This document shows positions 1-64,000 of a stretch of DNA of 64,000 nt, in pieces (the stretch's first letter is position 1; every line of letters starts with the position of its first letter). The notes below the pieces were generated by a model. The model worked only from the letters and a program-made list of their open reading frames with translations. It did not search any database and was not told where the DNA came from. The stretch covers positions 1-64,000 of the forward strand of contig CACEMT010000005.1 of NCBI GenBank assembly GCA_902560685.1, read 5' to 3'. The translations under genes were made by a program, and so were the position numbers. The DNA comes from an uncultured Pelagibacteraceae bacterium (lineage in GTDB: Bacteria; Pseudomonadota; Alphaproteobacteria; Pelagibacterales; Pelagibacteraceae).

Positions 1-2
1 AT

Positions 3-1157
3 AAAAAGAAAACTGATTTTGAAACTTTTTTTAATTTGCAAAATATAGACCTTAAATTAAACGATATTAGTTACAAAAAATTAAAAAAAAATAACGCTAC
101 TTTAAGAATTAAAGGAACCGAAAATAACAAAGCAGTATTATTTAAAAATATAAATTATATAGATAACAAAAATAAAATAGAAATAAGTAATTTATTAATA
201 AATAATTATAAAATAGAGAATATTGAAAAAATAAGATTTGATTATTTAACAAATAATGATTTTAAAAATCAATTAACTTTAATTAAAAAAAATGAAAATT
301 ACGAATTAATCGGAAAAAGTTTTGATTCTATTCAACTTATTGAAAATATTGCAAACTCCCAGCAAGATAAAAATTTTTTTAAAATATTTAAAAATTTAGA
401 TACAAAAGTAAAAATTAAAATTGATGAAATTAAACTAGATAAAGAAAATATAGTTAATAATTTGAAGGGAAATTTACAAATTAGGAACAGTAAAATATTT
501 AGTTTAAATTTGAACTCAAATTTTACAAGTAATGAAAAATTATTTATTTCAATTAAAACACAAAAAGATAATGCAGTAGTTACTACATTTTATTCAGATA
601 GAGCAAAACCTTTTGTTAAAAAATATAAATTTATTAAGGGATTTGAAGGTGGAAATTTGGACTTTAGCTCACAAAAAATTAACAATGTTTCAAAATCTAA
701 ATTAATAATTGATAATTTTAAGGTCCAGGAAGTACCTGCACTAGCTAAAATATTAACTTTAGCTTCATTACAAGGAATCGCGGATCTTTTAACAGGTGAA
801 GGTGTGAGGTTTACAGATTTTGAAATGATTTATACAAAAAAAGATAGTTTAACGACTATTCAAGAGATTTATGCAATTGGACCTGCAATATCAATTATGA
901 TGGAAGGATATGTCGAGGGCAAAGATCTAGTAAGTTTAAGAGGAACATTGGTGCCAGCCACAACTATAAATAGATCAATTGCATCTATCCCATTACTCGG
1001 CGATTTATTGGTTGGAAAAAAAGTAGGTGAAGGAGTTTTTGGAGTTAGTTTTAAAGTCAAAGGACCACCTAAAGATTTAAAAACATCAGTAAATCCTATA
1101 AAAACTCTAACCCCAAGATTTATAACAAGAACTATAGAAAAAATTAAAAAAAATTAA
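3..1157 (+). CDS. AsmA-like / YhdP-type C-terminal region protein (5' truncated by window edge)
   Basis: ORF 36..1157 starts at a TTG, and the frame stays open upstream to base 3 (KKKTDFETFFN), so the gene is probably cut by the window edge. C-terminal 'GEGVRFTDFEMIY...GPAISIMMEGYVEGKDLVSLRGTLVPA' resembles AsmA-like C-terminal domains. Confidence 0.7.
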   Translation, partial: KKKTDFETFFNLQNIDLKLNDISYKKLKKNNATLRIKGTENNKAVLFKNINYIDNKNKIEISNLLINNYKIENIEKIRFDYLTNNDFKNQLTLIKKNENYELIGKSFDSIQLIENIANSQQDKNFFKIFKNLDTKVKIKIDEIKLDKENIVNNLKGNLQIRNSKIFSLNLNSNFTSNEKLFISIKTQKDNAVVTTFYSDRAKPFVKKYKFIKGFEGGNLDFSSQKINNVSKSKLIIDNFKVQEVPALAKILTLASLQGIADLLTGEGVRFTDFEMIYTKKDSLTTIQEIYAIGPAISIMMEGYVEGKDLVSLRGTLVPATTINRSIASIPLLGDLLVGKKVGEGVFGVSFKVKGPPKDLKTSVNPIKTLTPRFITRTIEKIKKN

Positions 1158-2386
1158 ACTAATTTAATTTTTAAATGTTTCTTTTTTCCAATTGATAATT
1201 TTAGAGAACTATCTTTTCCAAATGAATTTTTTTGTATTAAAAACTTTTCATCAATAACTATTTCATTATTTATTTTAATTGCCTTACCTTTAATAAGCCT
1301 TCTAACCTCACTTTTTGAACTTTCAATTTTTGATAAAATAATTAAATCAATTATACTCATACTGCTATTTTTATTATTTAATTGAATATTAACTAAAGGT
1401 AAATTTTCTCCTAATGAATTTTCTTCAAAAGTTTTTTTCGCAGTTTTTTCTGCAGATAAAGCTTCATCTTTTCCATGAAGCATAGATGTAGCTTCATTGG
1501 CTAGTTTTATTTTTAATTTATTGATATCTTCATCTTTCATTTTATTTATTTCATCAATATTTAAATCTGTAAACATTTTTAAAAATTTAATCACATCTCT
1601 GTCATCTGTGTTTCTCCAAAATTGCCAATAATCATAAGATGATAATAATCTTTTATCCAACCAAATAGCCCCAGTCTCTGTTTTTCCCATTTTAGCTCCT
1701 GATGCCAAAGTAATGAGTGGAGTTGTTAAACCGTAAGTGAGTTTGTTTGAATATCTTTTTATTAATTCAGTTCCATTAACAATATTTCCCCATTGATCTG
1801 ATCCGCCAATTTGCAACGTACAATTTTCATTTTTATTTAATTCTAAAAAATCATATGCTTGCAAGATCATATAATTAAATTCCATATAACTTAAAGACTG
1901 CTCTCTATCCAGTCTAGTTTTTACACTTTCGAAAGTAAGCATCTTATTTATTGTAAAATGTTTTCCAATATCTCTTAGGAAAGAAATATAATTTAATCCT
2001 TTAAGCCAAGAATAGTTATTTACAAATATAGGCTTAGTTTTTGGATCATTATTATCTAAATAATTTTTTAATATTTTTTCAATATTTTTAATATTTTTTT
2101 CTATTTCTTCTTCAGTTAAAATTTTTCTTGTTTTATCTTTTCCTGATGGATCACCAATCCTGGTTGTTCCACCCCCAATCAGTACAATTGGTCTATGACC
2201 GTGCTTTTGCATTAATCTCAAACACATTATTTGAAGCAAGCTTCCAACATGAAGACTTTCAGCTGTACAATCAAAACCGATATAACCTTTGATTTTTTCT
2301 TTATCTAATAATTTAGATAATTCATTTTCACTTGTGCATTGATAAAAATACCCTCTATCTTTAAATTCTTTTAAAAATTTATTCAT
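1154..2386 (-). CDS. tyrS: Tyrosyl-tRNA synthetase
   Basis: 410 aa; YIGFDCTAESLHVGSL, GGSDQWGNI and KMGKT (KMSKS-like) motifs, S4-like C-terminus. Confidence 0.96.
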   Translation of the reverse strand: MNKFLKEFKDRGYFYQCTSENELSKLLDKEKIKGYIGFDCTAESLHVGSLLQIMCLRLMQKHGHRPIVLIGGGTTRIGDPSGKDKTRKILTEEEIEKNIKNIEKILKNYLDNNDPKTKPIFVNNYSWLKGLNYISFLRDIGKHFTINKMLTFESVKTRLDREQSLSYMEFNYMILQAYDFLELNKNENCTLQIGGSDQWGNIVNGTELIKRYSNKLTYGLTTPLITLASGAKMGKTETGAIWLDKRLLSSYDYWQFWRNTDDRDVIKFLKMFTDLNIDEINKMKDEDINKLKIKLANEATSMLHGKDEALSAEKTAKKTFEENSLGENLPLVNIQLNNKNSSMSIIDLIILSKIESSKSEVRRLIKGKAIKINNEIVIDEKFLIQKNSFGKDSSLKLSIGKKKHLKIKLV

Positions 2387-2433
2387 AGGTCTATACTTCT
2401 ACAATATACAATATTTAATAAAAAAAAATAAGA

Positions 2434-3534
2434 ATGGGAAAGATTTATACAGCCCTAGGCTTAATGAGTGGAACTTCTATGGATGGAGTAGATGCTTCAA
2501 TCATTAAGTCAGATGGTGATAGAGAATATTCAATAAAAATGGATAAATATTTTGAATATGGAGGTGAACTTCGTCAAAAATTAATAAATATAAGAAAAAA
2601 AGTTTTGGTTGTAGACGATCTAAAAACTCATTCTGATGGGATTAAATCACTAGAAAAAGAAATTACATTATTTCATGCAAATGCTGTTAATAAAATTCTT
2701 GAGACCTCAAAAATTGAAATTGATTTACTAGGTTTTCATGGACAAACAATATTTCATGACCCCAGTATAAATATTACCAAACAAATGGGTGATGGGAATA
2801 TGTTATCACAATTAACTAAAAAATTAGTTGTTTATGATTTTAGACAAAATGATTTAAAAAACGGAGGTCAAGGAGCCCCATTAGCTCCAATTTATCATTA
2901 TTTATTAGTTAAAACATTTAATGAAAAGGGGAAAATAAAAGTACCAACAATAATTTTAAATATTGGTGGAATTGCAAACATCACATCTATTAACGAAAGT
3001 TATAAAATGACAAGCATGGATGTAGGACCGGGCAATTGTTTAATTGATAAATGGATTATGTCTAATTCTAATAAAAGTTTTGATAATAACGGAGATATTG
3101 CTAAATCAGGAAAAGTAGACAAGTTTATTTTAGAACAAACGATAGATAATTTTTATTATAATATAGATAGTAAAAAAAGATCACTTGATATTAATGATTT
3201 TGATATTTCTTTTGCTAAGGGACTTTCTTTAGAAGATGGAGCTGCAACAATTACTGAATTAACAGCAGAAATTATATCTAAAAAATTATTGGATAAAGAT
3301 ATTTATGTTTGTGGAGGAGGAAGAAAAAATAAATATTTAATAGATTTAATACAAAGTAAAATTAAAAATAAGATCTTACAAATTGATAATCTTGGTATAG
3401 ATGGAAACCACATAGAATCCCAAGCTTTTGCTTATCTTGCAATAAGATCATATCTTAAATTACCAATTTCTTTTCCAGAGACTACTGGTTGTAAAAAACC
3501 TTGCACAGGAGGTATATTGGTAAAAAACTATTAA
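2434..3534 (+). CDS. anmK: Anhydro-N-acetylmuramic acid kinase
   Basis: GLMSGTSMDGVDASI N-terminus, GFHGQTIFHDP, MDVGPGNCLID. Confidence 0.95.
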   Translation: MGKIYTALGLMSGTSMDGVDASIIKSDGDREYSIKMDKYFEYGGELRQKLINIRKKVLVVDDLKTHSDGIKSLEKEITLFHANAVNKILETSKIEIDLLGFHGQTIFHDPSINITKQMGDGNMLSQLTKKLVVYDFRQNDLKNGGQGAPLAPIYHYLLVKTFNEKGKIKVPTIILNIGGIANITSINESYKMTSMDVGPGNCLIDKWIMSNSNKSFDNNGDIAKSGKVDKFILEQTIDNFYYNIDSKKRSLDINDFDISFAKGLSLEDGAATITELTAEIISKKLLDKDIYVCGGGRKNKYLIDLIQSKIKNKILQIDNLGIDGNHIESQAFAYLAIRSYLKLPISFPETTGCKKPCTGGILVKNY

Positions 3535-4187
3535 TATAAAGCAGATTCTTTTTTAATATATTTATCAAGTATTTTTTTTAAAGCCACATCTGCTTTTGAA
3601 AAAAAATGATTGGCATCATTAACAGCTTCGAAATCTACTTTGATTCCTTTTTGTGCACTTAATCTTTTATTAAGTTCATTAATATGTTCAACAGGTACAA
3701 GTTCATCTTTTTTTCCGTAAATCATTAAGCCTGAAGATGGACATGGTGATAAAAAAGAAAAATCATAAACGTTTGGTTGAGGTGAGATTGCAATAAATCT
3801 ATTTATTTCAGGTCTTCTCATTAGTAATTGCATAGAAATTAATGAACCAAATGAGAAACCACAAATCCAGCATTGTGAGTTATCAAAATTTTCTTTCTCT
3901 AGCCAATCAAGTGCTGCAGCTGCATCTGCAAGTTCACCTTGTCCATTATCAAATTCTCCATCACTTTTTCCTACTCCTCTAAAGTTTACCCTACAGACAG
4001 AAAAAAAGTTTTCCATAAAAACATTAAAAGCGTCTACTACAACTTTGTTATTCATGGTTCCTCCGTATTGTGGATGAGGATGTAATATAAGTGCTATAGG
4101 AGAAGTATTTTTTTTACTTTTGTAATACTTTGCTTCTAGCCTTCCTTCAGGTCCAGGTATAAAAATTTCGAATATTTTGTTGTCCAT
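3531..4187 (-). CDS. Alpha/beta hydrolase
   Basis: LHPHPQYGGTMNN, NFRGVGKSDGEFD, GFSFGS nucleophile elbow. Confidence 0.88.
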   Translation of the reverse strand: MDNKIFEIFIPGPEGRLEAKYYKSKKNTSPIALILHPHPQYGGTMNNKVVVDAFNVFMENFFSVCRVNFRGVGKSDGEFDNGQGELADAAAALDWLEKENFDNSQCWICGFSFGSLISMQLLMRRPEINRFIAISPQPNVYDFSFLSPCPSSGLMIYGKKDELVPVEHINELNKRLSAQKGIKVDFEAVNDANHFFSKADVALKKILDKYIKKESALY

Positions 4188-4195
4188 AAAAGATA

Positions 4196-4212
4196 TTGAT
4201 AATTATTATCAA
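4196..4212. promoter_or_regulatory. Candidate Fur-family box (7-1-7 palindrome TGATAATTATTATCA)
   Basis: TTGATAATTATTATCAA is a perfect palindrome around one central base. Its core matches the classical Fur 7-1-7 sequence TGATAAT-N-ATTATCA. It lies between the divergent hydrolase and iscR. Confidence 0.55.
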
Positions 4213-4273
4213 AAAAAATTTATATTTTTCTATCAAAATTGAGCGACAAAAAGCAAGTTTTAAAATTACTTAT

Positions 4274-4298
4274 AAACTTGACTAAATTAGTCAGGTAT
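4274..4298. promoter_or_regulatory. IscR type 1-like binding site
   Basis: AAACTTGACTAAATTAGTCAGGTAT fits 24 of 25 positions of the E. coli IscR type 1 consensus as recalled (ATASYYGACTRWWWYAGTCRRSTAT). It overlaps the -35 just upstream of iscR. Confidence 0.78.
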
Positions 4299-4305
4299 AT
4301 ATAAA
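4278..4305 (+). promoter_or_regulatory. Sigma70-type promoter for iscR-suf operon (TTGACT-N16-TATAAA)
   Basis: TTGACT at 4278-4283 and TATAAA at 4300-4305, 16-bp spacer, about 20 nt before the iscR ATG. Confidence 0.6.
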
Positions 4306-4325
4306 GCCCGTGGATTGCGGAAAAT

Positions 4326-4748
4326 ATGAAATTATCAAGTAAAGGTAGATACGCTGTAATGGCACTTGCGGATCTTGCAAAGTTTGATCCTAATGACCCA
4401 GTTTCTCTTAGAGATATATCTTTAAGACAAGGCATATCATTAGTTTATTTAGAACAATTATTTTTAAAATTAAAAAAAAATAAAATTGTTAGTAGCGTAA
4501 GAGGAAATAAAGGAGGCTACATACTAAATAAAAATGCGTCTGAAATTAATATTTCAGAAGTACTTTCAGCAGTTGAAGAAAAAATAAAAACAGTAGGTTG
4601 TGAAAAACATTCAAAAAAAGGATGTAATGGAAAAAGTACAAAATGCATTACTCACAATTTGTGGGATGAACTTGAAGATTATATTAATGTCTTTTTTGAA
4701 AAAAAAAAATTAAGTGATCTAATAAATAAAAAAGATAATAGAATTTAA
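4326..4748 (+). CDS. iscR: Rrf2-family Fe-S regulator, IscR-like
   Basis: MKLSSKGRYAVMALADLA N-terminus, Cys triad plus His (GCEKHSKKGCNGKSTKCITH), directly upstream of sufB. Confidence 0.92.
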   Translation: MKLSSKGRYAVMALADLAKFDPNDPVSLRDISLRQGISLVYLEQLFLKLKKNKIVSSVRGNKGGYILNKNASEINISEVLSAVEEKIKTVGCEKHSKKGCNGKSTKCITHNLWDELEDYINVFFEKKKLSDLINKKDNRI

Positions 4749-6185
4749 ATGAGAGAAAAACAGATAGATAAACTAAAAGATTATAAATACGGTTTTACAA
4801 CTGATATTGAAAATATTAGAGCACCCAAAGGGTTGAATAAAGAAGTTATTGAATTCATATCTAAAGCAAAGAAAGAACCAAAATGGATGCTCGATTGGAG
4901 AATGAAAGCTTTTGAAAGATTAAAAAATTTAAAAGAACCAAATTGGCAAAAACCAAAATATCCAAAAATTGATTACCAAGATATTTATTATTATTCAGCT
5001 CCTAAAAGTACAAGTGAAAAACCTAAAAATATAGATGAACTTGATCCAAAACTTTTAGAAACTTACAAAAAACTTGGTATACCATTACAAGAACAACAAA
5101 GATTAAATGGTATTGCTGTAGATGCAGTATTTGACTCTGTTTCTGTGGCTACAACTTTTAAAGATAAATTAAATGAAGTAGGGGTAATTTTTTGTTCAAT
5201 TTCTGAAGCAATTCAAAAGCATCCAGAGCTTGTAAAAAAATATATAGGTTCTGTAATCCCTTTAACTGATCATTATTTTGCAACATTAAATTCAGCTGTT
5301 TTTACAGATGGATCTTTTGTTTACATTCCTCCTGGTGTGAGATGTCCGATGGAACTTTCAACATATTTTAGAATTAATGCATCACAAACAGGACAATTTG
5401 AAAGAACGTTAATCATTGCTGATAAAGGAAGCTATGTAAGTTATCTAGAGGGCTGCACAGCTCCTATGAGAGATGAAAATCAACTTCATGCAGCAAACGT
5501 AGAATTAGTTGCTTTAGATGATGCCGAAATTAAATATTCAACTGTTCAAAATTGGTACCCAGGAGATGAAGACGGCAAAGGAGGTATTTATAACTTTGTA
5601 ACCAAAAGAGGCTTATGTAAAGGAATAAACTCTAAGATCTCTTGGACACAGGTAGAAACAGGATCAGCTATTACTTGGAAATATCCAAGCTGTATTTTGC
5701 AAGGTGATAACTCTATTGGAGAATTTTATTCAATTGCAATCACGAATAATCATCAAAAAGCTGATACAGGAACCAAAATGATACATTTAGGAAAAAATAC
5801 TAAAAGTAAAATTATTTCCAAAGGAATTAGTGCTGGTTTTTCTGATATGACTTATAGAGGGTTAGTTGATATTTCCTCTAAAGCAAAAAATTCAACAAAT
5901 TATACACAGTGCGATTCATTGTTAATGGGTAATAAATGTGGGGCCCATACTGTGCCTTATATAAAAAATAAAAATCCAGAGTCCAATATAGCTCATGAAG
6001 CTACAACGTCTAAAATTAGTGAAGAGCAACTTCATTATTGTCAGCAAAGAGGTTTAAATCCAGAAGAAGCTGTAGGATTGATAGTTAATGGTTTTTGTAA
6101 AGAAGTATTACAACAACTACCCATGGAGTTTGCTGTTGAGGCTCAAAAACTTGTCGGAATAAGTTTGGAAGGAAGTGTTGGTTAA
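4749..6185 (+). CDS. sufB: Fe-S cluster assembly scaffold SufB
   Basis: 478 aa; [39 protein letters not shown]. Confidence 0.97.
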
Positions 6186-6920
6186 ATGTTAAAAATAAAA
6201 AATTTGAAAGCAGATATCGATAGTAAATCAATTTTAAATAATTTTAATCTTGAAATAAAACCAGGTGAAGTTCATGCCATTATGGGACCAAACGGATCAG
6301 GAAAAAGTACTTTATCAAATATTTTATCAGGGAAAAAAGGTTACAAAGTTTCTGGAGAAGTTCTATTTGAAAATAAAAATCTTTTTGAGCTTGAAACTGA
6401 AGAAAGAGCTCATAAAGGGATATTTTTAGCTTTTCAATATCCTTTAGAAATACCAGGCGTAAATACAAATATTTTTTTAAAAACATCTTTAAATGCCATT
6501 AGAAAAGCTAATGGAGAAAAAGAACTTGATGCAATAGAATTTTTAAAATTAGTAAAATTAAAAGCGAAAAATTTAAAATTTGATGAAGAAAAATTAAATA
6601 GACAATTAAATGTAGGATTTTCTGGAGGTGAAAAAAAGAAGAATGAAATATTACAAATGTCAATTTTAAATCCTAAGCTTTCAATTTTAGATGAAACTGA
6701 CTCCGGTTTAGATATTGATGCACTTAAAACTGTTGCAGCTGGAGTTAACTCTTTAAGAAAAAATGATAATTCATTTTTAATAATTACACATTACCAAAGA
6801 CTATTAGATTATATAAAACCGGATTATGTTCATGTATTGATGAATGGTAAAATAATCAAATCTGGTGGTCCCGAACTAGCATTAGAGCTAGAAAATAAAG
6901 GATATGAAAATTTTAATTAA
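6186..6920 (+). CDS. sufC: Fe-S assembly ATPase SufC
   Basis: Walker A GPNGSGKST, FSGGEKKKNEILQM signature, LDETDSGLDIDAL. Confidence 0.97.
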   Translation: MLKIKNLKADIDSKSILNNFNLEIKPGEVHAIMGPNGSGKSTLSNILSGKKGYKVSGEVLFENKNLFELETEERAHKGIFLAFQYPLEIPGVNTNIFLKTSLNAIRKANGEKELDAIEFLKLVKLKAKNLKFDEEKLNRQLNVGFSGGEKKKNEILQMSILNPKLSILDETDSGLDIDALKTVAAGVNSLRKNDNSFLIITHYQRLLDYIKPDYVHVLMNGKIIKSGGPELALELENKGYENFN

Positions 6921-8168
6921 ATGGAAGAACAATTAAAAATAGATTTTGAAAAGTTATTAGAAAAATCAAATTTTTCTAAAAAAAACATCGAAATTAAAAG
7001 AAAAAATTTTAATAACTTTATTGAAAAAGGATTTCCAAATAAAAGAGAAGAAAATTGGAAATTTTCAGATCTTAATCAAATAATTTCTAAAAATATTAAA
7101 AATTTAAGTTTTTATAACGATTTATCAAAGCCAAATAAAATAGATCAGTCTACTTTTATTGCTGGTTTAGAACATAATAAACTTATTTTCGTAAATGGTA
7201 GAATAGAAAAAATAGAGTTCGATTATGAGGAAAAAAATAATATTGAAATACTAGATGATTTAGTTTTGGAAAAACCTAATAATGCCAACAATTCTTTGCT
7301 TTTTTTGAATAATGCATTTGTAAGTAAATTTTTTAAACTAATTGTCAAAAAAAACTATTCACTTAAAAAACCTTTGGTTATTTACAATATTACCAATAAA
7401 GATTTAGTTTCAAAAAGTGTTAACTTAAAGTTTGATATACTGCTTGAAGAAAATAGTTCTTTAAAACTTATTGAGTTTTCTAATGATAAATCAACTACTA
7501 ATTTTATAAATATTAATTATAACTTTGATGTTCAAAAAAACTCTATATTAAAAAATTATAAAATTGATAATAATTCAAATAGTAATATTAAATATTATTT
7601 TAATAATATAAGCCAAGATACCAATAGTGTATCAGAAATATTCCTTCTATCATCTGGATCAGAATTTATAAAAAATGAAATAAATTGTAATCTTAATGGA
7701 AAATATGCTTCAGCATTTGTAAATGGAGTTTTTCTCTTAAACGGTTCAAAACATCACGAGATTAAAACCAATATAAATCATTTAGTTGAAAATACTAAAA
7801 GTTATCAATTAATCAAAAGTGTTTTAGAAGATGAATCAAAAGCAGTTTACCAAGGAAAAATTTTTGTTGATTCAAAAGCTCAAAAAACAGATGGTTATCA
7901 ATTAAGTAAAGCTATTTTATTAAACGAAAATACTGAATTTAATGCAAAGCCAGAACTAGAGATTTATGCTGATGATGTTAAATGTTCCCATGGATCTTCA
8001 TCTGGCAGTTTAAATGAAGACTCAATATTTTATCTAATGTCTAGAGGGTTAAACTATAAAGAAGCAAAAAAACTTTTAATTAATGGTTTCCTATTAGATG
8101 TTGTTGAAAAAATTACAGATTCTGAAATAAAAAATTTAATAAAAAATATTATGAGCTTAAAACAATGA
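6921..8168 (+). CDS. sufD: Fe-S assembly protein SufD
   Basis: C-terminal DVKCSHGSSSGSLNEDSIFYLMSRGL; position between sufC and sufS. Confidence 0.94.
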   Translation: MEEQLKIDFEKLLEKSNFSKKNIEIKRKNFNNFIEKGFPNKREENWKFSDLNQIISKNIKNLSFYNDLSKPNKIDQSTFIAGLEHNKLIFVNGRIEKIEFDYEEKNNIEILDDLVLEKPNNANNSLLFLNNAFVSKFFKLIVKKNYSLKKPLVIYNITNKDLVSKSVNLKFDILLEENSSLKLIEFSNDKSTTNFININYNFDVQKNSILKNYKIDNNSNSNIKYYFNNISQDTNSVSEIFLLSSGSEFIKNEINCNLNGKYASAFVNGVFLLNGSKHHEIKTNINHLVENTKSYQLIKSVLEDESKAVYQGKIFVDSKAQKTDGYQLSKAILLNENTEFNAKPELEIYADDVKCSHGSSSGSLNEDSIFYLMSRGLNYKEAKKLLINGFLLDVVEKITDSEIKNLIKNIMSLKQ

Positions 8169-9385
8169 ACATTAGTAATATAAAAAAAGAGTTTCCTATA
8201 TTTGATAATAAAGTTCATAATAATGATCTTGTATACTTAGATAGCGCTAATTCTTCTCAAAAACCAAGAGTTGTTGTTGATAGAATTTATGATTTTTATA
8301 CTAAAGAATTTTCTAACGTAGGAAGAAGTGTTCATTATCTCGCAGTTGCTGCAACAAATTTATATGAAAATACAAGAACATCAGTTCAAAAATTTATTAA
8401 TGCAAAAGATGCAAATGAAATTGTTTTTACAAAAGGAGCTACAGAAGCAATAAATTTAGTAGCAAGTACTTTTGGCCAAAATCATCTGAAAGAAGGTGAT
8501 GAAGTTTTATTAACTGAGCTTGAACATCACTCAAACTATGTTCCTTGGCATTATTTAAGAAAATCCAAGGGTATTAAAATAGAGTTTGCAGAGATAAATG
8601 AAGATGGAGAAGTTACTTTAGAGAGTATAGAAAAAAAAATTACGCCAAAAACAAAAATTATAGGAGTAACTCATTTATCAAATGTTACTGGAGCTATTTT
8701 ACCAATTAAAGAAATAGTTCAACTAGCTCACTCAAAAAATATACCAGTATTGGTAGATGGTTGTCAGGGAGCTCCACATTTAAAATTAGATATGCAAGAC
8801 TTAGATTGTGATTTTTATGCAATCTCATGTCATAAAATGTATGGACCTACAGGCTTAGGTATTCTTTATGCAAAAAAAAAATGGTTAGAGGAATTACCTC
8901 CGTACCAAGGAGGTGGAGGAATGATAGGCGAAGTCAAAAAAGAAGGCATAACTTATGGTGACTTACCAAATAAATATGAAGCTGGAACAATGGCAACAGC
9001 ACAAGTAATAGCATTTGATGAGTCTATTAAATTTTTAAACAAAATAGGAATGGAAAAAATCATTAAACATGAAAAAGAACTTATTGAATATGGCCAGGAG
9101 ATATTAAGAAAAAATAATTCTGTTAAATTAATTGGAAATCCTAAAACAAAAGGATCTGTTCTATCCTTTACTATTGATGGAATACATCCTCATGATATAG
9201 CAACTATTTTAGATGAAGATGGTGTTGCCATAAGAGCTGGTCATCACTGTTGTCAAATATTACATGACAAACTTGATATAGCTGCTTCTGCAAGGGCATC
9301 ATTAGGAGTTTACAATACCAAAGATGATCTTGATAAACTGAATTCATCAATTAATAAATGTAAAAAAATATTTGAGCTAAAATGA
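8165..9385 (+). CDS. sufS: Cysteine desulfurase SufS
   Basis: YLDSANSSQKP, SCHKMYGPTGLGILY, RAGHHCCQ active-site region. Confidence 0.96.
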   Translation: MNISNIKKEFPIFDNKVHNNDLVYLDSANSSQKPRVVVDRIYDFYTKEFSNVGRSVHYLAVAATNLYENTRTSVQKFINAKDANEIVFTKGATEAINLVASTFGQNHLKEGDEVLLTELEHHSNYVPWHYLRKSKGIKIEFAEINEDGEVTLESIEKKITPKTKIIGVTHLSNVTGAILPIKEIVQLAHSKNIPVLVDGCQGAPHLKLDMQDLDCDFYAISCHKMYGPTGLGILYAKKKWLEELPPYQGGGGMIGEVKKEGITYGDLPNKYEAGTMATAQVIAFDESIKFLNKIGMEKIIKHEKELIEYGQEILRKNNSVKLIGNPKTKGSVLSFTIDGIHPHDIATILDEDGVAIRAGHHCCQILHDKLDIAASARASLGVYNTKDDLDKLNSSINKCKKIFELK

Positions 9386-9855
9386 ACTTAAAAGAACTTT
9401 ACCAAGAAATAATTTTAGATCATGGAAAAAATCCTAGAAATCTAAGAAAAACAGAAAATTTTAATAAAGATGCAAAAGGACACAACCCTTTATGTGGTGA
9501 TAAGGTTCATATTTTTTTAAAGCTAAATGATAATAAAAAATTAGAAGATATTTCATTTGAAGGTCAAGGCTGTGCAATTTCAATGGCTTCGGCGTCAATA
9601 ATGACTGATTTGTTAAAAGGAAAAGAAGAAAAAGAAGTAAAAGAAATTGTAACTGATTTTTTAGAAATGATTAAAGAAAAGGATGAAATTAAAACAAACC
9701 TTTTGAAAGATGATGAAAAAACTAAATTAATGTGTTTGTCAGGAGTAAAGCAATATCCAATGAGAGTTAAATGTGCAACTCTATCTTGGCACACATTGAC
9801 ATCAGCTATAGACAAATCTCAAAATGAAATTAACAGTGAAAGCTTAGAGGTATAA
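9382..9855 (+). CDS. sufU: SufU/NifU-like Fe-S scaffold
   Basis: DHGKNPRN, NPLCGDKV, GQGCAISMASASIMTDLLKGK, RVKCATLSW. Confidence 0.92.
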   Translation: MNLKELYQEIILDHGKNPRNLRKTENFNKDAKGHNPLCGDKVHIFLKLNDNKKLEDISFEGQGCAISMASASIMTDLLKGKEEKEVKEIVTDFLEMIKEKDEIKTNLLKDDEKTKLMCLSGVKQYPMRVKCATLSWHTLTSAIDKSQNEINSESLEV

Positions 9856-10154
9856 TGGAATTAAAAGATAAAGTTATTGCTGAAATAAAAAAGATCTATG
9901 ATCCAGAAATACCAGTTAATATTTATGAGTTAGGCTTAATATATGATATAATTATTGATGATAAGAATAATGTTAAAATTGATATGACATTAACAACTCC
10001 AAATTGTCCTGTTGCTGAAAGTTTACCAAATGAAGTGAAAAATAGTGTCAAAGAAATAAAAGAAGTAAAAGACGTTGATTTAAAACTAGTTTGGGAACCA
10101 CCATGGGATAAATCAATGATGTCAGAGTCCGCAAAATTAGAATTAAATTTATGA
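9855..10154 (+). CDS. MIP18/DUF59-family protein, SufT-like
   Basis: IYDPEIPVNIYELGLIYDI, MTLTTPNCPVAESLP; in suf operon. Confidence 0.9.
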   Translation: MELKDKVIAEIKKIYDPEIPVNIYELGLIYDIIIDDKNNVKIDMTLTTPNCPVAESLPNEVKNSVKEIKEVKDVDLKLVWEPPWDKSMMSESAKLELNL

Positions 10155-10486
10155 TGAAACAAATAATTACATTAAGTGACAATGCTGCTCAAAGAATAAA
10201 AGAAATTATGTCAAAAGCAGAAAGTAACGCTGTTGGTGTAAGAGTAGGCGTTAAGTCTGGTGGTTGTGCAGGTATGTCTTATATAATGGAATATACAAAG
10301 GAAATTAATCCAAATGATGAAATAATTGAGGAAAAAGGGGTAAAACTTTTTGTAGATCCAGGCGCTATAATGTACCTTTTAGGAACCGAAATGGACTATA
10401 AAAAAGAAGAATTTTCCTCATCTTTTGTCTTTAAAAATCCAAACGAAACTGAAAGATGTGGATGTGGGGAATCATTTAAGATATAA
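10151..10486 (+). CDS. sufA: A-type Fe-S carrier (HesB/IscA/SufA)
   Basis: GVRVGVKSGGCAGMSY and C-terminal ERCGCGESF cysteines. Confidence 0.92.
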   Translation: MMKQIITLSDNAAQRIKEIMSKAESNAVGVRVGVKSGGCAGMSYIMEYTKEINPNDEIIEEKGVKLFVDPGAIMYLLGTEMDYKKEEFSSSFVFKNPNETERCGCGESFKI

Positions 10487-10495
10487 TAGTGGTTA

Positions 10496-10684
10496 ATGAG
10501 AGACACTAAACATTTAGAAAAACATGCTAATAAATTAGCAGAAAGCAAAAAAGAAAAGGAACTATTCAGAACTCAACGTAAGGCGGTTGAAGCTGGGGCT
10601 CACGGAACTTTAGAATACACTATAAAAGAAGGTGTTAATAAGAATAAAATTGCTGACGACAAAATATTAAAAAGCAAAAAATAA
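10496..10684 (+). CDS. Small conserved-looking hypothetical protein at the end of the suf operon
   Basis: 62-aa charged ORF, same strand, 9 nt after sufA; no family recognised. Confidence 0.6.
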   Translation: MRDTKHLEKHANKLAESKKEKELFRTQRKAVEAGAHGTLEYTIKEGVNKNKIADDKILKSKK

Positions 10685-10685
10685 T

Positions 10686-12092
10686 TTAAGAGCTGTAATA
10701 CATTTCAAACTCCATTGGGTGCGGAGTATGTTCAAGATTGTAAATTTCCTCAAATTTTAATGCAATAAACGCATCAATTTGGTCATCAGAAAATACACCA
10801 CCTTGTTTTAAAAAACCTCTATCTCTGTCTAAACTTTCCATAGCCTCTCTTAAAGACCCACAAACAGTTGGAATATTTTTTACTTTATCTTCTGGCAGAG
10901 CATACAAATCTTCATCAAGGGGTTTACCTGGATTAATTTTATTTTTAATACCATCTAGTCCAGCCATTAACATAGCAGAAAAAGTTAAATATGGGTTTCC
11001 TGCAGCATCAGGAAATCTTATTTCACATCTCGCACCTTTTTTACTTAATGTTATTGGTATTCTGCATGAAGCAGATCTGTTTCTTGCTGAGTAAGCTAAC
11101 AAAACTGGAGCTTCAAAACCTGGAATTAATCTTTTATAACTATTTGTTGTTGCATTTGAAAAAGCATTAATTGCTTTAGCGTGTTTTAAAATTCCACCAA
11201 TATAATGAAGTGCGGTTTCTGATAAACCTGCATATTTATTTCCTGAAAATATTGGATTTTTACCTTTCCAAATTGATTGGTGTGTATGCATTCCTGAACC
11301 ATTATCACCTTTTACAGGTTTAGGCATAAAGGTTGCAGTTTTTCCAAAAGAATGAGAAACCATTTGTACTACATATTTATATAACTGAACGTTATCCGCT
11401 TGCGTTACTAAAGTATTATATAACATTCCAAGTTCATGTTGACTTGGAGCAACTTCGTGGTGGTGTTTTTCAACTGTAATACCAACTTCTCTTAGACCTT
11501 TTAAATATTCACCTCTCATGTCTTGAGCACTATCAACTGGAGGTACTGGAAAATATCCACCTTTTATTCCTGGTCTATGACCCATGTTTCCATTTTCATA
11601 ATTTTTACCTGAATTGTAAGGACCTTCAGAACTATCAATCTTAAATCCTATTTCGTTCATTTCATTTTTAATTTTTACATCATCAAAAACAAAAAACTCT
11701 GGTTCAGGACCAAAATATGCTTTGTCACCAACACCAGATTTTTTTAAATATGCTTCAGCTTTTTTAGCAATACCTCTTGGATCTCTTTCATATGGAGTTT
11801 TTTTCACTGCATCTAAGATATCGCAAAATATAATTAAAGTATTATGTGAAGTATAAGGATCAATTACTTGTCTGCTTAAATCAGGTTTTAAAATCATGTC
11901 TGACTCGTTAATTGCTTTCCAACCCGCTATCGAAGACCCATCAAAAAACACTCCATCATTAAGCATGTCATCATCTACAATTGTTGAATCCATCGTTAGA
12001 TGTTGTAATTTACCTCTCGGATCAGTGAATCTTAAGTCGACAAATTCGATCTCTTTATCTTTCATCAATTTTAATACTTTATTTGAACTCAT
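10686..12092 (-). CDS. glnA: Glutamine synthetase type I
   Basis: 468 aa; DPRGKLQHLT, FDGSSIAGWKAINESDM, GSGMHTHQSIW, NRSASCRIP, LYALP region retaining the Tyr used for adenylylation in type I enzymes. Confidence 0.97.
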   Translation of the reverse strand: MSSNKVLKLMKDKEIEFVDLRFTDPRGKLQHLTMDSTIVDDDMLNDGVFFDGSSIAGWKAINESDMILKPDLSRQVIDPYTSHNTLIIFCDILDAVKKTPYERDPRGIAKKAEAYLKKSGVGDKAYFGPEPEFFVFDDVKIKNEMNEIGFKIDSSEGPYNSGKNYENGNMGHRPGIKGGYFPVPPVDSAQDMRGEYLKGLREVGITVEKHHHEVAPSQHELGMLYNTLVTQADNVQLYKYVVQMVSHSFGKTATFMPKPVKGDNGSGMHTHQSIWKGKNPIFSGNKYAGLSETALHYIGGILKHAKAINAFSNATTNSYKRLIPGFEAPVLLAYSARNRSASCRIPITLSKKGARCEIRFPDAAGNPYLTFSAMLMAGLDGIKNKINPGKPLDEDLYALPEDKVKNIPTVCGSLREAMESLDRDRGFLKQGGVFSDDQIDAFIALKFEEIYNLEHTPHPMEFEMYYSS

Positions 12093-12237
12093 AATTTTAA
12101 ATTAGTATGATCTTAATATCAAAAAATGCGGTAATAAGAAGATAATATAATAAGATATCACCTATGCATTTCTTACATGGATAAATGGTTATTAATATGA
12201 AATTATCAATTCACAAATTGTTACAATTATTAGTTGA

Positions 12238-12720
12238 ATGGAAGATTTATTAAATAAAGAATCGGTAAAGAGGGTATTAAAGGTTTTGAATGATTTTGAT
12301 CAATCAATAAAGGTCCAAAACTTAGATACAACAGCTAGAACAGCAAAAGATGCTGCAGAAAGTTTAAAAACTGAAATTGGCTCTATCGTAAAAAGCTTAT
12401 TACTTAGAAGACAAAGCTCATTCTTGTTATGTTTAGTTGCTGGTGATAAGAGGTGTTCCTTAAATAAAGTAAAAAAATTGTTAAATGAAAAAGATGTAAG
12501 TATGGCAAATGCCGATCAGGTAAAAGAAATAACAGGGTTTACAATAGGAGGAGTTTCTCCAGTAGGTCATTTAAATAAAGTTGATATTTTTATAGACGAG
12601 TCATTAGCAAGATTTACAAATTTATTTGCAGCAGCTGGCCACCCTTATAGTATTTTCAAAATTAATTTTGATAACCTTTGTAAAATTACGAATGGATCAG
12701 TCAAAGATATATCAGAATGA
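12238..12720 (+). CDS. YbaK/EbsC-family (prolyl-tRNA deacylase-like) protein
   Basis: LCLVAGDKRCSLNKVK, GFTIGGVSPVGH. Confidence 0.88.
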   Translation: MEDLLNKESVKRVLKVLNDFDQSIKVQNLDTTARTAKDAAESLKTEIGSIVKSLLLRRQSSFLLCLVAGDKRCSLNKVKKLLNEKDVSMANADQVKEITGFTIGGVSPVGHLNKVDIFIDESLARFTNLFAAAGHPYSIFKINFDNLCKITNGSVKDISE

Positions 12721-13610
12721 ACAATCCAAAACCTCTAGATTATTTATTGTTAGGAACATTATCTTTAATTTGGGCATCTGCATTTTTTAATATTAAAATT
12801 GCAACTTATTCTTTTGGACCTATAACAATTGCATTTTTTAGAATTTTTCTTGGAGCTATACCAGTTGTACTTTTATGTTTAGCAAAAAGAATAAAGATCG
12901 AAGCATTTTCTAAAGACTGGTTATGGTTTGCATCAATTGGATTTATAAATCTAGTAATACCTTTTTTTTTAATTGCTTACGGTGTTCAAAAAGTACAAAG
13001 TAATCTTGCTGCAATTCTAATGGCAACCACACCTCTAAGTGCAACTATTCTTGCTCATTTTTTTACTGAAAATGAAAAATTTAGCTGGTTTAAGAGTGTT
13101 GGAATATTAATTGGATTTTCTGGAATAGTCTTTTTATTTTCAGACAAAGTATTAATTAATACAGAAAATATAATTTATGCTCTCGCAATTTTATTAGGTT
13201 CCACATGTTATGTTATTGGAGGGATCTTAACTTTAAAAATAAGTAAAAAGAAAAATGAAAACGTCACAGCTTCAATATTAATTTGGGGATCAATAATTGT
13301 ATTTCCAATCTCAATGCTATTTGAGCAACCTTGGAATCTATCCCCAAGTTTAGATTCTATGATTGCATTATTATATCTTGGAGTTTTTCCAACTGGTGTT
13401 GCGTGGTTATTAAGATTTCATATTTTAAAAAATAATGGTGTAGTTTTCCAATCTCAGGTTGCATTTTTAATTCCAATATTTGGAGTTATTCTTGGATATA
13501 TATTTTTAAATGAACTTATAACTTCTAAAGTTATTGTTTCATTACTGCTAGTTATTTTAGGAATTTATTTAGTTAAAACATCAAATAAAATTAAAGTTAC
13601 TTCAGTTTAG
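12717..13610 (+). CDS. EamA/DMT-family transporter
   Basis: About 10 hydrophobic segments; LLLGTLSLIWASAFFNIK, LAAILMATTPLSATILAH. Confidence 0.88.
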   Translation: MNNPKPLDYLLLGTLSLIWASAFFNIKIATYSFGPITIAFFRIFLGAIPVVLLCLAKRIKIEAFSKDWLWFASIGFINLVIPFFLIAYGVQKVQSNLAAILMATTPLSATILAHFFTENEKFSWFKSVGILIGFSGIVFLFSDKVLINTENIIYALAILLGSTCYVIGGILTLKISKKKNENVTASILIWGSIIVFPISMLFEQPWNLSPSLDSMIALLYLGVFPTGVAWLLRFHILKNNGVVFQSQVAFLIPIFGVILGYIFLNELITSKVIVSLLLVILGIYLVKTSNKIKVTSV

Positions 13611-14535
13611 ATAATTCTTTAATGTGGGATGAATCTGTTTCACAACAACCACCTAAAATTGTTGCACCTTTTTTACTAATTTTTTTTGCAAATTCACAAA
13701 AAACTTTACCAGTAATTTCCTCTCTTTTTCCCAAAGTAATATTTGGGTTTTTTCCTACTTCATTGTGGCCAGCATTATTAAATCTATGTACAGGCAAAGG
13801 TTCCTCTACCGCCCATAAATTTGCTTTAAAACCGAATGGTATATCTAAACTTTTCAATTCATCTGTTACTTGCTCTATTATTTCTAGTGATACGCATGCA
13901 GCAACTACTCCTAACCAGCCAGTTTTGTTATATTTTTTTACTATTTCTGATATTGTCTCACCAGATGGAAGCATGCCATTTTTCTTTAAATGCAAACCAA
14001 CCAGCACTGGTTTATTTAATTTTTGAATAACATTTAATGCTATCTCTACTTCTCTTCCGCTAGAGAGAACATCTAAATAAAAAAAATCAATATAAGCATT
14101 GATAATACTCGCCTGATCAAAAAAATCTTTTTCAATTATTTTTTTATCTCTTTTATCAACTTCATATGTATCGTTTTGAGCAGGAAGACTACCTGCAATT
14201 AAAATATTTTTTTTTGATAATTCTTTTGCTTTTATTGCAAGCTCACAAGCTTTTTGGTTTGCAAATTGAAAAAGATCTCCAACTTGATTTTGCTCCATTC
14301 TTACTCTTCTTGTAGTAAAAGTATTCGTTAATATTACTTCTGCTCCAGCTTTAATAGCAGATAAATGAGTATCAACTACTAAACTATTAAATTTTTCATC
14401 GATTAATGAAGTCGCTGACCAAAGAGTCCCTTTGGTTACAAGTCCTCTAGCAAGTAATTCTTGACCCATGCCAGCATCTAAAATTCTTGTTTTTTTGAAA
14501 TAGTTTAAATCCATATTATAAAAATAATTTAGCAC
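13597..14535 (-). CDS. Homocysteine S-methyltransferase family protein
   Basis: LDAGMGQELLARG, LTNTFTTRRVRM, ILGGCCETDSSHI (GGCC zinc motif). Confidence 0.9.
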   Translation of the reverse strand: MLNYFYNMDLNYFKKTRILDAGMGQELLARGLVTKGTLWSATSLIDEKFNSLVVDTHLSAIKAGAEVILTNTFTTRRVRMEQNQVGDLFQFANQKACELAIKAKELSKKNILIAGSLPAQNDTYEVDKRDKKIIEKDFFDQASIINAYIDFFYLDVLSSGREVEIALNVIQKLNKPVLVGLHLKKNGMLPSGETISEIVKKYNKTGWLGVVAACVSLEIIEQVTDELKSLDIPFGFKANLWAVEEPLPVHRFNNAGHNEVGKNPNITLGKREEITGKVFCEFAKKISKKGATILGGCCETDSSHIKELSKLK

Positions 14536-15262
14536 CTATCCTAATAGCAACAAATAATACCAGGACAGATGTTATTAACGCAAGAAATCTTGTTGGAAAT
14601 ATTTTTAAATTTAAATAGTTTCCAATATGACCACCAATAATCACAACCAAAAATAAATACCAATAATTCGATATATCGCTTAAAACTATATTTTTAGTTA
14701 ATTGACCAATAACTCCAGATATAGAGTTGATAAAAATAAATAAAGATGCTGCAGTAACAATGTGCTTAGGTTTAGCTGCTTTAATCAAAAAAAGGATAGG
14801 GCTTAAAAATATTCCTCCACCAACACCAACCACACCAGAGACAAAACCTAATATTGCCCCAATTAAGATTGAGATAAAAATTGGAACATTTCTATAAGTT
14901 GTTTCATTATCATCATAAGATTTAAAATTTATAAAAAGTAGAGTTCCAGCAAGCGTCAAAACTATAAATAAAAAAATTTCGAACAGGTTTTTATCTATTT
15001 GTAAAGAGCCCCCAAAAAATGCCAAAGGTATCGACCCTACTAGATATGGTAACAATAATTTTAAATTAAGATTTCCTGCTTTTATATAATTAAAGCTATT
15101 TCCAGAAACTACAAATATATTACATATTAAAGCTATTATTGGAAAAATATAATAAGGAATATCCCAAATTAACATTAGTGCTAGATAAGTTGACCCACCA
15201 CCAAACCCAACACTGGCATATAATATTGCAGTTACAAAAAATAAAATTGATAATATAATCAT
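14516..15262 (-). CDS. TauE/SafE-family sulfite/sulfonate exporter-like permease
   Basis: GFGGGSTYLALML and GVVGVGGGIFLSPIL repeats. Confidence 0.87.
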   Translation of the reverse strand: MIILSILFFVTAILYASVGFGGGSTYLALMLIWDIPYYIFPIIALICNIFVVSGNSFNYIKAGNLNLKLLLPYLVGSIPLAFFGGSLQIDKNLFEIFLFIVLTLAGTLLFINFKSYDDNETTYRNVPIFISILIGAILGFVSGVVGVGGGIFLSPILFLIKAAKPKHIVTAASLFIFINSISGVIGQLTKNIVLSDISNYWYLFLVVIIGGHIGNYLNLKIFPTRFLALITSVLVLFVAIRIGAKLFL

Positions 15263-15271
15263 TTAAATTTT

Positions 15272-15772
15272 ATGAATGTAAATATAGCATTATTAACAGT
15301 TACCGATACAAGAACTTTAAAAACCGACAAGTCAGGAAATATTTTGGTAGATAAAATAAACAAGGCTAATCATAATTTAGTAGATAGGAAAATTTGTAAA
15401 GATAGTAAAAAAGCAATTAAAAAAATATTAAAAGACTGGACTAAGAAAAAAAATATTGATGTAATAATAACAACAGGTGGTACTGGATTAACTGGAAGAG
15501 ACATTACACCTGAGGCATTAGACGAAATAGCAGATAAACATATACCAGGATTTGGTGAGATATTTAGAACGATTAGTTTAAAAACTGTTGGTACTTCGTC
15601 TATTCAGTCAAGAGCGTGCGCAATACTAGCTAATGGCAAATATATATTTGCATTACCAGGATCTTCCGGAGGAGTAATTGATGCTTGGGACGAAATCTTA
15701 GTACATCAATTAGATATTAATCATAAACCTTGTAATTTTGTAGAATTATTCCCAAGACTTAAGGAAAAATAA
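15272..15772 (+). CDS. moaB: Molybdenum cofactor biosynthesis protein MoaB/MogA
   Basis: VTDTRTLKTDKSG, TTGGTGLTGRDITPEAL, FALPGSSGGVIDAWDEIL. Confidence 0.93.
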   Translation: MNVNIALLTVTDTRTLKTDKSGNILVDKINKANHNLVDRKICKDSKKAIKKILKDWTKKKNIDVIITTGGTGLTGRDITPEALDEIADKHIPGFGEIFRTISLKTVGTSSIQSRACAILANGKYIFALPGSSGGVIDAWDEILVHQLDINHKPCNFVELFPRLKEK

Positions 15773-15776
15773 AATT

Positions 15777-16634
15777 TTAATCTTTTTCCCTTGTTGCAAT
15801 ATAAACTCCAAAGGTTGCAATTAAAAATCCAAATATATCAATTAAATTCAAATTTTCTCCTAAAAAAACAAAAGCCATAATAGCTGAAGTGGGAGGTATT
15901 AGAAAAAATACAGAAACAGTTTTGCTTGCTGAGTTTTTTTTTATTAAATACATTAAAATAGTAAACGCTCCAAAAGAAACCAAAAATATTTGATGGCTTA
16001 TTGCGATTACAAAAGTTTTTGAAAAATTTATAAATGGTTTTTGGATAAAAAAAATAATTACAAATAAATGAAATAAAAAACCTCCCAGGGCCTGATACAT
16101 ATTACTAACCGATAAAGGCAAATTATTACTGATCTTTTTTTGCCACAGTGTTGCAGAGGTAACCGCAACTAAAGAAATAATTACAGCAATAACTCCAAAA
16201 GTTGGTAATGATTTTCCTATGTCAAAACCAATAACTAAAGCTGCACCAATAAATCCTAATAAAACTCCCAGCCATTTGTTCAATGTCACTTTTTCATTTA
16301 AAACAGGACCAGCTAAAGCATTTGTTAGCACAGGTTGAAGCGTTACTATTAAAGCTGCAATTCCAGTTGGAAGACCAATAGAAATTGAATAAAAAACACC
16401 ACCAAGATAAAAACCATGAAACAATACTCCTGTAGAAATTGATGGTAAAATATTTTTTGAATGAACTAAAATTTTATTCTTTGAAAATAATGAAAAAAAA
16501 TAAAATCCTATAGCAACTATTAAAAATCTAAAACTTAAAGCTGCGAAGGGATCGCTGTAATCAACTATAGGTTTTGTTGTTATAAAAGCTGAAGACCAAA
16601 GTAAAATAAATATTAAAGGAAGAAATTTTATCAC
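15777..16634 (-). CDS. EamA/DMT-family transporter
   Basis: FILLWSSAFITTKPIVDYSDPF, GLPTGIAALIVTLQPVLTNALAG. Confidence 0.88.
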   Translation of the reverse strand: MIKFLPLIFILLWSSAFITTKPIVDYSDPFAALSFRFLIVAIGFYFFSLFSKNKILVHSKNILPSISTGVLFHGFYLGGVFYSISIGLPTGIAALIVTLQPVLTNALAGPVLNEKVTLNKWLGVLLGFIGAALVIGFDIGKSLPTFGVIAVIISLVAVTSATLWQKKISNNLPLSVSNMYQALGGFLFHLFVIIFFIQKPFINFSKTFVIAISHQIFLVSFGAFTILMYLIKKNSASKTVSVFFLIPPTSAIMAFVFLGENLNLIDIFGFLIATFGVYIATREKD

Positions 16635-16645
16635 TAATTAAGAAA

Positions 16646-16891
16646 TTACTTTTGATATTTTTCTTTCCATTCAGAATAAGGCATACCATATACATGTTCT
16701 CTTGCATCAGGATCTGATATTGAAATACCTTTTTTTTCTGCTTCTTCCCTATACCATTTTGATAAGCAATTTCTGCAAAATCCAGCCAAATTCATTAAAT
16801 CCAAATTTTGCACATCTTTTCTTTCTCTAAGATGTTTAATTAATCTTTCGAATGCTGCTGATTGTAATTCCTTTTTTGTATTATCATCCAT
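16646..16891 (-). CDS. DUF1244-family protein
   Basis: FERLIKHLRERKDVQNLDLMNLAGFCRNCLSKWYREEAEKKG, MPYSEWKEKYQ. Confidence 0.85.
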   Translation of the reverse strand: MDDNTKKELQSAAFERLIKHLRERKDVQNLDLMNLAGFCRNCLSKWYREEAEKKGISISDPDAREHVYGMPYSEWKEKYQK

Positions 16892-16921
16892 AATTATTTG
16901 TGTTAAAGTTTTATTGTATTA

Positions 16922-17494
16922 ATGAAACTTTCTGGATCATATCAAATAAACTTAGAAAAACAAAAAGTTTGGGAAGCATTAAACGATCCTAAAATCTTAC
17001 AAAAAACAATACCAGGATGTGAAGAATTTATAAAAAAATCCGAAACAGAATTTACCGCAACGGCAACTAACAAAATCGGACCATTTAATGCTAGTTTTAC
17101 TGGAGATATTGAGCTTACGGATTTAAATCCTCCCCATAGTTATAAAATTACTGGTTCAGGAAACTCACCAGTAGGTTTTGCAAATGGAGAAGCCACAGTT
17201 AGCTTAGAGGATGAAGATAATGGCACTAAACTTACTTATACAGTTGAAGCTAATGTTGGAGGAAAAATTGCTCAGATTGGCTCTCGTTTAATTGACATGA
17301 CTGCAAAAAAAATGGCTGATATTTTTTTTGGAAAATTTTCTGAATTAGTTTCAAATGACCAGGGTGATAAAAAAACTATAAAGGAAAATGTTGAAAAAAT
17401 TGAATTACCTACTGAAAAAAAATCACAAAACAAAACACTAATTTACATATCTATTGTATTAATCGCAGCTATCGTGATTTATTTAATTAGTTGA
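16922..17494 (+). CDS. coxG: CoxG-family (SRPBCC) protein of CO dehydrogenase-like cluster, C-terminal TM
   Basis: MKLSGSYQINLEKQKVWEALNDPKILQKTIPGCEEF; C-terminal TM anchor; upstream of coxS. Confidence 0.9.
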   Translation: MKLSGSYQINLEKQKVWEALNDPKILQKTIPGCEEFIKKSETEFTATATNKIGPFNASFTGDIELTDLNPPHSYKITGSGNSPVGFANGEATVSLEDEDNGTKLTYTVEANVGGKIAQIGSRLIDMTAKKMADIFFGKFSELVSNDQGDKKTIKENVEKIELPTEKKSQNKTLIYISIVLIAAIVIYLIS

Positions 17495-17586
17495 ATCGCG
17501 TAATACTAGAATCTTTATATTTTTTAAAGTTGAGTGTGACATTATTGTATGTTTAACTTAAGACAATTAATAAGGAGCGGAGCCTT

Positions 17587-18048
17587 ATGAAAAAAATTGC
17601 AATAGAAGTTAACGGTAAGAAAGTTTCAAAAGAAATACAAGATCACACAACATTATCAGGTTTACTAAGAGATATTTTGAATTTAACAGGAACTCATATT
17701 GGTTGTGATACAAGCCAATGCGGTGCGTGCGTAGTTCATGTTGATGGAAAATCAATAAAAAGCTGTACAGCATTAGCAGCAGACCTTGATGGTTCAAAAG
17801 TTACAACAATTGAAGGTTTAGCTTCAAATGGAAAATTACATCCAATGCAAGAAGCATTTAAAAAAATGCACGGATTGCAGTGTGGATTTTGTACACCTGG
17901 CATGGTCATGAGTGCGGTTGATCTTTTAAAAAATAAAAAAAATCCAAGCGATCAAGAAATAAGAGATTGGTTGGAAGGTAATATCTGTAGATGTACAGGA
18001 TACCATAATATAGTTGCAGCTGTTAAAGAAGCTGCTTCAAAAATGTAG
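17587..18048 (+). CDS. coxS: Mo-hydroxylase small (2Fe-2S) subunit, CoxS-like
   Basis: [43 protein letters not shown]. Confidence 0.95.
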
Positions 18049-18056
18049 GAGTTAAA

Positions 18057-20435
18057 ATGGCAAGTTTAGTAGGATCGAGAGTTGAAAGAAAAGAAGACAA
18101 AAGATTTTTGACAGGTAAGGGTAGATACACTTCTGATATTAATATTGCTAACCAAACATATGCTATATTTATTAGATCGCCACACGCAAGAGCAAAAATA
18201 AAAAAAATTGATACCTCTAAAGCACTTAAATCTTCAGGAGTAGTAGAAATTTTAACAGGAGAGCATATAGCGCAAGATAAAATTGGAGGTTTGATCGCTG
18301 GATGGGCTATTAGAAGTGAAGACGGTTCAGAAATGAAATGTCCAGCAAACCCACCATTAGCAAAAGATAGTGTAAATTTTGTTGGAGATCCTGTAGCTGT
18401 AGTTTTTGCTGAAACCTTAGATGAGGCTAGAGCAGCAGCTGATTTAGTAAAAGTTGATTACAAAGTTTTAAAGGCAGTTTCTAATTTAAGTGAAGCAATG
18501 AATAGTGAAGCAATACACGATGGTATAGAAAAAAATCTTTGTTACGATTGGTTGCTCGGTGATAGACAAAAAGTTAAAGAGGCATTTGAGAAAGCAGATA
18601 AAATTATAAAGCTAGATATCAATAATAATAGACTTATTCCTAATGCTATGGAACCAAGAGCCTGTGTAATAGATTATAACACAGCTTCAGAAGAAATAAC
18701 TTGTTACACTACAAGTCAAAATCCACATTTATCAAGATTGATTATGTCAGCTTTTGGAGGTGTTGCTCCAGAAAATAAATTAAGAGTTGTAGCGCCAGAT
18801 GTAGGAGGAGGATTTGGATCAAAAATTAATCTTTATAACGAAGAAATAGTTTGTAGCTGGGCTTCAAAAAAAATAGAGAGACCTATTAAATGGGTAGCTG
18901 AAAGAACAGAGTCTTTTTTAACAGATACTCACGGAAGAGATCATATTACTCATGCTGAACTTGCAGTTACTAACGATGGTAAATTTTTAGGATTTAAAAA
19001 TGAAACAATTGCAAATCTTGGAGCTTATGCAAGAGTATTTGGAACTGTAACTCCAACATATTTATTTGGACCATGTGCAACAGGAGTTTATATAATGCCC
19101 GCTGCATATTCTAATGTTAAAGCAGTATATACAAATACAGCACCAGTAGATGCTTATAGAGGAGCAGGCAGACCAGAAGCTACTTATACTATTGAAAGAA
19201 TTGTAGACAAGGCTGCAATGGAACTAGGAATGGATCCAATTGAAATAAGAATGAAAAACTTTCCTACAGAATTTCCATTTAAACAAACATTAGTTCATCA
19301 AATAGATTCAGGTGATTATGTTGCTGGATTAAACAAAGCAAAAGAAATGGCAGATTATGATGGTTTTGCTGCTAGAAAAAAAGAATCTGAATCAAAGGGT
19401 AAACTTAGAGGTATAGGAGTAACCTCTTATTTTGAAGCATGTGGAATTGCACCATCACCAGTAGTGATGATGTTAGGCTGTGGAGTTGGATTATGGGAGT
19501 CTGCCGAAGTAAGATTTAATCCAACAGGACAAGTTACAGTTTATACTGGTTCACATAGTCATGGACAAAGTCACCAAACTACATTTGCACAAATTGCTGC
19601 TGATGAATTAGGAGTTCCAATGGAAAATATTGATGTTGTTCATGGTGATACTGACAAAGGCACATTTGGTATGGGAACATATGGATCAAGATCTTTAACT
19701 GTTGGAGGAATAGCAATAGTTAATGCTTGTAAAAAAATAGTTAATAAAGGAAAAAGAATTGCTGCTAAAATGTTAGAAGCAAGTCCTGATGAAGTTGATT
19801 TTAAAAATGGAGAATTTGTTGTCGCAAAATCAAATAAAAAGAAAACAATAGGAGAGGTTGCTTTTGCAAGTTATCTTCCTGGTGTAAGAGACGAAGTTAA
19901 ATCGCCCTTACCAGAAGGAGATGAACCAGGATTAATAGAATCTTCTTTTTTTGATCCAGCTAATTTCTCTTTTCCAGCAGGATCACATATTTGCGAAGTT
20001 GAAATAGACCCTGAAACAGGCCATGTAAAACTTGATAAATACACAGCAGTTGATGATTTTGGAACTATAGTGAACCCACTAATTGTGGAAGGACAAGTTC
20101 ATGGTGGATTGGCTCAAGGAATTGGTCAAGCTTTATATGAGAACGCACAATATGACGATTCTGGTCAATTAATTACAGCTTCTTACATGGATTATACAAT
20201 GCCAAGAGCTGATGATCTTCCAAACTTTAATTTAGGATTTACATGTACAAAGGCTACTACTAATCCATTAGGAGTTAAAGGATGTGGAGAAGCAGGAACT
20301 ATAGCTTCAACACCAACAGTAATGAATGCAGTTATAAATGCACTTGGTGGAAAAGAAATTTCTTTACCAGCAACAGCAGAAAAAGTTTGGAAAGCATGTA
20401 AAGAAATGAAAAAATCTAATGCTAAGGCGGCTTAA
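18057..20435 (+). CDS. coxL: Mo-hydroxylase large subunit, form II CoxL-like
   Basis: 792 aa xanthine dehydrogenase-family Mo-binding subunit; active-site loop VDAYRGAGRPE = form II AYRGAGR, not form I AYRCSFR. Confidence 0.94.
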   Translation: MASLVGSRVERKEDKRFLTGKGRYTSDINIANQTYAIFIRSPHARAKIKKIDTSKALKSSGVVEILTGEHIAQDKIGGLIAGWAIRSEDGSEMKCPANPPLAKDSVNFVGDPVAVVFAETLDEARAAADLVKVDYKVLKAVSNLSEAMNSEAIHDGIEKNLCYDWLLGDRQKVKEAFEKADKIIKLDINNNRLIPNAMEPRACVIDYNTASEEITCYTTSQNPHLSRLIMSAFGGVAPENKLRVVAPDVGGGFGSKINLYNEEIVCSWASKKIERPIKWVAERTESFLTDTHGRDHITHAELAVTNDGKFLGFKNETIANLGAYARVFGTVTPTYLFGPCATGVYIMPAAYSNVKAVYTNTAPVDAYRGAGRPEATYTIERIVDKAAMELGMDPIEIRMKNFPTEFPFKQTLVHQIDSGDYVAGLNKAKEMADYDGFAARKKESESKGKLRGIGVTSYFEACGIAPSPVVMMLGCGVGLWESAEVRFNPTGQVTVYTGSHSHGQSHQTTFAQIAADELGVPMENIDVVHGDTDKGTFGMGTYGSRSLTVGGIAIVNACKKIVNKGKRIAAKMLEASPDEVDFKNGEFVVAKSNKKKTIGEVAFASYLPGVRDEVKSPLPEGDEPGLIESSFFDPANFSFPAGSHICEVEIDPETGHVKLDKYTAVDDFGTIVNPLIVEGQVHGGLAQGIGQALYENAQYDDSGQLITASYMDYTMPRADDLPNFNLGFTCTKATTNPLGVKGCGEAGTIASTPTVMNAVINALGGKEISLPATAEKVWKACKEMKKSNAKAA

Positions 20436-20443
20436 AGGAAACT

Positions 20444-21229
20444 ATGAAAACATTTAATTATCATTCTGCAAAAGATGTAAAAGAAGCATCAAAGTTAGCA
20501 TCTTCTAATTCAGCTTTTCTAGCTGGAGGAATGACAACTATACCTTCAATGAAATTAGGCTTAGCTTCTTATAAAGATATTATAGATATTAAAAGAATAA
20601 AAAAATTATCAGGAATTAAAGTATCTGGAAAAACAGTTACAATAGGAGCAACAACAAAACATTCTGAGGTAGCAAGTTCAAAAGATGTTAAAAAAGCAAT
20701 TCCTTCATTAGCAGCTCTAGCAGAAGGTATTGGTGATCCGCAAGTAAGAAATAGAGGTACGATTGGTGGTTCAATTGCAAATAACGATCCTGCTGCAGAT
20801 TATCCTTCAGCATGTATTGCTTTAAATGCAACTATACATACTAATAACCGTTCAATTGTTGCAGAAAAATTTTTTACAGGGATGTTTGAAACTTGTCTTA
20901 AGAGTAATGAGGTTATAGAGGCAATTGAATTTTCAATACCTGAAAAATCGAGTTATCAAAAATTACCAAATCCAGCTTCACGATATGCTATAATAGGTGT
21001 TTATGTTGCAAAACATAAAACAGGAATAAACGTTGGAGTAACTGGAGCTAAGTCATGTGTATATAATGATAAAGATTTAGCAGGGGCATTAACTAAGAAT
21101 TTTTCTTCATCAGCCATAGATAATGTTAAAATATCTTCATCTGGAATGAACACTGATATACATGCCTCTTCAGATTACAGAGCGAATATGGTGAAAGCTT
21201 TTGCTAAAAAAGCTGTTGATGCTTGCTAA
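20444..21229 (+). CDS. coxM: Mo-hydroxylase FAD-binding medium subunit, CoxM-like
   Basis: FLAGGMTTIPSMKLGLA, IGDPQVRNRGTIGGSIANNDPAADYPSA. Confidence 0.95.
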   Translation: MKTFNYHSAKDVKEASKLASSNSAFLAGGMTTIPSMKLGLASYKDIIDIKRIKKLSGIKVSGKTVTIGATTKHSEVASSKDVKKAIPSLAALAEGIGDPQVRNRGTIGGSIANNDPAADYPSACIALNATIHTNNRSIVAEKFFTGMFETCLKSNEVIEAIEFSIPEKSSYQKLPNPASRYAIIGVYVAKHKTGINVGVTGAKSCVYNDKDLAGALTKNFSSSAIDNVKISSSGMNTDIHASSDYRANMVKAFAKKAVDAC

Positions 21230-21259
21230 ATATTTCTTTCAGTAATACCTTTACATCTA

Positions 21260-21589
21260 ATGAAAAATTCATTTGATGAAAAAATCTTAGAAGAAGCAAA
21301 TGATTGGTTAAATGCTAACCAAAAAGTTGTTCTTGCTACAGTAATTCAAACATGGGGTTCATCACCTAGGCAAGTCGGAAGCAGAATGATTGTTAATGAA
21401 ACTGGAGATTTTTCAGGCTCTGTTTCTGGTGGATGTGTAGAGTCCGCAGTAGTAAGAGAATGCATTGGTTTAATTAAAGACAATAAACCATGTAAAAAAA
21501 TTGAATTTAAAGTTTCTAATGAAAGTGCTTGGGAGGTGGGACTTGCATGTGGTGGCGAAATAGCAGTTTATTTGGAACAGATAAATTAA
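21260..21589 (+). CDS. XdhC/CoxI N-terminal domain as a stand-alone protein
   Basis: VVLATVIQTWGSSPRQVGSRMIV, GSVSGGCVESAVV, GLACGGEIAVYLE; stops before the Rossmann domain. Confidence 0.88.
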   Translation: MKNSFDEKILEEANDWLNANQKVVLATVIQTWGSSPRQVGSRMIVNETGDFSGSVSGGCVESAVVRECIGLIKDNKPCKKIEFKVSNESAWEVGLACGGEIAVYLEQIN

Positions 21590-21593
21590 ATTT

Positions 21594-21728
21594 ATGATTG
21601 AGATGCATAAAAAATATATAGACTGGTGGAAAAAAAACCTTAACCTTTCCGATTATGCGGTACTTTGGATAACGTTTATTAAAGGCTTAATCATTGGACT
21701 TTTAATCTACCATTTTTTTATTGTTTAA
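21594..21728 (+). CDS. Membrane microprotein between the XdhC halves
   Basis: Hand translation: MIEMHKKYIDWWKKNLNLSDYAVLWITFIKGLIIGLLIYHFFIV*, 44 aa. Starts 4 nt after the upstream stop; its TAA directly abuts the next ATG at 21729. One C-terminal hydrophobic helix. Absent from the ORF track. Confidence 0.72.
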   Translation: MIEMHKKYIDWWKKNLNLSDYAVLWITFIKGLIIGLLIYHFFIV

Positions 21729-22409
21729 ATGAAACACTCTCAACTTAAGGAAATAATCAAAAAAAAGGCTTCAAAGATAGAATTTGCAATTGTAACTAAT
21801 CTTGAAAATGGTTTGAGCGAAATATATGAACCTGGAAAATCATTAAGCAAAGAATTTGTAATTCATAAAGAGCAAATTGACAATTTTTTTAAATTAAAAA
21901 AAAATGGAGTAATAGAAAATACTGAAATTTTTATTGAAACATATATTAGACCTATAAAAGTTATTATTGTAGGTGCAGTTCATATAGCTCAATATCTGGT
22001 AGATTTTGCAAAAAGCTTGAACTTTGAAATTTCCATTATAGATCCTCGTGGCTATTTTGCATCGGAACAAAGATTTCCTGATATGAAAATTATCAATAAA
22101 TGGCCAGATGAAGCTTTTAAAGAAATAGAGACAAATGAAAACTCTGCACTAATTGCATTAACTCACGATCCCAAAATAGACGATCCAGCATTACAACACG
22201 CTATTAATAAAAAATTTTATTACATAGGTGCGTTAGGTAGTAAAAAAACTCATGAAAACAGATGTCAAAGATTAAAAGAAGCAGGATTTAATAGTGACCA
22301 AATTAATTCAATACATGGTCCAATTGGTATTAAATTAGGTGGAAGATCAGCTCCAGAGATAGCTTTATCTATTATTGCTCAGTTAGTATCAGAAACTTAT
22401 AAAAAATAA
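21729..22409 (+). CDS. XdhC Rossmann-fold C-terminal domain as a stand-alone protein
   Basis: VIIVGAVHIAQYLVDFAKSLNFEISIIDPRGYF, LTHDPKIDDPAL, YIGALGSKKTHENR, GPIGIKLGGRSAPEIALSI. Confidence 0.88.
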   Translation: MKHSQLKEIIKKKASKIEFAIVTNLENGLSEIYEPGKSLSKEFVIHKEQIDNFFKLKKNGVIENTEIFIETYIRPIKVIIVGAVHIAQYLVDFAKSLNFEISIIDPRGYFASEQRFPDMKIINKWPDEAFKEIETNENSALIALTHDPKIDDPALQHAINKKFYYIGALGSKKTHENRCQRLKEAGFNSDQINSIHGPIGIKLGGRSAPEIALSIIAQLVSETYKK

Positions 22410-22829
22410 ATGCAACAAGTATTTGAAGAAATAAAAATTAATACCAAAGGGCAAGGCTTTTATAATTTTACTGAAAATACTTTAGATTGGATTGATAAAC
22501 AAAAAATTAAAAATGGTATTTTAAATATTAATATATTACACACTAGCGCTTCATTAGTTATTCAGGAAAATGCAGATCCAGATGTATTATATGACCTTAA
22601 AAATTTTTTTCATAATCTAGTACCAATGGATCAAAAATTATACAAACATACCACTGAAGGAAAAGATGATATGCCAGCCCATATAAAATCTGCACTTACT
22701 AATAATCAATTAACTTTAAGTTTAAAAAATAAAAAATTAATTCTTGGAACTTGGCAAGGTCTTTATTTGTTTGAGCATAGACTTGAAAACCAAACAAGAA
22801 TTTTATCCCTTCATTTAATTGGAGATTAA
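22410..22829 (+). CDS. YjbQ-family (UPF0047) protein
   Basis: GILNINILHTSASLVIQENADPDVLYDL, LGTWQGLYLFEHR. Confidence 0.92.
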   Translation: MQQVFEEIKINTKGQGFYNFTENTLDWIDKQKIKNGILNINILHTSASLVIQENADPDVLYDLKNFFHNLVPMDQKLYKHTTEGKDDMPAHIKSALTNNQLTLSLKNKKLILGTWQGLYLFEHRLENQTRILSLHLIGD

Positions 22830-22832
22830 AAA

Positions 22833-23405
22833 ATGATTAAAGCTATTCTGTTAGCTGCAGGACAATCTAAAAGGCTTATGAGTGAAAATAAATTAATTAA
22901 AAAGTTTAAAAATAAAGCTTTAATTAATCATTCACTACAAGCATTATTTAAGAGTAAAGTAGATAAAATTGTCATTGTTCTTGGTTATCAGAATAATGAA
23001 GTAAGAAAAGTGATTAAGAAGAATAAAAAAAATATTTTTGTATTAAACAAAAAATTTAGATTAGGAATATCGTCTTCAATTAATGCAGGTTTAAAAAAAA
23101 TTTCAAAAAAAGACAAAGGGTTTATAATTGTTCAGTCTGATATGCCATTTATAAAGACTTCAGATATTAATAAAATCTATAATTCAATATCTAAAAAAAG
23201 ATATTTAGTTCACGCATTAAAATTTAAAAATAAAATTGGTAATCCAATAGGTTTTGACAGCTCGGTATTAACAAAATTTAAAAGAATGAAAGGCGATTTT
23301 GGTGCAAAGTTTATGGTTAAAAGATTAAAAAATAATACTAATTTTATAAAAGTTATAAGTAAAAGAGTTTTTAAAGATTTAGATTTAAGAAAAGATTTTA
23401 ATTAG
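22833..23405 (+). CDS. MobA-like NTP transferase, probable MocA-type molybdopterin cytidylyltransferase
   Basis: ILLAAGQSKRL, VQSDMPFI, GNPIGFDSSVLTKFKRMKGDFGAK; adjacent to cox-like operon. Confidence 0.83.
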   Translation: MIKAILLAAGQSKRLMSENKLIKKFKNKALINHSLQALFKSKVDKIVIVLGYQNNEVRKVIKKNKKNIFVLNKKFRLGISSSINAGLKKISKKDKGFIIVQSDMPFIKTSDINKIYNSISKKRYLVHALKFKNKIGNPIGFDSSVLTKFKRMKGDFGAKFMVKRLKNNTNFIKVISKRVFKDLDLRKDFN

Positions 23406-23844
23406 CTTGGATAGGATTTCCTTTTAACCATTCACTTTCTTCATTTTCATAATGTTCTTTTTTCCAAATTGGAGATCTTTTCTTAATTTCTTCAATTATG
23501 TATCTAGAAAGAATATATGTCTCTGCTCTATGAGGGCAAGCAACTGCAATAATAATGCTTATTTCTCCTAATCCCAAATATCCTTTTACATGTTCTATAT
23601 AAACTGCTTTATCTTTAATTTTTAATTTTTGGTCAACATCATTATAAATTTCCTCAAAACTTTTAATCACCATTGCATCATGACTATCGTAAGTAATTCC
23701 TGTTACTTTTTTATTATCATTATTTTCTCTAACAGTTCCTTTAAAAATCAATGAAGCTCCAAATTTAGATGAAGAAATAAAATTTTCAGCTTTATCAACT
23801 TCTATTTTTTCTTTTTTAATATCTATTATTTTTGCATGAAGCAT
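23398..23844 (-). CDS. moaE: Molybdopterin synthase catalytic subunit
   Basis: GASLIFKGTVRENN, VACPHRAETYILSRYIIEEIKKRSPIWKKEHYE. Confidence 0.94.
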   Translation of the reverse strand: MLHAKIIDIKKEKIEVDKAENFISSSKFGASLIFKGTVRENNDNKKVTGITYDSHDAMVIKSFEEIYNDVDQKLKIKDKAVYIEHVKGYLGLGEISIIIAVACPHRAETYILSRYIIEEIKKRSPIWKKEHYENEESEWLKGNPIQAN

Positions 23845-24113
23845 TAACCACCTCCAATAGGGGGAATAATTCCAATTTTTTGATCCTTTGTAATTTTATA
23901 ATTTTCAGAAATAATATTATTATCTTCTGAACAGAAAGCTGAAGTTTCAATTATTTTTTTATAATTTTCATTTCCTTTAAACTTTTCATCAACATAATTA
24001 ATAATTTTTTTCTTTAAATCTTTAATTGAAGTCTTTTTTTCAATATTAAATTCTAAAAAATCTTTATCACTTAAATCTCTACTTGCTCCAAAAAGCTCAA
24101 GTTTAACTTTCAT
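23844..24113 (-). CDS. moaD: Molybdopterin synthase small subunit
   Basis: 89 aa, C-terminal IPPIGGG (GG tail); between moaC and moaE. Confidence 0.92.
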   Translation of the reverse strand: MKVKLELFGASRDLSDKDFLEFNIEKKTSIKDLKKKIINYVDEKFKGNENYKKIIETSAFCSEDNNIISENYKITKDQKIGIIPPIGGG

Positions 24114-24115
24114 AA

Positions 24116-24661
24116 TTAAAAAATATTTTCTAAAAATTTAGGAAGTCCATCTGGATTTGTCCATAATCCACTCTTCCCACCTTCCTTAATTAATAATTTA
24201 ACATTATCAATTTTTAGATGTGGATTTACAATTTTACTTAGGTCGTAAATTGTAATCAATGCAGCATTAACTCCCATAATTGCTTCCATCTCAACACCTG
24301 TTTTTGCAACTGCCGAAACAACACAAAATACTTCTAAAGAAAAATCTTCGTCGTACATAACAATTTTAGTTGCAGTGTGATCTATTGGAAGAGGATGACA
24401 TAAGGGAATTAATTCACTTGTTTTTTTCACACCCAATACAGCCGAAACTTCTGCTAGAGTTATAGGATCTCCCTTGGGCATCTCTTTATTTTTGATCATG
24501 TTAAAAACTTTTTTCCCAACATAAATTTTCCCTGATGCAAGAGCTCTTCTAAATGTTTCTTTTTTTGAGGAAACATCAACCATATTAAATGAATTTTTTT
24601 TAAAAATTTCTTTTGCCCAATCTTTTAATTCATCTTGATTTACTATTTTTAATTTAGTCAA
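24116..24661 (-). CDS. moaC: Cyclic pyranopterin monophosphate synthase
   Basis: VDVSSKKETFRRALASGKI, KKTSELIPLCHPLPID, AKTGVEMEAIMGVNAALITIYDL. Confidence 0.96.
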   Translation of the reverse strand: MTKLKIVNQDELKDWAKEIFKKNSFNMVDVSSKKETFRRALASGKIYVGKKVFNMIKNKEMPKGDPITLAEVSAVLGVKKTSELIPLCHPLPIDHTATKIVMYDEDFSLEVFCVVSAVAKTGVEMEAIMGVNAALITIYDLSKIVNPHLKIDNVKLLIKEGGKSGLWTNPDGLPKFLENIF

Positions 24662-25648
24662 TTATCCTCCTGTTTTAGATAAATTTTTAGTTGAACCTGT
24701 GTCTCCAAGCTCTAAATAATGTGACTCTTTTTTAAACTGCATTTGTTTTAATATAAGGTCTTTTAACTCATTAAGTTGATCGTCTTTTTGTATTAAATGT
24801 CTTACACTTATTCCAGTATTTCCAAATAAACAAAGTCTCAAATCTCCTCTAGAAGTAATCCTTAAACGATTACAAGTTTTACAAAAATCTTTTGAATAAG
24901 GAGCAATTATTCCAAATTTACCTTTATATTCAGGGTTTATATAATTAAGAGAAGGACCAGCGTCTTTTCCTAAAGTTTGATAAATCCAATTATTTTTATT
25001 TAAATAATTCTTAAATATCTTGGCTGATGCATGATATTTTTTAAAATATTCTAAATTATCACCAGTTTGCATTAGCTCTATATATCTAAAATCTATTTTG
25101 TTATTTTGAATAAATTTTGACCATGTATCAAAGTCTTTTTCTGATGAATTAATTCCATTCAGTAGAACAGCATTAATTTTAATATTTTCAAAACCTAATT
25201 CTTGTAAATTTTTTATTCCTTCTAATATTTCTGGCAGCCTGTCGTGTCCAGTAACATTTTTAAAAGTTTCACGGCTAAGACTATCTATACTTATATTTAT
25301 TCCATTTAGACCACTATCAACTAATAGCTTTGCTTTTTTATTTAAATGATAGCCATTTGTTGTAATTACAACTTTTTTTATTCCAGCATCTACTTTTAAA
25401 ACTTTAATAATTTCAAAAAAATCTTTCCTTACAGTTGGTTCACCACCTGTAATTCTAATTTTATTAACCCCTAATTCAGAGAAGCATTTCGCAAGACGTT
25501 TAATTTCATCAAGATGTAGAAATTTTCTATTATCGCTTTTATCGACTTGGTAGCCATTTGGTAAACAATAACCACATTTAAAATTACAAACATCTGTAAT
25601 TGACATTCTAATATACGGAAATGTTCTACCAAAACTATCTCTAAGCAT
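24662..25648 (-). CDS. moaA: GTP 3',8-cyclase
   Basis: RMSITDVCNFKCGYC radical SAM motif, KIRITGGEPTVRKD, FCKTCNRLRIT. Confidence 0.96.
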   Translation of the reverse strand: MLRDSFGRTFPYIRMSITDVCNFKCGYCLPNGYQVDKSDNRKFLHLDEIKRLAKCFSELGVNKIRITGGEPTVRKDFFEIIKVLKVDAGIKKVVITTNGYHLNKKAKLLVDSGLNGINISIDSLSRETFKNVTGHDRLPEILEGIKNLQELGFENIKINAVLLNGINSSEKDFDTWSKFIQNNKIDFRYIELMQTGDNLEYFKKYHASAKIFKNYLNKNNWIYQTLGKDAGPSLNYINPEYKGKFGIIAPYSKDFCKTCNRLRITSRGDLRLCLFGNTGISVRHLIQKDDQLNELKDLILKQMQFKKESHYLELGDTGSTKNLSKTGG

Positions 25649-25698
25649 TTTTATTTATTTTTTTTTAATTTAAGTTATCATAATTATTAAATTATATC

Positions 25699-26535
25699 AT
25701 GACCAAAATCCTTACCAATGATGAGATAAATCAGTTCAAAAAAGATGGTGCTATATTTTTAAAAGGAAAATTTGATACTAGCTGGATAAAAAAACTTCAG
25801 ACTGGAATAGAAAAAGATATAAAAAATCCAAGTCCAAGATTTAAATCTCATACTTTAGAAAAAGGTGTTCCAGCCTATTTAGAAGATTATTGGACTTGGC
25901 ATTTGGTTCCAGAATTTACAGATTTTGTATTCAATTCACCTTATGCAAAAATAGCATCAGAGTTAATGTCAGCAAAAAAAATAAATCTTGTTATGGATAA
26001 TTGGTTTTTAAGAGAAGGTGGGTCTAAATCTAAAACTCCTTTCCATCATGATGTTAGCTACTTCGATATGGAAGGTACGATGTGCGTACTTTGGCTACCG
26101 CTCCAACCAAGTAAAAAAGATGAAGGTGTTGCTTGGGTAAAAGGATCACATTTATGGAACAAATTGTTTTTAAGGGTTCTTTTTAAAGATGGTCACAAGA
26201 TAGAAGGTGATGAATGCATAATTAATGGAAAAAAATATGAAACACCTCCAGATATTTTAGGAAATAAAGAGAAATATGAATTTTTAAATTGGGATTGTGA
26301 TTTGGGAGACTGTGTAATTTTTGATATGAGAACACTTCATGGTGCTCTTAGTCCATCTATACCAAACAAAACATTAAGTCGTTATACTCTAAGAGTAGCA
26401 AAAGAAGATGCAAAGATAAGTTATATTGGTGATTGGACTAGTTATAATTATAGAAAAGCTATGCAAGACGCTGGATATAAAAATGGCGATCCCCTAGGTG
26501 GTGAAATGTTTCCAACTTTATATGAAACTAATTAA
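25699..26535 (+). CDS. Phytanoyl-CoA dioxygenase family protein
   Basis: FHHDVSYFDMEG HxD motif, CVLWLPLQP, DMRTLHGALSPS. Confidence 0.88.
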   Translation: MTKILTNDEINQFKKDGAIFLKGKFDTSWIKKLQTGIEKDIKNPSPRFKSHTLEKGVPAYLEDYWTWHLVPEFTDFVFNSPYAKIASELMSAKKINLVMDNWFLREGGSKSKTPFHHDVSYFDMEGTMCVLWLPLQPSKKDEGVAWVKGSHLWNKLFLRVLFKDGHKIEGDECIINGKKYETPPDILGNKEKYEFLNWDCDLGDCVIFDMRTLHGALSPSIPNKTLSRYTLRVAKEDAKISYIGDWTSYNYRKAMQDAGYKNGDPLGGEMFPTLYETN

Positions 26536-26562
26536 CTTCTAGCCCTTAAGACTAGAAGTTAA
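26532..26562. terminator. Hairpin between convergent genes (11-bp perfect stem)
   Basis: TTAACTTCTAG - cccttaaga - CTAGAAGTTAA between convergent CDSs at 26535(+) and 26575(-). Confidence 0.65.
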
Positions 26563-26574
26563 ATTTCTAAAAAT

Positions 26575-26898
26575 TTATCCTGCAGGTTTATAAAGACCCA
26601 TTGCTTTTCCAGCCATCTCAGCTGTTTTACTCATATCCATTTCTTCTAATATAGTAAAATTGCTAATAGCTCCAGAAGCCTCAACTGCTAATTTAACTGC
26701 AGCCATCGACTCAAAGTCTTTTCCACTAACACATCCAACAAAATCATAAGATCCTCTTGTTATCGCAAATGATTCCATTTTAGCATCTAATGCTGTTGCC
26801 AATGCATTTGCAGCAGCAGCTCTATCTTGTTTGGGATCTTTTATAAATCCTTTAAACGCTTGAGCAGTGTAGTTTCCAATTATATAAAATTTAGCCAT
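26575..26898 (-). CDS. GYD-domain protein
   Basis: MAKFYIIGNYTAQAFKGF, ITRGSYDFVGCVSG. Confidence 0.85.
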   Translation of the reverse strand: MAKFYIIGNYTAQAFKGFIKDPKQDRAAAANALATALDAKMESFAITRGSYDFVGCVSGKDFESMAAVKLAVEASGAISNFTILEEMDMSKTAEMAGKAMGLYKPAG

Positions 26899-27003
26899 AA
26901 TATTCTCCTTTCTTTAATATTTTAGAATATCATTATTACAAAAATGTTATAATGAGTAAATTGCATAGTAGACACAATCTAAAGTAATGTTAAATTGAAG
27001 ATT

Positions 27004-28446
27004 ATGTACGAAAAATTTGGACAATTTATTGATGGTAAGTGGCAAAAGTCATCTGACAAATCAACATATGAAGTTATTAATCCAGCTAATGAAGAAGTTA
27101 TAGGTCACGCATCAAAAGCAACACCTGCTGATGTTGATAGAGCCTTAAAGTCTGCCGCGAAAGGTTTAGAAGTTTGGAAAAAAACACCACCTTGGCAAAG
27201 ATCTTATATAATTAGAAAAATTGCAGATAAGATGAGAGAAAAACAAGATGTACTAGCTAAATGGATGACACTCGAAGTAGGAAAACCATTTACAGAAGCT
27301 AAAGTAGAGGTCAATGTTTCAGCAGATATTTTTGAATGGAATGCAGAAGAGACAAAAAGAATTTTTGGTCAAACAGTTGAAAGTAGATTTGAAGATACTA
27401 GGGTACATGTTTACTATCAACCAATAGGAGTTGTTGCAGCTTTAACACCATGGAATTTTCCATTACTTTTATCTTCACGAAAGATTTCTACAGCCTTAGC
27501 CGCTGGTTGTTCAGTTATAATTAAACCAGATGTAATTACTCCCGGAAGTGTAATGGAATTAATAGATATATGCAGGGAATGTGGAGTTCCTGCAGGAGTA
27601 GTAAACTTATTATCTGGTGATCCACCAAGTATTGCAAAACAGTTAATTTCATCAGATATAATTAAAAAAATTTCTGTTACAGGATCTACAAGAGTTGGCA
27701 AACTAATCCTTAAACAAGCTGCTGATAAAGTTCAAAGAGTTACTATGGAATTAAGTGGTCATGCACCATTTATCGTATTCGATGATGCAAATATAGAAAA
27801 AGCTACTGATATGGCAATTGCTGCAAAATTTAGAAATAATGGACAAGTTTGTATATCTCCAAATAGATTTTACATTCAAGAAAGTAAAAAAGATGAATTT
27901 GTAAATCTATTTGTTGAAAAAACAAAAAAGTTAAAAATAGGTGATGGCATGGATCCAAATGTTCAACTTGGTCCTTTAACAACAAAAAAAAGATTAAATG
28001 AAGTAGAAGAATTAGTTGAAACAACAAAAAAAGAAGGTGCAAAAGTATTATTAGGTGGAAAAAGACCCTCTGGATTTAACAAAGGTTTTTATTATGAACC
28101 AACAATTTTTGATAATGTGAAAGATGAATTTACAATTATGAAAGTTGAGCCATTTGGTCCACTGGTACCAATGTTATCTTTTAAATCATTTGATGAAGTA
28201 ATTGAAAGAGCAAATAATAATGACTTAGGTCTTAGTAGCTACATATGTACAAACTCAATGGAACAAGCGCATAGAGCATCAGAACTAATGGAAACAGGTA
28301 CTGTTGCGGTTAACACTCCTTTAGTAGCCATAGCCGAAGCACCATTTGGAGGAATAAAACAAACCGGATATGGAAGAGAAGGTGGTTCAATGGCGATTAA
28401 AGATTATTTGAATGTTAAATACACACACCTTGGTATCAAAGGTTAG
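27004..28446 (+). CDS. NAD(P)-dependent aldehyde dehydrogenase
   Basis: TPWNFPLLLSSRKISTALAAGC, VTMELSGHAPFIVFDDAN, NNGQVCISPNR. The listed ORF begins at TTG 26995; ATG at 27004 looks more natural. Confidence 0.93.
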   Translation: MYEKFGQFIDGKWQKSSDKSTYEVINPANEEVIGHASKATPADVDRALKSAAKGLEVWKKTPPWQRSYIIRKIADKMREKQDVLAKWMTLEVGKPFTEAKVEVNVSADIFEWNAEETKRIFGQTVESRFEDTRVHVYYQPIGVVAALTPWNFPLLLSSRKISTALAAGCSVIIKPDVITPGSVMELIDICRECGVPAGVVNLLSGDPPSIAKQLISSDIIKKISVTGSTRVGKLILKQAADKVQRVTMELSGHAPFIVFDDANIEKATDMAIAAKFRNNGQVCISPNRFYIQESKKDEFVNLFVEKTKKLKIGDGMDPNVQLGPLTTKKRLNEVEELVETTKKEGAKVLLGGKRPSGFNKGFYYEPTIFDNVKDEFTIMKVEPFGPLVPMLSFKSFDEVIERANNNDLGLSSYICTNSMEQAHRASELMETGTVAVNTPLVAIAEAPFGGIKQTGYGREGGSMAIKDYLNVKYTHLGIKG

Positions 28447-28451
28447 TTAAA

Positions 28452-29213
28452 TTGAGAAAAAATAAGCTTAAAAAATTATTCAAAGAAGGAAAAGCAGCCA
28501 TCAATGGGTGGATAGAAATACCCAGCTCATATTCTGCAGAAGCAATGGCCCATCAAGGTTTGGATTCCTTAACTATAGACTTACAACATGGAGCTATTAG
28601 CCAATCAGATATTTTACAAATCTTTCAAGCAATCTCAACAACTGGGGTTGTTCCAATGGCTCGATTAAACTGGAATGAACCAGATCAAATAATGAAAGCT
28701 CTTGATTATGGAGCTTACGGGATAATTTGTCCAATGGTGAGCAATAGAAACCAAGCGGAAAAGTTTGTTCAAGCATGCATGTATCCACCAAAAGGTTACA
28801 GAAGCTTTGGTCCCACGAGAGGCTTTATGTATGGAGGAAATGATTACGCAGATCATGCAAATGATGAAATTTTAAAAATTGCAATGATAGAAACAAAAGA
28901 AGCATTAAACGAATTAGATAAAATAATGAAAACCCCAGATCTTGATGGTGTTTATATTGGTCCTTCAGATTTAAGTTTATCAATCGGAGAAAAAGCTGGT
29001 TTTGATAAGCCAGAAGGACATCCAACTTATGAACAAACTTTAAATATTCTAAACCACGCAAAAAAAAATAATATAGTTGCTGGTATTCATAATGCTACTC
29101 CAGAGTACGCAAAAAAAATGATTAATATTGGATTTCAGCTAGTATCAGTTGGTAGTGACAAAATATTTATGAGCGATGGAGCTAAATCAATTGTAAACAA
29201 GATTAAAAATTAA
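28452..29213 (+). CDS. HpcH/HpaI aldolase family protein (TTG start)
   Basis: LTIDLQHGAISQSDILQIFQAI, YGAYGIICPMVSNRNQAEKFVQACMYPPKGYRSFGPTRG, GVYIGPSDLSLSIG. Confidence 0.92.
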   Translation: MRKNKLKKLFKEGKAAINGWIEIPSSYSAEAMAHQGLDSLTIDLQHGAISQSDILQIFQAISTTGVVPMARLNWNEPDQIMKALDYGAYGIICPMVSNRNQAEKFVQACMYPPKGYRSFGPTRGFMYGGNDYADHANDEILKIAMIETKEALNELDKIMKTPDLDGVYIGPSDLSLSIGEKAGFDKPEGHPTYEQTLNILNHAKKNNIVAGIHNATPEYAKKMINIGFQLVSVGSDKIFMSDGAKSIVNKIKN

Positions 29214-30118
29214 TGCAAATAGGAATAGATTTAGGAGCTAGCAAAATAGAGAGTGTTGTCTTGTCTGATGATGGAAAGGAACATTTAAGAGAAAGAGAGC
29301 ATACGCCACAAAGTTACAATGAGACAATAAACCTTATAAAAAAAATAGTAATAGAGATTGAAAGAAAATTTAACAAAGAATTAAATGTTGGTTTATGTCA
29401 TCCAGGCGCAATAATTCCTTCAACTGGTAAACATAAAAATGCAAACAATACTTTATGGTTAAATAATAGAACATTACAAAAAGATATATCTAAAGAACTT
29501 AATAAAAATGTTTATTGTGAAAACGATGCAAATTGCCTTGCTTTATCTGAAGCTATTGATGGGTCCGCGAAAAATTATAAGACAGTTTTTGGTGTAATAC
29601 TTGGCTCAGGATGTGGAGGTGGGTTAGTTATTAATAAAAAAATTATTTCAGGATCAAATAATAATGCAGGTGAATGGGGCCATAACCCTTTACCATATTT
29701 TGGATTAATCGAAGATGAAGTTTCTTCATTATCAAAAGATAGTATCTTAGTACCTAATATTTCTATTGAAAAATATGTTTCAGGAAAAGGATTAGAAGAT
29801 TTATATTTCGAAAATTTTAAAAAAAAAATTTCAGCTGAGGAAATATTTAAAAACCAAAAGGAAAATCAAAAATTTATAGATAATTTCTATAATAGACTCT
29901 CAAGAAGTTTATCTACATTAATAAACATTATTGATCCAGACGCTATAGTGTTCGGTGGAGGGCTATCAAATGAAATTAATGATTTGAATTTACTTAAAGA
30001 AATGACAGGAAATTTTGCCGGTTCTTCGAATTATAACACGGAATTCCTTAAGCCTATGTATGGAGATGCAAGTGGAGTTAGAGGAGCGGCTAGACTTGGA
30101 AAAACAACTAATTATTGA
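29213..30118 (+). CDS. ROK-family sugar kinase
   Basis: IGIDLGASKIESVVL, ENDANCLALSEA, GVILGSGCGGGLVIN, EWGHNPLP. Confidence 0.9.
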   Translation: MQIGIDLGASKIESVVLSDDGKEHLREREHTPQSYNETINLIKKIVIEIERKFNKELNVGLCHPGAIIPSTGKHKNANNTLWLNNRTLQKDISKELNKNVYCENDANCLALSEAIDGSAKNYKTVFGVILGSGCGGGLVINKKIISGSNNNAGEWGHNPLPYFGLIEDEVSSLSKDSILVPNISIEKYVSGKGLEDLYFENFKKKISAEEIFKNQKENQKFIDNFYNRLSRSLSTLINIIDPDAIVFGGGLSNEINDLNLLKEMTGNFAGSSNYNTEFLKPMYGDASGVRGAARLGKTTNY

Positions 30119-30132
30119 TATTATAAAATAAA

Positions 30133-30975
30133 ATGAAATTTTTACGAATAGGGATCAATGGAAAAGAAAAACCAGCAGTGCTGGACAAAGATGGAAAAAT
30201 TAGAGATTTAAGTTCAAAAATAAAAGATTTTAGTCCTGAATTTTTAAACAATTCATCAATAAATAATCTTAAAAATTTAAATTTATCTGATCTCCCCGAA
30301 CTATCCAAAAATGAAAGAGTTGGTGCTTGCATAGTAAAACCAGGAAAATTTGTTGCAATAGGATTAAATTATTCTGATCATGCAAAAGAAACAGGAGCTA
30401 AAACACCAACAGAACCAATAGTCTTCATGAAAGCAACTAGCAGCATTTCAGGACCATATGATGATATAGAAATGCCAAAAGATTCATCTAAATTAGATTG
30501 GGAAGTTGAGTTAGCAGTAGTTATTGGAAAAGAAACAAAAAATATTTCTGAGAAAGAAGTTTCAGATCATATATTAGGTTATTGTATTGTTAATGATGTC
30601 AGCGAAAGAGAATGGCAACTTGAGAAATCAGGTCAATGGGTCAAAGGAAAGTCAGCTGATACATTTGGACCTACGGGACCTTATTTAGTAACTCAAGACG
30701 AAATTCCTGATATTAATAATTTAAATTTAACATTAGAAGTTAATGGAAAAACAATGCAATCTGGCAATACAAAGAATATGATTTTTAATGTAAATTTTTT
30801 AATTTCTTATTTGAGCAAGTTTATGTCTTTACAACCAGGTGATTTAATTACTACAGGAACCCCTGCAGGAGTTGGAATGGGAATGAAGCCACAAGTATTT
30901 TTAAAATCAGGCGATAATATTAAATTGAGTATAGATTTTTTGGGCGAACAAAATTCAAAAGTTGTAGTTAAATAA
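30133..30975 (+). CDS. Fumarylacetoacetate hydrolase family protein
   Basis: VAIGLNYSDHAKETG, DWEVELAVVIG, GQWVKGKSADTFGPTGPYLVT, TTGTPAGVGMG. Confidence 0.93.
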   Translation: MKFLRIGINGKEKPAVLDKDGKIRDLSSKIKDFSPEFLNNSSINNLKNLNLSDLPELSKNERVGACIVKPGKFVAIGLNYSDHAKETGAKTPTEPIVFMKATSSISGPYDDIEMPKDSSKLDWEVELAVVIGKETKNISEKEVSDHILGYCIVNDVSEREWQLEKSGQWVKGKSADTFGPTGPYLVTQDEIPDINNLNLTLEVNGKTMQSGNTKNMIFNVNFLISYLSKFMSLQPGDLITTGTPAGVGMGMKPQVFLKSGDNIKLSIDFLGEQNSKVVVK

Positions 30976-30983
30976 AATAAACT

Positions 30984-31691
30984 ATGTTTGAATTATTTAT
31001 TGCTTTGGGCGCAGGATTAATTAGTTTTTTATCACCCTGTGTTTTGCCTCTTATTCCAGGCTATATTTCTTATATTTCTGGAAGTTCACTTAATGAATTA
31101 GTTGAGAAAAAAAATATTAATTTAATACCAATCATTTTATTTACCGTTGGTTTTTCTATTGTTTTTATAATTTTTGGAGCAGCATCAACTTTCTTGGGTC
31201 AATTATTACTTCAAAATTCTTTCGAATTAAGAATACTAGCTGGAGTTATTATTATTATTTTTTCACTCCATATAATCGGCGTAATAAATTTAAAGTTTTT
31301 GAATTATGAAAAAAGAATTCAAACAAATACTAATAAAAATATATTTAGCCCTATACTTATTGGAGCTGCTTTTGGTTTTGGATGGACTCCTTGCATTGGT
31401 CCAATTTTGGGTTCTATTTTAGCTTTAGCAGCAACAGAAGAGAGCATTAATAAAGGAATATTACTATTATTTTTTTACTCATTAGGCTTAGCTATTCCAT
31501 TTATTCTATCAGGATACTTAATACAGAGATTTTTGATATTTTCTAAAAACTTTAAAAAGAATATTAATTTAGTATCAAAAATCGGTGGAATAATTTTGCT
31601 TATCACGGGTATTTTGATTTTAACTAATCAACTACAGACTTTGGGTTATTATATTTTAAATATCTTTCCATTTTTGCAAAATTTTGGATAA
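30984..31691 (+). CDS. ccdA: CcdA-family cytochrome c biogenesis/thiol-disulfide transporter
   Basis: LSFLSPCVLPLIPGYISYISG and FGWTPCIGPILGSILALA. Confidence 0.9.
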   Translation: MFELFIALGAGLISFLSPCVLPLIPGYISYISGSSLNELVEKKNINLIPIILFTVGFSIVFIIFGAASTFLGQLLLQNSFELRILAGVIIIIFSLHIIGVINLKFLNYEKRIQTNTNKNIFSPILIGAAFGFGWTPCIGPILGSILALAATEESINKGILLLFFYSLGLAIPFILSGYLIQRFLIFSKNFKKNINLVSKIGGIILLITGILILTNQLQTLGYYILNIFPFLQNFG

Positions 31692-31700
31692 AACTTAATT

Positions 31701-32282
31701 ATGAAAATTTATCAAATTGACTGTAGTGCTAGAAAAAAAGGATCTGCTTCAAGAGAATTAGCAAAAAAACTTCTTGAGAAAATTAAAAAATCAGAAGACG
31801 AAGTGATTTACAGAGATTTAGATGATGAGATGCTTTTTGTGGCTGGTCTTACAGAATCTGGAATGTCTATACCTGAGAATGAAAGAACGGACCAACATAA
31901 AAAAATGTTTGAACTATCTGACAAATTAGTAAAGGAATTAAAAGAAAGTGATATTATAATAATTTCAACACCAATATATAATTTTGGTCCACCTGCAACT
32001 CTAAAAGCTTGGTCTGATCTTGCTGCAAGAGTAAAATCAACTTTTAAATATTCTCAAGAAGGAAAACAAATAGGACTTTTAGAAAGCAAAAAAGTCTACC
32101 TAGTAATTACTTCTGGTGGAACAAGAGTAGGGAGTAAAGATGATTATTTAACTCCTTGGCTTAAACACGTACTAAATTTTTTTGGAATTAAAAATATTCA
32201 AACGATTTCAGCAGATCAAATGTCAATCGATTATGAAAGATCAATCAAAAAAGCTGAAGAACAAATAAGCAAAATAACTTAA
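31701..32282 (+). CDS. Flavodoxin-fold NAD(P)H oxidoreductase (AzoR-like)
   Basis: IDCSARKKGSASRELAKKL, STPIYNFGPPATLKAWSDLAAR. Confidence 0.85.
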   Translation: MKIYQIDCSARKKGSASRELAKKLLEKIKKSEDEVIYRDLDDEMLFVAGLTESGMSIPENERTDQHKKMFELSDKLVKELKESDIIIISTPIYNFGPPATLKAWSDLAARVKSTFKYSQEGKQIGLLESKKVYLVITSGGTRVGSKDDYLTPWLKHVLNFFGIKNIQTISADQMSIDYERSIKKAEEQISKIT

Positions 32283-32284
32283 AG

Positions 32285-33145
32285 TTATTTTTTTTTTGGT
32301 TTAGTAAATACTATTAAGATCACTCCAATTATAATTACCACCCCGCCAATAAATAATTCTTTAGTAGGTTCTTCACCTAAAAGAAAAATTGCAGCTAATA
32401 ATCCGGTAGGTGGTATACCCATAGTGACTATAGGTAAAACTTTGTATAAAGGATTTCTTTTTAAAACATAATAGAAACAACCATAAGTTATTGGTTGCAT
32501 AATAAATCCAAGGTAAATAGCTATCATCCAACTTTCAAAACTTGCATTTTTAAAATAGTTGATTGTGTTCCCATCAAATATAGCAGAAAGTCCAATTAAT
32601 ATTGGTCCAGAAAATAAGCCTAACCAAGCAACAAGTGCTAATGGATTTATTTCTTTACTTAATGGTTTTACTAAAACTTGCCCTAATGCCCAAACACCAG
32701 ATCCTATAATAGTTAATGATACACCAAGAACTTTACCATCTAAATTAGGTGATCCAGTTAAAATATATACACCAACAAATGCAATAGCTATTCCTATTAG
32801 AGCCTTCACTGTTGGTTTTTCTTTAAGCATGAAGTATGCAAACAAAACACCAAAAGGAACTTCAGTTTGAACAAGCAAAACTGCTGCTGAAGCGTCAATC
32901 AAATCTAAACCAGTGTAAGTGATACTATACTGTATTGTATTTGCTATTAGCGAAGCGAAAAAAATTTTCTTAAGATAACCTCTTGGTATTGGAAACCACC
33001 AAACTAAAAGTAATGCTACAAAAGTAAATCGCAATCCCATCAATAGAAATGGAGGTAAATACTCCATAGCAGGTTTTGCAATAACAAAACCAAATCCTAA
33101 AAAAATTGGAACTAAGGCAGCAATTAAAGAATCTCGAAGCGTCAA
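32285..33145 (-). CDS. EamA/DMT-family transporter
   Basis: ALVPIFLGFGFVIAKPAMEYLPPFLLMGLRF, ASAAVLLVQTEVPFGVLFAY. Confidence 0.87.
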   Translation of the reverse strand: MTLRDSLIAALVPIFLGFGFVIAKPAMEYLPPFLLMGLRFTFVALLLVWWFPIPRGYLKKIFFASLIANTIQYSITYTGLDLIDASAAVLLVQTEVPFGVLFAYFMLKEKPTVKALIGIAIAFVGVYILTGSPNLDGKVLGVSLTIIGSGVWALGQVLVKPLSKEINPLALVAWLGLFSGPILIGLSAIFDGNTINYFKNASFESWMIAIYLGFIMQPITYGCFYYVLKRNPLYKVLPIVTMGIPPTGLLAAIFLLGEEPTKELFIGGVVIIIGVILIVFTKPKKK

Positions 33146-34245
33146 AGCTTAAATTTTCTTTTTAAATGTCTTAATTTACCCTCTGTACTATCAAAATCTA
33201 TGTAACAACCTTGTAGAAATCTTTTTCCTTCTTTTGGGTCAAACTTAGTTCTTCCGTGTAAAACCCTATAATTATCCATCATCATAAGATCTTTTGGAGT
33301 TAATTTAAATTCTATTCTGTTTTTTTCGGAGTTATATAAATCAGATAATTTTTTTCTTGCTTTATAATATAAATCCAATTTATTTTTTTCTAATACTGGC
33401 ACATAGTCTAATCTTGGACTAAATCTTACTTGCTTAAATTCTTTATTATCATCTAAATGAATTAATTCAGACCAATCTTCTAACATTACGCTTTTATCAG
33501 TAAATTTAAATCTAACTTTTACTTCTGAAAGAATTTTATAAAATTCAGGATTATCTTTTTTAAGATTTTCAGTTACAGTATATCCATCTACAATTGTTGA
33601 AAAACCTCCTTTAACTTCATTTTCAATACAATGCAATAGCTGAATACAAGGCACTGGATTTCTATAAGGATTATCAGTATGAGGACTTAAATGTAATGTT
33701 GTATAAGCTAGATCATTTGGATTTGATTTAGATTTAACGTTGAAATGTTCTCCAAAGTTAGTCCTTCTTACGCTACCAATTGAATTTGCAAATTTAACAA
33801 TATAATTATTTTCTGTAGGGACATTTTTTATAACAACAAAACCAAATTCGTAAAATGAAACTAATAAATCATACATTTCTTTTGATTCAAAAAAACCTTC
33901 TTTGTATTCAAAATTTTTTATATTTTTTAAAGAAGAGTCCCATTTTTTTTTGGGAATTGATTTAATTACGGTATCTTTATTTGAGAACTCAGTTTCGAGT
34001 TTAGTTATATCAAGCTTAGAGTTTACTCCATCATTAAAATCAACTTCAAGAAAACCATTTTTTATCTGAGCTTTTTTTATAATTATTTCTCCATTCATTG
34101 TTGATGGATCAAACAATCTTTGTTGTGTGCCTTTGTCTAAAAATTCATCTCCATCAACTCTTTCCCTCAACCAAAAAGGGTGAATCTCTTGAACTGATTC
34201 GCCATTATTAAAGAAAACTTTATTTTCGTTTAGTTCAATTTTCAT
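33142..34245 (-). CDS. TauD/TfdA-family 2-oxoglutarate dioxygenase, gamma-butyrobetaine hydroxylase-like
   Basis: N-terminal IHPFWLRERVDGDEF, HTDNPYRNPVPCIQLLHC, MMMDNYRVLHGRTKF. Confidence 0.88.
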   Translation of the reverse strand: MKIELNENKVFFNNGESVQEIHPFWLRERVDGDEFLDKGTQQRLFDPSTMNGEIIIKKAQIKNGFLEVDFNDGVNSKLDITKLETEFSNKDTVIKSIPKKKWDSSLKNIKNFEYKEGFFESKEMYDLLVSFYEFGFVVIKNVPTENNYIVKFANSIGSVRRTNFGEHFNVKSKSNPNDLAYTTLHLSPHTDNPYRNPVPCIQLLHCIENEVKGGFSTIVDGYTVTENLKKDNPEFYKILSEVKVRFKFTDKSVMLEDWSELIHLDDNKEFKQVRFSPRLDYVPVLEKNKLDLYYKARKKLSDLYNSEKNRIEFKLTPKDLMMMDNYRVLHGRTKFDPKEGKRFLQGCYIDFDSTEGKLRHLKRKFKL

Positions 34246-34302
34246 AAGATTTTTTGAGGATTATTTAAAATTTAGCTTTAATCAAGATAAATAAGATAGT
34301 AT

Positions 34303-35118
34303 GTGATTGTTGCCATGGATCAATTAAGCAAAAAAGAATTCAGATATTATGCTAATTTTTTAAATCGATTAGCAAGGGACATGAATAAGTTTTATAATTT
34401 AAAGCTAAACAAGCCCTTTAAACCTATAAATAAAAGTAGAGGAAAAGGTTACGACCCAGTGACCAAAGCAGACAGAGCCTTTGAGAAATTTATAAGATCT
34501 AAAATTCAAAAGAAATTTCCCAAACATGAGATTATAGGTGAAGAATTTGGTCGAAAAAAATCTAAAAGTGATTTTACATGGGTAATAGATCCAATTGACG
34601 GAACTAGATCATTTGTAATTGGTAATCCAACTTGGAGCAATTTAATTGCATTAAATTATAAAGGAAACCCAGTTGTAGGATTAGCTAATTTTCCAAAATT
34701 AAATAAGTATTATTTAAATATTTCAAAAAATAATGCTTATGTAATTGAGGGAGGAAAAAAAAGAAAACTCTCAGTAAATAAAAAAGTTACTTTTAAAAAT
34801 ATTAAAGTTGCAGGAGCGTTTCATGGTTGGCTTTCATTAAAGAAGCAAAGCAAAATTTCTAAAGTTTTAAAACTTATGCAGTTTCCATGTTTTGATGCAT
34901 TGAGCTATGCTCACTTTTGCGAAGGAAAAATTGATATAGTCCTTCAATGTCAAAATAAAATATGGGATGTGCATGCTCTCATTCCTATAATTTCTGCAGC
35001 AGGCGGAATAGCAACTAACTGGAAGAATGGAGAAGCTAAACATGGAGGAAGCATTTTAGTTTCAGCAAACAAAATTATACACAAAAAAATGTTAAAACTT
35101 TTAAAGCCAGCGCTTTAA
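34303..35118 (+). CDS. Inositol monophosphatase family protein (possibly HisN-type)
   Basis: DPVTKADRAFEKFIR, GEEFG, WVIDPIDGTRSFVIG, WDVHALIPIISAAGG. Confidence 0.9.
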   Translation: MIVAMDQLSKKEFRYYANFLNRLARDMNKFYNLKLNKPFKPINKSRGKGYDPVTKADRAFEKFIRSKIQKKFPKHEIIGEEFGRKKSKSDFTWVIDPIDGTRSFVIGNPTWSNLIALNYKGNPVVGLANFPKLNKYYLNISKNNAYVIEGGKKRKLSVNKKVTFKNIKVAGAFHGWLSLKKQSKISKVLKLMQFPCFDALSYAHFCEGKIDIVLQCQNKIWDVHALIPIISAAGGIATNWKNGEAKHGGSILVSANKIIHKKMLKLLKPAL

Positions 35119-35121
35119 ATA

Positions 35122-35844
35122 ATGAAAGTAATTATTTTACAACATATAAGTATAGAAGATCCTGGATACATTAAAGATTTAATGATTAAGGATGGTGCTG
35201 AATTAACTACTATAGAGTTAGATGAAGGTCAAAAAATACCGTCTGATTTATCAAAATTTGATGCAATGTTTTGTATGGGTGGTCCAATGGATACCTGGAT
35301 GGAAAAAGATTATCCATGGTTAATTGAAGAAAAAAAAGCGATTAATGAATTTGTTGTTTTTTTAAAAAAACCTTACCTGGGATTTTGTTTAGGATGTCAA
35401 TTGTTAGGAGAAGTCACAGGAGGCAAAGTTGTAAAATCTCAAAATCCTGAAATTGGAATGTTAGATATAAATTTTTCTGAAAATAAAAATAATGATTTAT
35501 TGTTTTCTAAATTTCCAGAAAAAATTAAATCACTTCAGTGGCACTCTTATGAGGTTCAAGAATTAGAAAAAAATAAAGACATAACTTTAATTGCTTCATC
35601 TCCAGAAACAAAATATCAAATCTTTAAGTATAAAAATCATGCTTATGGAATCCAATTTCATATAGAAATTAAAAAAACCACAGTTGGCGAATGGGGATGT
35701 GTTCCTGAATATAAATCTGCTTTAGAAAAACAGCTTGGAGAAGGAGCATTAGATAAATTTGATAAGGACTCTCAAACTCATATGCCCAGTATGAACGAAT
35801 ATTCTAAAATATTGTACGAAAATTTCAAAAAATTGGTGCAATAA
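35122..35844 (+). CDS. Class I glutamine amidotransferase
   Basis: MFCMGGPMDTWMEKDYPWL, YLGFCLGCQLLGE, YGIQFHIEI. Confidence 0.9.
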   Translation: MKVIILQHISIEDPGYIKDLMIKDGAELTTIELDEGQKIPSDLSKFDAMFCMGGPMDTWMEKDYPWLIEEKKAINEFVVFLKKPYLGFCLGCQLLGEVTGGKVVKSQNPEIGMLDINFSENKNNDLLFSKFPEKIKSLQWHSYEVQELEKNKDITLIASSPETKYQIFKYKNHAYGIQFHIEIKKTTVGEWGCVPEYKSALEKQLGEGALDKFDKDSQTHMPSMNEYSKILYENFKKLVQ

Positions 35845-35905
35845 TTCTTCTTTTGTTTCCCTGATTATTAAGCTAGATTTTTATATTAAATAATTAGGAG
35901 GGGAA

Positions 35906-37465
35906 ATGAAATCTAAAAATTTGGTTAAATTTTTGATAACTATTTTATTTGTTTTTTCATCTACACAAACATTTGCAAATACAATTAAATGGTCAATGCA
36001 GGGTGATAGTTTAACACTTGATCCGCATGCTCAAAATGAAGGACCAACAACAATGGTATCAAGACAGATATATGAAGCTTTAGTTACTAGAGGTTTAGAT
36101 ATGTCTATTGGACCACAACTAGCGGAAAGCTGGGAAGCTACAACACCTAAGACTTGGAAATTTAATCTTAGGAAAGATGTAAAGTTTAGCGATGGAACAC
36201 CTATGACATCTGAAGATGTTGTATTTAGTATCTTGAGAGCTCAACAACGAACATCAGACTTTAAAGAATATATAAGCACTATTACATCAGTAAAAGCAAC
36301 TGACGCTTATACAGTTGAAATTCAAACAAGAGAACCAAATCCAATTCTTTTGAACCAATTGTCAAATATATTCGTAATGTCTAAAAAATGGTGCGAAGAA
36401 AATTTTGCAATGGCTCCACAAAACTGGGATGCAGGACAAGAAACATTCTCTGCAACCAATTCAATGGGGACAGGACCATTTAAAATTACTTTAAGAGAGC
36501 CTAATACAAAAACTGTTTTTAAAAAGAATAGTAAATGGTGGGGTGAAGTTGAACACAATATAACTGAGATACACTTACTTCCAATTAAAAATGCTGCAAC
36601 TAGAGTTGCTGCACTATTATCTGGAGAGTTAGATGTTGTAACAGATGCTCCTGTTCAAGACTTAGATCGTATTAGAGCTTCTGGTGCACATAAAGTTCAA
36701 AGTACTCCACAGATGCGTACAATCTTTTTAGGAATGGACCAAGCTGCTGACCAACTTAGAACTGGTAATACTGGTGACAACCCATTTAAGAAAAAAGAGG
36801 TTAGACAAGCTCTTTATCAAGCAATTGATATAGAGGCCATTAAGAAAAAAGTTATGAGAGGTTTAAGTGAACCTGCTGGTATAATTACTTTCCCAGGAGT
36901 TACTGGATACACCAAAGAACTTGATGAAAGATTGCCCTATGATGTTGATGCTGCAAAACAGTTATTAGCTGATGCGGGTTATCCTGATGGTTTTGAAGTA
37001 GAGCTAAGATGTCCTAATGACAGATATGTAAATGACGAAGCAATTTGCACTGCTGTTGTTGGAATGTTAGGGAAAATTGGTGTTAATGTAAGTTTATTTG
37101 CTCAAACTAAAAGCAAACACTTTAAGGAACTTAAAGATAACCAAGGAGACTTTTATATGTTAGGTTGGGGTGTTCCAACTTTAGATAGTCACTACGTATT
37201 TCATTACTTATATGAAACTGGCGCAAGCTGGAACAAAGTTAACTTCAGCGATTCAGAAGTTGATGCTGCGATTAGAGTAATGGAAGGTGAAGTTAATCTA
37301 GATAAAAGAAATGCTGCAATAGCAAATGCTTGGAAAATTGTAAAAGATAACATTGCTTATCTACCTTTACACCACCAAGTAATTTCTTGGGCATCAAAAA
37401 GAAGTGTTGATGTTCCTATAAGACCGAATAATGAACCATTATTCCGTTTTTCTAACGTAAGATAA
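35906..37465 (+). CDS. ABC transporter substrate-binding protein, family 5 (peptide/nickel-type)
   Basis: Signal peptide; LDPHAQNEGPTTMVSRQIYEALV, AESWEATTPKTWKFNLRKDVKFSDGTPMTSEDVVFS. Confidence 0.94.
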   Translation: MKSKNLVKFLITILFVFSSTQTFANTIKWSMQGDSLTLDPHAQNEGPTTMVSRQIYEALVTRGLDMSIGPQLAESWEATTPKTWKFNLRKDVKFSDGTPMTSEDVVFSILRAQQRTSDFKEYISTITSVKATDAYTVEIQTREPNPILLNQLSNIFVMSKKWCEENFAMAPQNWDAGQETFSATNSMGTGPFKITLREPNTKTVFKKNSKWWGEVEHNITEIHLLPIKNAATRVAALLSGELDVVTDAPVQDLDRIRASGAHKVQSTPQMRTIFLGMDQAADQLRTGNTGDNPFKKKEVRQALYQAIDIEAIKKKVMRGLSEPAGIITFPGVTGYTKELDERLPYDVDAAKQLLADAGYPDGFEVELRCPNDRYVNDEAICTAVVGMLGKIGVNVSLFAQTKSKHFKELKDNQGDFYMLGWGVPTLDSHYVFHYLYETGASWNKVNFSDSEVDAAIRVMEGEVNLDKRNAAIANAWKIVKDNIAYLPLHHQVISWASKRSVDVPIRPNNEPLFRFSNVR

Positions 37466-37474
37466 ATTAATCTT

Positions 37475-37506
37475 TTACAAGCCCTTTTTTATAAAAGGGC
37501 TTGTAA
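37475..37506 (+). terminator. Strong intra-operon stem-loop (14-bp perfect stem, 4-nt loop)
   Basis: TTACAAGCCCTTTT-TTAT-AAAAGGGCTTGTAA between SBP stop and permease TTG start; no clear poly-T tail after the stem. Confidence 0.75.
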
Positions 37507-37522
37507 GTAAAATTTTCATAAG

Positions 37523-38506
37523 TTGATTAAATATTTTTTTAAGCGTCTGATACAATCCGCCATGGTGATGCTTGTCGTTGCCTTTGTTTCTTTTTCACTA
37601 TTTAATTTCGTAGGAGATCCAATCAATAATATGGTTGGAGAAGAAACATCAGATGAAGAAAGAGCAGAACTTAGAGAAACACTTGGATTAACAGATCCAA
37701 TATATATTCAGTTTTCTAGATTTGTAGTTAATGCTTCAAAAGGTAATTTTGGTATATCTTATCAATTAAAAAGACCAGTTTCAGAGTTAATTTCTGAAAG
37801 ACTACCAGCAACAATCGAGCTTGTTTTAGTCTCGGCCTTAATTGCTCTAGTATCTGGGACTTTATTAGGCGTTTATACAGGCATAAATCGAAAAGGTTTT
37901 TTGAGCGATATAATATTAGCTATTTCCTTGCTGGGTGTCTCACTACCGACATTTGTAATCGGTATATTATTTATTTATCTTTTTGCAGTAATTTTAGGAG
38001 TATTACCTTCTTTTGGTAGAGGAGAAGTTGTTAGTCTTGGCTATTGGACTACAGGTTTTTTAACTCTATCTGGATTAAAAGCTATAATTCTTCCTTCTGT
38101 AACGCTTAGCCTTTTTCAAATGACTTACATCATCAGACTTGTTCGAGCAGAAATGATGGAAATATTGCAAACAGATTATATTAAATTTGCAAGAGCAAGA
38201 GGTATAAGTGAAAAAAGCATTCATTATAAACATGCATTAAAAAATGGATTAATACCTGTAATTACAATTGCAGGAATAAACATTGGTACCTTAATTGCAT
38301 TTTCAATAATTACAGAAACTGTTTTTCAATGGCCAGGTATGGGGTTTTTATTTATCCAAGCTGTTCAATTCGTTGATATACCAATTATGTCTGCATACTT
38401 AGTTTTTATAGCATTTGTTTTTGTAATGATAAATTTCATTGTAGATATTCTATATTACTTCATTGACCCAAGAATTAGAGTTAAAGCGGAGGCAGTAAGT
38501 GGATAA
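37523..38506 (+). CDS. ABC transporter permease, DppB-like (TTG start)
   Basis: YFFKRLIQSAMVMLVVAFVSFSLFNFVGDP, RARGISEKSIHYKHALKNGLIPVIT. Confidence 0.93.
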   Translation: MIKYFFKRLIQSAMVMLVVAFVSFSLFNFVGDPINNMVGEETSDEERAELRETLGLTDPIYIQFSRFVVNASKGNFGISYQLKRPVSELISERLPATIELVLVSALIALVSGTLLGVYTGINRKGFLSDIILAISLLGVSLPTFVIGILFIYLFAVILGVLPSFGRGEVVSLGYWTTGFLTLSGLKAIILPSVTLSLFQMTYIIRLVRAEMMEILQTDYIKFARARGISEKSIHYKHALKNGLIPVITIAGINIGTLIAFSIITETVFQWPGMGFLFIQAVQFVDIPIMSAYLVFIAFVFVMINFIVDILYYFIDPRIRVKAEAVSG

Positions 38507-39425
38507 TAAAAATTTAACATTGTTTAATAGAATCAAAGATAGTGATATTTATTTCAGTTTTATAAAATCACCTACTGCTATACTTTCTACTTTAATCTTA
38601 ATTATAATTTTCTTTTGTTCTTTTTTTGTTGAATTAGTAACACCATATAATCCATTTGATCCATCATCATTATCTTTAATGGAAGCATTCACACCACCTT
38701 CGTGGACTGAAGAAGGTCTTTCTAAATTTATTTTAGGTACTGATGGTCAAGGTAGAGATATGTTAGCGACAATTCTTTATGGATCGCGAATTTCATTAAT
38801 TGTAGGTTTTTCTGCAGTTATATTTGCTTTAGTTTTAGGGGTAGGATTAGGTTTAAGTGCAGGATATTTTGGTGGAAAATATGAAATGATTGTTATGAGA
38901 TTAACAGATGTACAATTAACCGTCCCAAGCATTCTAATGGCTCTTTTAGTTGATGGAATTGCTCGTGGAATAATTTCAAGAGAATTACATGATGAAATGG
39001 CAATTTATGTTTTAATTTTTGCAATTGGAATTTCTGAGTGGCCTCAGTTTGCAAGAGTATCAAGAGCTGCGACTCTAGTAGAAAAAAATAAAGATTATGT
39101 TTCTGCTTCAACAATTATTGGCGTTTCAAATATAATTATTATGTTTAAACATATTTTACCAAATATAATGAGACCAGTTCTAGTAATCGGAACAATAGGG
39201 CTTGCTCTTGCAATAATAGCTGAAGCAACTTTAAGTTTTTTAGGAGTAGGCGTTCCTCCTACAACACCTTCATTAGGTACATTAATTAGATTAGGTAATG
39301 ATTTTTTATTTTCTGGTGAATGGTGGATTACATTTTTTCCAGCAATATTTTTAGTAATATTAGCATTTTCAATTAATCTTTTAGGAGATTGGATGAGAGA
39401 TACTCTTAATCCAAAACTTAACTAA
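38499..39425 (+). CDS. ABC transporter permease, DppC-like (GTG start)
   Basis: LGTDGQGRDMLATILYGSRISLIVG, EATLSFLGVGVPPTTPSLGTLI. Confidence 0.93.
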   Translation: MDNKNLTLFNRIKDSDIYFSFIKSPTAILSTLILIIIFFCSFFVELVTPYNPFDPSSLSLMEAFTPPSWTEEGLSKFILGTDGQGRDMLATILYGSRISLIVGFSAVIFALVLGVGLGLSAGYFGGKYEMIVMRLTDVQLTVPSILMALLVDGIARGIISRELHDEMAIYVLIFAIGISEWPQFARVSRAATLVEKNKDYVSASTIIGVSNIIIMFKHILPNIMRPVLVIGTIGLALAIIAEATLSFLGVGVPPTTPSLGTLIRLGNDFLFSGEWWITFFPAIFLVILAFSINLLGDWMRDTLNPKLN

Positions 39426-41107
39426 TGACATTTTTAAAAATAAATAATTTAAGTGTTAACTATGAAATGCGAAGAGAAACAGTTTATGCAGCAAAAAAAG
39501 TAAATATAAATGTAGAAAAAGGTGAAATACTCGGTCTAGTTGGAGAATCTGGATCAGGGAAAAGCACAGTAGGTAATGCAATAATTAATCTTATAGATGA
39601 GCCTGGCAAAGTATCTGGTGGATCAATAATTTTAGATGGAACTGATATTTATGAAAATCCAGAGAATATTCTTAAATTAAGAGGAAAAAAAATAGGTCTT
39701 ATTTTTCAAGACCCTCAAACCTCTTTAAATCCTATACTTACAATAGGTGAACAATTAATTGAAACAATTCAAACTCATTTGAAATTAACTACTGAAGAAG
39801 CAAAAAATAAAGCTGTTAGCTTATTAAAGGAAGTTGGAATAAAAGATGCCGAAACTAGATTTAATAACTATCCGCACCAATTTTCAGGTGGAATGAGACA
39901 AAGAGTTGTTATTTCATTGGCTCTTTGTTGTGAGCCTGAGCTCCTTATTGCTGATGAGCCTACAACAGCACTAGATGTTTCAATACAATCTCAAATTTTA
40001 GATTTAATTAAAAGATTAACCAAAGAAAGAAATTTAGCAGTTATATTAATTACTCATGACATGGGTGTTATCTCCGAAACAACAAGTAGAGTGGCAGTAA
40101 TGAAAAATGGAGATTTAGTTGAAATTGGACCAACTAAAGAAATACTAACTAAACCGAAAGAGATTTATACAAAAGCACTTGTAAGCTCAGTTCCTCCTAC
40201 AAATAAAAAAATAAATAGATTTAAAATTATTGAAAAGGAAAATAAAGCTAAAGGCGAAACAAATATTAAAATTTTAAATAGATGGACAAAAAAAGAAATT
40301 ATTGATCAGGATCTAGTTAAGATTAAAAATTTAAGCAAAACATTTGATGATAATTTTTTTACAGAAAGTACTAAAAACTCTGTAATGGCCGTAGACGATG
40401 TATCATTTAATATAAAAGAAGGAGAATCATTTGGTTTAGTGGGAGAAAGTGGTAGTGGAAAATCAACAATCGCAAAAATGATAGTAAATTTATATAGCCC
40501 AAGTGCAGGAGATATTGATTTTGATAATGTTTGTATAACAAAAATTAAAGGTAATAAAGAAATGATGAAATTTAGAAAACAAATACAAATGATATTTCAA
40601 GATCCATACTCTTCATTAAATGGTAGATTAAAAGTTAAAGATATAGTTGCTGAACCAATTAAACTTCACAATCCCTCAATAAGTACAAAAGATATAGATA
40701 GTTATATTTATGATTTATTAGAGTCAGTTGAACTAACTCAACAATCAGCTGAAAGATATCCTCATGAATTTTCAGGAGGTCAAAGACAAAGAATATCTAT
40801 TGCAAGAGCTCTTGCTACTCAACCTAGACTTCTTGTTTGTGATGAACCAACCTCAGCTTTAGATGTAAGTATCCAAGCACAAATATTAAATTTATTGAAA
40901 GATTTACAAGAACAATTAAATTTGACAATATTATTTATTAGTCATGATTTACCTGTTGTAAGACAAATGTGTGATCGAATAGCTGTTTTAAAAAATGGAA
41001 AACTTTGTGAGATATCAAAAACTGAAGAGTTATTTAAAAACCCATCTCACGATTATACAAAAGAATTACTTAAGTTAATGCCAAAAATAGAATCAATTTA
41101 CAATTAA
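39425..41107 (+). CDS. Fused double ABC ATPase (DppD-DppF-like)
   Basis: Two Walker A motifs (GESGSGKST twice), two signatures ([16 protein letters not shown]). Confidence 0.95.
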
Positions 41108-41116
41108 GGAGGAAAA

Positions 41117-41509
41117 ATGCCAATGTTTAAACCAATCTTAGAAAATGAAGCTAAAGGAAAAGTCAAAGAAGTTTTTGATGAGATAAAAAGTACAAGAAAA
41201 ATTACGGAAATTCCAAATTTTTGGAAATATATTGCAAACAGCCCAGAAACTTTGGAAAGAACTTGGAATTCAACTTCTCAAGTTATGAAACCAGGTGCAT
41301 TAGATGCCGTAACAAAAGAGTTAATTTATGTTGCAGTTTCAATGACTAATAGTTGTGAGTATTGTACTAAATCTCATACAGCTGCTGCAAAGAAAAAAGG
41401 TGCAACAGAAGAGATGATTAAGGAAATGATCGATGTTATGGGTATAGCCAATCAAAATAATAAATTAGTTGAAGCTTACGGTGTTGAAGTTGATGAAATT
41501 TATAAGTGA
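41117..41509 (+). CDS. Carboxymuconolactone decarboxylase/AhpD-family protein
   Basis: ELIYVAVSMTNSCEYCTKSHTAAAKKKG (CxxC..H). Confidence 0.9.
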   Translation: MPMFKPILENEAKGKVKEVFDEIKSTRKITEIPNFWKYIANSPETLERTWNSTSQVMKPGALDAVTKELIYVAVSMTNSCEYCTKSHTAAAKKKGATEEMIKEMIDVMGIANQNNKLVEAYGVEVDEIYK

Positions 41510-41519
41510 TTAATAAAAT

Positions 41520-42080
41520 TTATTTTATAATTTTGTATTCAAAGTTTTGAGTAGTTTCGTTTACTTGTAGTTCTTCAGCTCCATTTCTTAAATGAAAATT
41601 TCGAGCCATTTCTGTAAGAGGTGATAAAGTAACCAATCTATTCAGGTGGTTAGACTTTTTTATAACTTTAAAAACTTCTTTAACTATTAATTTTCCTCCA
41701 CCTTTTTTTGTTGACCAAACAGTATAAGCTATTGCTATTTTACCAATTTTTTGACTTCTCTGAGCACTTTGTAAAAATGCATCTTTACTTAAAAGATCTA
41801 ATTCTTTTACAGTTTTAGGTATTTTATTTGTAAAAGCAAAACACATAACTGCGTGAATTTCGTCTTTATATTTAACTCCGTAAATTTTTCTTCCATAACT
41901 AGTTCTAAAATCATTGTCTAGTTCTGGTCTAACAGGATCTTTTGATATATCACACTCTTTAAGTTCAATTAATTCTGCTCCCTTTATCCATCCAAAGAAG
42001 CTTTGAACATTTTTTTTTATCTCACTTTTACCTTTCCTTAGGCGAGCTTTAATTCGATATTTATCTATTTCTATTGACAT
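41520..42080 (-). CDS. GNAT-like acyltransferase fold protein (uncertain)
   Basis: 186 aa; 'RLVTLSPLTEMARNFHLRNGAEEL' resembles GNAT C-terminal elements; otherwise unrecognised. Confidence 0.45.
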   Translation of the reverse strand: MSIEIDKYRIKARLRKGKSEIKKNVQSFFGWIKGAELIELKECDISKDPVRPELDNDFRTSYGRKIYGVKYKDEIHAVMCFAFTNKIPKTVKELDLLSKDAFLQSAQRSQKIGKIAIAYTVWSTKKGGGKLIVKEVFKVIKKSNHLNRLVTLSPLTEMARNFHLRNGAEELQVNETTQNFEYKIIK

Positions 42081-42160
42081 AATAATTTACTAAATACTTT
42101 TCTTTAATTTTTAATGACAATGCTATTTGATAAAAACAGCTATGCAATTTTTGATTTAAT

Positions 42161-43075
42161 CTAATCTATTGGGTAATTCCAAGCATCTCCACCAACAACT
42201 TTTGATATAGCAGAGAAATCTTTATTGTCATTTCCTTCTTCACAAAATTTATCATAAATTTCCAAAGCCATTTTTGCAAGAGGAGTTGAAGCATTTACTT
42301 GTTTTGCACACTCGTTAGCTAATTTTAAATCTTTATTCATCATTCCAGCTGAAAATCCTGGACGATAATTATTATTTGATGGAGTTCCATCAATTAAACC
42401 AGGTAGAGGAGGATAAACTGAAATTGGCCAACTATTTCCTGAAGCATTTTTCATTATCTCGTGAACTTTTTTGATATCTATGTTTAATCTTTTTGCTAGC
42501 ATAAGTGACTCTGAAGCAGCAATCATAGTAATTCCTAAAGACATGTTGTTACAAATTTTTGCTCCATTACCACTTCCAAGATCTCCAGCATGGAATATAT
42601 TTTTTCCCATTATTTTTAATAAGGGTAGAGCAATATCAAAAGCTTCTTTGGTTCCGCCAACCATGATATTCAAAGTTGCTTTTTCTGCACCCATGACACC
42701 TCCGCTCACAGGAGCATCGATCATTTTAATTCCTTTTTCTTTAGCTTTTTTACCTATTTCAATTGAAGTCTGAATATCAATTGTAGAACAATCAATAAGA
42801 AGACAATTTTTAGAAACTTTATTAATTATACCTTTTTCTCCTAAATAAACTTCTTTTGAATTTTTACCTTCAGGAAGCATTGTGATTACAGTTGTTACTT
42901 CATTTGTAATTAAATCATCTAAGTTTTCTATAACATCTAATTTTTTTTCTTTTGCTTTTTCAATCATATTTTTTGAAACATCAAAAACTTTAACTTTTTT
43001 CCCCGCTTTAACTAAATTATTTGCCATTGGGTTTCCCATATTACCAACTCCAATGAACGCTACTTGTTCAGACAT
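42161..43075 (-). CDS. 3-hydroxyisobutyrate dehydrogenase family (beta-hydroxyacid dehydrogenase)
   Basis: VAFIGVGNMGNPMANNLVKAG, DAPVSGGVMGAEKATLNIMVGG, GAKICNNM. Confidence 0.93.
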   Translation of the reverse strand: MSEQVAFIGVGNMGNPMANNLVKAGKKVKVFDVSKNMIEKAKEKKLDVIENLDDLITNEVTTVITMLPEGKNSKEVYLGEKGIINKVSKNCLLIDCSTIDIQTSIEIGKKAKEKGIKMIDAPVSGGVMGAEKATLNIMVGGTKEAFDIALPLLKIMGKNIFHAGDLGSGNGAKICNNMSLGITMIAASESLMLAKRLNIDIKKVHEIMKNASGNSWPISVYPPLPGLIDGTPSNNNYRPGFSAGMMNKDLKLANECAKQVNASTPLAKMALEIYDKFCEEGNDNKDFSAISKVVGGDAWNYPID

Positions 43076-43096
43076 ATTTTTCTCCTTATAAAAAAT

Positions 43097-43432
43097 TTAA
43101 TTTACTTTACCCAGTAAATTTACAATTAAGACTCCCGCAATGATCAAAATAATTCCAATTAAACCATATGCATTTGGCATTTGATTATATTTAATAATTC
43201 CAAAAATTAGTATTGATGCGACTGTAACCGCACTGTAAGTGGCATATGCAAAACCAACTGGAATTGCATACATTCCCTTTGCAAGCGAAAACATTGTTAC
43301 ACACATTAAAAGTATACAAGCGACAGAGGGTGTAAGTTTTGTAAATCCATCAGAAATTTTCGCAAGGCTGTTTGCAGTTATTCCACAAGATATTGCAATG
43401 AATAAAAAAATATATCCCGTTAATGGTTTCAT
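43097..43432 (-). CDS. Small multidrug resistance (SMR)-family protein, subunit B of a pair
   Basis: 111 aa, 4 TM; YIFLFIAISCGITANSLAKISDGFTKL. Confidence 0.85.
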   Translation of the reverse strand: MKPLTGYIFLFIAISCGITANSLAKISDGFTKLTPSVACILLMCVTMFSLAKGMYAIPVGFAYATYSAVTVASILIFGIIKYNQMPNAYGLIGIILIIAGVLIVNLLGKVN

Positions 43433-43767
43433 TAATTGGCTTTTCCTAACAAATTAACAATTAAAACTCCAGCTATAATTAAAGCAAGACCTAACATGGT
43501 ATAAAGATCCGGGATCTGTTTAAATTTATACATACCAACAATTGTAGTTGCAATAATACACAAACCGGCGAAAGAAGCATAAGTTATTCCAACTGGAATT
43601 GATTTCATAACAAGAGACAACGTATACATACATCCAACAATAGTTACTGCAGTTATAATACTTGGTAACAATACTGTGAAACCTTGAGCACCTTTAGCAA
43701 AACCATTTGATGCAGTCCCTAAAACAACCGCTATGATTAAAATTATATAAGCTGATATATTACTCAC
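43432..43767 (-). CDS. SMR-family protein, subunit A of a pair
   Basis: 111 aa, 4 TM; same C-terminus (LIIAGVLIVNLLGKxN) as neighbour, overlapping start/stop. Confidence 0.85.
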   Translation of the reverse strand: MSNISAYIILIIAVVLGTASNGFAKGAQGFTVLLPSIITAVTIVGCMYTLSLVMKSIPVGITYASFAGLCIIATTIVGMYKFKQIPDLYTMLGLALIIAGVLIVNLLGKAN

Positions 43768-43782
43768 AAATAAAGATTATTA

Positions 43783-44004
43783 TTAATTAGTAATTTTATC
43801 TACAAATTTTTTTGTTGGCGGGCCTACAACTAGAGATGTAATTATTGCTATTGGCAAACTTACTGACCATGCTTTTAAAAATCTTTGAATATATTCATTA
43901 TCCATTCCAGTATTAATATAAGTAATAATTAAGGTCATAAACAAGCTCATTCCAAAACCCATAATTAAAATGAAAATAAAATTAGAATATTTTTTTTTGA
44001 ACAT
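43783..44004 (-). CDS. DUF2798-like small membrane protein
   Basis: ILIMGFGMSLFMTLIITYINTG, RFLKAWSVSLPIAIITSLVVGPPTKKFVDKI. Confidence 0.75.
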   Translation of the reverse strand: MFKKKYSNFIFILIMGFGMSLFMTLIITYINTGMDNEYIQRFLKAWSVSLPIAIITSLVVGPPTKKFVDKITN

Positions 44005-44016
44005 TTTTTTACCAGT

Positions 44017-44235
44017 TTATAAATGAAATATTAAAAAATAAAAATAAATTATCCACGAAATAAAACATGCTAATGTAACAAATAAAATAGTTATTCCTGT
44101 TGTTGTATCATTATTGTATTTTTTATTTACTTTTTTTCTCCAACTTTCTGGATACAACGGAAGTGTGAATGCATAAATGATTAAAAATAAATTAAATGCA
44201 GTAACAACTATACAAAAAAAAAATAACTGATCCAT
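44017..44235 (-). CDS. Small hypothetical membrane protein
   Basis: Two hydrophobic segments; ATG at 44235 (MDQLFFF...) makes a TAATG junction with the upstream gene, so the listed start at 44250 is probably too long. Confidence 0.65.
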   Translation of the reverse strand: MDQLFFFCIVVTAFNLFLIIYAFTLPLYPESWRKKVNKKYNNDTTTGITILFVTLACFISWIIYFYFLIFHL

Positions 44236-44825
44236 TATTTTTTGGACCAATTTATAGCATCTTCCATTCTATCGTCTCCCCAAAAGATCTCATTATTAAC
44301 TATAAATGATGGACTGCCAAAAACTTTATTGTTACGTGCGCTATCTGTATTTGCCAAAAATTCTTTTTCTATTCCTTCTGAATTTGCATTTAAAATGACT
44401 TTATCTTTATCTAGTTTTAGTTCGGAACATATTTCAGAAATATTAGGTTCTACTGCAGGCTCTTTATTTTCTTGAAACCATCTTTTGTAAGTGAGTCTTA
44501 CATAATCAACTCCCCAACCTTCTTTTAAACCAAGTATTGCAAGTTTATTTGCTAGGTCAAATTGAGTTAACGGGTAAGGAACAGGAGTTTTTGCAGAAAA
44601 ACCATAACCTTCTGCTCTTCTTTCAATATCTCTCCACATGTAATCAACTTTACTTTTTTTATCATCTGGAAAAGGATGATTATTCATTTCATTCATTATT
44701 ATTCTTACACTGAATGGTTTCCAATTAAATTTTACACCATGTTTTTTTTCAACATCTAAAATTCTTGTTACAGAAAGATATGTATATGTGCTTCCAATGG
44801 AAAAATAAAAATCAATATTACTCAT
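44235..44825 (-). CDS. DsbA-family 2-hydroxychromene-2-carboxylate isomerase-like protein
   Basis: IDFYFSIGSTYTYLSVTRI, FGSPSFIVNNEIFWGDDRME. Confidence 0.87.
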   Translation of the reverse strand: MSNIDFYFSIGSTYTYLSVTRILDVEKKHGVKFNWKPFSVRIIMNEMNNHPFPDDKKSKVDYMWRDIERRAEGYGFSAKTPVPYPLTQFDLANKLAILGLKEGWGVDYVRLTYKRWFQENKEPAVEPNISEICSELKLDKDKVILNANSEGIEKEFLANTDSARNNKVFGSPSFIVNNEIFWGDDRMEDAINWSKK

Positions 44826-45215
44826 TTAATTTAAAACGCATCTAGCTGTAATTTTATTACCATCATGATCACGTACATAACCATAATAATTTCCATCTGA
44901 TCTTGGTCCTGGTGCCCCTTCATCAATAGCACCATTTTCTAACGCTGTTTTATGAAATTTATCTACAGCCTCTTTCGTTTGAGCTGCTAAAGCAACCATT
45001 GTACCGTTGCCTGCTGTTGCATTTTCTTTATTATGAGGTTTTATAATATAAAACTTTGCTCCATCATCTTCACTGAAACCATATCCAATATATCTTTCTG
45101 TAATTTTGACTCGTTTCATTTCAAGATGAGCTAATATAGCATCATAAAACTTACTTGCTTTTTCAAGATCATTAGTCCCAACCATTACAAAACCAATTGC
45201 TTTATTCATTAACAA
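44826..45215 (-). CDS. VOC/glyoxalase-superfamily protein
   Basis: FVMVGTNDLEKASKFYDAIL, YYGYVRDHDGNKITARC. Confidence 0.87.
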   Translation of the reverse strand: MLMNKAIGFVMVGTNDLEKASKFYDAILAHLEMKRVKITERYIGYGFSEDDGAKFYIIKPHNKENATAGNGTMVALAAQTKEAVDKFHKTALENGAIDEGAPGPRSDGNYYGYVRDHDGNKITARCVLN

Positions 45216-45218
45216 TCT

Positions 45219-45539
45219 TTACTTAGGCATTGGTGTTGCGCCAGTTTCTAAAGCAATTATCTTACCGTCTTTATACTTATAAACTGCCATTACAGCTTCA
45301 ACATTTCCATCATCAAATGTTACGAATGCATGGTGTATTCCAACTTCATTATTTTCATAAACAATTCTTGTTTTATCTTGTTTAATGTCACCACTCATCG
45401 CCCATTTAATTACATCAGATTTACTTAAAGAATTTCCTGATTTATGCATTGTAAATTTAAAATCATCATGCAAAAGTTCATTCATAGCTGCTTCATCTTT
45501 ATTTGTCATTGCAGCACTATATTTTTCTAAAATAGACAT
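45219..45539 (-). CDS. SnoaL/NTF2-like protein
   Basis: ILEKYSAAMTNKDEAAMNELLHDDFKFTMH. Confidence 0.75.
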   Translation of the reverse strand: MSILEKYSAAMTNKDEAAMNELLHDDFKFTMHKSGNSLSKSDVIKWAMSGDIKQDKTRIVYENNEVGIHHAFVTFDDGNVEAVMAVYKYKDGKIIALETGATPMPK

Positions 45540-45540
45540 A

Positions 45541-45831
45541 TTATTTTGCTCCTTTAATTATTATTACATTTCCGACAGAGTTATCTAACCGTATCTGTCT
45601 TACCGGTTTGTATTCTTCAGAATTATAAAACTCTAAAGCTTTTTCGTAAGAAGGAAATTTGACAACGACTGTTCTAGGGAGTTTCCATTCACCCTCAACA
45701 CATTCGTAATCTCCTCCTCTTACTAAATATTCTCCTCCATATTTAGCAACTAACCCTGAAGCTTTCGCTACATAATTTTTATATTCTTCAGGGTTAGTTA
45801 TTTCGATTTGAAATATTGCATATCCAGTCAT
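45541..45831 (-). CDS. DUF1330-family protein
   Basis: YAIFQIEITNPEEYKNYVAKASGLVAKYGGEYLVRGG, VVVKFPSYEKALEFYNSEEYKPVRQIR. Confidence 0.88.
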   Translation of the reverse strand: MTGYAIFQIEITNPEEYKNYVAKASGLVAKYGGEYLVRGGDYECVEGEWKLPRTVVVKFPSYEKALEFYNSEEYKPVRQIRLDNSVGNVIIIKGAK

Positions 45832-45843
45832 TTTTATTAATCC

Positions 45844-46164
45844 TTATAGATTAACTTTACTCAATTCATACATTTCAACAACTTCGATACATTCATCAAA
45901 AATAGGTTTTGCAATCGGGTTGTTACCTGAAGCAAACTTCTTCATTTCCTCTTCATTATGAACCGAGACTTTAAACATAACATAACTTTTATCTGGCCCT
46001 ATTCCAGGAACTGTTTTTTCAACATGAGCAACAGTTTTTCTTACTGCCATTCCCTCATCTGATTGCATAAATCCCATGAATTTTTCAAATTTTCCTTCAC
46101 CAGATTTAATTCTTGCTATTGCAAGCATTTCTTTTTCCATATTTACTCCTTTCTTTTTTATCAA
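45844..46164 (-). CDS. Small ABM-fold-like hypothetical protein
   Basis: Position at head of the minus-strand operon; dimeric alpha-beta barrel-like composition. MEKEMLAIAR (ATG near 46140) is an alternative start. Confidence 0.5.
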   Translation of the reverse strand: MIKKKGVNMEKEMLAIARIKSGEGKFEKFMGFMQSDEGMAVRKTVAHVEKTVPGIGPDKSYVMFKVSVHNEEEMKKFASGNNPIAKPIFDECIEVVEMYELSKVNL

Positions 46165-46193
46165 AAAATTATTTTATTAATTTTAATTTTACA

Positions 46194-46213
46194 ATGTAAC
46201 AACTTTGTTACAT
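46194..46213. promoter_or_regulatory. Perfect 20-bp palindrome, candidate operator
   Basis: ATGTAACAA-CT-TTGTTACAT, 9-2-9 perfect inverted repeat, about 30 nt upstream of the first gene of the minus-strand accessory operon. Confidence 0.55.
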
Positions 46214-46229
46214 AACAGGTATGCATTAA

Positions 46230-47231
46230 TTATATCCAGTTAGGAAATGGTAGGCCTTTTTCTTCTAAAAATTTTTTATTAAACATCTTAGAGTTGTATT
46301 TATCTGATTTATCGCAAAGAATAGTGACAATAGTTTTTCCTGGTCCGAGTTCTTTTCCTAATCTTATTGCTCCTGCGATATTAACTCCACAACTAGTACC
46401 AAGACTTAAACCTTCATTTTGAATTAAGTCATACAGAATAGGTAAAGACTCATGGTCACTTATTGAAAATGCTCCATCTATTTTAGCTTCAGCAAAATTA
46501 GCTGTTACTCTACTTGAGCCAATACCTTCAGTGATTGATCCTCCTTCACTTTTTAACTCTCCATTCTTTATATAATTGTAAAGAGCAGAGCCTGCTGGAT
46601 CAGATAAATAAATTTTAATATTTTTGTTTTTTTCTTTTAAATAACTACTCACACCTGCAATAGTTCCACCTGTTCCAGACGAACATACAAATCCATCTAC
46701 TTTTCCATCTGTTTGTTCCCAAATTTCTGGTCCAGTTGTTTCATAGTGTCCTTTAGCATTAGCAGTATTGTCAAATTGATTTGCCCAAACTACACCATGA
46801 TTATTTGTACTTTTTAATTCTTCGGCTACTCTTTTTGCAACTTTTACGTAGTTACCATCATCTTTGTAAGGTTTTGGTGGCACAAGTTTTAAATCAGCAC
46901 CAATGTTTCTTAACATATCTTTTTTCTCTTGGGTTTGGTTATCGTTCATTACAATTATAGTTTTATAACCAATTGAATTTCCAATAAGACAAAGACCAAT
47001 TCCAGTATTCCCTGCAGTGCCTTCAACTATTATTCCACCTTTTGAAATTAATTTTTTCTCTTGAGCGTCTTTTATTAGTGCTAAAGCCGCTCTATCTTTA
47101 ACTGATCCTCCAGGATTTAAATATTCTGCTTTACCATAAATATTACAACCCGTTATCTCTGATGCAGCTTTGAGTTTGATTAATGGAGTATTTCCTATTC
47201 CTTCAATGAAATTATTTTGAGAATTTTTCAT
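46230..47231 (-). CDS. cysK: Cysteine synthase (O-acetylserine sulfhydrylase)
   Basis: [61 protein letters not shown]. Confidence 0.93.
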
Positions 47232-47797
47232 TTATTATCTCCATTAGCAATACCATAAGGTTTAAATTCTTCAGTAGCAGTTCCAACATTTTTTGCAGGA
47301 ATACCAACCATAACTGCATTTTCAGGAACATCTTTTGTTACAACAGCATTAGCTCCTATTTTTGCATTTTTACCAACAACAACAGGTCCTAAAACTTGAG
47401 CTCCAGAACCCACGACGACATTATCCATTAATGTTGGATGTCTTTTAGAACCTCTTTGATCATTTGAATTAATACTTGGTGAAATCCCTCCCAAAGTAAC
47501 CATATGATATATCGTTACATTGTCACCAATTTCAGACGTTTCACCAATAACAACACCCATACCATGATCTATAAAAAGATTTTTACCTATTTTGGCTCTT
47601 GGGTGAATTTCTATTCCAGTTAAAAATCTTGAAAATTGAGAAATAATTCTTGCAATTAAATCAAACTTAGCGACAGAAAAAAAATTTGCTATTTGATGAA
47701 AAAAAACAGCTTTAACACCTGGGTAAGTTAATATTACACTTAGCTTAGACTTAGCAGCTGGATCCCTGTTGATTATAGATTCTAAAAAACTATTCAT
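47228..47797 (-). CDS. cysE: Serine O-acetyltransferase
   Basis: [42 protein letters not shown]; hexapeptide repeats. Confidence 0.94.
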
Positions 47798-47832
47798 GAT
47801 ATTTAAATTATTTTGATTATTTAAATGATCAG

Positions 47833-47952
47833 TTAGTTGTCACAACAACAACTACCCGAATCAGGTTTGCATGAGCACTCTTTGATTCCATCACAAGTGC
47901 ATCTATCGCTAATACAATTTGTACATTTACATTTTGGGTTATCGCATGCCAT
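47833..47952 (-). CDS. Cysteine-rich metallothionein-like peptide
   Basis: Hand translation of minus strand: [39 protein letters not shown] (39 aa, 11 Cys: C3, C8, C10, C13, C18, C20, C26, C28, C35-37). Several CxC pairs. Below the ORF-track length cutoff. Upstream of cysE. Confidence 0.8.
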
Positions 47953-48007
47953 ACTATGAATATAATATGTGTTGATATTTAAAATACAAGGTCAAATTTG
48001 TCACCAA

Positions 48008-48700
48008 TTACAATCTATCTAAAGTAAGTCCTTTAACATTTGCAGGTACAGCAATATCCATCATTTTGGGATTTGCTAAGTTTAGATTATTCATAATTTC
48101 TGCGTACTCTTCTTTTGAACTTACTTGAAGTCTAGGATTATTATTTTTTTCATTTTCAATTGTTGAGTATTTTTTTCCATTATAATCATGTGCTGGATAC
48201 ACCAAAGTGTCTTTTGGTAATTTTAGTAATTTATTAAATAAAGATTCATAAGCATCTTCTGCACTTCCATTTTGAAAGTCTGTTCTTCCAGTTCCATTTA
48301 TTAAGAGAGTGTCACCTGTAAAAACTCTGTCATTCATTAAATAACTGTAAGAACAGTCTGTATGACCCGGAGTATAAATTGCTTTAAGTTCTATGTTTTC
48401 TACATTTATTTTTTCACTATCTTTTATTCTTAAATCAATTACTTCAGATTTAGATTTTTCTCCCATAATTCTAGTACAGTTAGTTCTTTTATTTAGTTCG
48501 TTTAATCCAGTGACATGATCTGCATGTATATGTGTGTCAATTACTTTAACTAATTTTAATTCTAAATTTTTTAATACCTCTATGTATTTATCTGTATGTT
48601 CAATTACAGGATCAATTATTAAGGCCTCTCTACCTTTTCCACTTGATATAATGTAAGTGTAGGTTGAAGATTTGGTGTCAAATAATTGTTCAAATATCAT
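48008..48700 (-). CDS. MBL-fold protein, ETHE1-like persulfide dioxygenase/rhodanese-associated type
   Basis: VIDTHIHADHVTGL, YTPGHTDCSYSYLMNDRVFTGDTLLINGTGRTDFQNGSAEDAYESL, VYPAHDYNGK. Confidence 0.9.
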   Translation of the reverse strand: MIFEQLFDTKSSTYTYIISSGKGREALIIDPVIEHTDKYIEVLKNLELKLVKVIDTHIHADHVTGLNELNKRTNCTRIMGEKSKSEVIDLRIKDSEKINVENIELKAIYTPGHTDCSYSYLMNDRVFTGDTLLINGTGRTDFQNGSAEDAYESLFNKLLKLPKDTLVYPAHDYNGKKYSTIENEKNNNPRLQVSSKEEYAEIMNNLNLANPKMMDIAVPANVKGLTLDRL

Positions 48701-48784
48701 TAGTTACTAAATACTATAAAAAATTGCATAGCAAATCAATCTTGCTTATAATAATTCTAAAAAACAAATTCAAAGGAGAATTGA

Positions 48785-49447
48785 ATGACTTTAAAAATAA
48801 ATAGTGTAGCTCCAGATTTCAAAGCTAAAACTCAAATGGGAGAAATTTCGTTTCATGAGTGGCTTGGAGATAGTTGGGGTGTTTTATTTTCACACCCAAA
48901 AGACTTTACTCCAGTTTGTACAACTGAACTTGGTGCATTAGCAAAAATGAAACCAGAGTTTGACAAAAGAAACGTAAAAGTTATGGGTTTAAGTGTAGAT
49001 CCAGTTGATGATCACGTGAAATGGATAGATGATATTACAGATGTTTGTGGAATGAAACCTGAGTATCCAATTGTTGCTGATGAAAAATTAGAAGTTGCAA
49101 AACTTTATAATATGCTTGAAGCAGATGCAGGTGTAAGCTCAGGTGGTAGAACTGCAGTAGACAATGAAACAGTTAGAACAGTTTATGTAATAAGACCAGA
49201 TAAGAGAATTGGTTTGTTTTTAACATATCCGATGACAACTGGTAGAAACTTTCATGAGATCTTGAGAGCTATAGACTCAATGCAAAGAACTATTAAACAT
49301 AAAATTGCTACGCCAGCTGACTGGAAGCCTGGAGAAAAAGTAATTATTGTTCCTAAAGTTACAAATGAGGAAGCAAAAAAAATATATCCAGATGGTTGGG
49401 AAACAATAAAACCTTATTTGCGTAAGGTTCCAGATCCACATAAATAA
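48785..49447 (+). CDS. 1-Cys peroxiredoxin (Prx6-type)
   Basis: WGVLFSHPKDFTPVCTTELGALAKM, LSVDPVDDHVKWIDDI, LRAIDSMQ. Confidence 0.93.
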   Translation: MTLKINSVAPDFKAKTQMGEISFHEWLGDSWGVLFSHPKDFTPVCTTELGALAKMKPEFDKRNVKVMGLSVDPVDDHVKWIDDITDVCGMKPEYPIVADEKLEVAKLYNMLEADAGVSSGGRTAVDNETVRTVYVIRPDKRIGLFLTYPMTTGRNFHEILRAIDSMQRTIKHKIATPADWKPGEKVIIVPKVTNEEAKKIYPDGWETIKPYLRKVPDPHK

Positions 49448-49449
49448 AT

Positions 49450-50103
49450 TTGGATCAAAAAAAATTAAACCAACAATCTCAGCATTGGGAAAATAATTTC
49501 TCAAGTAAGCCTGAGATGTTCGGTTTAGATCCAAGTTTATCGGCAAAAAAAGCTCTGAAACTTTTTCAAGAAAAAAATATTAAAAGTGTAATTGAGCTCG
49601 GAGCAGGACTAGGAAGAGACACTATTTTTTTTGGAAAAAACTTAATCCATACGATAGCTTTAGATTATAGTCCATCTGGAATTAAAGTTATTGATCAGAA
49701 AATAAAAAAAGCAAATTTATCTAAATATATTTCAAGTAAACTATTTGATGTAAGAGAAAAACTTCCATTCGAAGATAATTCTATAGATGCATGCTATTCT
49801 CATATGCTTTATTGCATGGCCTTAACAACTGAAGATTTGGCAAAACTAAATAACGAGATTAAAAGAATTTTAAAACCTGGTGGTATTAATATTTATACAG
49901 TGCGCCACACAAATGATGGTGATTTTCAAAATGGAAATCACATAGGGGAAGATTTATATGAAAATGATGGATTTATTGTTCATTATTTTTCAGAAGAAAA
50001 AGTTAATTCTTTATTAAATGGATTTAAAAATATTGCTTTAGAAAAATTTGAAGAAGGCACTTTTCCTCGTAAATTATTTTTTGTCGTGAATGAAAAAAAA
50101 TAA
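49450..50103 (+). CDS. Class I SAM-dependent methyltransferase (TTG start)
   Basis: VIELGAGLGRDTIFFGKNLIHTIALDYSP, KRILKPGGINIYTVRHTND. Confidence 0.9.
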   Translation: MDQKKLNQQSQHWENNFSSKPEMFGLDPSLSAKKALKLFQEKNIKSVIELGAGLGRDTIFFGKNLIHTIALDYSPSGIKVIDQKIKKANLSKYISSKLFDVREKLPFEDNSIDACYSHMLYCMALTTEDLAKLNNEIKRILKPGGINIYTVRHTNDGDFQNGNHIGEDLYENDGFIVHYFSEEKVNSLLNGFKNIALEKFEEGTFPRKLFFVVNEKK

Positions 50104-50104
50104 T

Positions 50105-50800
50105 TTATTTTTTGTATTTTTTCATACAAACTTCAGCTAATAACAAGTTTGGATCAATAAAGAGCCTTGATTCTTTAGCTTTTCTAAATGATTTGTAAGC
50201 AAAAATAGCTATTGGTAATTCTGTACATCCCAAAATAATTTTTTTACACTTTTTTCTAATTAAATATTTTACAGCAGCTCTTAATGCTATTTCAGCTTCT
50301 TTAACTTTACCCATTTTAACAAGTCTTATTGCTTTATTTACAGAATTTTTTTGTAATTTTTTTTCAGGACTAATTAGTTTGAAATTTTTATCAAAATAAT
50401 CATTATAAATATTTGTTTTTAAAGTTGCCTCAGTACACAAAATACCAATAGTAGAATTTTTTTTACACTTTTTTTTTGTATGTAAATAAACTTCTTTTGG
50501 CATACTTAGCAAAGGAACATTGATTTTCTTTTGAATATCTTTGTGCCAGTAATGTGCAGTATTGCATGGCATAACAATAAATTTACATTTATTTTTTTGT
50601 AACATTTTACAACCATCAACAAGGGCTTTTAAAACATTATAGTATTTCTTTAAATTCTCAGGTCTTTTTGGTGTATTAGATTTATTGTAAAGAATAAACA
50701 TTGGGTATTGTTGATCTAGTTTGCCCCGGTTAAGTTTTGCTAATTTATTACAAAAATCTAAACCTGCTTGTGTTCCCATTCCACCTAATATTCCGATCAT
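50105..50800 (-). CDS. Aspartate/glutamate racemase family protein
   Basis: MIGILGGMGTQAGLDFCNKL, IVMPCNTAHYWH, ILGCTELPIAI. Confidence 0.93.
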   Translation of the reverse strand: MIGILGGMGTQAGLDFCNKLAKLNRGKLDQQYPMFILYNKSNTPKRPENLKKYYNVLKALVDGCKMLQKNKCKFIVMPCNTAHYWHKDIQKKINVPLLSMPKEVYLHTKKKCKKNSTIGILCTEATLKTNIYNDYFDKNFKLISPEKKLQKNSVNKAIRLVKMGKVKEAEIALRAAVKYLIRKKCKKIILGCTELPIAIFAYKSFRKAKESRLFIDPNLLLAEVCMKKYKK

Positions 50801-50885
50801 AAAGATTATTTATTTAAATATTGATTTTTGTTTTTAACATTTACGTATACAACTATATTTTAAATATAATTATGCAAGACATATC

Positions 50886-52052
50886 ATGAACAGAAATCTT
50901 TTTTTACTTATATCAAGCCAAGTATTTGCGTTTACTGCTGCTACAGTAACGGTTTTTATAAGTGGAATTATTGGATCGCAACTAAGTCCTATAAAAACAT
51001 TATCTACACTTCCTCCATCAATTTATGTAGTTGGAACTGCTGCAGCTACAATATTTGCTGCTAAAATAATGAGCATAATCGGAAGAAGACTTGGATTTGT
51101 GTTTTCTTCTGTTGTTGGTTCAATTTCTTGTTTGATAGGTGCCTATGCAATAATGATAGAAAGTTTTTTTATATTTTGTATAGCTAAATTTATTTTAGGA
51201 GCCACTATGGCTTTTACTCATCAATATCGTTTTGCCGCAGCCGAAAGTGTAGAAAAAGAAAAAGCTCCCAAAGCTATTTCATCACTATTATTAGCCGGTA
51301 TCGTTGCTGCTTTTCTTGGTATAAGTTTATCAAATTACACAAAAAATTTCGTAAGCGATTATTTATATGTAGGTTCTTATTTAACATTAGCAATTTTAAC
51401 ATTAATACCTTCATTTTTATTATTTTTTTTTAGAGATACTAAAGAAGTTTCTTTTGCATCTCATGAAGAAAATAAATCTAGAAATTATTTAGAATTCCTT
51501 TCTGATCCAAAATTTTTACAAGCAATTACATCAGCAGCTTTTGCTTATGCGGTAATGTCTTTTTTAATGACAGCAACACCAATAAGTATGCACATTGTAC
51601 ATCATTTAAGTTTAGAAAAGACAGGCATAGTTCTTCAATTTCATGTTTTAGCAATGTTTTTACCATCACTATTTACTGGAAATTTAATTAAAAAATTTGG
51701 TTATAGTTATATGATGTATGCAGGTGTTTTATTTTATATTTTAACAATCTTAATGAGTTTTTTTGAACCATCTTTTTTAAATTATTTTATAAGCTTAATT
51801 TTTTTAGGTATTGGATGGAATTTTTTATTTATATCTGGAACTAGTTTGTTGGTTACAACTTATAAACCTGAAGAAAAGTTCAAAGCACAAGGATTTAATG
51901 ATTTATTAGTTTTTTCTTCTATGGCAATTGCAAGTTTATCCGCTGGTGTTTTAATTTCACTTGCCAGTTGGAAAACTGTTAACTTATTTTGTATACCTTT
52001 TTTGATCTTAATTGTTCTGTCAATACTAAATGCAGATCGTAAAACTAGATGA
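50886..52052 (+). CDS. MFS transporter
   Basis: About 12 TM segments; AAKIMSIIGRRLGFVFSSVVGSISCLIGAYA, NLIKKFGYSYMMYAGVLFYI. Confidence 0.9.
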   Translation: MNRNLFLLISSQVFAFTAATVTVFISGIIGSQLSPIKTLSTLPPSIYVVGTAAATIFAAKIMSIIGRRLGFVFSSVVGSISCLIGAYAIMIESFFIFCIAKFILGATMAFTHQYRFAAAESVEKEKAPKAISSLLLAGIVAAFLGISLSNYTKNFVSDYLYVGSYLTLAILTLIPSFLLFFFRDTKEVSFASHEENKSRNYLEFLSDPKFLQAITSAAFAYAVMSFLMTATPISMHIVHHLSLEKTGIVLQFHVLAMFLPSLFTGNLIKKFGYSYMMYAGVLFYILTILMSFFEPSFLNYFISLIFLGIGWNFLFISGTSLLVTTYKPEEKFKAQGFNDLLVFSSMAIASLSAGVLISLASWKTVNLFCIPFLILIVLSILNADRKTR

Positions 52053-52663
52053 GTTTTTTAATACTTGGTTTCATTACAGGTTTGAGTTTAATTTTTGCAA
52101 TTGGGGCTCAAAATATTTTTGTAATTGAACAAGGTTTGAAGAAACAATATGTTTTTTTAGTTTGTTTAATTTGTTCAATATCAGACTTAATTTTAATTTT
52201 TTTAGGAATATTTTTATTTGAATATTTTAAAATTTACTTCACAAAAAATGTTGAATTAATTTTTAATATATTGCTTTTTATCTTTTTAATTTACTTTATT
52301 TATAGCAAAGTAAGGTCTTTATATAAAAGATCAGAGATAAACTATGAAGGAAGTAATTTATCCCTTAAAAATATAATAATTAAAACTCTAGGATTTACAT
52401 ATTTAAATCCACACGTTTATTCAGATACAGTCTTTTTTTTAGGGAATTTTTCAAAGAATTTCTTAGTTTCACATAAATATTTTTTTGGAATAGGTGCAGC
52501 CATTGCATCATTTTTATTTTTTTTTTCATTAGGTTATTTAGCTAAATTTTTTTCAGACTATTTGATAAATTCAAAAGTTTGGAAAATTATAAATTTTTTT
52601 ATAATTATATTTATGACTGTTTTATCTAGTTATGTATTTATAGAAATTATAGATTTAGTTTGA
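52049..52663 (+). CDS. LysE/ArgO-family amino acid exporter
   Basis: GLSLIFAIGAQNIFVIEQGLKKQYVFLVCLICSISD, LGFTYLNPHVYSDT. Confidence 0.9.
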   Translation: MSFLILGFITGLSLIFAIGAQNIFVIEQGLKKQYVFLVCLICSISDLILIFLGIFLFEYFKIYFTKNVELIFNILLFIFLIYFIYSKVRSLYKRSEINYEGSNLSLKNIIIKTLGFTYLNPHVYSDTVFFLGNFSKNFLVSHKYFFGIGAAIASFLFFFSLGYLAKFFSDYLINSKVWKIINFFIIIFMTVLSSYVFIEIIDLV

Positions 52664-52698
52664 CATCTATATATTAAAATTAATATTATAAATTAATT

Positions 52699-53754
52699 AT
52701 GTCTAATATTAAATTTTCAAGTGTTCATAAGTCATTTGGTCAAAATAAAATTATTAATAATTTTAATCTTGAAGGTAAGGAAGATGAATTTTTAGTTCTA
52801 GTTGGCCCATCAGGATGTGGTAAGTCTACCTTATTGAGAATGATCGCAGGTTTAGAAAAAGTCGATGAAGGAAAAATTCAAATCAATGATAAAATTATCA
52901 ATGAATTACATCCTTCGAAAAGAGAAACAGCGATGGTTTTCCAATCTTATGCTTTATATCCTCATATGAATGTCTATGAGAATATGTCTTTTGGACTCAA
53001 AATTGAAAAACAAAGTAAAGAGGAAATTCAAACAAAAGTTTTAAGAGCAGCAAAAATACTTAAAATTGAAGAACTTTTAGAAAGAAGACCCAAACAGTTA
53101 TCTGGAGGTCAAAGACAAAGAGTAGCTATTGGAAGAGCGATTACCAGAAATCCTAAAATATTTTTATTTGATGAACCATTGTCAAATCTAGATGCAGCAT
53201 TGAGGGCGGAAATGAGAGTTGAGATTTCAAAGCTACACCAACAAATCAAGACAAATATGATTTATGTTACTCATGATCAAGTTGAGGCAATGACTTTAGC
53301 AGATAGAATAGTTATTTTAAATCAAGGTAATATAGAACAAGTAGGCACACCAGAAGAAATTTATAGTGATCCAGCTAACATTTTTGTTGCACAATTTATA
53401 GGCACCCCAAAAATGAATATTTTAGAAATTGATGAAAAAGATATTAAATCAGAAAAAATAATAAAAGTATTAGGCAACGAACTTACTATAAAAAATGTAA
53501 AATTAGAAAAAAGAAAACATTTTATTGGAATTAGACCAGAACATTTAAAAATAAACAATGAAACAAAATTTAAATTTTCACCTGAAATAGATATTATTGA
53601 GAATTTAGGAAACGAAAAAATTGTTTATATGAAAAAAGATAACCATCAATTAAGTGCCAAAATATCTAGTGGAACTGAAATTGGAAATTCATTCGGTTTT
53701 GATCTTCAAAACATTTTTATTTTTAATGAAAATGGAAAAAGGATCAAAAGTTAA
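52699..53754 (+). CDS. Sugar ABC transporter ATPase (MalK/UgpC-like)
   Basis: GPSGCGKSTLLRMIAGLE, LSGGQRQRVAIGRA, DEPLSNLDAALR, YVTHDQVEAMTLADR. Confidence 0.94.
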   Translation: MSNIKFSSVHKSFGQNKIINNFNLEGKEDEFLVLVGPSGCGKSTLLRMIAGLEKVDEGKIQINDKIINELHPSKRETAMVFQSYALYPHMNVYENMSFGLKIEKQSKEEIQTKVLRAAKILKIEELLERRPKQLSGGQRQRVAIGRAITRNPKIFLFDEPLSNLDAALRAEMRVEISKLHQQIKTNMIYVTHDQVEAMTLADRIVILNQGNIEQVGTPEEIYSDPANIFVAQFIGTPKMNILEIDEKDIKSEKIIKVLGNELTIKNVKLEKRKHFIGIRPEHLKINNETKFKFSPEIDIIENLGNEKIVYMKKDNHQLSAKISSGTEIGNSFGFDLQNIFIFNENGKRIKS

Positions 53755-53786
53755 CTCAACTTATAATTGATATTTTTTTTTAAAAT

Positions 53787-53803
53787 TTGTTATTTTATAA
53801 CAA
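53787..53803. terminator. Short inverted repeat TTGTTAT-TTT-ATAACAA (terminator or operator)
   Basis: Perfect 7-bp repeat 33 nt after the ATPase stop, upstream of the SBP gene. Confidence 0.35.
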
Positions 53804-53903
53804 AAAATTATATGCAATAATCGCATAGCTGTTAGCTGGAACTACCGATTGAGACAATTTGTCATTACAATAAAGTCTGAAATAATTAAAACAAGGAGAT
53901 GTT

Positions 53904-55229
53904 ATGAAAAACATATTTAAACTTATCTGCATCTTAACTTTGTTTTATTCAAATATAGTTTATGCAGATATTAAATTTTGGACCACGGAAGTCCAACCAG
54001 CTAGAATGGCTAAGCAGGAAGAGATGGCAAAATCTTTTGAAGCTAAAACTGGAATTAAAGTTGAAGTAATTCCAATTGAAGAAAAAGATTTAGGAACTCG
54101 AGCAACAGCCGCAGCAGCATCTGGAAATCTTCCGGATGTAATCTATCATACTTTGCAATATGTTCTGCCATGGGCTGAAGCAGGTATATTAGATGTTGAT
54201 GCTAATAATGATGTAGTTAAGGCACTTGGTAAAAAAACTTTTGCACCTGGAGCACTTAATATGGCTAAATCAGGTTCTAAAATAGCTGCAGTACCAGTAG
54301 ACGGATGGACTCAAATGGTAGTCTATAGAAAAGATCTATTTGAAAAAGCTGGACTAGATGCACCAACAAATTATGCAAATATTACAAAAGCAATAAAAGC
54401 TTTATCAGGTGATAATATGTATGGTTTCGTTGCAGCAACAAAAACTGACGAAAACTTCATGAGTCAAGTTTTAGAGCATGTTCTTTTAGCAAACGGTGTA
54501 AATTTAGTTAAAAAAGGTGGAACAAAAAAACAAGGTAAAGCTTTAAAAAATTCTTTAGAATTTTACAAAGTTTTAGCTAAAGCTAGTCCTCCAGGAGAGC
54601 TTTATTGGAAACAATCTAGAGCCCTGTATTTTGCTGGTAGAACACCAATGATAATTTGGTCTCCATTTATAATGGACGAATTAGCAGGACTAAGAGACTC
54701 TGCACCGCCAACATTCAACGTTGATCCAACTTCTAATGAGCTAGCACAAAAAACTGGTTTTATAACTAATTTTAGTGGGCCAAATAATAAAAAAGGAGCC
54801 GCTTGGGCAGATATTAGATATTTTGGAATAACTGCAGATGCAGATACAGATGAAGCTAAAAAATTTATCATGTATTCTATGGATGAAGGTTACGCAAGTA
54901 CATTATCTATAGCTCCAGAAGGTAAATTCCCAGTAAGAAGAGGTAACTCTAGCGATCCAAATGCATTTACAAAAGCTTGGAGTAAATTACCTGTAGGAGT
55001 AGACAGAAAAGCTCCGTTAACAGATCTTTACTCTGCTGATGTAATCAATAATATTGTTGCAGGATTAGATACCGCAAGCAGATGGGGAGTTAAAGAAGGG
55101 GAATTATCTAGAGCATCAAAAATTATTAACGCTCAATTTCTAAATAGAATCACTAGAGAATATATAGACGATGAAATCTCTGTTGATGAAGCTGTTAATA
55201 AAATTAATGCTGAGTTAGCTAAATTCTAA
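53904..55229 (+). CDS. Sugar ABC transporter substrate-binding protein
   Basis: Signal peptide; FWTTEVQPARMAKQEEMAKSFEAKTGIKVEVIPIEE, GNLPDVIYHTLQYVLPWAEAGIL. Confidence 0.93.
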   Translation: MKNIFKLICILTLFYSNIVYADIKFWTTEVQPARMAKQEEMAKSFEAKTGIKVEVIPIEEKDLGTRATAAAASGNLPDVIYHTLQYVLPWAEAGILDVDANNDVVKALGKKTFAPGALNMAKSGSKIAAVPVDGWTQMVVYRKDLFEKAGLDAPTNYANITKAIKALSGDNMYGFVAATKTDENFMSQVLEHVLLANGVNLVKKGGTKKQGKALKNSLEFYKVLAKASPPGELYWKQSRALYFAGRTPMIIWSPFIMDELAGLRDSAPPTFNVDPTSNELAQKTGFITNFSGPNNKKGAAWADIRYFGITADADTDEAKKFIMYSMDEGYASTLSIAPEGKFPVRRGNSSDPNAFTKAWSKLPVGVDRKAPLTDLYSADVINNIVAGLDTASRWGVKEGELSRASKIINAQFLNRITREYIDDEISVDEAVNKINAELAKF

Positions 55230-55243
55230 TAATTTTAATTTTT

Positions 55244-55280
55244 AAAAAAAGCGGGTAATATTATTTATCCGCTTTTTTTT
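55244..55280 (+). terminator. Terminator-like hairpin between SBP and permease
   Basis: AAAAAAAGCGGGTAA-tattat-TTATCCGCTTTTTTTT: 8-bp core stem (one G-U) flanked by A7/T8; permease ATG follows immediately at 55281. Confidence 0.85.
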
Positions 55281-56540
55281 ATGAACGATACACTAGCAAA
55301 AACAGAAAAGAGAACAGCATATATACTAACTTTACCTGCGGTATTTTTAGTTTTTGCAATAGTTTTATTTCCAATTTTTGCAAATGTTTGGATTAGTTTT
55401 AAAGAAGTTGAATTAAAAGATATAAGAATACCTGAACCACGGGCAAAAAAAATTGTTAAATCTATTTCAGGAGAAACTACAAAAATTAAAATTCTTTATA
55501 AACTGAGAAATAGCTCTTTATTACAAGAAATTAGAGATGTTACTTTTCAAGACAAATATCCTAAAAATTTTCAACCAAAAGATTTAGACAAAAGATGTGA
55601 ATTCAAAAAAAATAAATTAAATTGTAAATTTGGAAATTGGCCAGCAAAATACAGGGAAAACTTTGAAGTAATATTTGAGACCAAAGATGGATCCAATGTA
55701 AATAAAAAGGAAATAAAATCAATAAAACCAAAGCTAAAAGGAAAGTCTGATAATATTTTACTTAATACAAAGTTTACTATAAAAAATTTTAAAAAAGTTC
55801 TATTCGAGAATGAGTTTATAGATCTATTATTAACTACATTTTATTATACTTTTTTTGGCACTGTTGGTTCAATTGTATTTGGGATATTGACTGCTCAAAT
55901 GGTCAACCAGAAATTCTTTGGTAGAACATTTATGAGGAGTGTTTTGCTTTTCCCATATGTAGCACCAGTTGTAGCATTAGCTTATACTTGGGAGCTTTTA
56001 CTTGATCCAAACAGCGGTACTTTAAATAGTTTGTTAATTAATTATCAAATAATAGAAACACCGATTAATCTATTAGGTCAAAAATATATTGCAGTTAATA
56101 TTTTAGGATTTGATTTTAAATTAAGACTTGCCCTTACAACAGTTATTATTTTTGAAATATGGAGATATTTTCCGTTGGCTTTTTTATTTATTCTTGCCAG
56201 ATTACAGGCTATTCCAAAGGAATTATATGAAGCTGCTGATGTAGATGGAGCAAGCCCTTTCCAAAAATTTTTTAAAATAACATTGCCCCAGATTACAGCT
56301 GTAATTTCTATTTTGTTCATGATTAGATTTATTTGGAATTTTAATAAATTTGAGGATGTTTTTTTGCTTACAGGTGGAGCATCTGGGACTAGGACTTTGC
56401 CAATAAACGTGTATCAGCAAGGTTTTGCAATATCAGATATTGGCACCGGTTCAGCCGTATCTATAGTAATAGTAATTCTTTTACTTCTTTTCATGTTTTT
56501 CTATTTTAAACTTTTAGGAAAGAGAGTTGATGAAAACTAA
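55281..56540 (+). CDS. Sugar ABC transporter permease (MalF-like) with large extracytoplasmic insert
   Basis: AYILTLPAVFLVFAIVLFPIFANVWISF, EAADVDGASPFQKFFKITLPQI (EAA loop); long hydrophilic segment after TM1. Confidence 0.93.
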   Translation: MNDTLAKTEKRTAYILTLPAVFLVFAIVLFPIFANVWISFKEVELKDIRIPEPRAKKIVKSISGETTKIKILYKLRNSSLLQEIRDVTFQDKYPKNFQPKDLDKRCEFKKNKLNCKFGNWPAKYRENFEVIFETKDGSNVNKKEIKSIKPKLKGKSDNILLNTKFTIKNFKKVLFENEFIDLLLTTFYYTFFGTVGSIVFGILTAQMVNQKFFGRTFMRSVLLFPYVAPVVALAYTWELLLDPNSGTLNSLLINYQIIETPINLLGQKYIAVNILGFDFKLRLALTTVIIFEIWRYFPLAFLFILARLQAIPKELYEAADVDGASPFQKFFKITLPQITAVISILFMIRFIWNFNKFEDVFLLTGGASGTRTLPINVYQQGFAISDIGTGSAVSIVIVILLLLFMFFYFKLLGKRVDEN

Positions 56541-57723
56541 AAACATTATAATTTTTTCAATTATATCCTCTTTTTTTTTAGTAAGTTTAATTTCTATATG
56601 GAAAATACTAGTTACATTACAAGGTATAAAATTAGAAAACTTTAATTTTCAAATTATTTTTTTACTTGGTTTTTTAGTTTCATTGGCCCATGTTATAATA
56701 GGCAATAAACTTAATATTATTTTAAAATTAATAATTTTTTCATTAATATTTATATTTATTGATGGTTATTTAATTCAGTCCATGCCTATTTGGTATAATA
56801 TTGGAGTATTTTTAATTCTTTATTTTTTCATTAATAAAATTAAAAAGTTTAACAACAAAATTTTAGAAGAAGAACATTCTACTCAAATAATAATTTTTGA
56901 TTTTTTAACACTTTTTGGAATAGTGCTATTTTCATTTGTAATTCTGTTTCCATTTTACATGATGGTAGTTACTAGCTTTAAAACACAAATTGCATTATTA
57001 GTTAACCCTTTGGACTTTAGTATAAATTTTGCCCAAGGATTTAAAGATTTATTCAAATCATATTTTGTAATATTTAAATCTTACAAATTTGGAAAGTATA
57101 TATTAACTAGTACTATTGTATCTCTTGGAACTGTATTCATCACTCTAGTTTTTGCAATTCCAGCTGCTTACGCTATTGCCAGATTAAATTTTTTTGGAAA
57201 AACATTTTTATCAACATCAATATTAATAATTTATATGTTTCCAGCAATTGTTTTGGTGATACCACTTTATACTGTTTTTAGTCAGTTGGGTTTGAGAAAT
57301 TCCATTGAGGGATTATTAATTGTTTATACTGCTACCACTCTTCCTGTAGCTATATATATGCTACAAGGATATTTCAAAAGTATCCCTAAAGAATTAGAAG
57401 AAGCAGCGATATTAGATAAATTAAGCTGGTTTGGAATTATAACTAAAATAATAATTCCACTTAGTATTCCAGCTATTTCATCAGTTGCTTTATACGTATT
57501 TATGATAGCCTGGAATGAATTCTTATTTTCTTTAATGTTTTTAGATAATCCAAATTCTTTTACACTTTCAAGGGCAATACAGTATCTAAGTGGCGATGCT
57601 GAAACTCCTAGACAATATCTTATGGCAGGATCGGTAATAGTGACCTTACCTGTTTTATTTATTTTCGTTTACTTTGAAAAATATTTAGTAAGCGGATTAA
57701 CAGCAGGAAGCGTGAAGGGCTAA
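56527..57723 (+). CDS. Sugar ABC transporter permease (MalG-like) with extra N-terminal TM region
   Basis: LFPFYMMVVTSFKT, EEAAILDKLSWFGIITKIIIPLSIPAI; about 130 extra hydrophobic residues at the N-terminus. Confidence 0.93.
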   Translation: MMKTKNIIIFSIISSFFLVSLISIWKILVTLQGIKLENFNFQIIFLLGFLVSLAHVIIGNKLNIILKLIIFSLIFIFIDGYLIQSMPIWYNIGVFLILYFFINKIKKFNNKILEEEHSTQIIIFDFLTLFGIVLFSFVILFPFYMMVVTSFKTQIALLVNPLDFSINFAQGFKDLFKSYFVIFKSYKFGKYILTSTIVSLGTVFITLVFAIPAAYAIARLNFFGKTFLSTSILIIYMFPAIVLVIPLYTVFSQLGLRNSIEGLLIVYTATTLPVAIYMLQGYFKSIPKELEEAAILDKLSWFGIITKIIIPLSIPAISSVALYVFMIAWNEFLFSLMFLDNPNSFTLSRAIQYLSGDAETPRQYLMAGSVIVTLPVLFIFVYFEKYLVSGLTAGSVKG

Positions 57724-58985
57724 TGAGTGATTTAGTTGAGGTTGCTAAAAAAATTCTTCTAGAGAATAGAAGGGCCGGCTACACGCTGCCTACAAATAAC
57801 AAGCTATACCCAGCTCAGTGGAATTGGGATTCAGCTTTTATATCGTTAGGCTATTCATATTTTAATTTAGATTATGCAATTCAGGAATTGGAAACCCTTT
57901 TAAAAGGTCAATGGGACGATGGTATGGTGCCACATATTTTGTTTCATGAAGTTGATGACAGTTATTTTCCAAACCACACGACATGGTCTTGTGGAAAAGA
58001 AATACCATCTTCTGGAATAACTCAACCACCAATAGCAGCATCAATCTTAAGAATAATTGTTAAAAATAATTCATTAGATGAAACGCAAAATAAAAAAGTT
58101 TTTAATCTAGTTTGTAAATTAAAAAAATATCATGAATGGTTTTTTAAAAATAGAGACCAAAATCAATCAGGCTTAATATCTATAATACACCCGTGGGAAA
58201 GTGGTTATGATAATTCTCCATTATGGGACTTTGCATTATCTAAAATAAATGTAGATAAAAATTTATCATACGAAAGAAGAGATCTTAAAGTTTCAAACAA
58301 TGATGAAAGACCACTAAATAAAGATTATGATTGTTATATAACTCTCTTAAATCAATTTAAGTCAGACAATTATAATCCTAATAAACTTTTAAATAATTCT
58401 ATGTTTAATATTATTGATATTGGTTTTAATTCAATCTTTCTTAAAGCGAATAAAGATTTAATAGAACTATTAAAATTATTTAAATTAGATTATTTAGATT
58501 TAGAAGAAAAAATCAAAAAAACAGAGAATAAAATATTTGATTTATATAATGAAAAAGAAAAAATGTTTTTTTCATTTGATTTAAAAAATAATGCGGAAAT
58601 TAAAATACCATCACTAACTAATTTCTTTATTTTATTTGCAGATTTGAACCATGATGATGTGAATACAAAAATAATTAAAAATCTTGAAAATTTTAATGTA
58701 AATGAGAAGTATTTTTTTACTACAATAAAACCTGATCATCAATCATTTGAAGAGAAAAGATATTGGAGAGGCCCTGTATGGATTAATACTAATTGGATAA
58801 TTTATAAATCTTTAATTAATAAAAATAGAAATTTTGCCGAAAAAGTAAAAAAACTAACAATTAAATTAATTAATCAAAATAACTTTCATGAATATTACAG
58901 TTCTAAAAGTGGTCTCCCTTTTGGAGCTAATAACTTTTCATGGTCTGCAGCACTTTATTTAGATTTAATGTTGAGTAAAAATTAG
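57723..58985 (+). CDS. GH63-like glycosidase (mannosyl-/glucosylglycerate hydrolase or trehalase-like)
   Basis: QWNWDSAFISLGYSY, GMVPHILFH, HPWESGYDNSPLWD, YWRGPVWINTNWIIY, FHEYYSSKSGLPFGANNFSWSAAL; no signal peptide. Confidence 0.82.
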   Translation: MSDLVEVAKKILLENRRAGYTLPTNNKLYPAQWNWDSAFISLGYSYFNLDYAIQELETLLKGQWDDGMVPHILFHEVDDSYFPNHTTWSCGKEIPSSGITQPPIAASILRIIVKNNSLDETQNKKVFNLVCKLKKYHEWFFKNRDQNQSGLISIIHPWESGYDNSPLWDFALSKINVDKNLSYERRDLKVSNNDERPLNKDYDCYITLLNQFKSDNYNPNKLLNNSMFNIIDIGFNSIFLKANKDLIELLKLFKLDYLDLEEKIKKTENKIFDLYNEKEKMFFSFDLKNNAEIKIPSLTNFFILFADLNHDDVNTKIIKNLENFNVNEKYFFTTIKPDHQSFEEKRYWRGPVWINTNWIIYKSLINKNRNFAEKVKKLTIKLINQNNFHEYYSSKSGLPFGANNFSWSAALYLDLMLSKN

Positions 58986-58991
58986 ATTAGG

Positions 58992-59044
58992 TTTGATAGG
59001 GGTAGTAATGGGGGGTCTATTGGTTAATTTAAACCCCTATCAAA
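58992..59044. terminator. Long-stem hairpin between convergent genes (12-bp perfect stem, 29-nt G-rich loop)
   Basis: TTTGATAGGGGT ... ACCCCTATCAAA; loop contains GGGGGG. Confidence 0.6.
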
Positions 59045-59053
59045 TTTTGTTAC

Positions 59054-59260
59054 TTAGCTTTTAAAAAGATTGAGAGCTTTAATAAGCAGCTCCTCAGATT
59101 TTGCATGGTCACCTTCTTCATGTGCTTTTTTACCAGCATCTCTTAACTCCATAACTTGTTGCATTTTTTCATCTACTTTTCCAACTAGCTTTAGGCAAGA
59201 TCCAGCAAAAGCAGAACTTGAGAATAGTACCAATGTAATTGTAATTAATAATTTTTTCAT
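59054..59260 (-). CDS. Small secreted hypothetical protein
   Basis: Signal peptide MKKLLITITLVLFSSSAFAGSC; short helical remainder. Confidence 0.65.
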   Translation of the reverse strand: MKKLLITITLVLFSSSAFAGSCLKLVGKVDEKMQQVMELRDAGKKAHEEGDHAKSEELLIKALNLFKS

Positions 59261-59419
59261 ATTTTTCCTCTCATAATCATTTTAATAATAATAATAAAAT
59301 TATTTTAAGATAATTTTTTGTCACAGTACATATGTGTCAACTTGTTACACTAGTTTGAGTTGATAAAAATATTTTAATAACCATATGATATTCATGGATT
59401 ACGCAACTAAACATTTAAT

Positions 59420-59854
59420 ATGAAAACTTTAAAAAGTCTTACCATTTTAATTACTTTGTTATTTTTTACATCTAGCTCGTTCGCTGCAGATGAAACTATT
59501 GAAATGCTAAACAAATTAAACAAAGAATCTATGGTTTATTCTAAAAAAATTGTAAGAATAGATGTTGGAGATACTGTTTTTTGGAAGTCAACAGATCCAG
59601 GGCACAATGTTGAGTTTATTAAAGGTGGAGTACCATCAGGTGTAGAAAAATTTAAAACAAAGTTCAGCAAGGATGCTGAATATACTTTTACTGTTCCAGG
59701 AATATATGCTTATTGGTGTACACCGCATAAGAGCATGGGCATGATTGGATTTGTAGTTGTTGGAAATGATAAATCTAATTTAGAAGATATTAAAAAAATA
59801 AAATATTATTCTAGATCAAAAAAAATAGCTCCAGAATTAATAAATTCTCTATAA
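59420..59854 (+). CDS. Pseudoazurin-like type I copper protein
   Basis: Signal peptide; VDVGDTVFWKSTDPGHNVEFIKGGVP-like region, YTFTVPGIYAYWCTPHKSMGMIGFVVVG (Cys-His-Met ligands). Confidence 0.92.
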   Translation: MKTLKSLTILITLLFFTSSSFAADETIEMLNKLNKESMVYSKKIVRIDVGDTVFWKSTDPGHNVEFIKGGVPSGVEKFKTKFSKDAEYTFTVPGIYAYWCTPHKSMGMIGFVVVGNDKSNLEDIKKIKYYSRSKKIAPELINSL

Positions 59855-59859
59855 ATAAT

Positions 59860-61146
59860 TTAATTTGAATAACCGTATTTTCTAAGCCTTACATCACCGG
59901 TTCGTGCGTGAGCTTCCATACCTTCATATCTAGAAATTCTTGCAGCTGCAGCTCCAACTTCTTTTGTAGATTCTTTTGTCATTCTTTGAAAACTTAATGT
60001 TTTAATAAATTTACCTACAAACAATCCACCCGTATACCTTCCAGCACCTTTAGTTGGAAGAATATGATTTGTTCCTGAGCATTTATCACCGTATGCAACC
60101 GTTGTTTCTTCACCTATAAATAAAGATCCATAATTTTTTAATCTATCATGAAACCATTTCAAATTTTTTGTTTGAACTTCTAAGTGTTCTGGCGCGTATT
60201 CATCGCTAATTTTTGCCATTTCTTCATCAGTATCGCAAAGAATAACTTCACCAAAATCTCTCCAAGCATCCCCTGCACTTTGTTTGGGCAGTTCTGGTAA
60301 ATCTGCAATTAACTCAGGTACTCTTTTCATAACTTCTTCTGCTAATTTTTTACTAGTAGTAAATAACCATGCGGGAGAATTATAACCGTGTTCTGCTTGA
60401 CCAACTAAATCAAATGCTACTATCTCAGGATCAGCTGTTTCATCTGCAATTACAGCAATTTCTGTAGGACCAGCAAATAAATCTATACCGACTTTTCCAA
60501 ATAATATTCTTTTTGCTTCTGCAACAAATTGATTTCCAGGTCCAACTAAAATATCTGCTGGCGCATTTCCAAATAATCCATTTGTCATAGCAGCGATTGC
60601 TTGAACTCCACCCAAATTCATAATTACATCTGCTCCACATAAATCAGCTGTATAGATAATTGATGGATGCACTCCAATATCTGGTTTTGGTGAACTACAA
60701 ACTAAAATATTTTTAACTCCAGCAACCTTAGCTGTTGTAACACTCATTACAGCTGAAGCTATATGAGCATACCTACCCGCAGGTACATAACATCCTGCTG
60801 TATTTACAGGTATTAATTTTTGACCAGCATACAAGCCATCTGAAAGTTCAACTTCAAAATCTTGACCGTAATTTTTTAATTGAGCTTCTGCAAATTTTCT
60901 AACTCTTTCATGAGAAAATTGAATATCGTCTTTTGTTTTTTGATCTAAATTATTTTTTATATCTTCTATTTTTTCTTTTGAGACGATGATTTCTCCATCG
61001 TACTTATCAAATTTTTTTCCAAGTTCTTTACATCCTTCTTCTTTTTTTTCTTCAATGTCTTTTAAAATATTTTCTACAATTTCTCTTGTCTTTGTATCAT
61101 CTGTAGAAGAAGTCTTTGGTGATTTTTTTAGATATTTGATTGTCAT
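59860..61146 (-). CDS. Histidinol dehydrogenase superfamily protein, possibly sulfopropanediol 3-dehydrogenase (HpsN)-like
   Basis: GCYVPAGRYAHIASAVMSVTTAKVAGVKNI, VGPGNQFVAEAKR, GPTEIAVIADE, AEHGYNSPAWL, YAPEHLEV, GTNHILPT; N-terminus IKYLKK and C-terminus EGMEAHARTGDVRLRKYG resemble HpsN-type proteins as recalled. Confidence 0.85.
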   Translation of the reverse strand: MTIKYLKKSPKTSSTDDTKTREIVENILKDIEEKKEEGCKELGKKFDKYDGEIIVSKEKIEDIKNNLDQKTKDDIQFSHERVRKFAEAQLKNYGQDFEVELSDGLYAGQKLIPVNTAGCYVPAGRYAHIASAVMSVTTAKVAGVKNILVCSSPKPDIGVHPSIIYTADLCGADVIMNLGGVQAIAAMTNGLFGNAPADILVGPGNQFVAEAKRILFGKVGIDLFAGPTEIAVIADETADPEIVAFDLVGQAEHGYNSPAWLFTTSKKLAEEVMKRVPELIADLPELPKQSAGDAWRDFGEVILCDTDEEMAKISDEYAPEHLEVQTKNLKWFHDRLKNYGSLFIGEETTVAYGDKCSGTNHILPTKGAGRYTGGLFVGKFIKTLSFQRMTKESTKEVGAAAARISRYEGMEAHARTGDVRLRKYGYSN

Positions 61147-61172
61147 AATTTTTTAAGTTTTTAAATCATTAA

Positions 61173-62084
61173 TTAATCTAATGCAACTACTGCAGCTGCC
61201 ATAGAAGCTAATCTTGCAGGAGCTTCATCTGATCTACTTGTAATAACAACTGGAACTTTTCCTCCAATAACTACACCTGCGGCGCAAGCACCCATAAAAT
61301 ATATCATCATTTTAACCAATCCATTTCCCGCTTCAACACTTGGAACTAATAAAACATCAGCTTGGCCTGCAACTGCATTTTTAATTCCTTTAATTGCAGC
61401 TGATTTTTTTGAAATACTATTATCAAACGCAAGAGGCCCAAAAACATCTGCATTTAAATTTTCTTTTTTTGCTAATTCAGTAATTTCTTTTGCATCTAAA
61501 GAACTTTGAACACTATCTAAGACCTCTTCTGTTGCTGAAAGTATAGCGACCTTAGGTCTTTCGTTTCCTATTCTGTTTGAAAAATTTATAACATTTTTAA
61601 GTATATGCATTTTTGTTTTTATATTAGGCATTACATTTAAAGCTCCATCGGTGATTATTAACGGTTTATCTTCTTTATCCAATGTCATATGCCATATATG
61701 ACTCAATCTTGTTTTGCTTAACAAATTATATTCTCTTTTTAAAACTTCTTTCATGAGAACATCTGTATGAATGTGACCTTTAACAATTATTCTTATTTTA
61801 TTTTCCGATGCTAATTTTGCAGCAACTTTTGCAGTATTATTTTCTACAGGTTCGTGAATAGTCTCGAATTTTGATATATCAAATTTTAGATCATCAGCAC
61901 ATTTTTGAATTTCATCTTTATCGCCAATAAAAATTGGAATAATTAGATCTTCATTCACTGCGTCCATGACAGAAAGCATTGGAAGCGGCTTTCCTGCATT
62001 AACTATCCCTGCTACAACACCCTTTTTTTTATGTGCAACATTAAGAAGATTATTTGGACAAACTATTTCTTTATCTGAAAGCAT
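61173..62084 (-). CDS. Phosphate acetyl/butyryltransferase family protein
   Basis: ITDGALNVMPNIKTKMHILKNVINF, GIKNAVAGQADVLLVPSVEAGNGLVKMMIYF, AGVVIGGKVPVVITSRSDE. Confidence 0.9.
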   Translation of the reverse strand: MLSDKEIVCPNNLLNVAHKKKGVVAGIVNAGKPLPMLSVMDAVNEDLIIPIFIGDKDEIQKCADDLKFDISKFETIHEPVENNTAKVAAKLASENKIRIIVKGHIHTDVLMKEVLKREYNLLSKTRLSHIWHMTLDKEDKPLIITDGALNVMPNIKTKMHILKNVINFSNRIGNERPKVAILSATEEVLDSVQSSLDAKEITELAKKENLNADVFGPLAFDNSISKKSAAIKGIKNAVAGQADVLLVPSVEAGNGLVKMMIYFMGACAAGVVIGGKVPVVITSRSDEAPARLASMAAAVVALD

Positions 62085-62159
62085 TTTTAAGTTTTTTGTA
62101 TATATAAATTTATTATAATTTATAGTAAAATAGATAAATTAGAAAACTGTGTCTGAACT

Positions 62160-63020
62160 ATGGAAATTGTAACAAAAATTGCACCAATTGCTCTTGCTTT
62201 GATAATGCTTGGTCTTGGCTTAGGATTAACAACCCAAGATTTTGCAAGAGTATTAAAAGCTCCTAAAGATTTCTTAATAGGGTTTATATCCCAACTAATT
62301 ATTTTACCTATAGTTGCATTTATATTAATAAAAATTTTAGGGACATTTATAGAGATGTCTCCAGAAATTGCCCTAGGTGTTATGATAATTGCAGCAGCAC
62401 CGGGAGGAATTACATCAAATGTTTTAACAAAATTTGCAAATGGTGATGTAGCTTTATCAGTTTCACTAACAGCAGTTATAAGCATCATTAGCATTATAAC
62501 AGTTCCATTAATTGTTTTTTCTTCAGCAGATCTTTTGGGAGTTAGTTTTGCAGATCAAAATATCAATATAACAGGAACTGCATTAAAAATGGCATTGGTA
62601 GTTGCAGTACCAGTAATTTTAGGAATGATAATTAGAAAATTTGCAGATAATTTTATAAGTTCAAAAACTTCAATTATTGATAAAATTACAGGTTTATTAT
62701 TCTTAATTGTTTTTATTGCAATTTGGATTGAGGAAAAAGATAATATTTTTACTTATCTAGCTCAAGCAGGTTTAGTTGTACTGACTTTAAATATAGTAAT
62801 GATGGTCTTTGCATATTATCTTGCAAAAACTTTTGCATCTGGAATAAAACAAATAAAATGTATTTCGCTTGAGTGCGGTCTTCAAAATGGAACTTTAGCA
62901 GTTTTTGTAGCTACAGAAATTTCAAATGAAATTGTTTATATGATACCTACAGCTGCTTATGCTCTAATAATGTATTTTACTGGTTTTATATTTATATATT
63001 TTTTAAGAAATAAAGTTTAA
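62160..63020 (+). CDS. Bile acid:sodium symporter (BASS) family transporter
   Basis: MLGLGLGLTTQDFARVLKAPKDFLIGF, GVMIIAAAPGGITSNVLTKFANGDVALSVSLTA, SLECGLQNGTLAV. Confidence 0.93.
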   Translation: MEIVTKIAPIALALIMLGLGLGLTTQDFARVLKAPKDFLIGFISQLIILPIVAFILIKILGTFIEMSPEIALGVMIIAAAPGGITSNVLTKFANGDVALSVSLTAVISIISIITVPLIVFSSADLLGVSFADQNINITGTALKMALVVAVPVILGMIIRKFADNFISSKTSIIDKITGLLFLIVFIAIWIEEKDNIFTYLAQAGLVVLTLNIVMMVFAYYLAKTFASGIKQIKCISLECGLQNGTLAVFVATEISNEIVYMIPTAAYALIMYFTGFIFIYFLRNKV

Positions 63021-63042
63021 TTATTCTGAAAAAATAAAATAA

Positions 63043-63594
63043 TTACATCGTAGTAATACTTCCGATTATATTTAAATTTTTATCAGAAATAACAATCTCT
63101 CCAGAAGATGAGCCTACATTTAGAATTGACGAAATAACCACATAGTGAGTTACGAAAACTAAATTTTTATCACTGTCCCAATTTTTAATAAATTTCATTA
63201 GATCATTCATTTGTTTAGTTTCATTTGCAGAAAATTTCTCATCATAAAATGAATTTAATGCATTAAATGTTGTATAATTTTCAAAAGCATATTTTGCTGT
63301 ATCTTTACATCTACACCATTCGCTTGATAGTACTTGATCAATTTTAATTTTATTATTTTTAAAAAAAAGGCCGATTTTTTTTGATTGCTTAATCCCGCTT
63401 TCACTTAAATTTCTTTGAGTAGAACAGTCTTTGATATTAAAATTTTCTGGGTCACCATTTCCGGGCGCTATTGCATGTCTAATAAAAATTATTTTATTAC
63501 CTTCCTTAAGAGAATCTAAAATTTTATCATCAGCAAAAATATTGCTTGTGAAGTTTAACAATCCAATAAATAGAATTGTTAAAAATTTTTTCAT
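63043..63594 (-). CDS. Exported histidine phosphatase family protein
   Basis: Signal peptide; IIFIRHAIAPGNGDP, SSEWCRCKDTA, FVTHYVVIS. Confidence 0.85.
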   Translation of the reverse strand: MKKFLTILFIGLLNFTSNIFADDKILDSLKEGNKIIFIRHAIAPGNGDPENFNIKDCSTQRNLSESGIKQSKKIGLFFKNNKIKIDQVLSSEWCRCKDTAKYAFENYTTFNALNSFYDEKFSANETKQMNDLMKFIKNWDSDKNLVFVTHYVVISSILNVGSSSGEIVISDKNLNIIGSITTM

Positions 63595-63999
63595 TTAATG
63601 ACAGCTTTGATTGTATTTTTTCAATCTCCAATAATTATATGGCCAGGGTGTTAAAAAACCAACTGTTAGCATTATTGGAACAATCCACCAATTTAATATG
63701 GCGCCACCAGTTAAAATATAATCTGTTGCATTCATTGCTATTTCCATGCTTATCATAGATATAATGCTCATTCCCATTGCGGTCTTCAATGATTTTGAAA
63801 ATGGAATATTTTGTTTAATTAAAATTATAGTTTCTAAAATAATACTCGTTATTAAACCATTTATTATTGCTAAAATCATAATATTTAAAACTGGAAATGG
63901 AATTTTTGTTAACTGAAAAAATAATATTGTACCGAAATCTCCAATAGCACATCCAAGTAAGCACCAAGCTGTATTTTTTGCACTTCTTTTCCAAGTATG
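63595..63999 (-). CDS. DUF4396-like membrane protein (5' end beyond window)
   Basis: The frame of ORF 63595..63879 stays open upstream: ...WKRSAKNTAWCLLGCAIGDFGTILFFQLTKIPFPVLNI-MILAII..., so the true start lies outside the window. Confidence 0.72.
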   Translation of the reverse strand, partial: HTWKRSAKNTAWCLLGCAIGDFGTILFFQLTKIPFPVLNIMILAIINGLITSIILETIILIKQNIPFSKSLKTAMGMSIISMISMEIAMNATDYILTGGAILNWWIVPIMLTVGFLTPWPYNYWRLKKYNQSCH

Positions 64000-64000
64000 A

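Follow-up and report, generated by a model that had tools for sequence, protein, structure and literature searches.

The window (the whole 64,000-nt stretch of DNA that was analysed) holds a 44-aa open reading frame between the two halves of XdhC (Table 1). The translated peptide is MIEMHKKYIDWWKKNLNLSDYAVLWITFIKGLIIGLLIYHFFIV. Four bases (21590-21593) separate the XdhC-N stop at 21589 from its ATG, and the ATG of XdhC-C at 21729 directly abuts its TAA. Frame, peptide and both spacings were exactly as given in the original prediction. Elsewhere in the window, a molybdenum large subunit (18057-20435) carries the motif AYRGAGR (form II type) and had its highest score, which stayed under the cut-off, with glyceraldehyde dehydrogenase alpha and not with CO dehydrogenase.

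Table 1. Coordinates of the microprotein gene, its predicted helices and the flanking genes in the window.
Feature	Positions	Strand	Basis
XdhC N-terminal half (PF02625)	21260..21589	+	Upstream flank; E 2e-24
44-aa single-pass membrane microprotein gene	21594..21728	+	ATG 21594, TAA 21726-21728; profile E 7e-27; dN/dS; AlphaFold model
K/W-rich N-terminal helix, codons 2-16	21597..21641	+	AlphaFold; predicted cytoplasmic
TM helix, codons 20-43, with buried conserved K30, G31-xxx-G35 and Y39-H40-F41	21651..21722	+	AlphaFold and conservation table
XdhC C-terminal Rossmann half (PF13478)	21729..22409	+	Downstream flank; E 1e-38

For the microprotein, no Pfam or NCBIfam model scored above its curated cut-off, PADLOC returned no match, and a composite of the SAR11 family gave nothing significant against PHROGs. 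The gene was not found described in the literature on Pelagibacter small membrane proteins, T4-GC families and CoxG/XdhC. It belongs to a hitherto undescribed microprotein family with a single membrane span; members are ~44 aa long in SAR11 and occur in phages as stop-to-stop frames of 42-83 aa.

The AlphaFold2 model (mean pLDDT 88) consists of a helix of residues 2-16, a hinge and a helix of residues 20-43. The second helix bears out the single C-terminal TM helix that had been predicted, and it is conserved across the family. The predicted amphipathic, Trp/Lys-rich N-terminus was upheld in its composition; across the family it is only weakly amphipathic (shuffle p 0.04 for the window copy, median p 0.15 for the family). 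Residues S19, F28, K30, G31 and Y39 were invariant in 57 distinct standalone sequences, and G35, H40 and K6 were near-invariant. The extent of the second helix in the model places K30 inside the membrane helix; together with the GxxxG and YHF motifs, this lysine suggests a specific partner within the membrane. Mean charge in the family was +2.8 for residues 1-20 vs +0.1 beyond residue 31. Given the basic N-terminal half and the neutral C-terminus, an N-in/C-out topology is expected from the positive-inside rule.

Distribution and selection

Relatives of the microprotein were recovered across SAR11 genomes by tblastn and profile. They were present in 29 of 101 relatives (weak matches included), in 45 of 397 genomes of the family (profile, E down to 1e-26) and in 63 of 398 genomes of the order, the samples overlapping and the counts therefore not being independent. 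Presence was patchy (11-16% of sampled genomes), with many of these genomes being incomplete single-cell assemblies in which absence is less firm than in near-complete ones. Essentially one copy was found per genome, which at such frequency is not informative. A search of 85k GTDB species genomes gave 160 loci; the titles of the best 80 of these were Pelagibacteraceae, Pelagibacter or Pelagibacterales, bar one MAG titled Parcubacteria (L300). Among 387 genomes of class members outside the order there were two weak matches only, both judged to be chance: one fell within an esterase-like protein, and the second was a stretch of 18 residues.

Dozens of relatives align gap-free across the 44 columns, and in nearly all relatives the frame has neither gaps nor stops, the exceptions being one homopolymer frameshift (L112) and two remnants (L145, L146). 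Both truncated remnants lie after hisE; one is an N-terminus fused to a peptidase-like gene and one a 26-aa stub. Median pairwise dN/dS was 0.17 for copies in the xdhC context, 0.19 for hisE, 0.24 for rnhB and 0.27 overall (Nei-Gojobori; rough values, as there are 44 codons). The microprotein is under purifying selection, and the gene is genuine, a spurious ORF being ruled out by conservation and dN/dS. An interrupted frame in relatives and a lack of purifying selection had been named beforehand as grounds for doubting the gene, and it survived both.

Insertion at coupled gene junctions

Contexts were read from the neighbourhoods of ~70 loci. Three sites recurred: the XdhC-N/XdhC-C junction (11 genomes from four genera), the junction between uracil-DNA glycosylase (UDG) and rnhB (33 genomes), and a position after hisE, followed by a gene of the HIT family or by variable genes (19 genomes). 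The 80 named GTDB loci comprised 50 in the rnhB context, 23 in the xdhC context (one with SNase), five at hisE and two unclassified. Single odd sites were also present. At one of them, L131:4082-4158 (G604), a tRNA-Met gene contains the stop codon of the microprotein.

Thirty xdhC junctions were surveyed. XdhC-N and XdhC-C overlapped or abutted in 21 (-4 to +2, one at +23; mostly TAATG), seven held the microprotein (one as a fusion) and two held another insert. Because the two XdhC halves overlap directly in genomes that lack the microprotein, the gene is a clean insert here. Occupants of the junction included the microprotein fused in frame to SNase (G226, L342), a lone SNase that carries a signal peptide of its own (G150, L348), and a 222-aa PEMT-like membrane protein (G102, L349), a homologue of which follows the microprotein in G221. 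The junction is an insertion hotspot. A further in-frame fusion was found in family f2, where a 345-aa alpha/beta hydrolase has the microprotein module as its N-terminus and YHF has been lost.

The UDG/rnhB junction of genomes lacking the microprotein was often -4, the others ranging from -5 to +24, and the hisE/HIT junction was mostly -4. Both are empty in the window genome, with gaps of 1 (rnhB, L361) and 9 (hisE, L392). Inserted microproteins re-form coupling codons, TAATG with rnhB and ATGA with hisE. Where the microprotein is absent, stop and start commonly overlap at each of the three junctions, so it appears to borrow translational coupling, by which its expression probably rides on the host operon. 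Other inserts of ~320-350 nt, apparently encoding a small TM or secreted protein, occur at the hisE/HIT junction of L393, L398, L404, L405 and L409 (1230 nt in L405). Wilhelm et al. (2007, PMC2217521) reported small gene insertions in SAR11 genomes that are otherwise syntenic, and found that rearrangements cluster at operon boundaries; the present case is similar in kind but differs in that the microprotein inserts into tightly coupled junctions within gene pairs, one family at several sites. In streamlined genomes, overlapping junctions may serve as landing sites for unrelated genes.

The position of the gene in the window had led to the proposal that it tethers an XdhC/CoxG/CO-dehydrogenase-like maturation complex to the membrane. 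This is now very improbable, despite the tight coupling between XdhC-N and XdhC-C in several genera and the C-terminal hydrophobic segment of CoxG in the same operon, because the microprotein is present with no XdhC-C match in G135 and G143 (99% complete, single contig) and in G201, G227 and G231, and because G168 and G186 have both genes unlinked, the microprotein lying at hisE and nothing occupying the xdhC junction. Most copies of the microprotein are not beside xdhC, most XdhC operons checked have the N and C halves overlapping directly with no microprotein between them, the phage relatives have no evident XdhC link, and the junction is also occupied by other, unrelated genes. Linkage or co-occurrence of the microprotein with xdhC was thus not consistent, each gene being found without the other, and an XdhC-specific function was rejected on the junction survey and co-occurrence. 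Tight coupling of a gene within an operon is no proof that it shares the operon's function.

Relatives in marine T4-like phages

Scanning IMG/VR with the SAR11 alignment gave 18 relatives on viral contigs, and subsequent scanning with the phage alignment gave 87. Relatives occur in marine T4-like phages. Most phage forms are stop-to-stop frames ending in GAILL or similar, in cyanophage-like contigs. Copies in named phages were a gene of Synechococcus phage metaG-MbCM1 (AFD02954), upstream of gp17, and an unannotated ORF between gp3 and uvsY of Prochlorococcus phage P-SSM4. Most standalone phage copies have no recognised endolysin next to them. One viral contig (L212) carries two copies, at 100 and 1831.

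In a second phage form (L149-L155, L162-L166) the microprotein module runs into a lipobox (LLTGC). It occurs in uncultured Mosig-like SAR11 phages, after a TM-anchored glucosaminidase endolysin (PF01832) and a multi-TM protein. Pelagibacter phage Mosig is the nearest phage to these contigs (exonuclease 73%); Mosig itself has no lipoprotein at the matching junction, where its genes abut, and a search of named phages with the 131-aa lipoprotein gave no match. In a tree of 38 columns, obtained by a quick search, the lipobox forms fall inside the SAR11 clade, with the rnhB-context copies of G055, G320 and G521 (SH-aLRT 97), and the standalone phage forms lie opposite, alongside the f2 copies. We read this tree as pointing to at least one host-phage exchange, in one direction or the other.

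Candidate functions

The gene probably encodes a phage-shared, mobile, translationally coupled membrane microprotein of the flexible gene pool that SAR11 bacteria and marine T4-like phages would have in common. As a clean cassette, it enters gene junctions mostly where a stop overlaps the next start (xdhC-N/xdhC-C, UDG/rnhB, hisE/HIT), and it probably uses the translational coupling of the host operon for its expression; its position carries little functional information on its neighbours. The product is predicted to lie N-in/C-out, with the basic helix on the cytoplasmic face and the conserved residues K30, GxxxG and YHF in the TM helix.

The most likely function, put forward tentatively, is that of a superinfection-exclusion-type factor, with which a resident phage or cell would hinder another phage at entry or at steps in the membrane. 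A role in phage-host conflict would suit a family that is patchy, exchanged with phages and indifferent to its neighbours. Relatives are encoded by T4-like phages, and a TM helix is predicted for the bacterial form, so that the family is both phage-encoded and, by prediction, membrane-located. Comparison with known defence and exclusion families gave no PADLOC match and no significant PHROG match, and no defence genes were recognised among the neighbours, which were viewed unsystematically. It is possible, at a slightly lower level of confidence, that the family serves SAR11 and its phages as a minimal factor for exclusion or immunity, spreading by scarless insertion into overlapping stop/start junctions and expressed by coupling without a promoter or ribosome-binding site of its own. 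SAR11 cells rank with the most abundant on Earth, and their resistance to phages is poorly understood; a selected 44-aa membrane protein that is exchanged with phages, and that one strain has and its neighbour lacks, is a small candidate for phage-host conflict that lends itself to testing.

That the TM sequence is widely conserved could also point to a membrane partner with a housekeeping role. A metabolic accessory role is about as likely as the exclusion role; the microprotein would then be a small TM subunit, or a regulator, of some widespread membrane complex, and phages would carry it as an auxiliary gene. In favour of this, the invariant K30 with GxxxG and YHF in the TM helix implies a specific partner, selection maintains the microprotein in many genomes and in unrelated operons, and cyanophages carry small TM auxiliary proteins (hli). 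CydX and CcoM, small TM accessory subunits of oxidases, and AcrZ, also a small TM accessory subunit, are likewise short single-TM proteins with conserved helix motifs. The microprotein differs from them in being patchy and phage-shared, in having no fixed partner operon and in having no Pfam or NCBIfam similarity. Presence in only 11-16% of sampled genomes would be odd for a core-complex subunit, and there is no tie to the operon of one enzyme. The phage copies near an endolysin would fit lysis as well as exclusion. A component of a lysis module captured by hosts, either a holin modulator or, when fused to the lipobox domain, a spanin-like protein, is however unlikely: the Mosig-like gene order and a weak PHROG match to an Rz-like spanin (E 0.33, not significant) speak for it, but standalone phage copies mostly lack an adjacent recognised endolysin, the P-SSM4 copy lying between gp3 and uvsY and the metaG-MbCM1 copy upstream of gp17, and a holin-like toxin would be costly if expressed from hisE or rnhB operons. 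A type I toxin-like peptide was likewise judged unlikely because the gene is embedded in coupled operons. Less likely than the lysis role, though more likely than the XdhC tether, is a reusable signal-anchor sequence with no function when alone. The module does serve as the N-terminus of the f2 hydrolase, the G226 SNase and the phage lipoproteins; against this, purifying selection has preserved the C-terminal YHF and GxxxG in standalone copies, and the loss of YHF from the f2 fusion implies an extra constraint on the standalone form.

The exclusion reading can be compared with characterised phage factors. Imm of phage T4 is a superinfection-exclusion membrane protein. So are SieA of P22 (PMC10883804) and Llp of T5 (PMC9586334). 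All three belong to the phage-encoded membrane or lipoprotein factors that act at entry, and the microprotein family likewise has predicted TM and lipoprotein forms in phages. They differ from it in that no sequence similarity was seen and in that the family is mainly standalone, ~44 aa long and in bacterial operons.

SNase genes lie near or next to the microprotein in phages of several lineages, and this link is suggestive only. A tight partnership was rejected, as the genes belong to a small-gene cluster, the phage SNases have no signal peptides and the G150 SNase occupies its junction alone. SNIPE is a membrane-bound anti-phage defence nuclease of E. coli (PMC13190303), and the G226 fusion of the microprotein to an SNase domain shares with it, conceptually, the combination of membrane anchor and nuclease. 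It differs in that this fusion, the single one of its kind found, has an AxA signal-peptidase-like site and an SNase of extracytoplasmic type.
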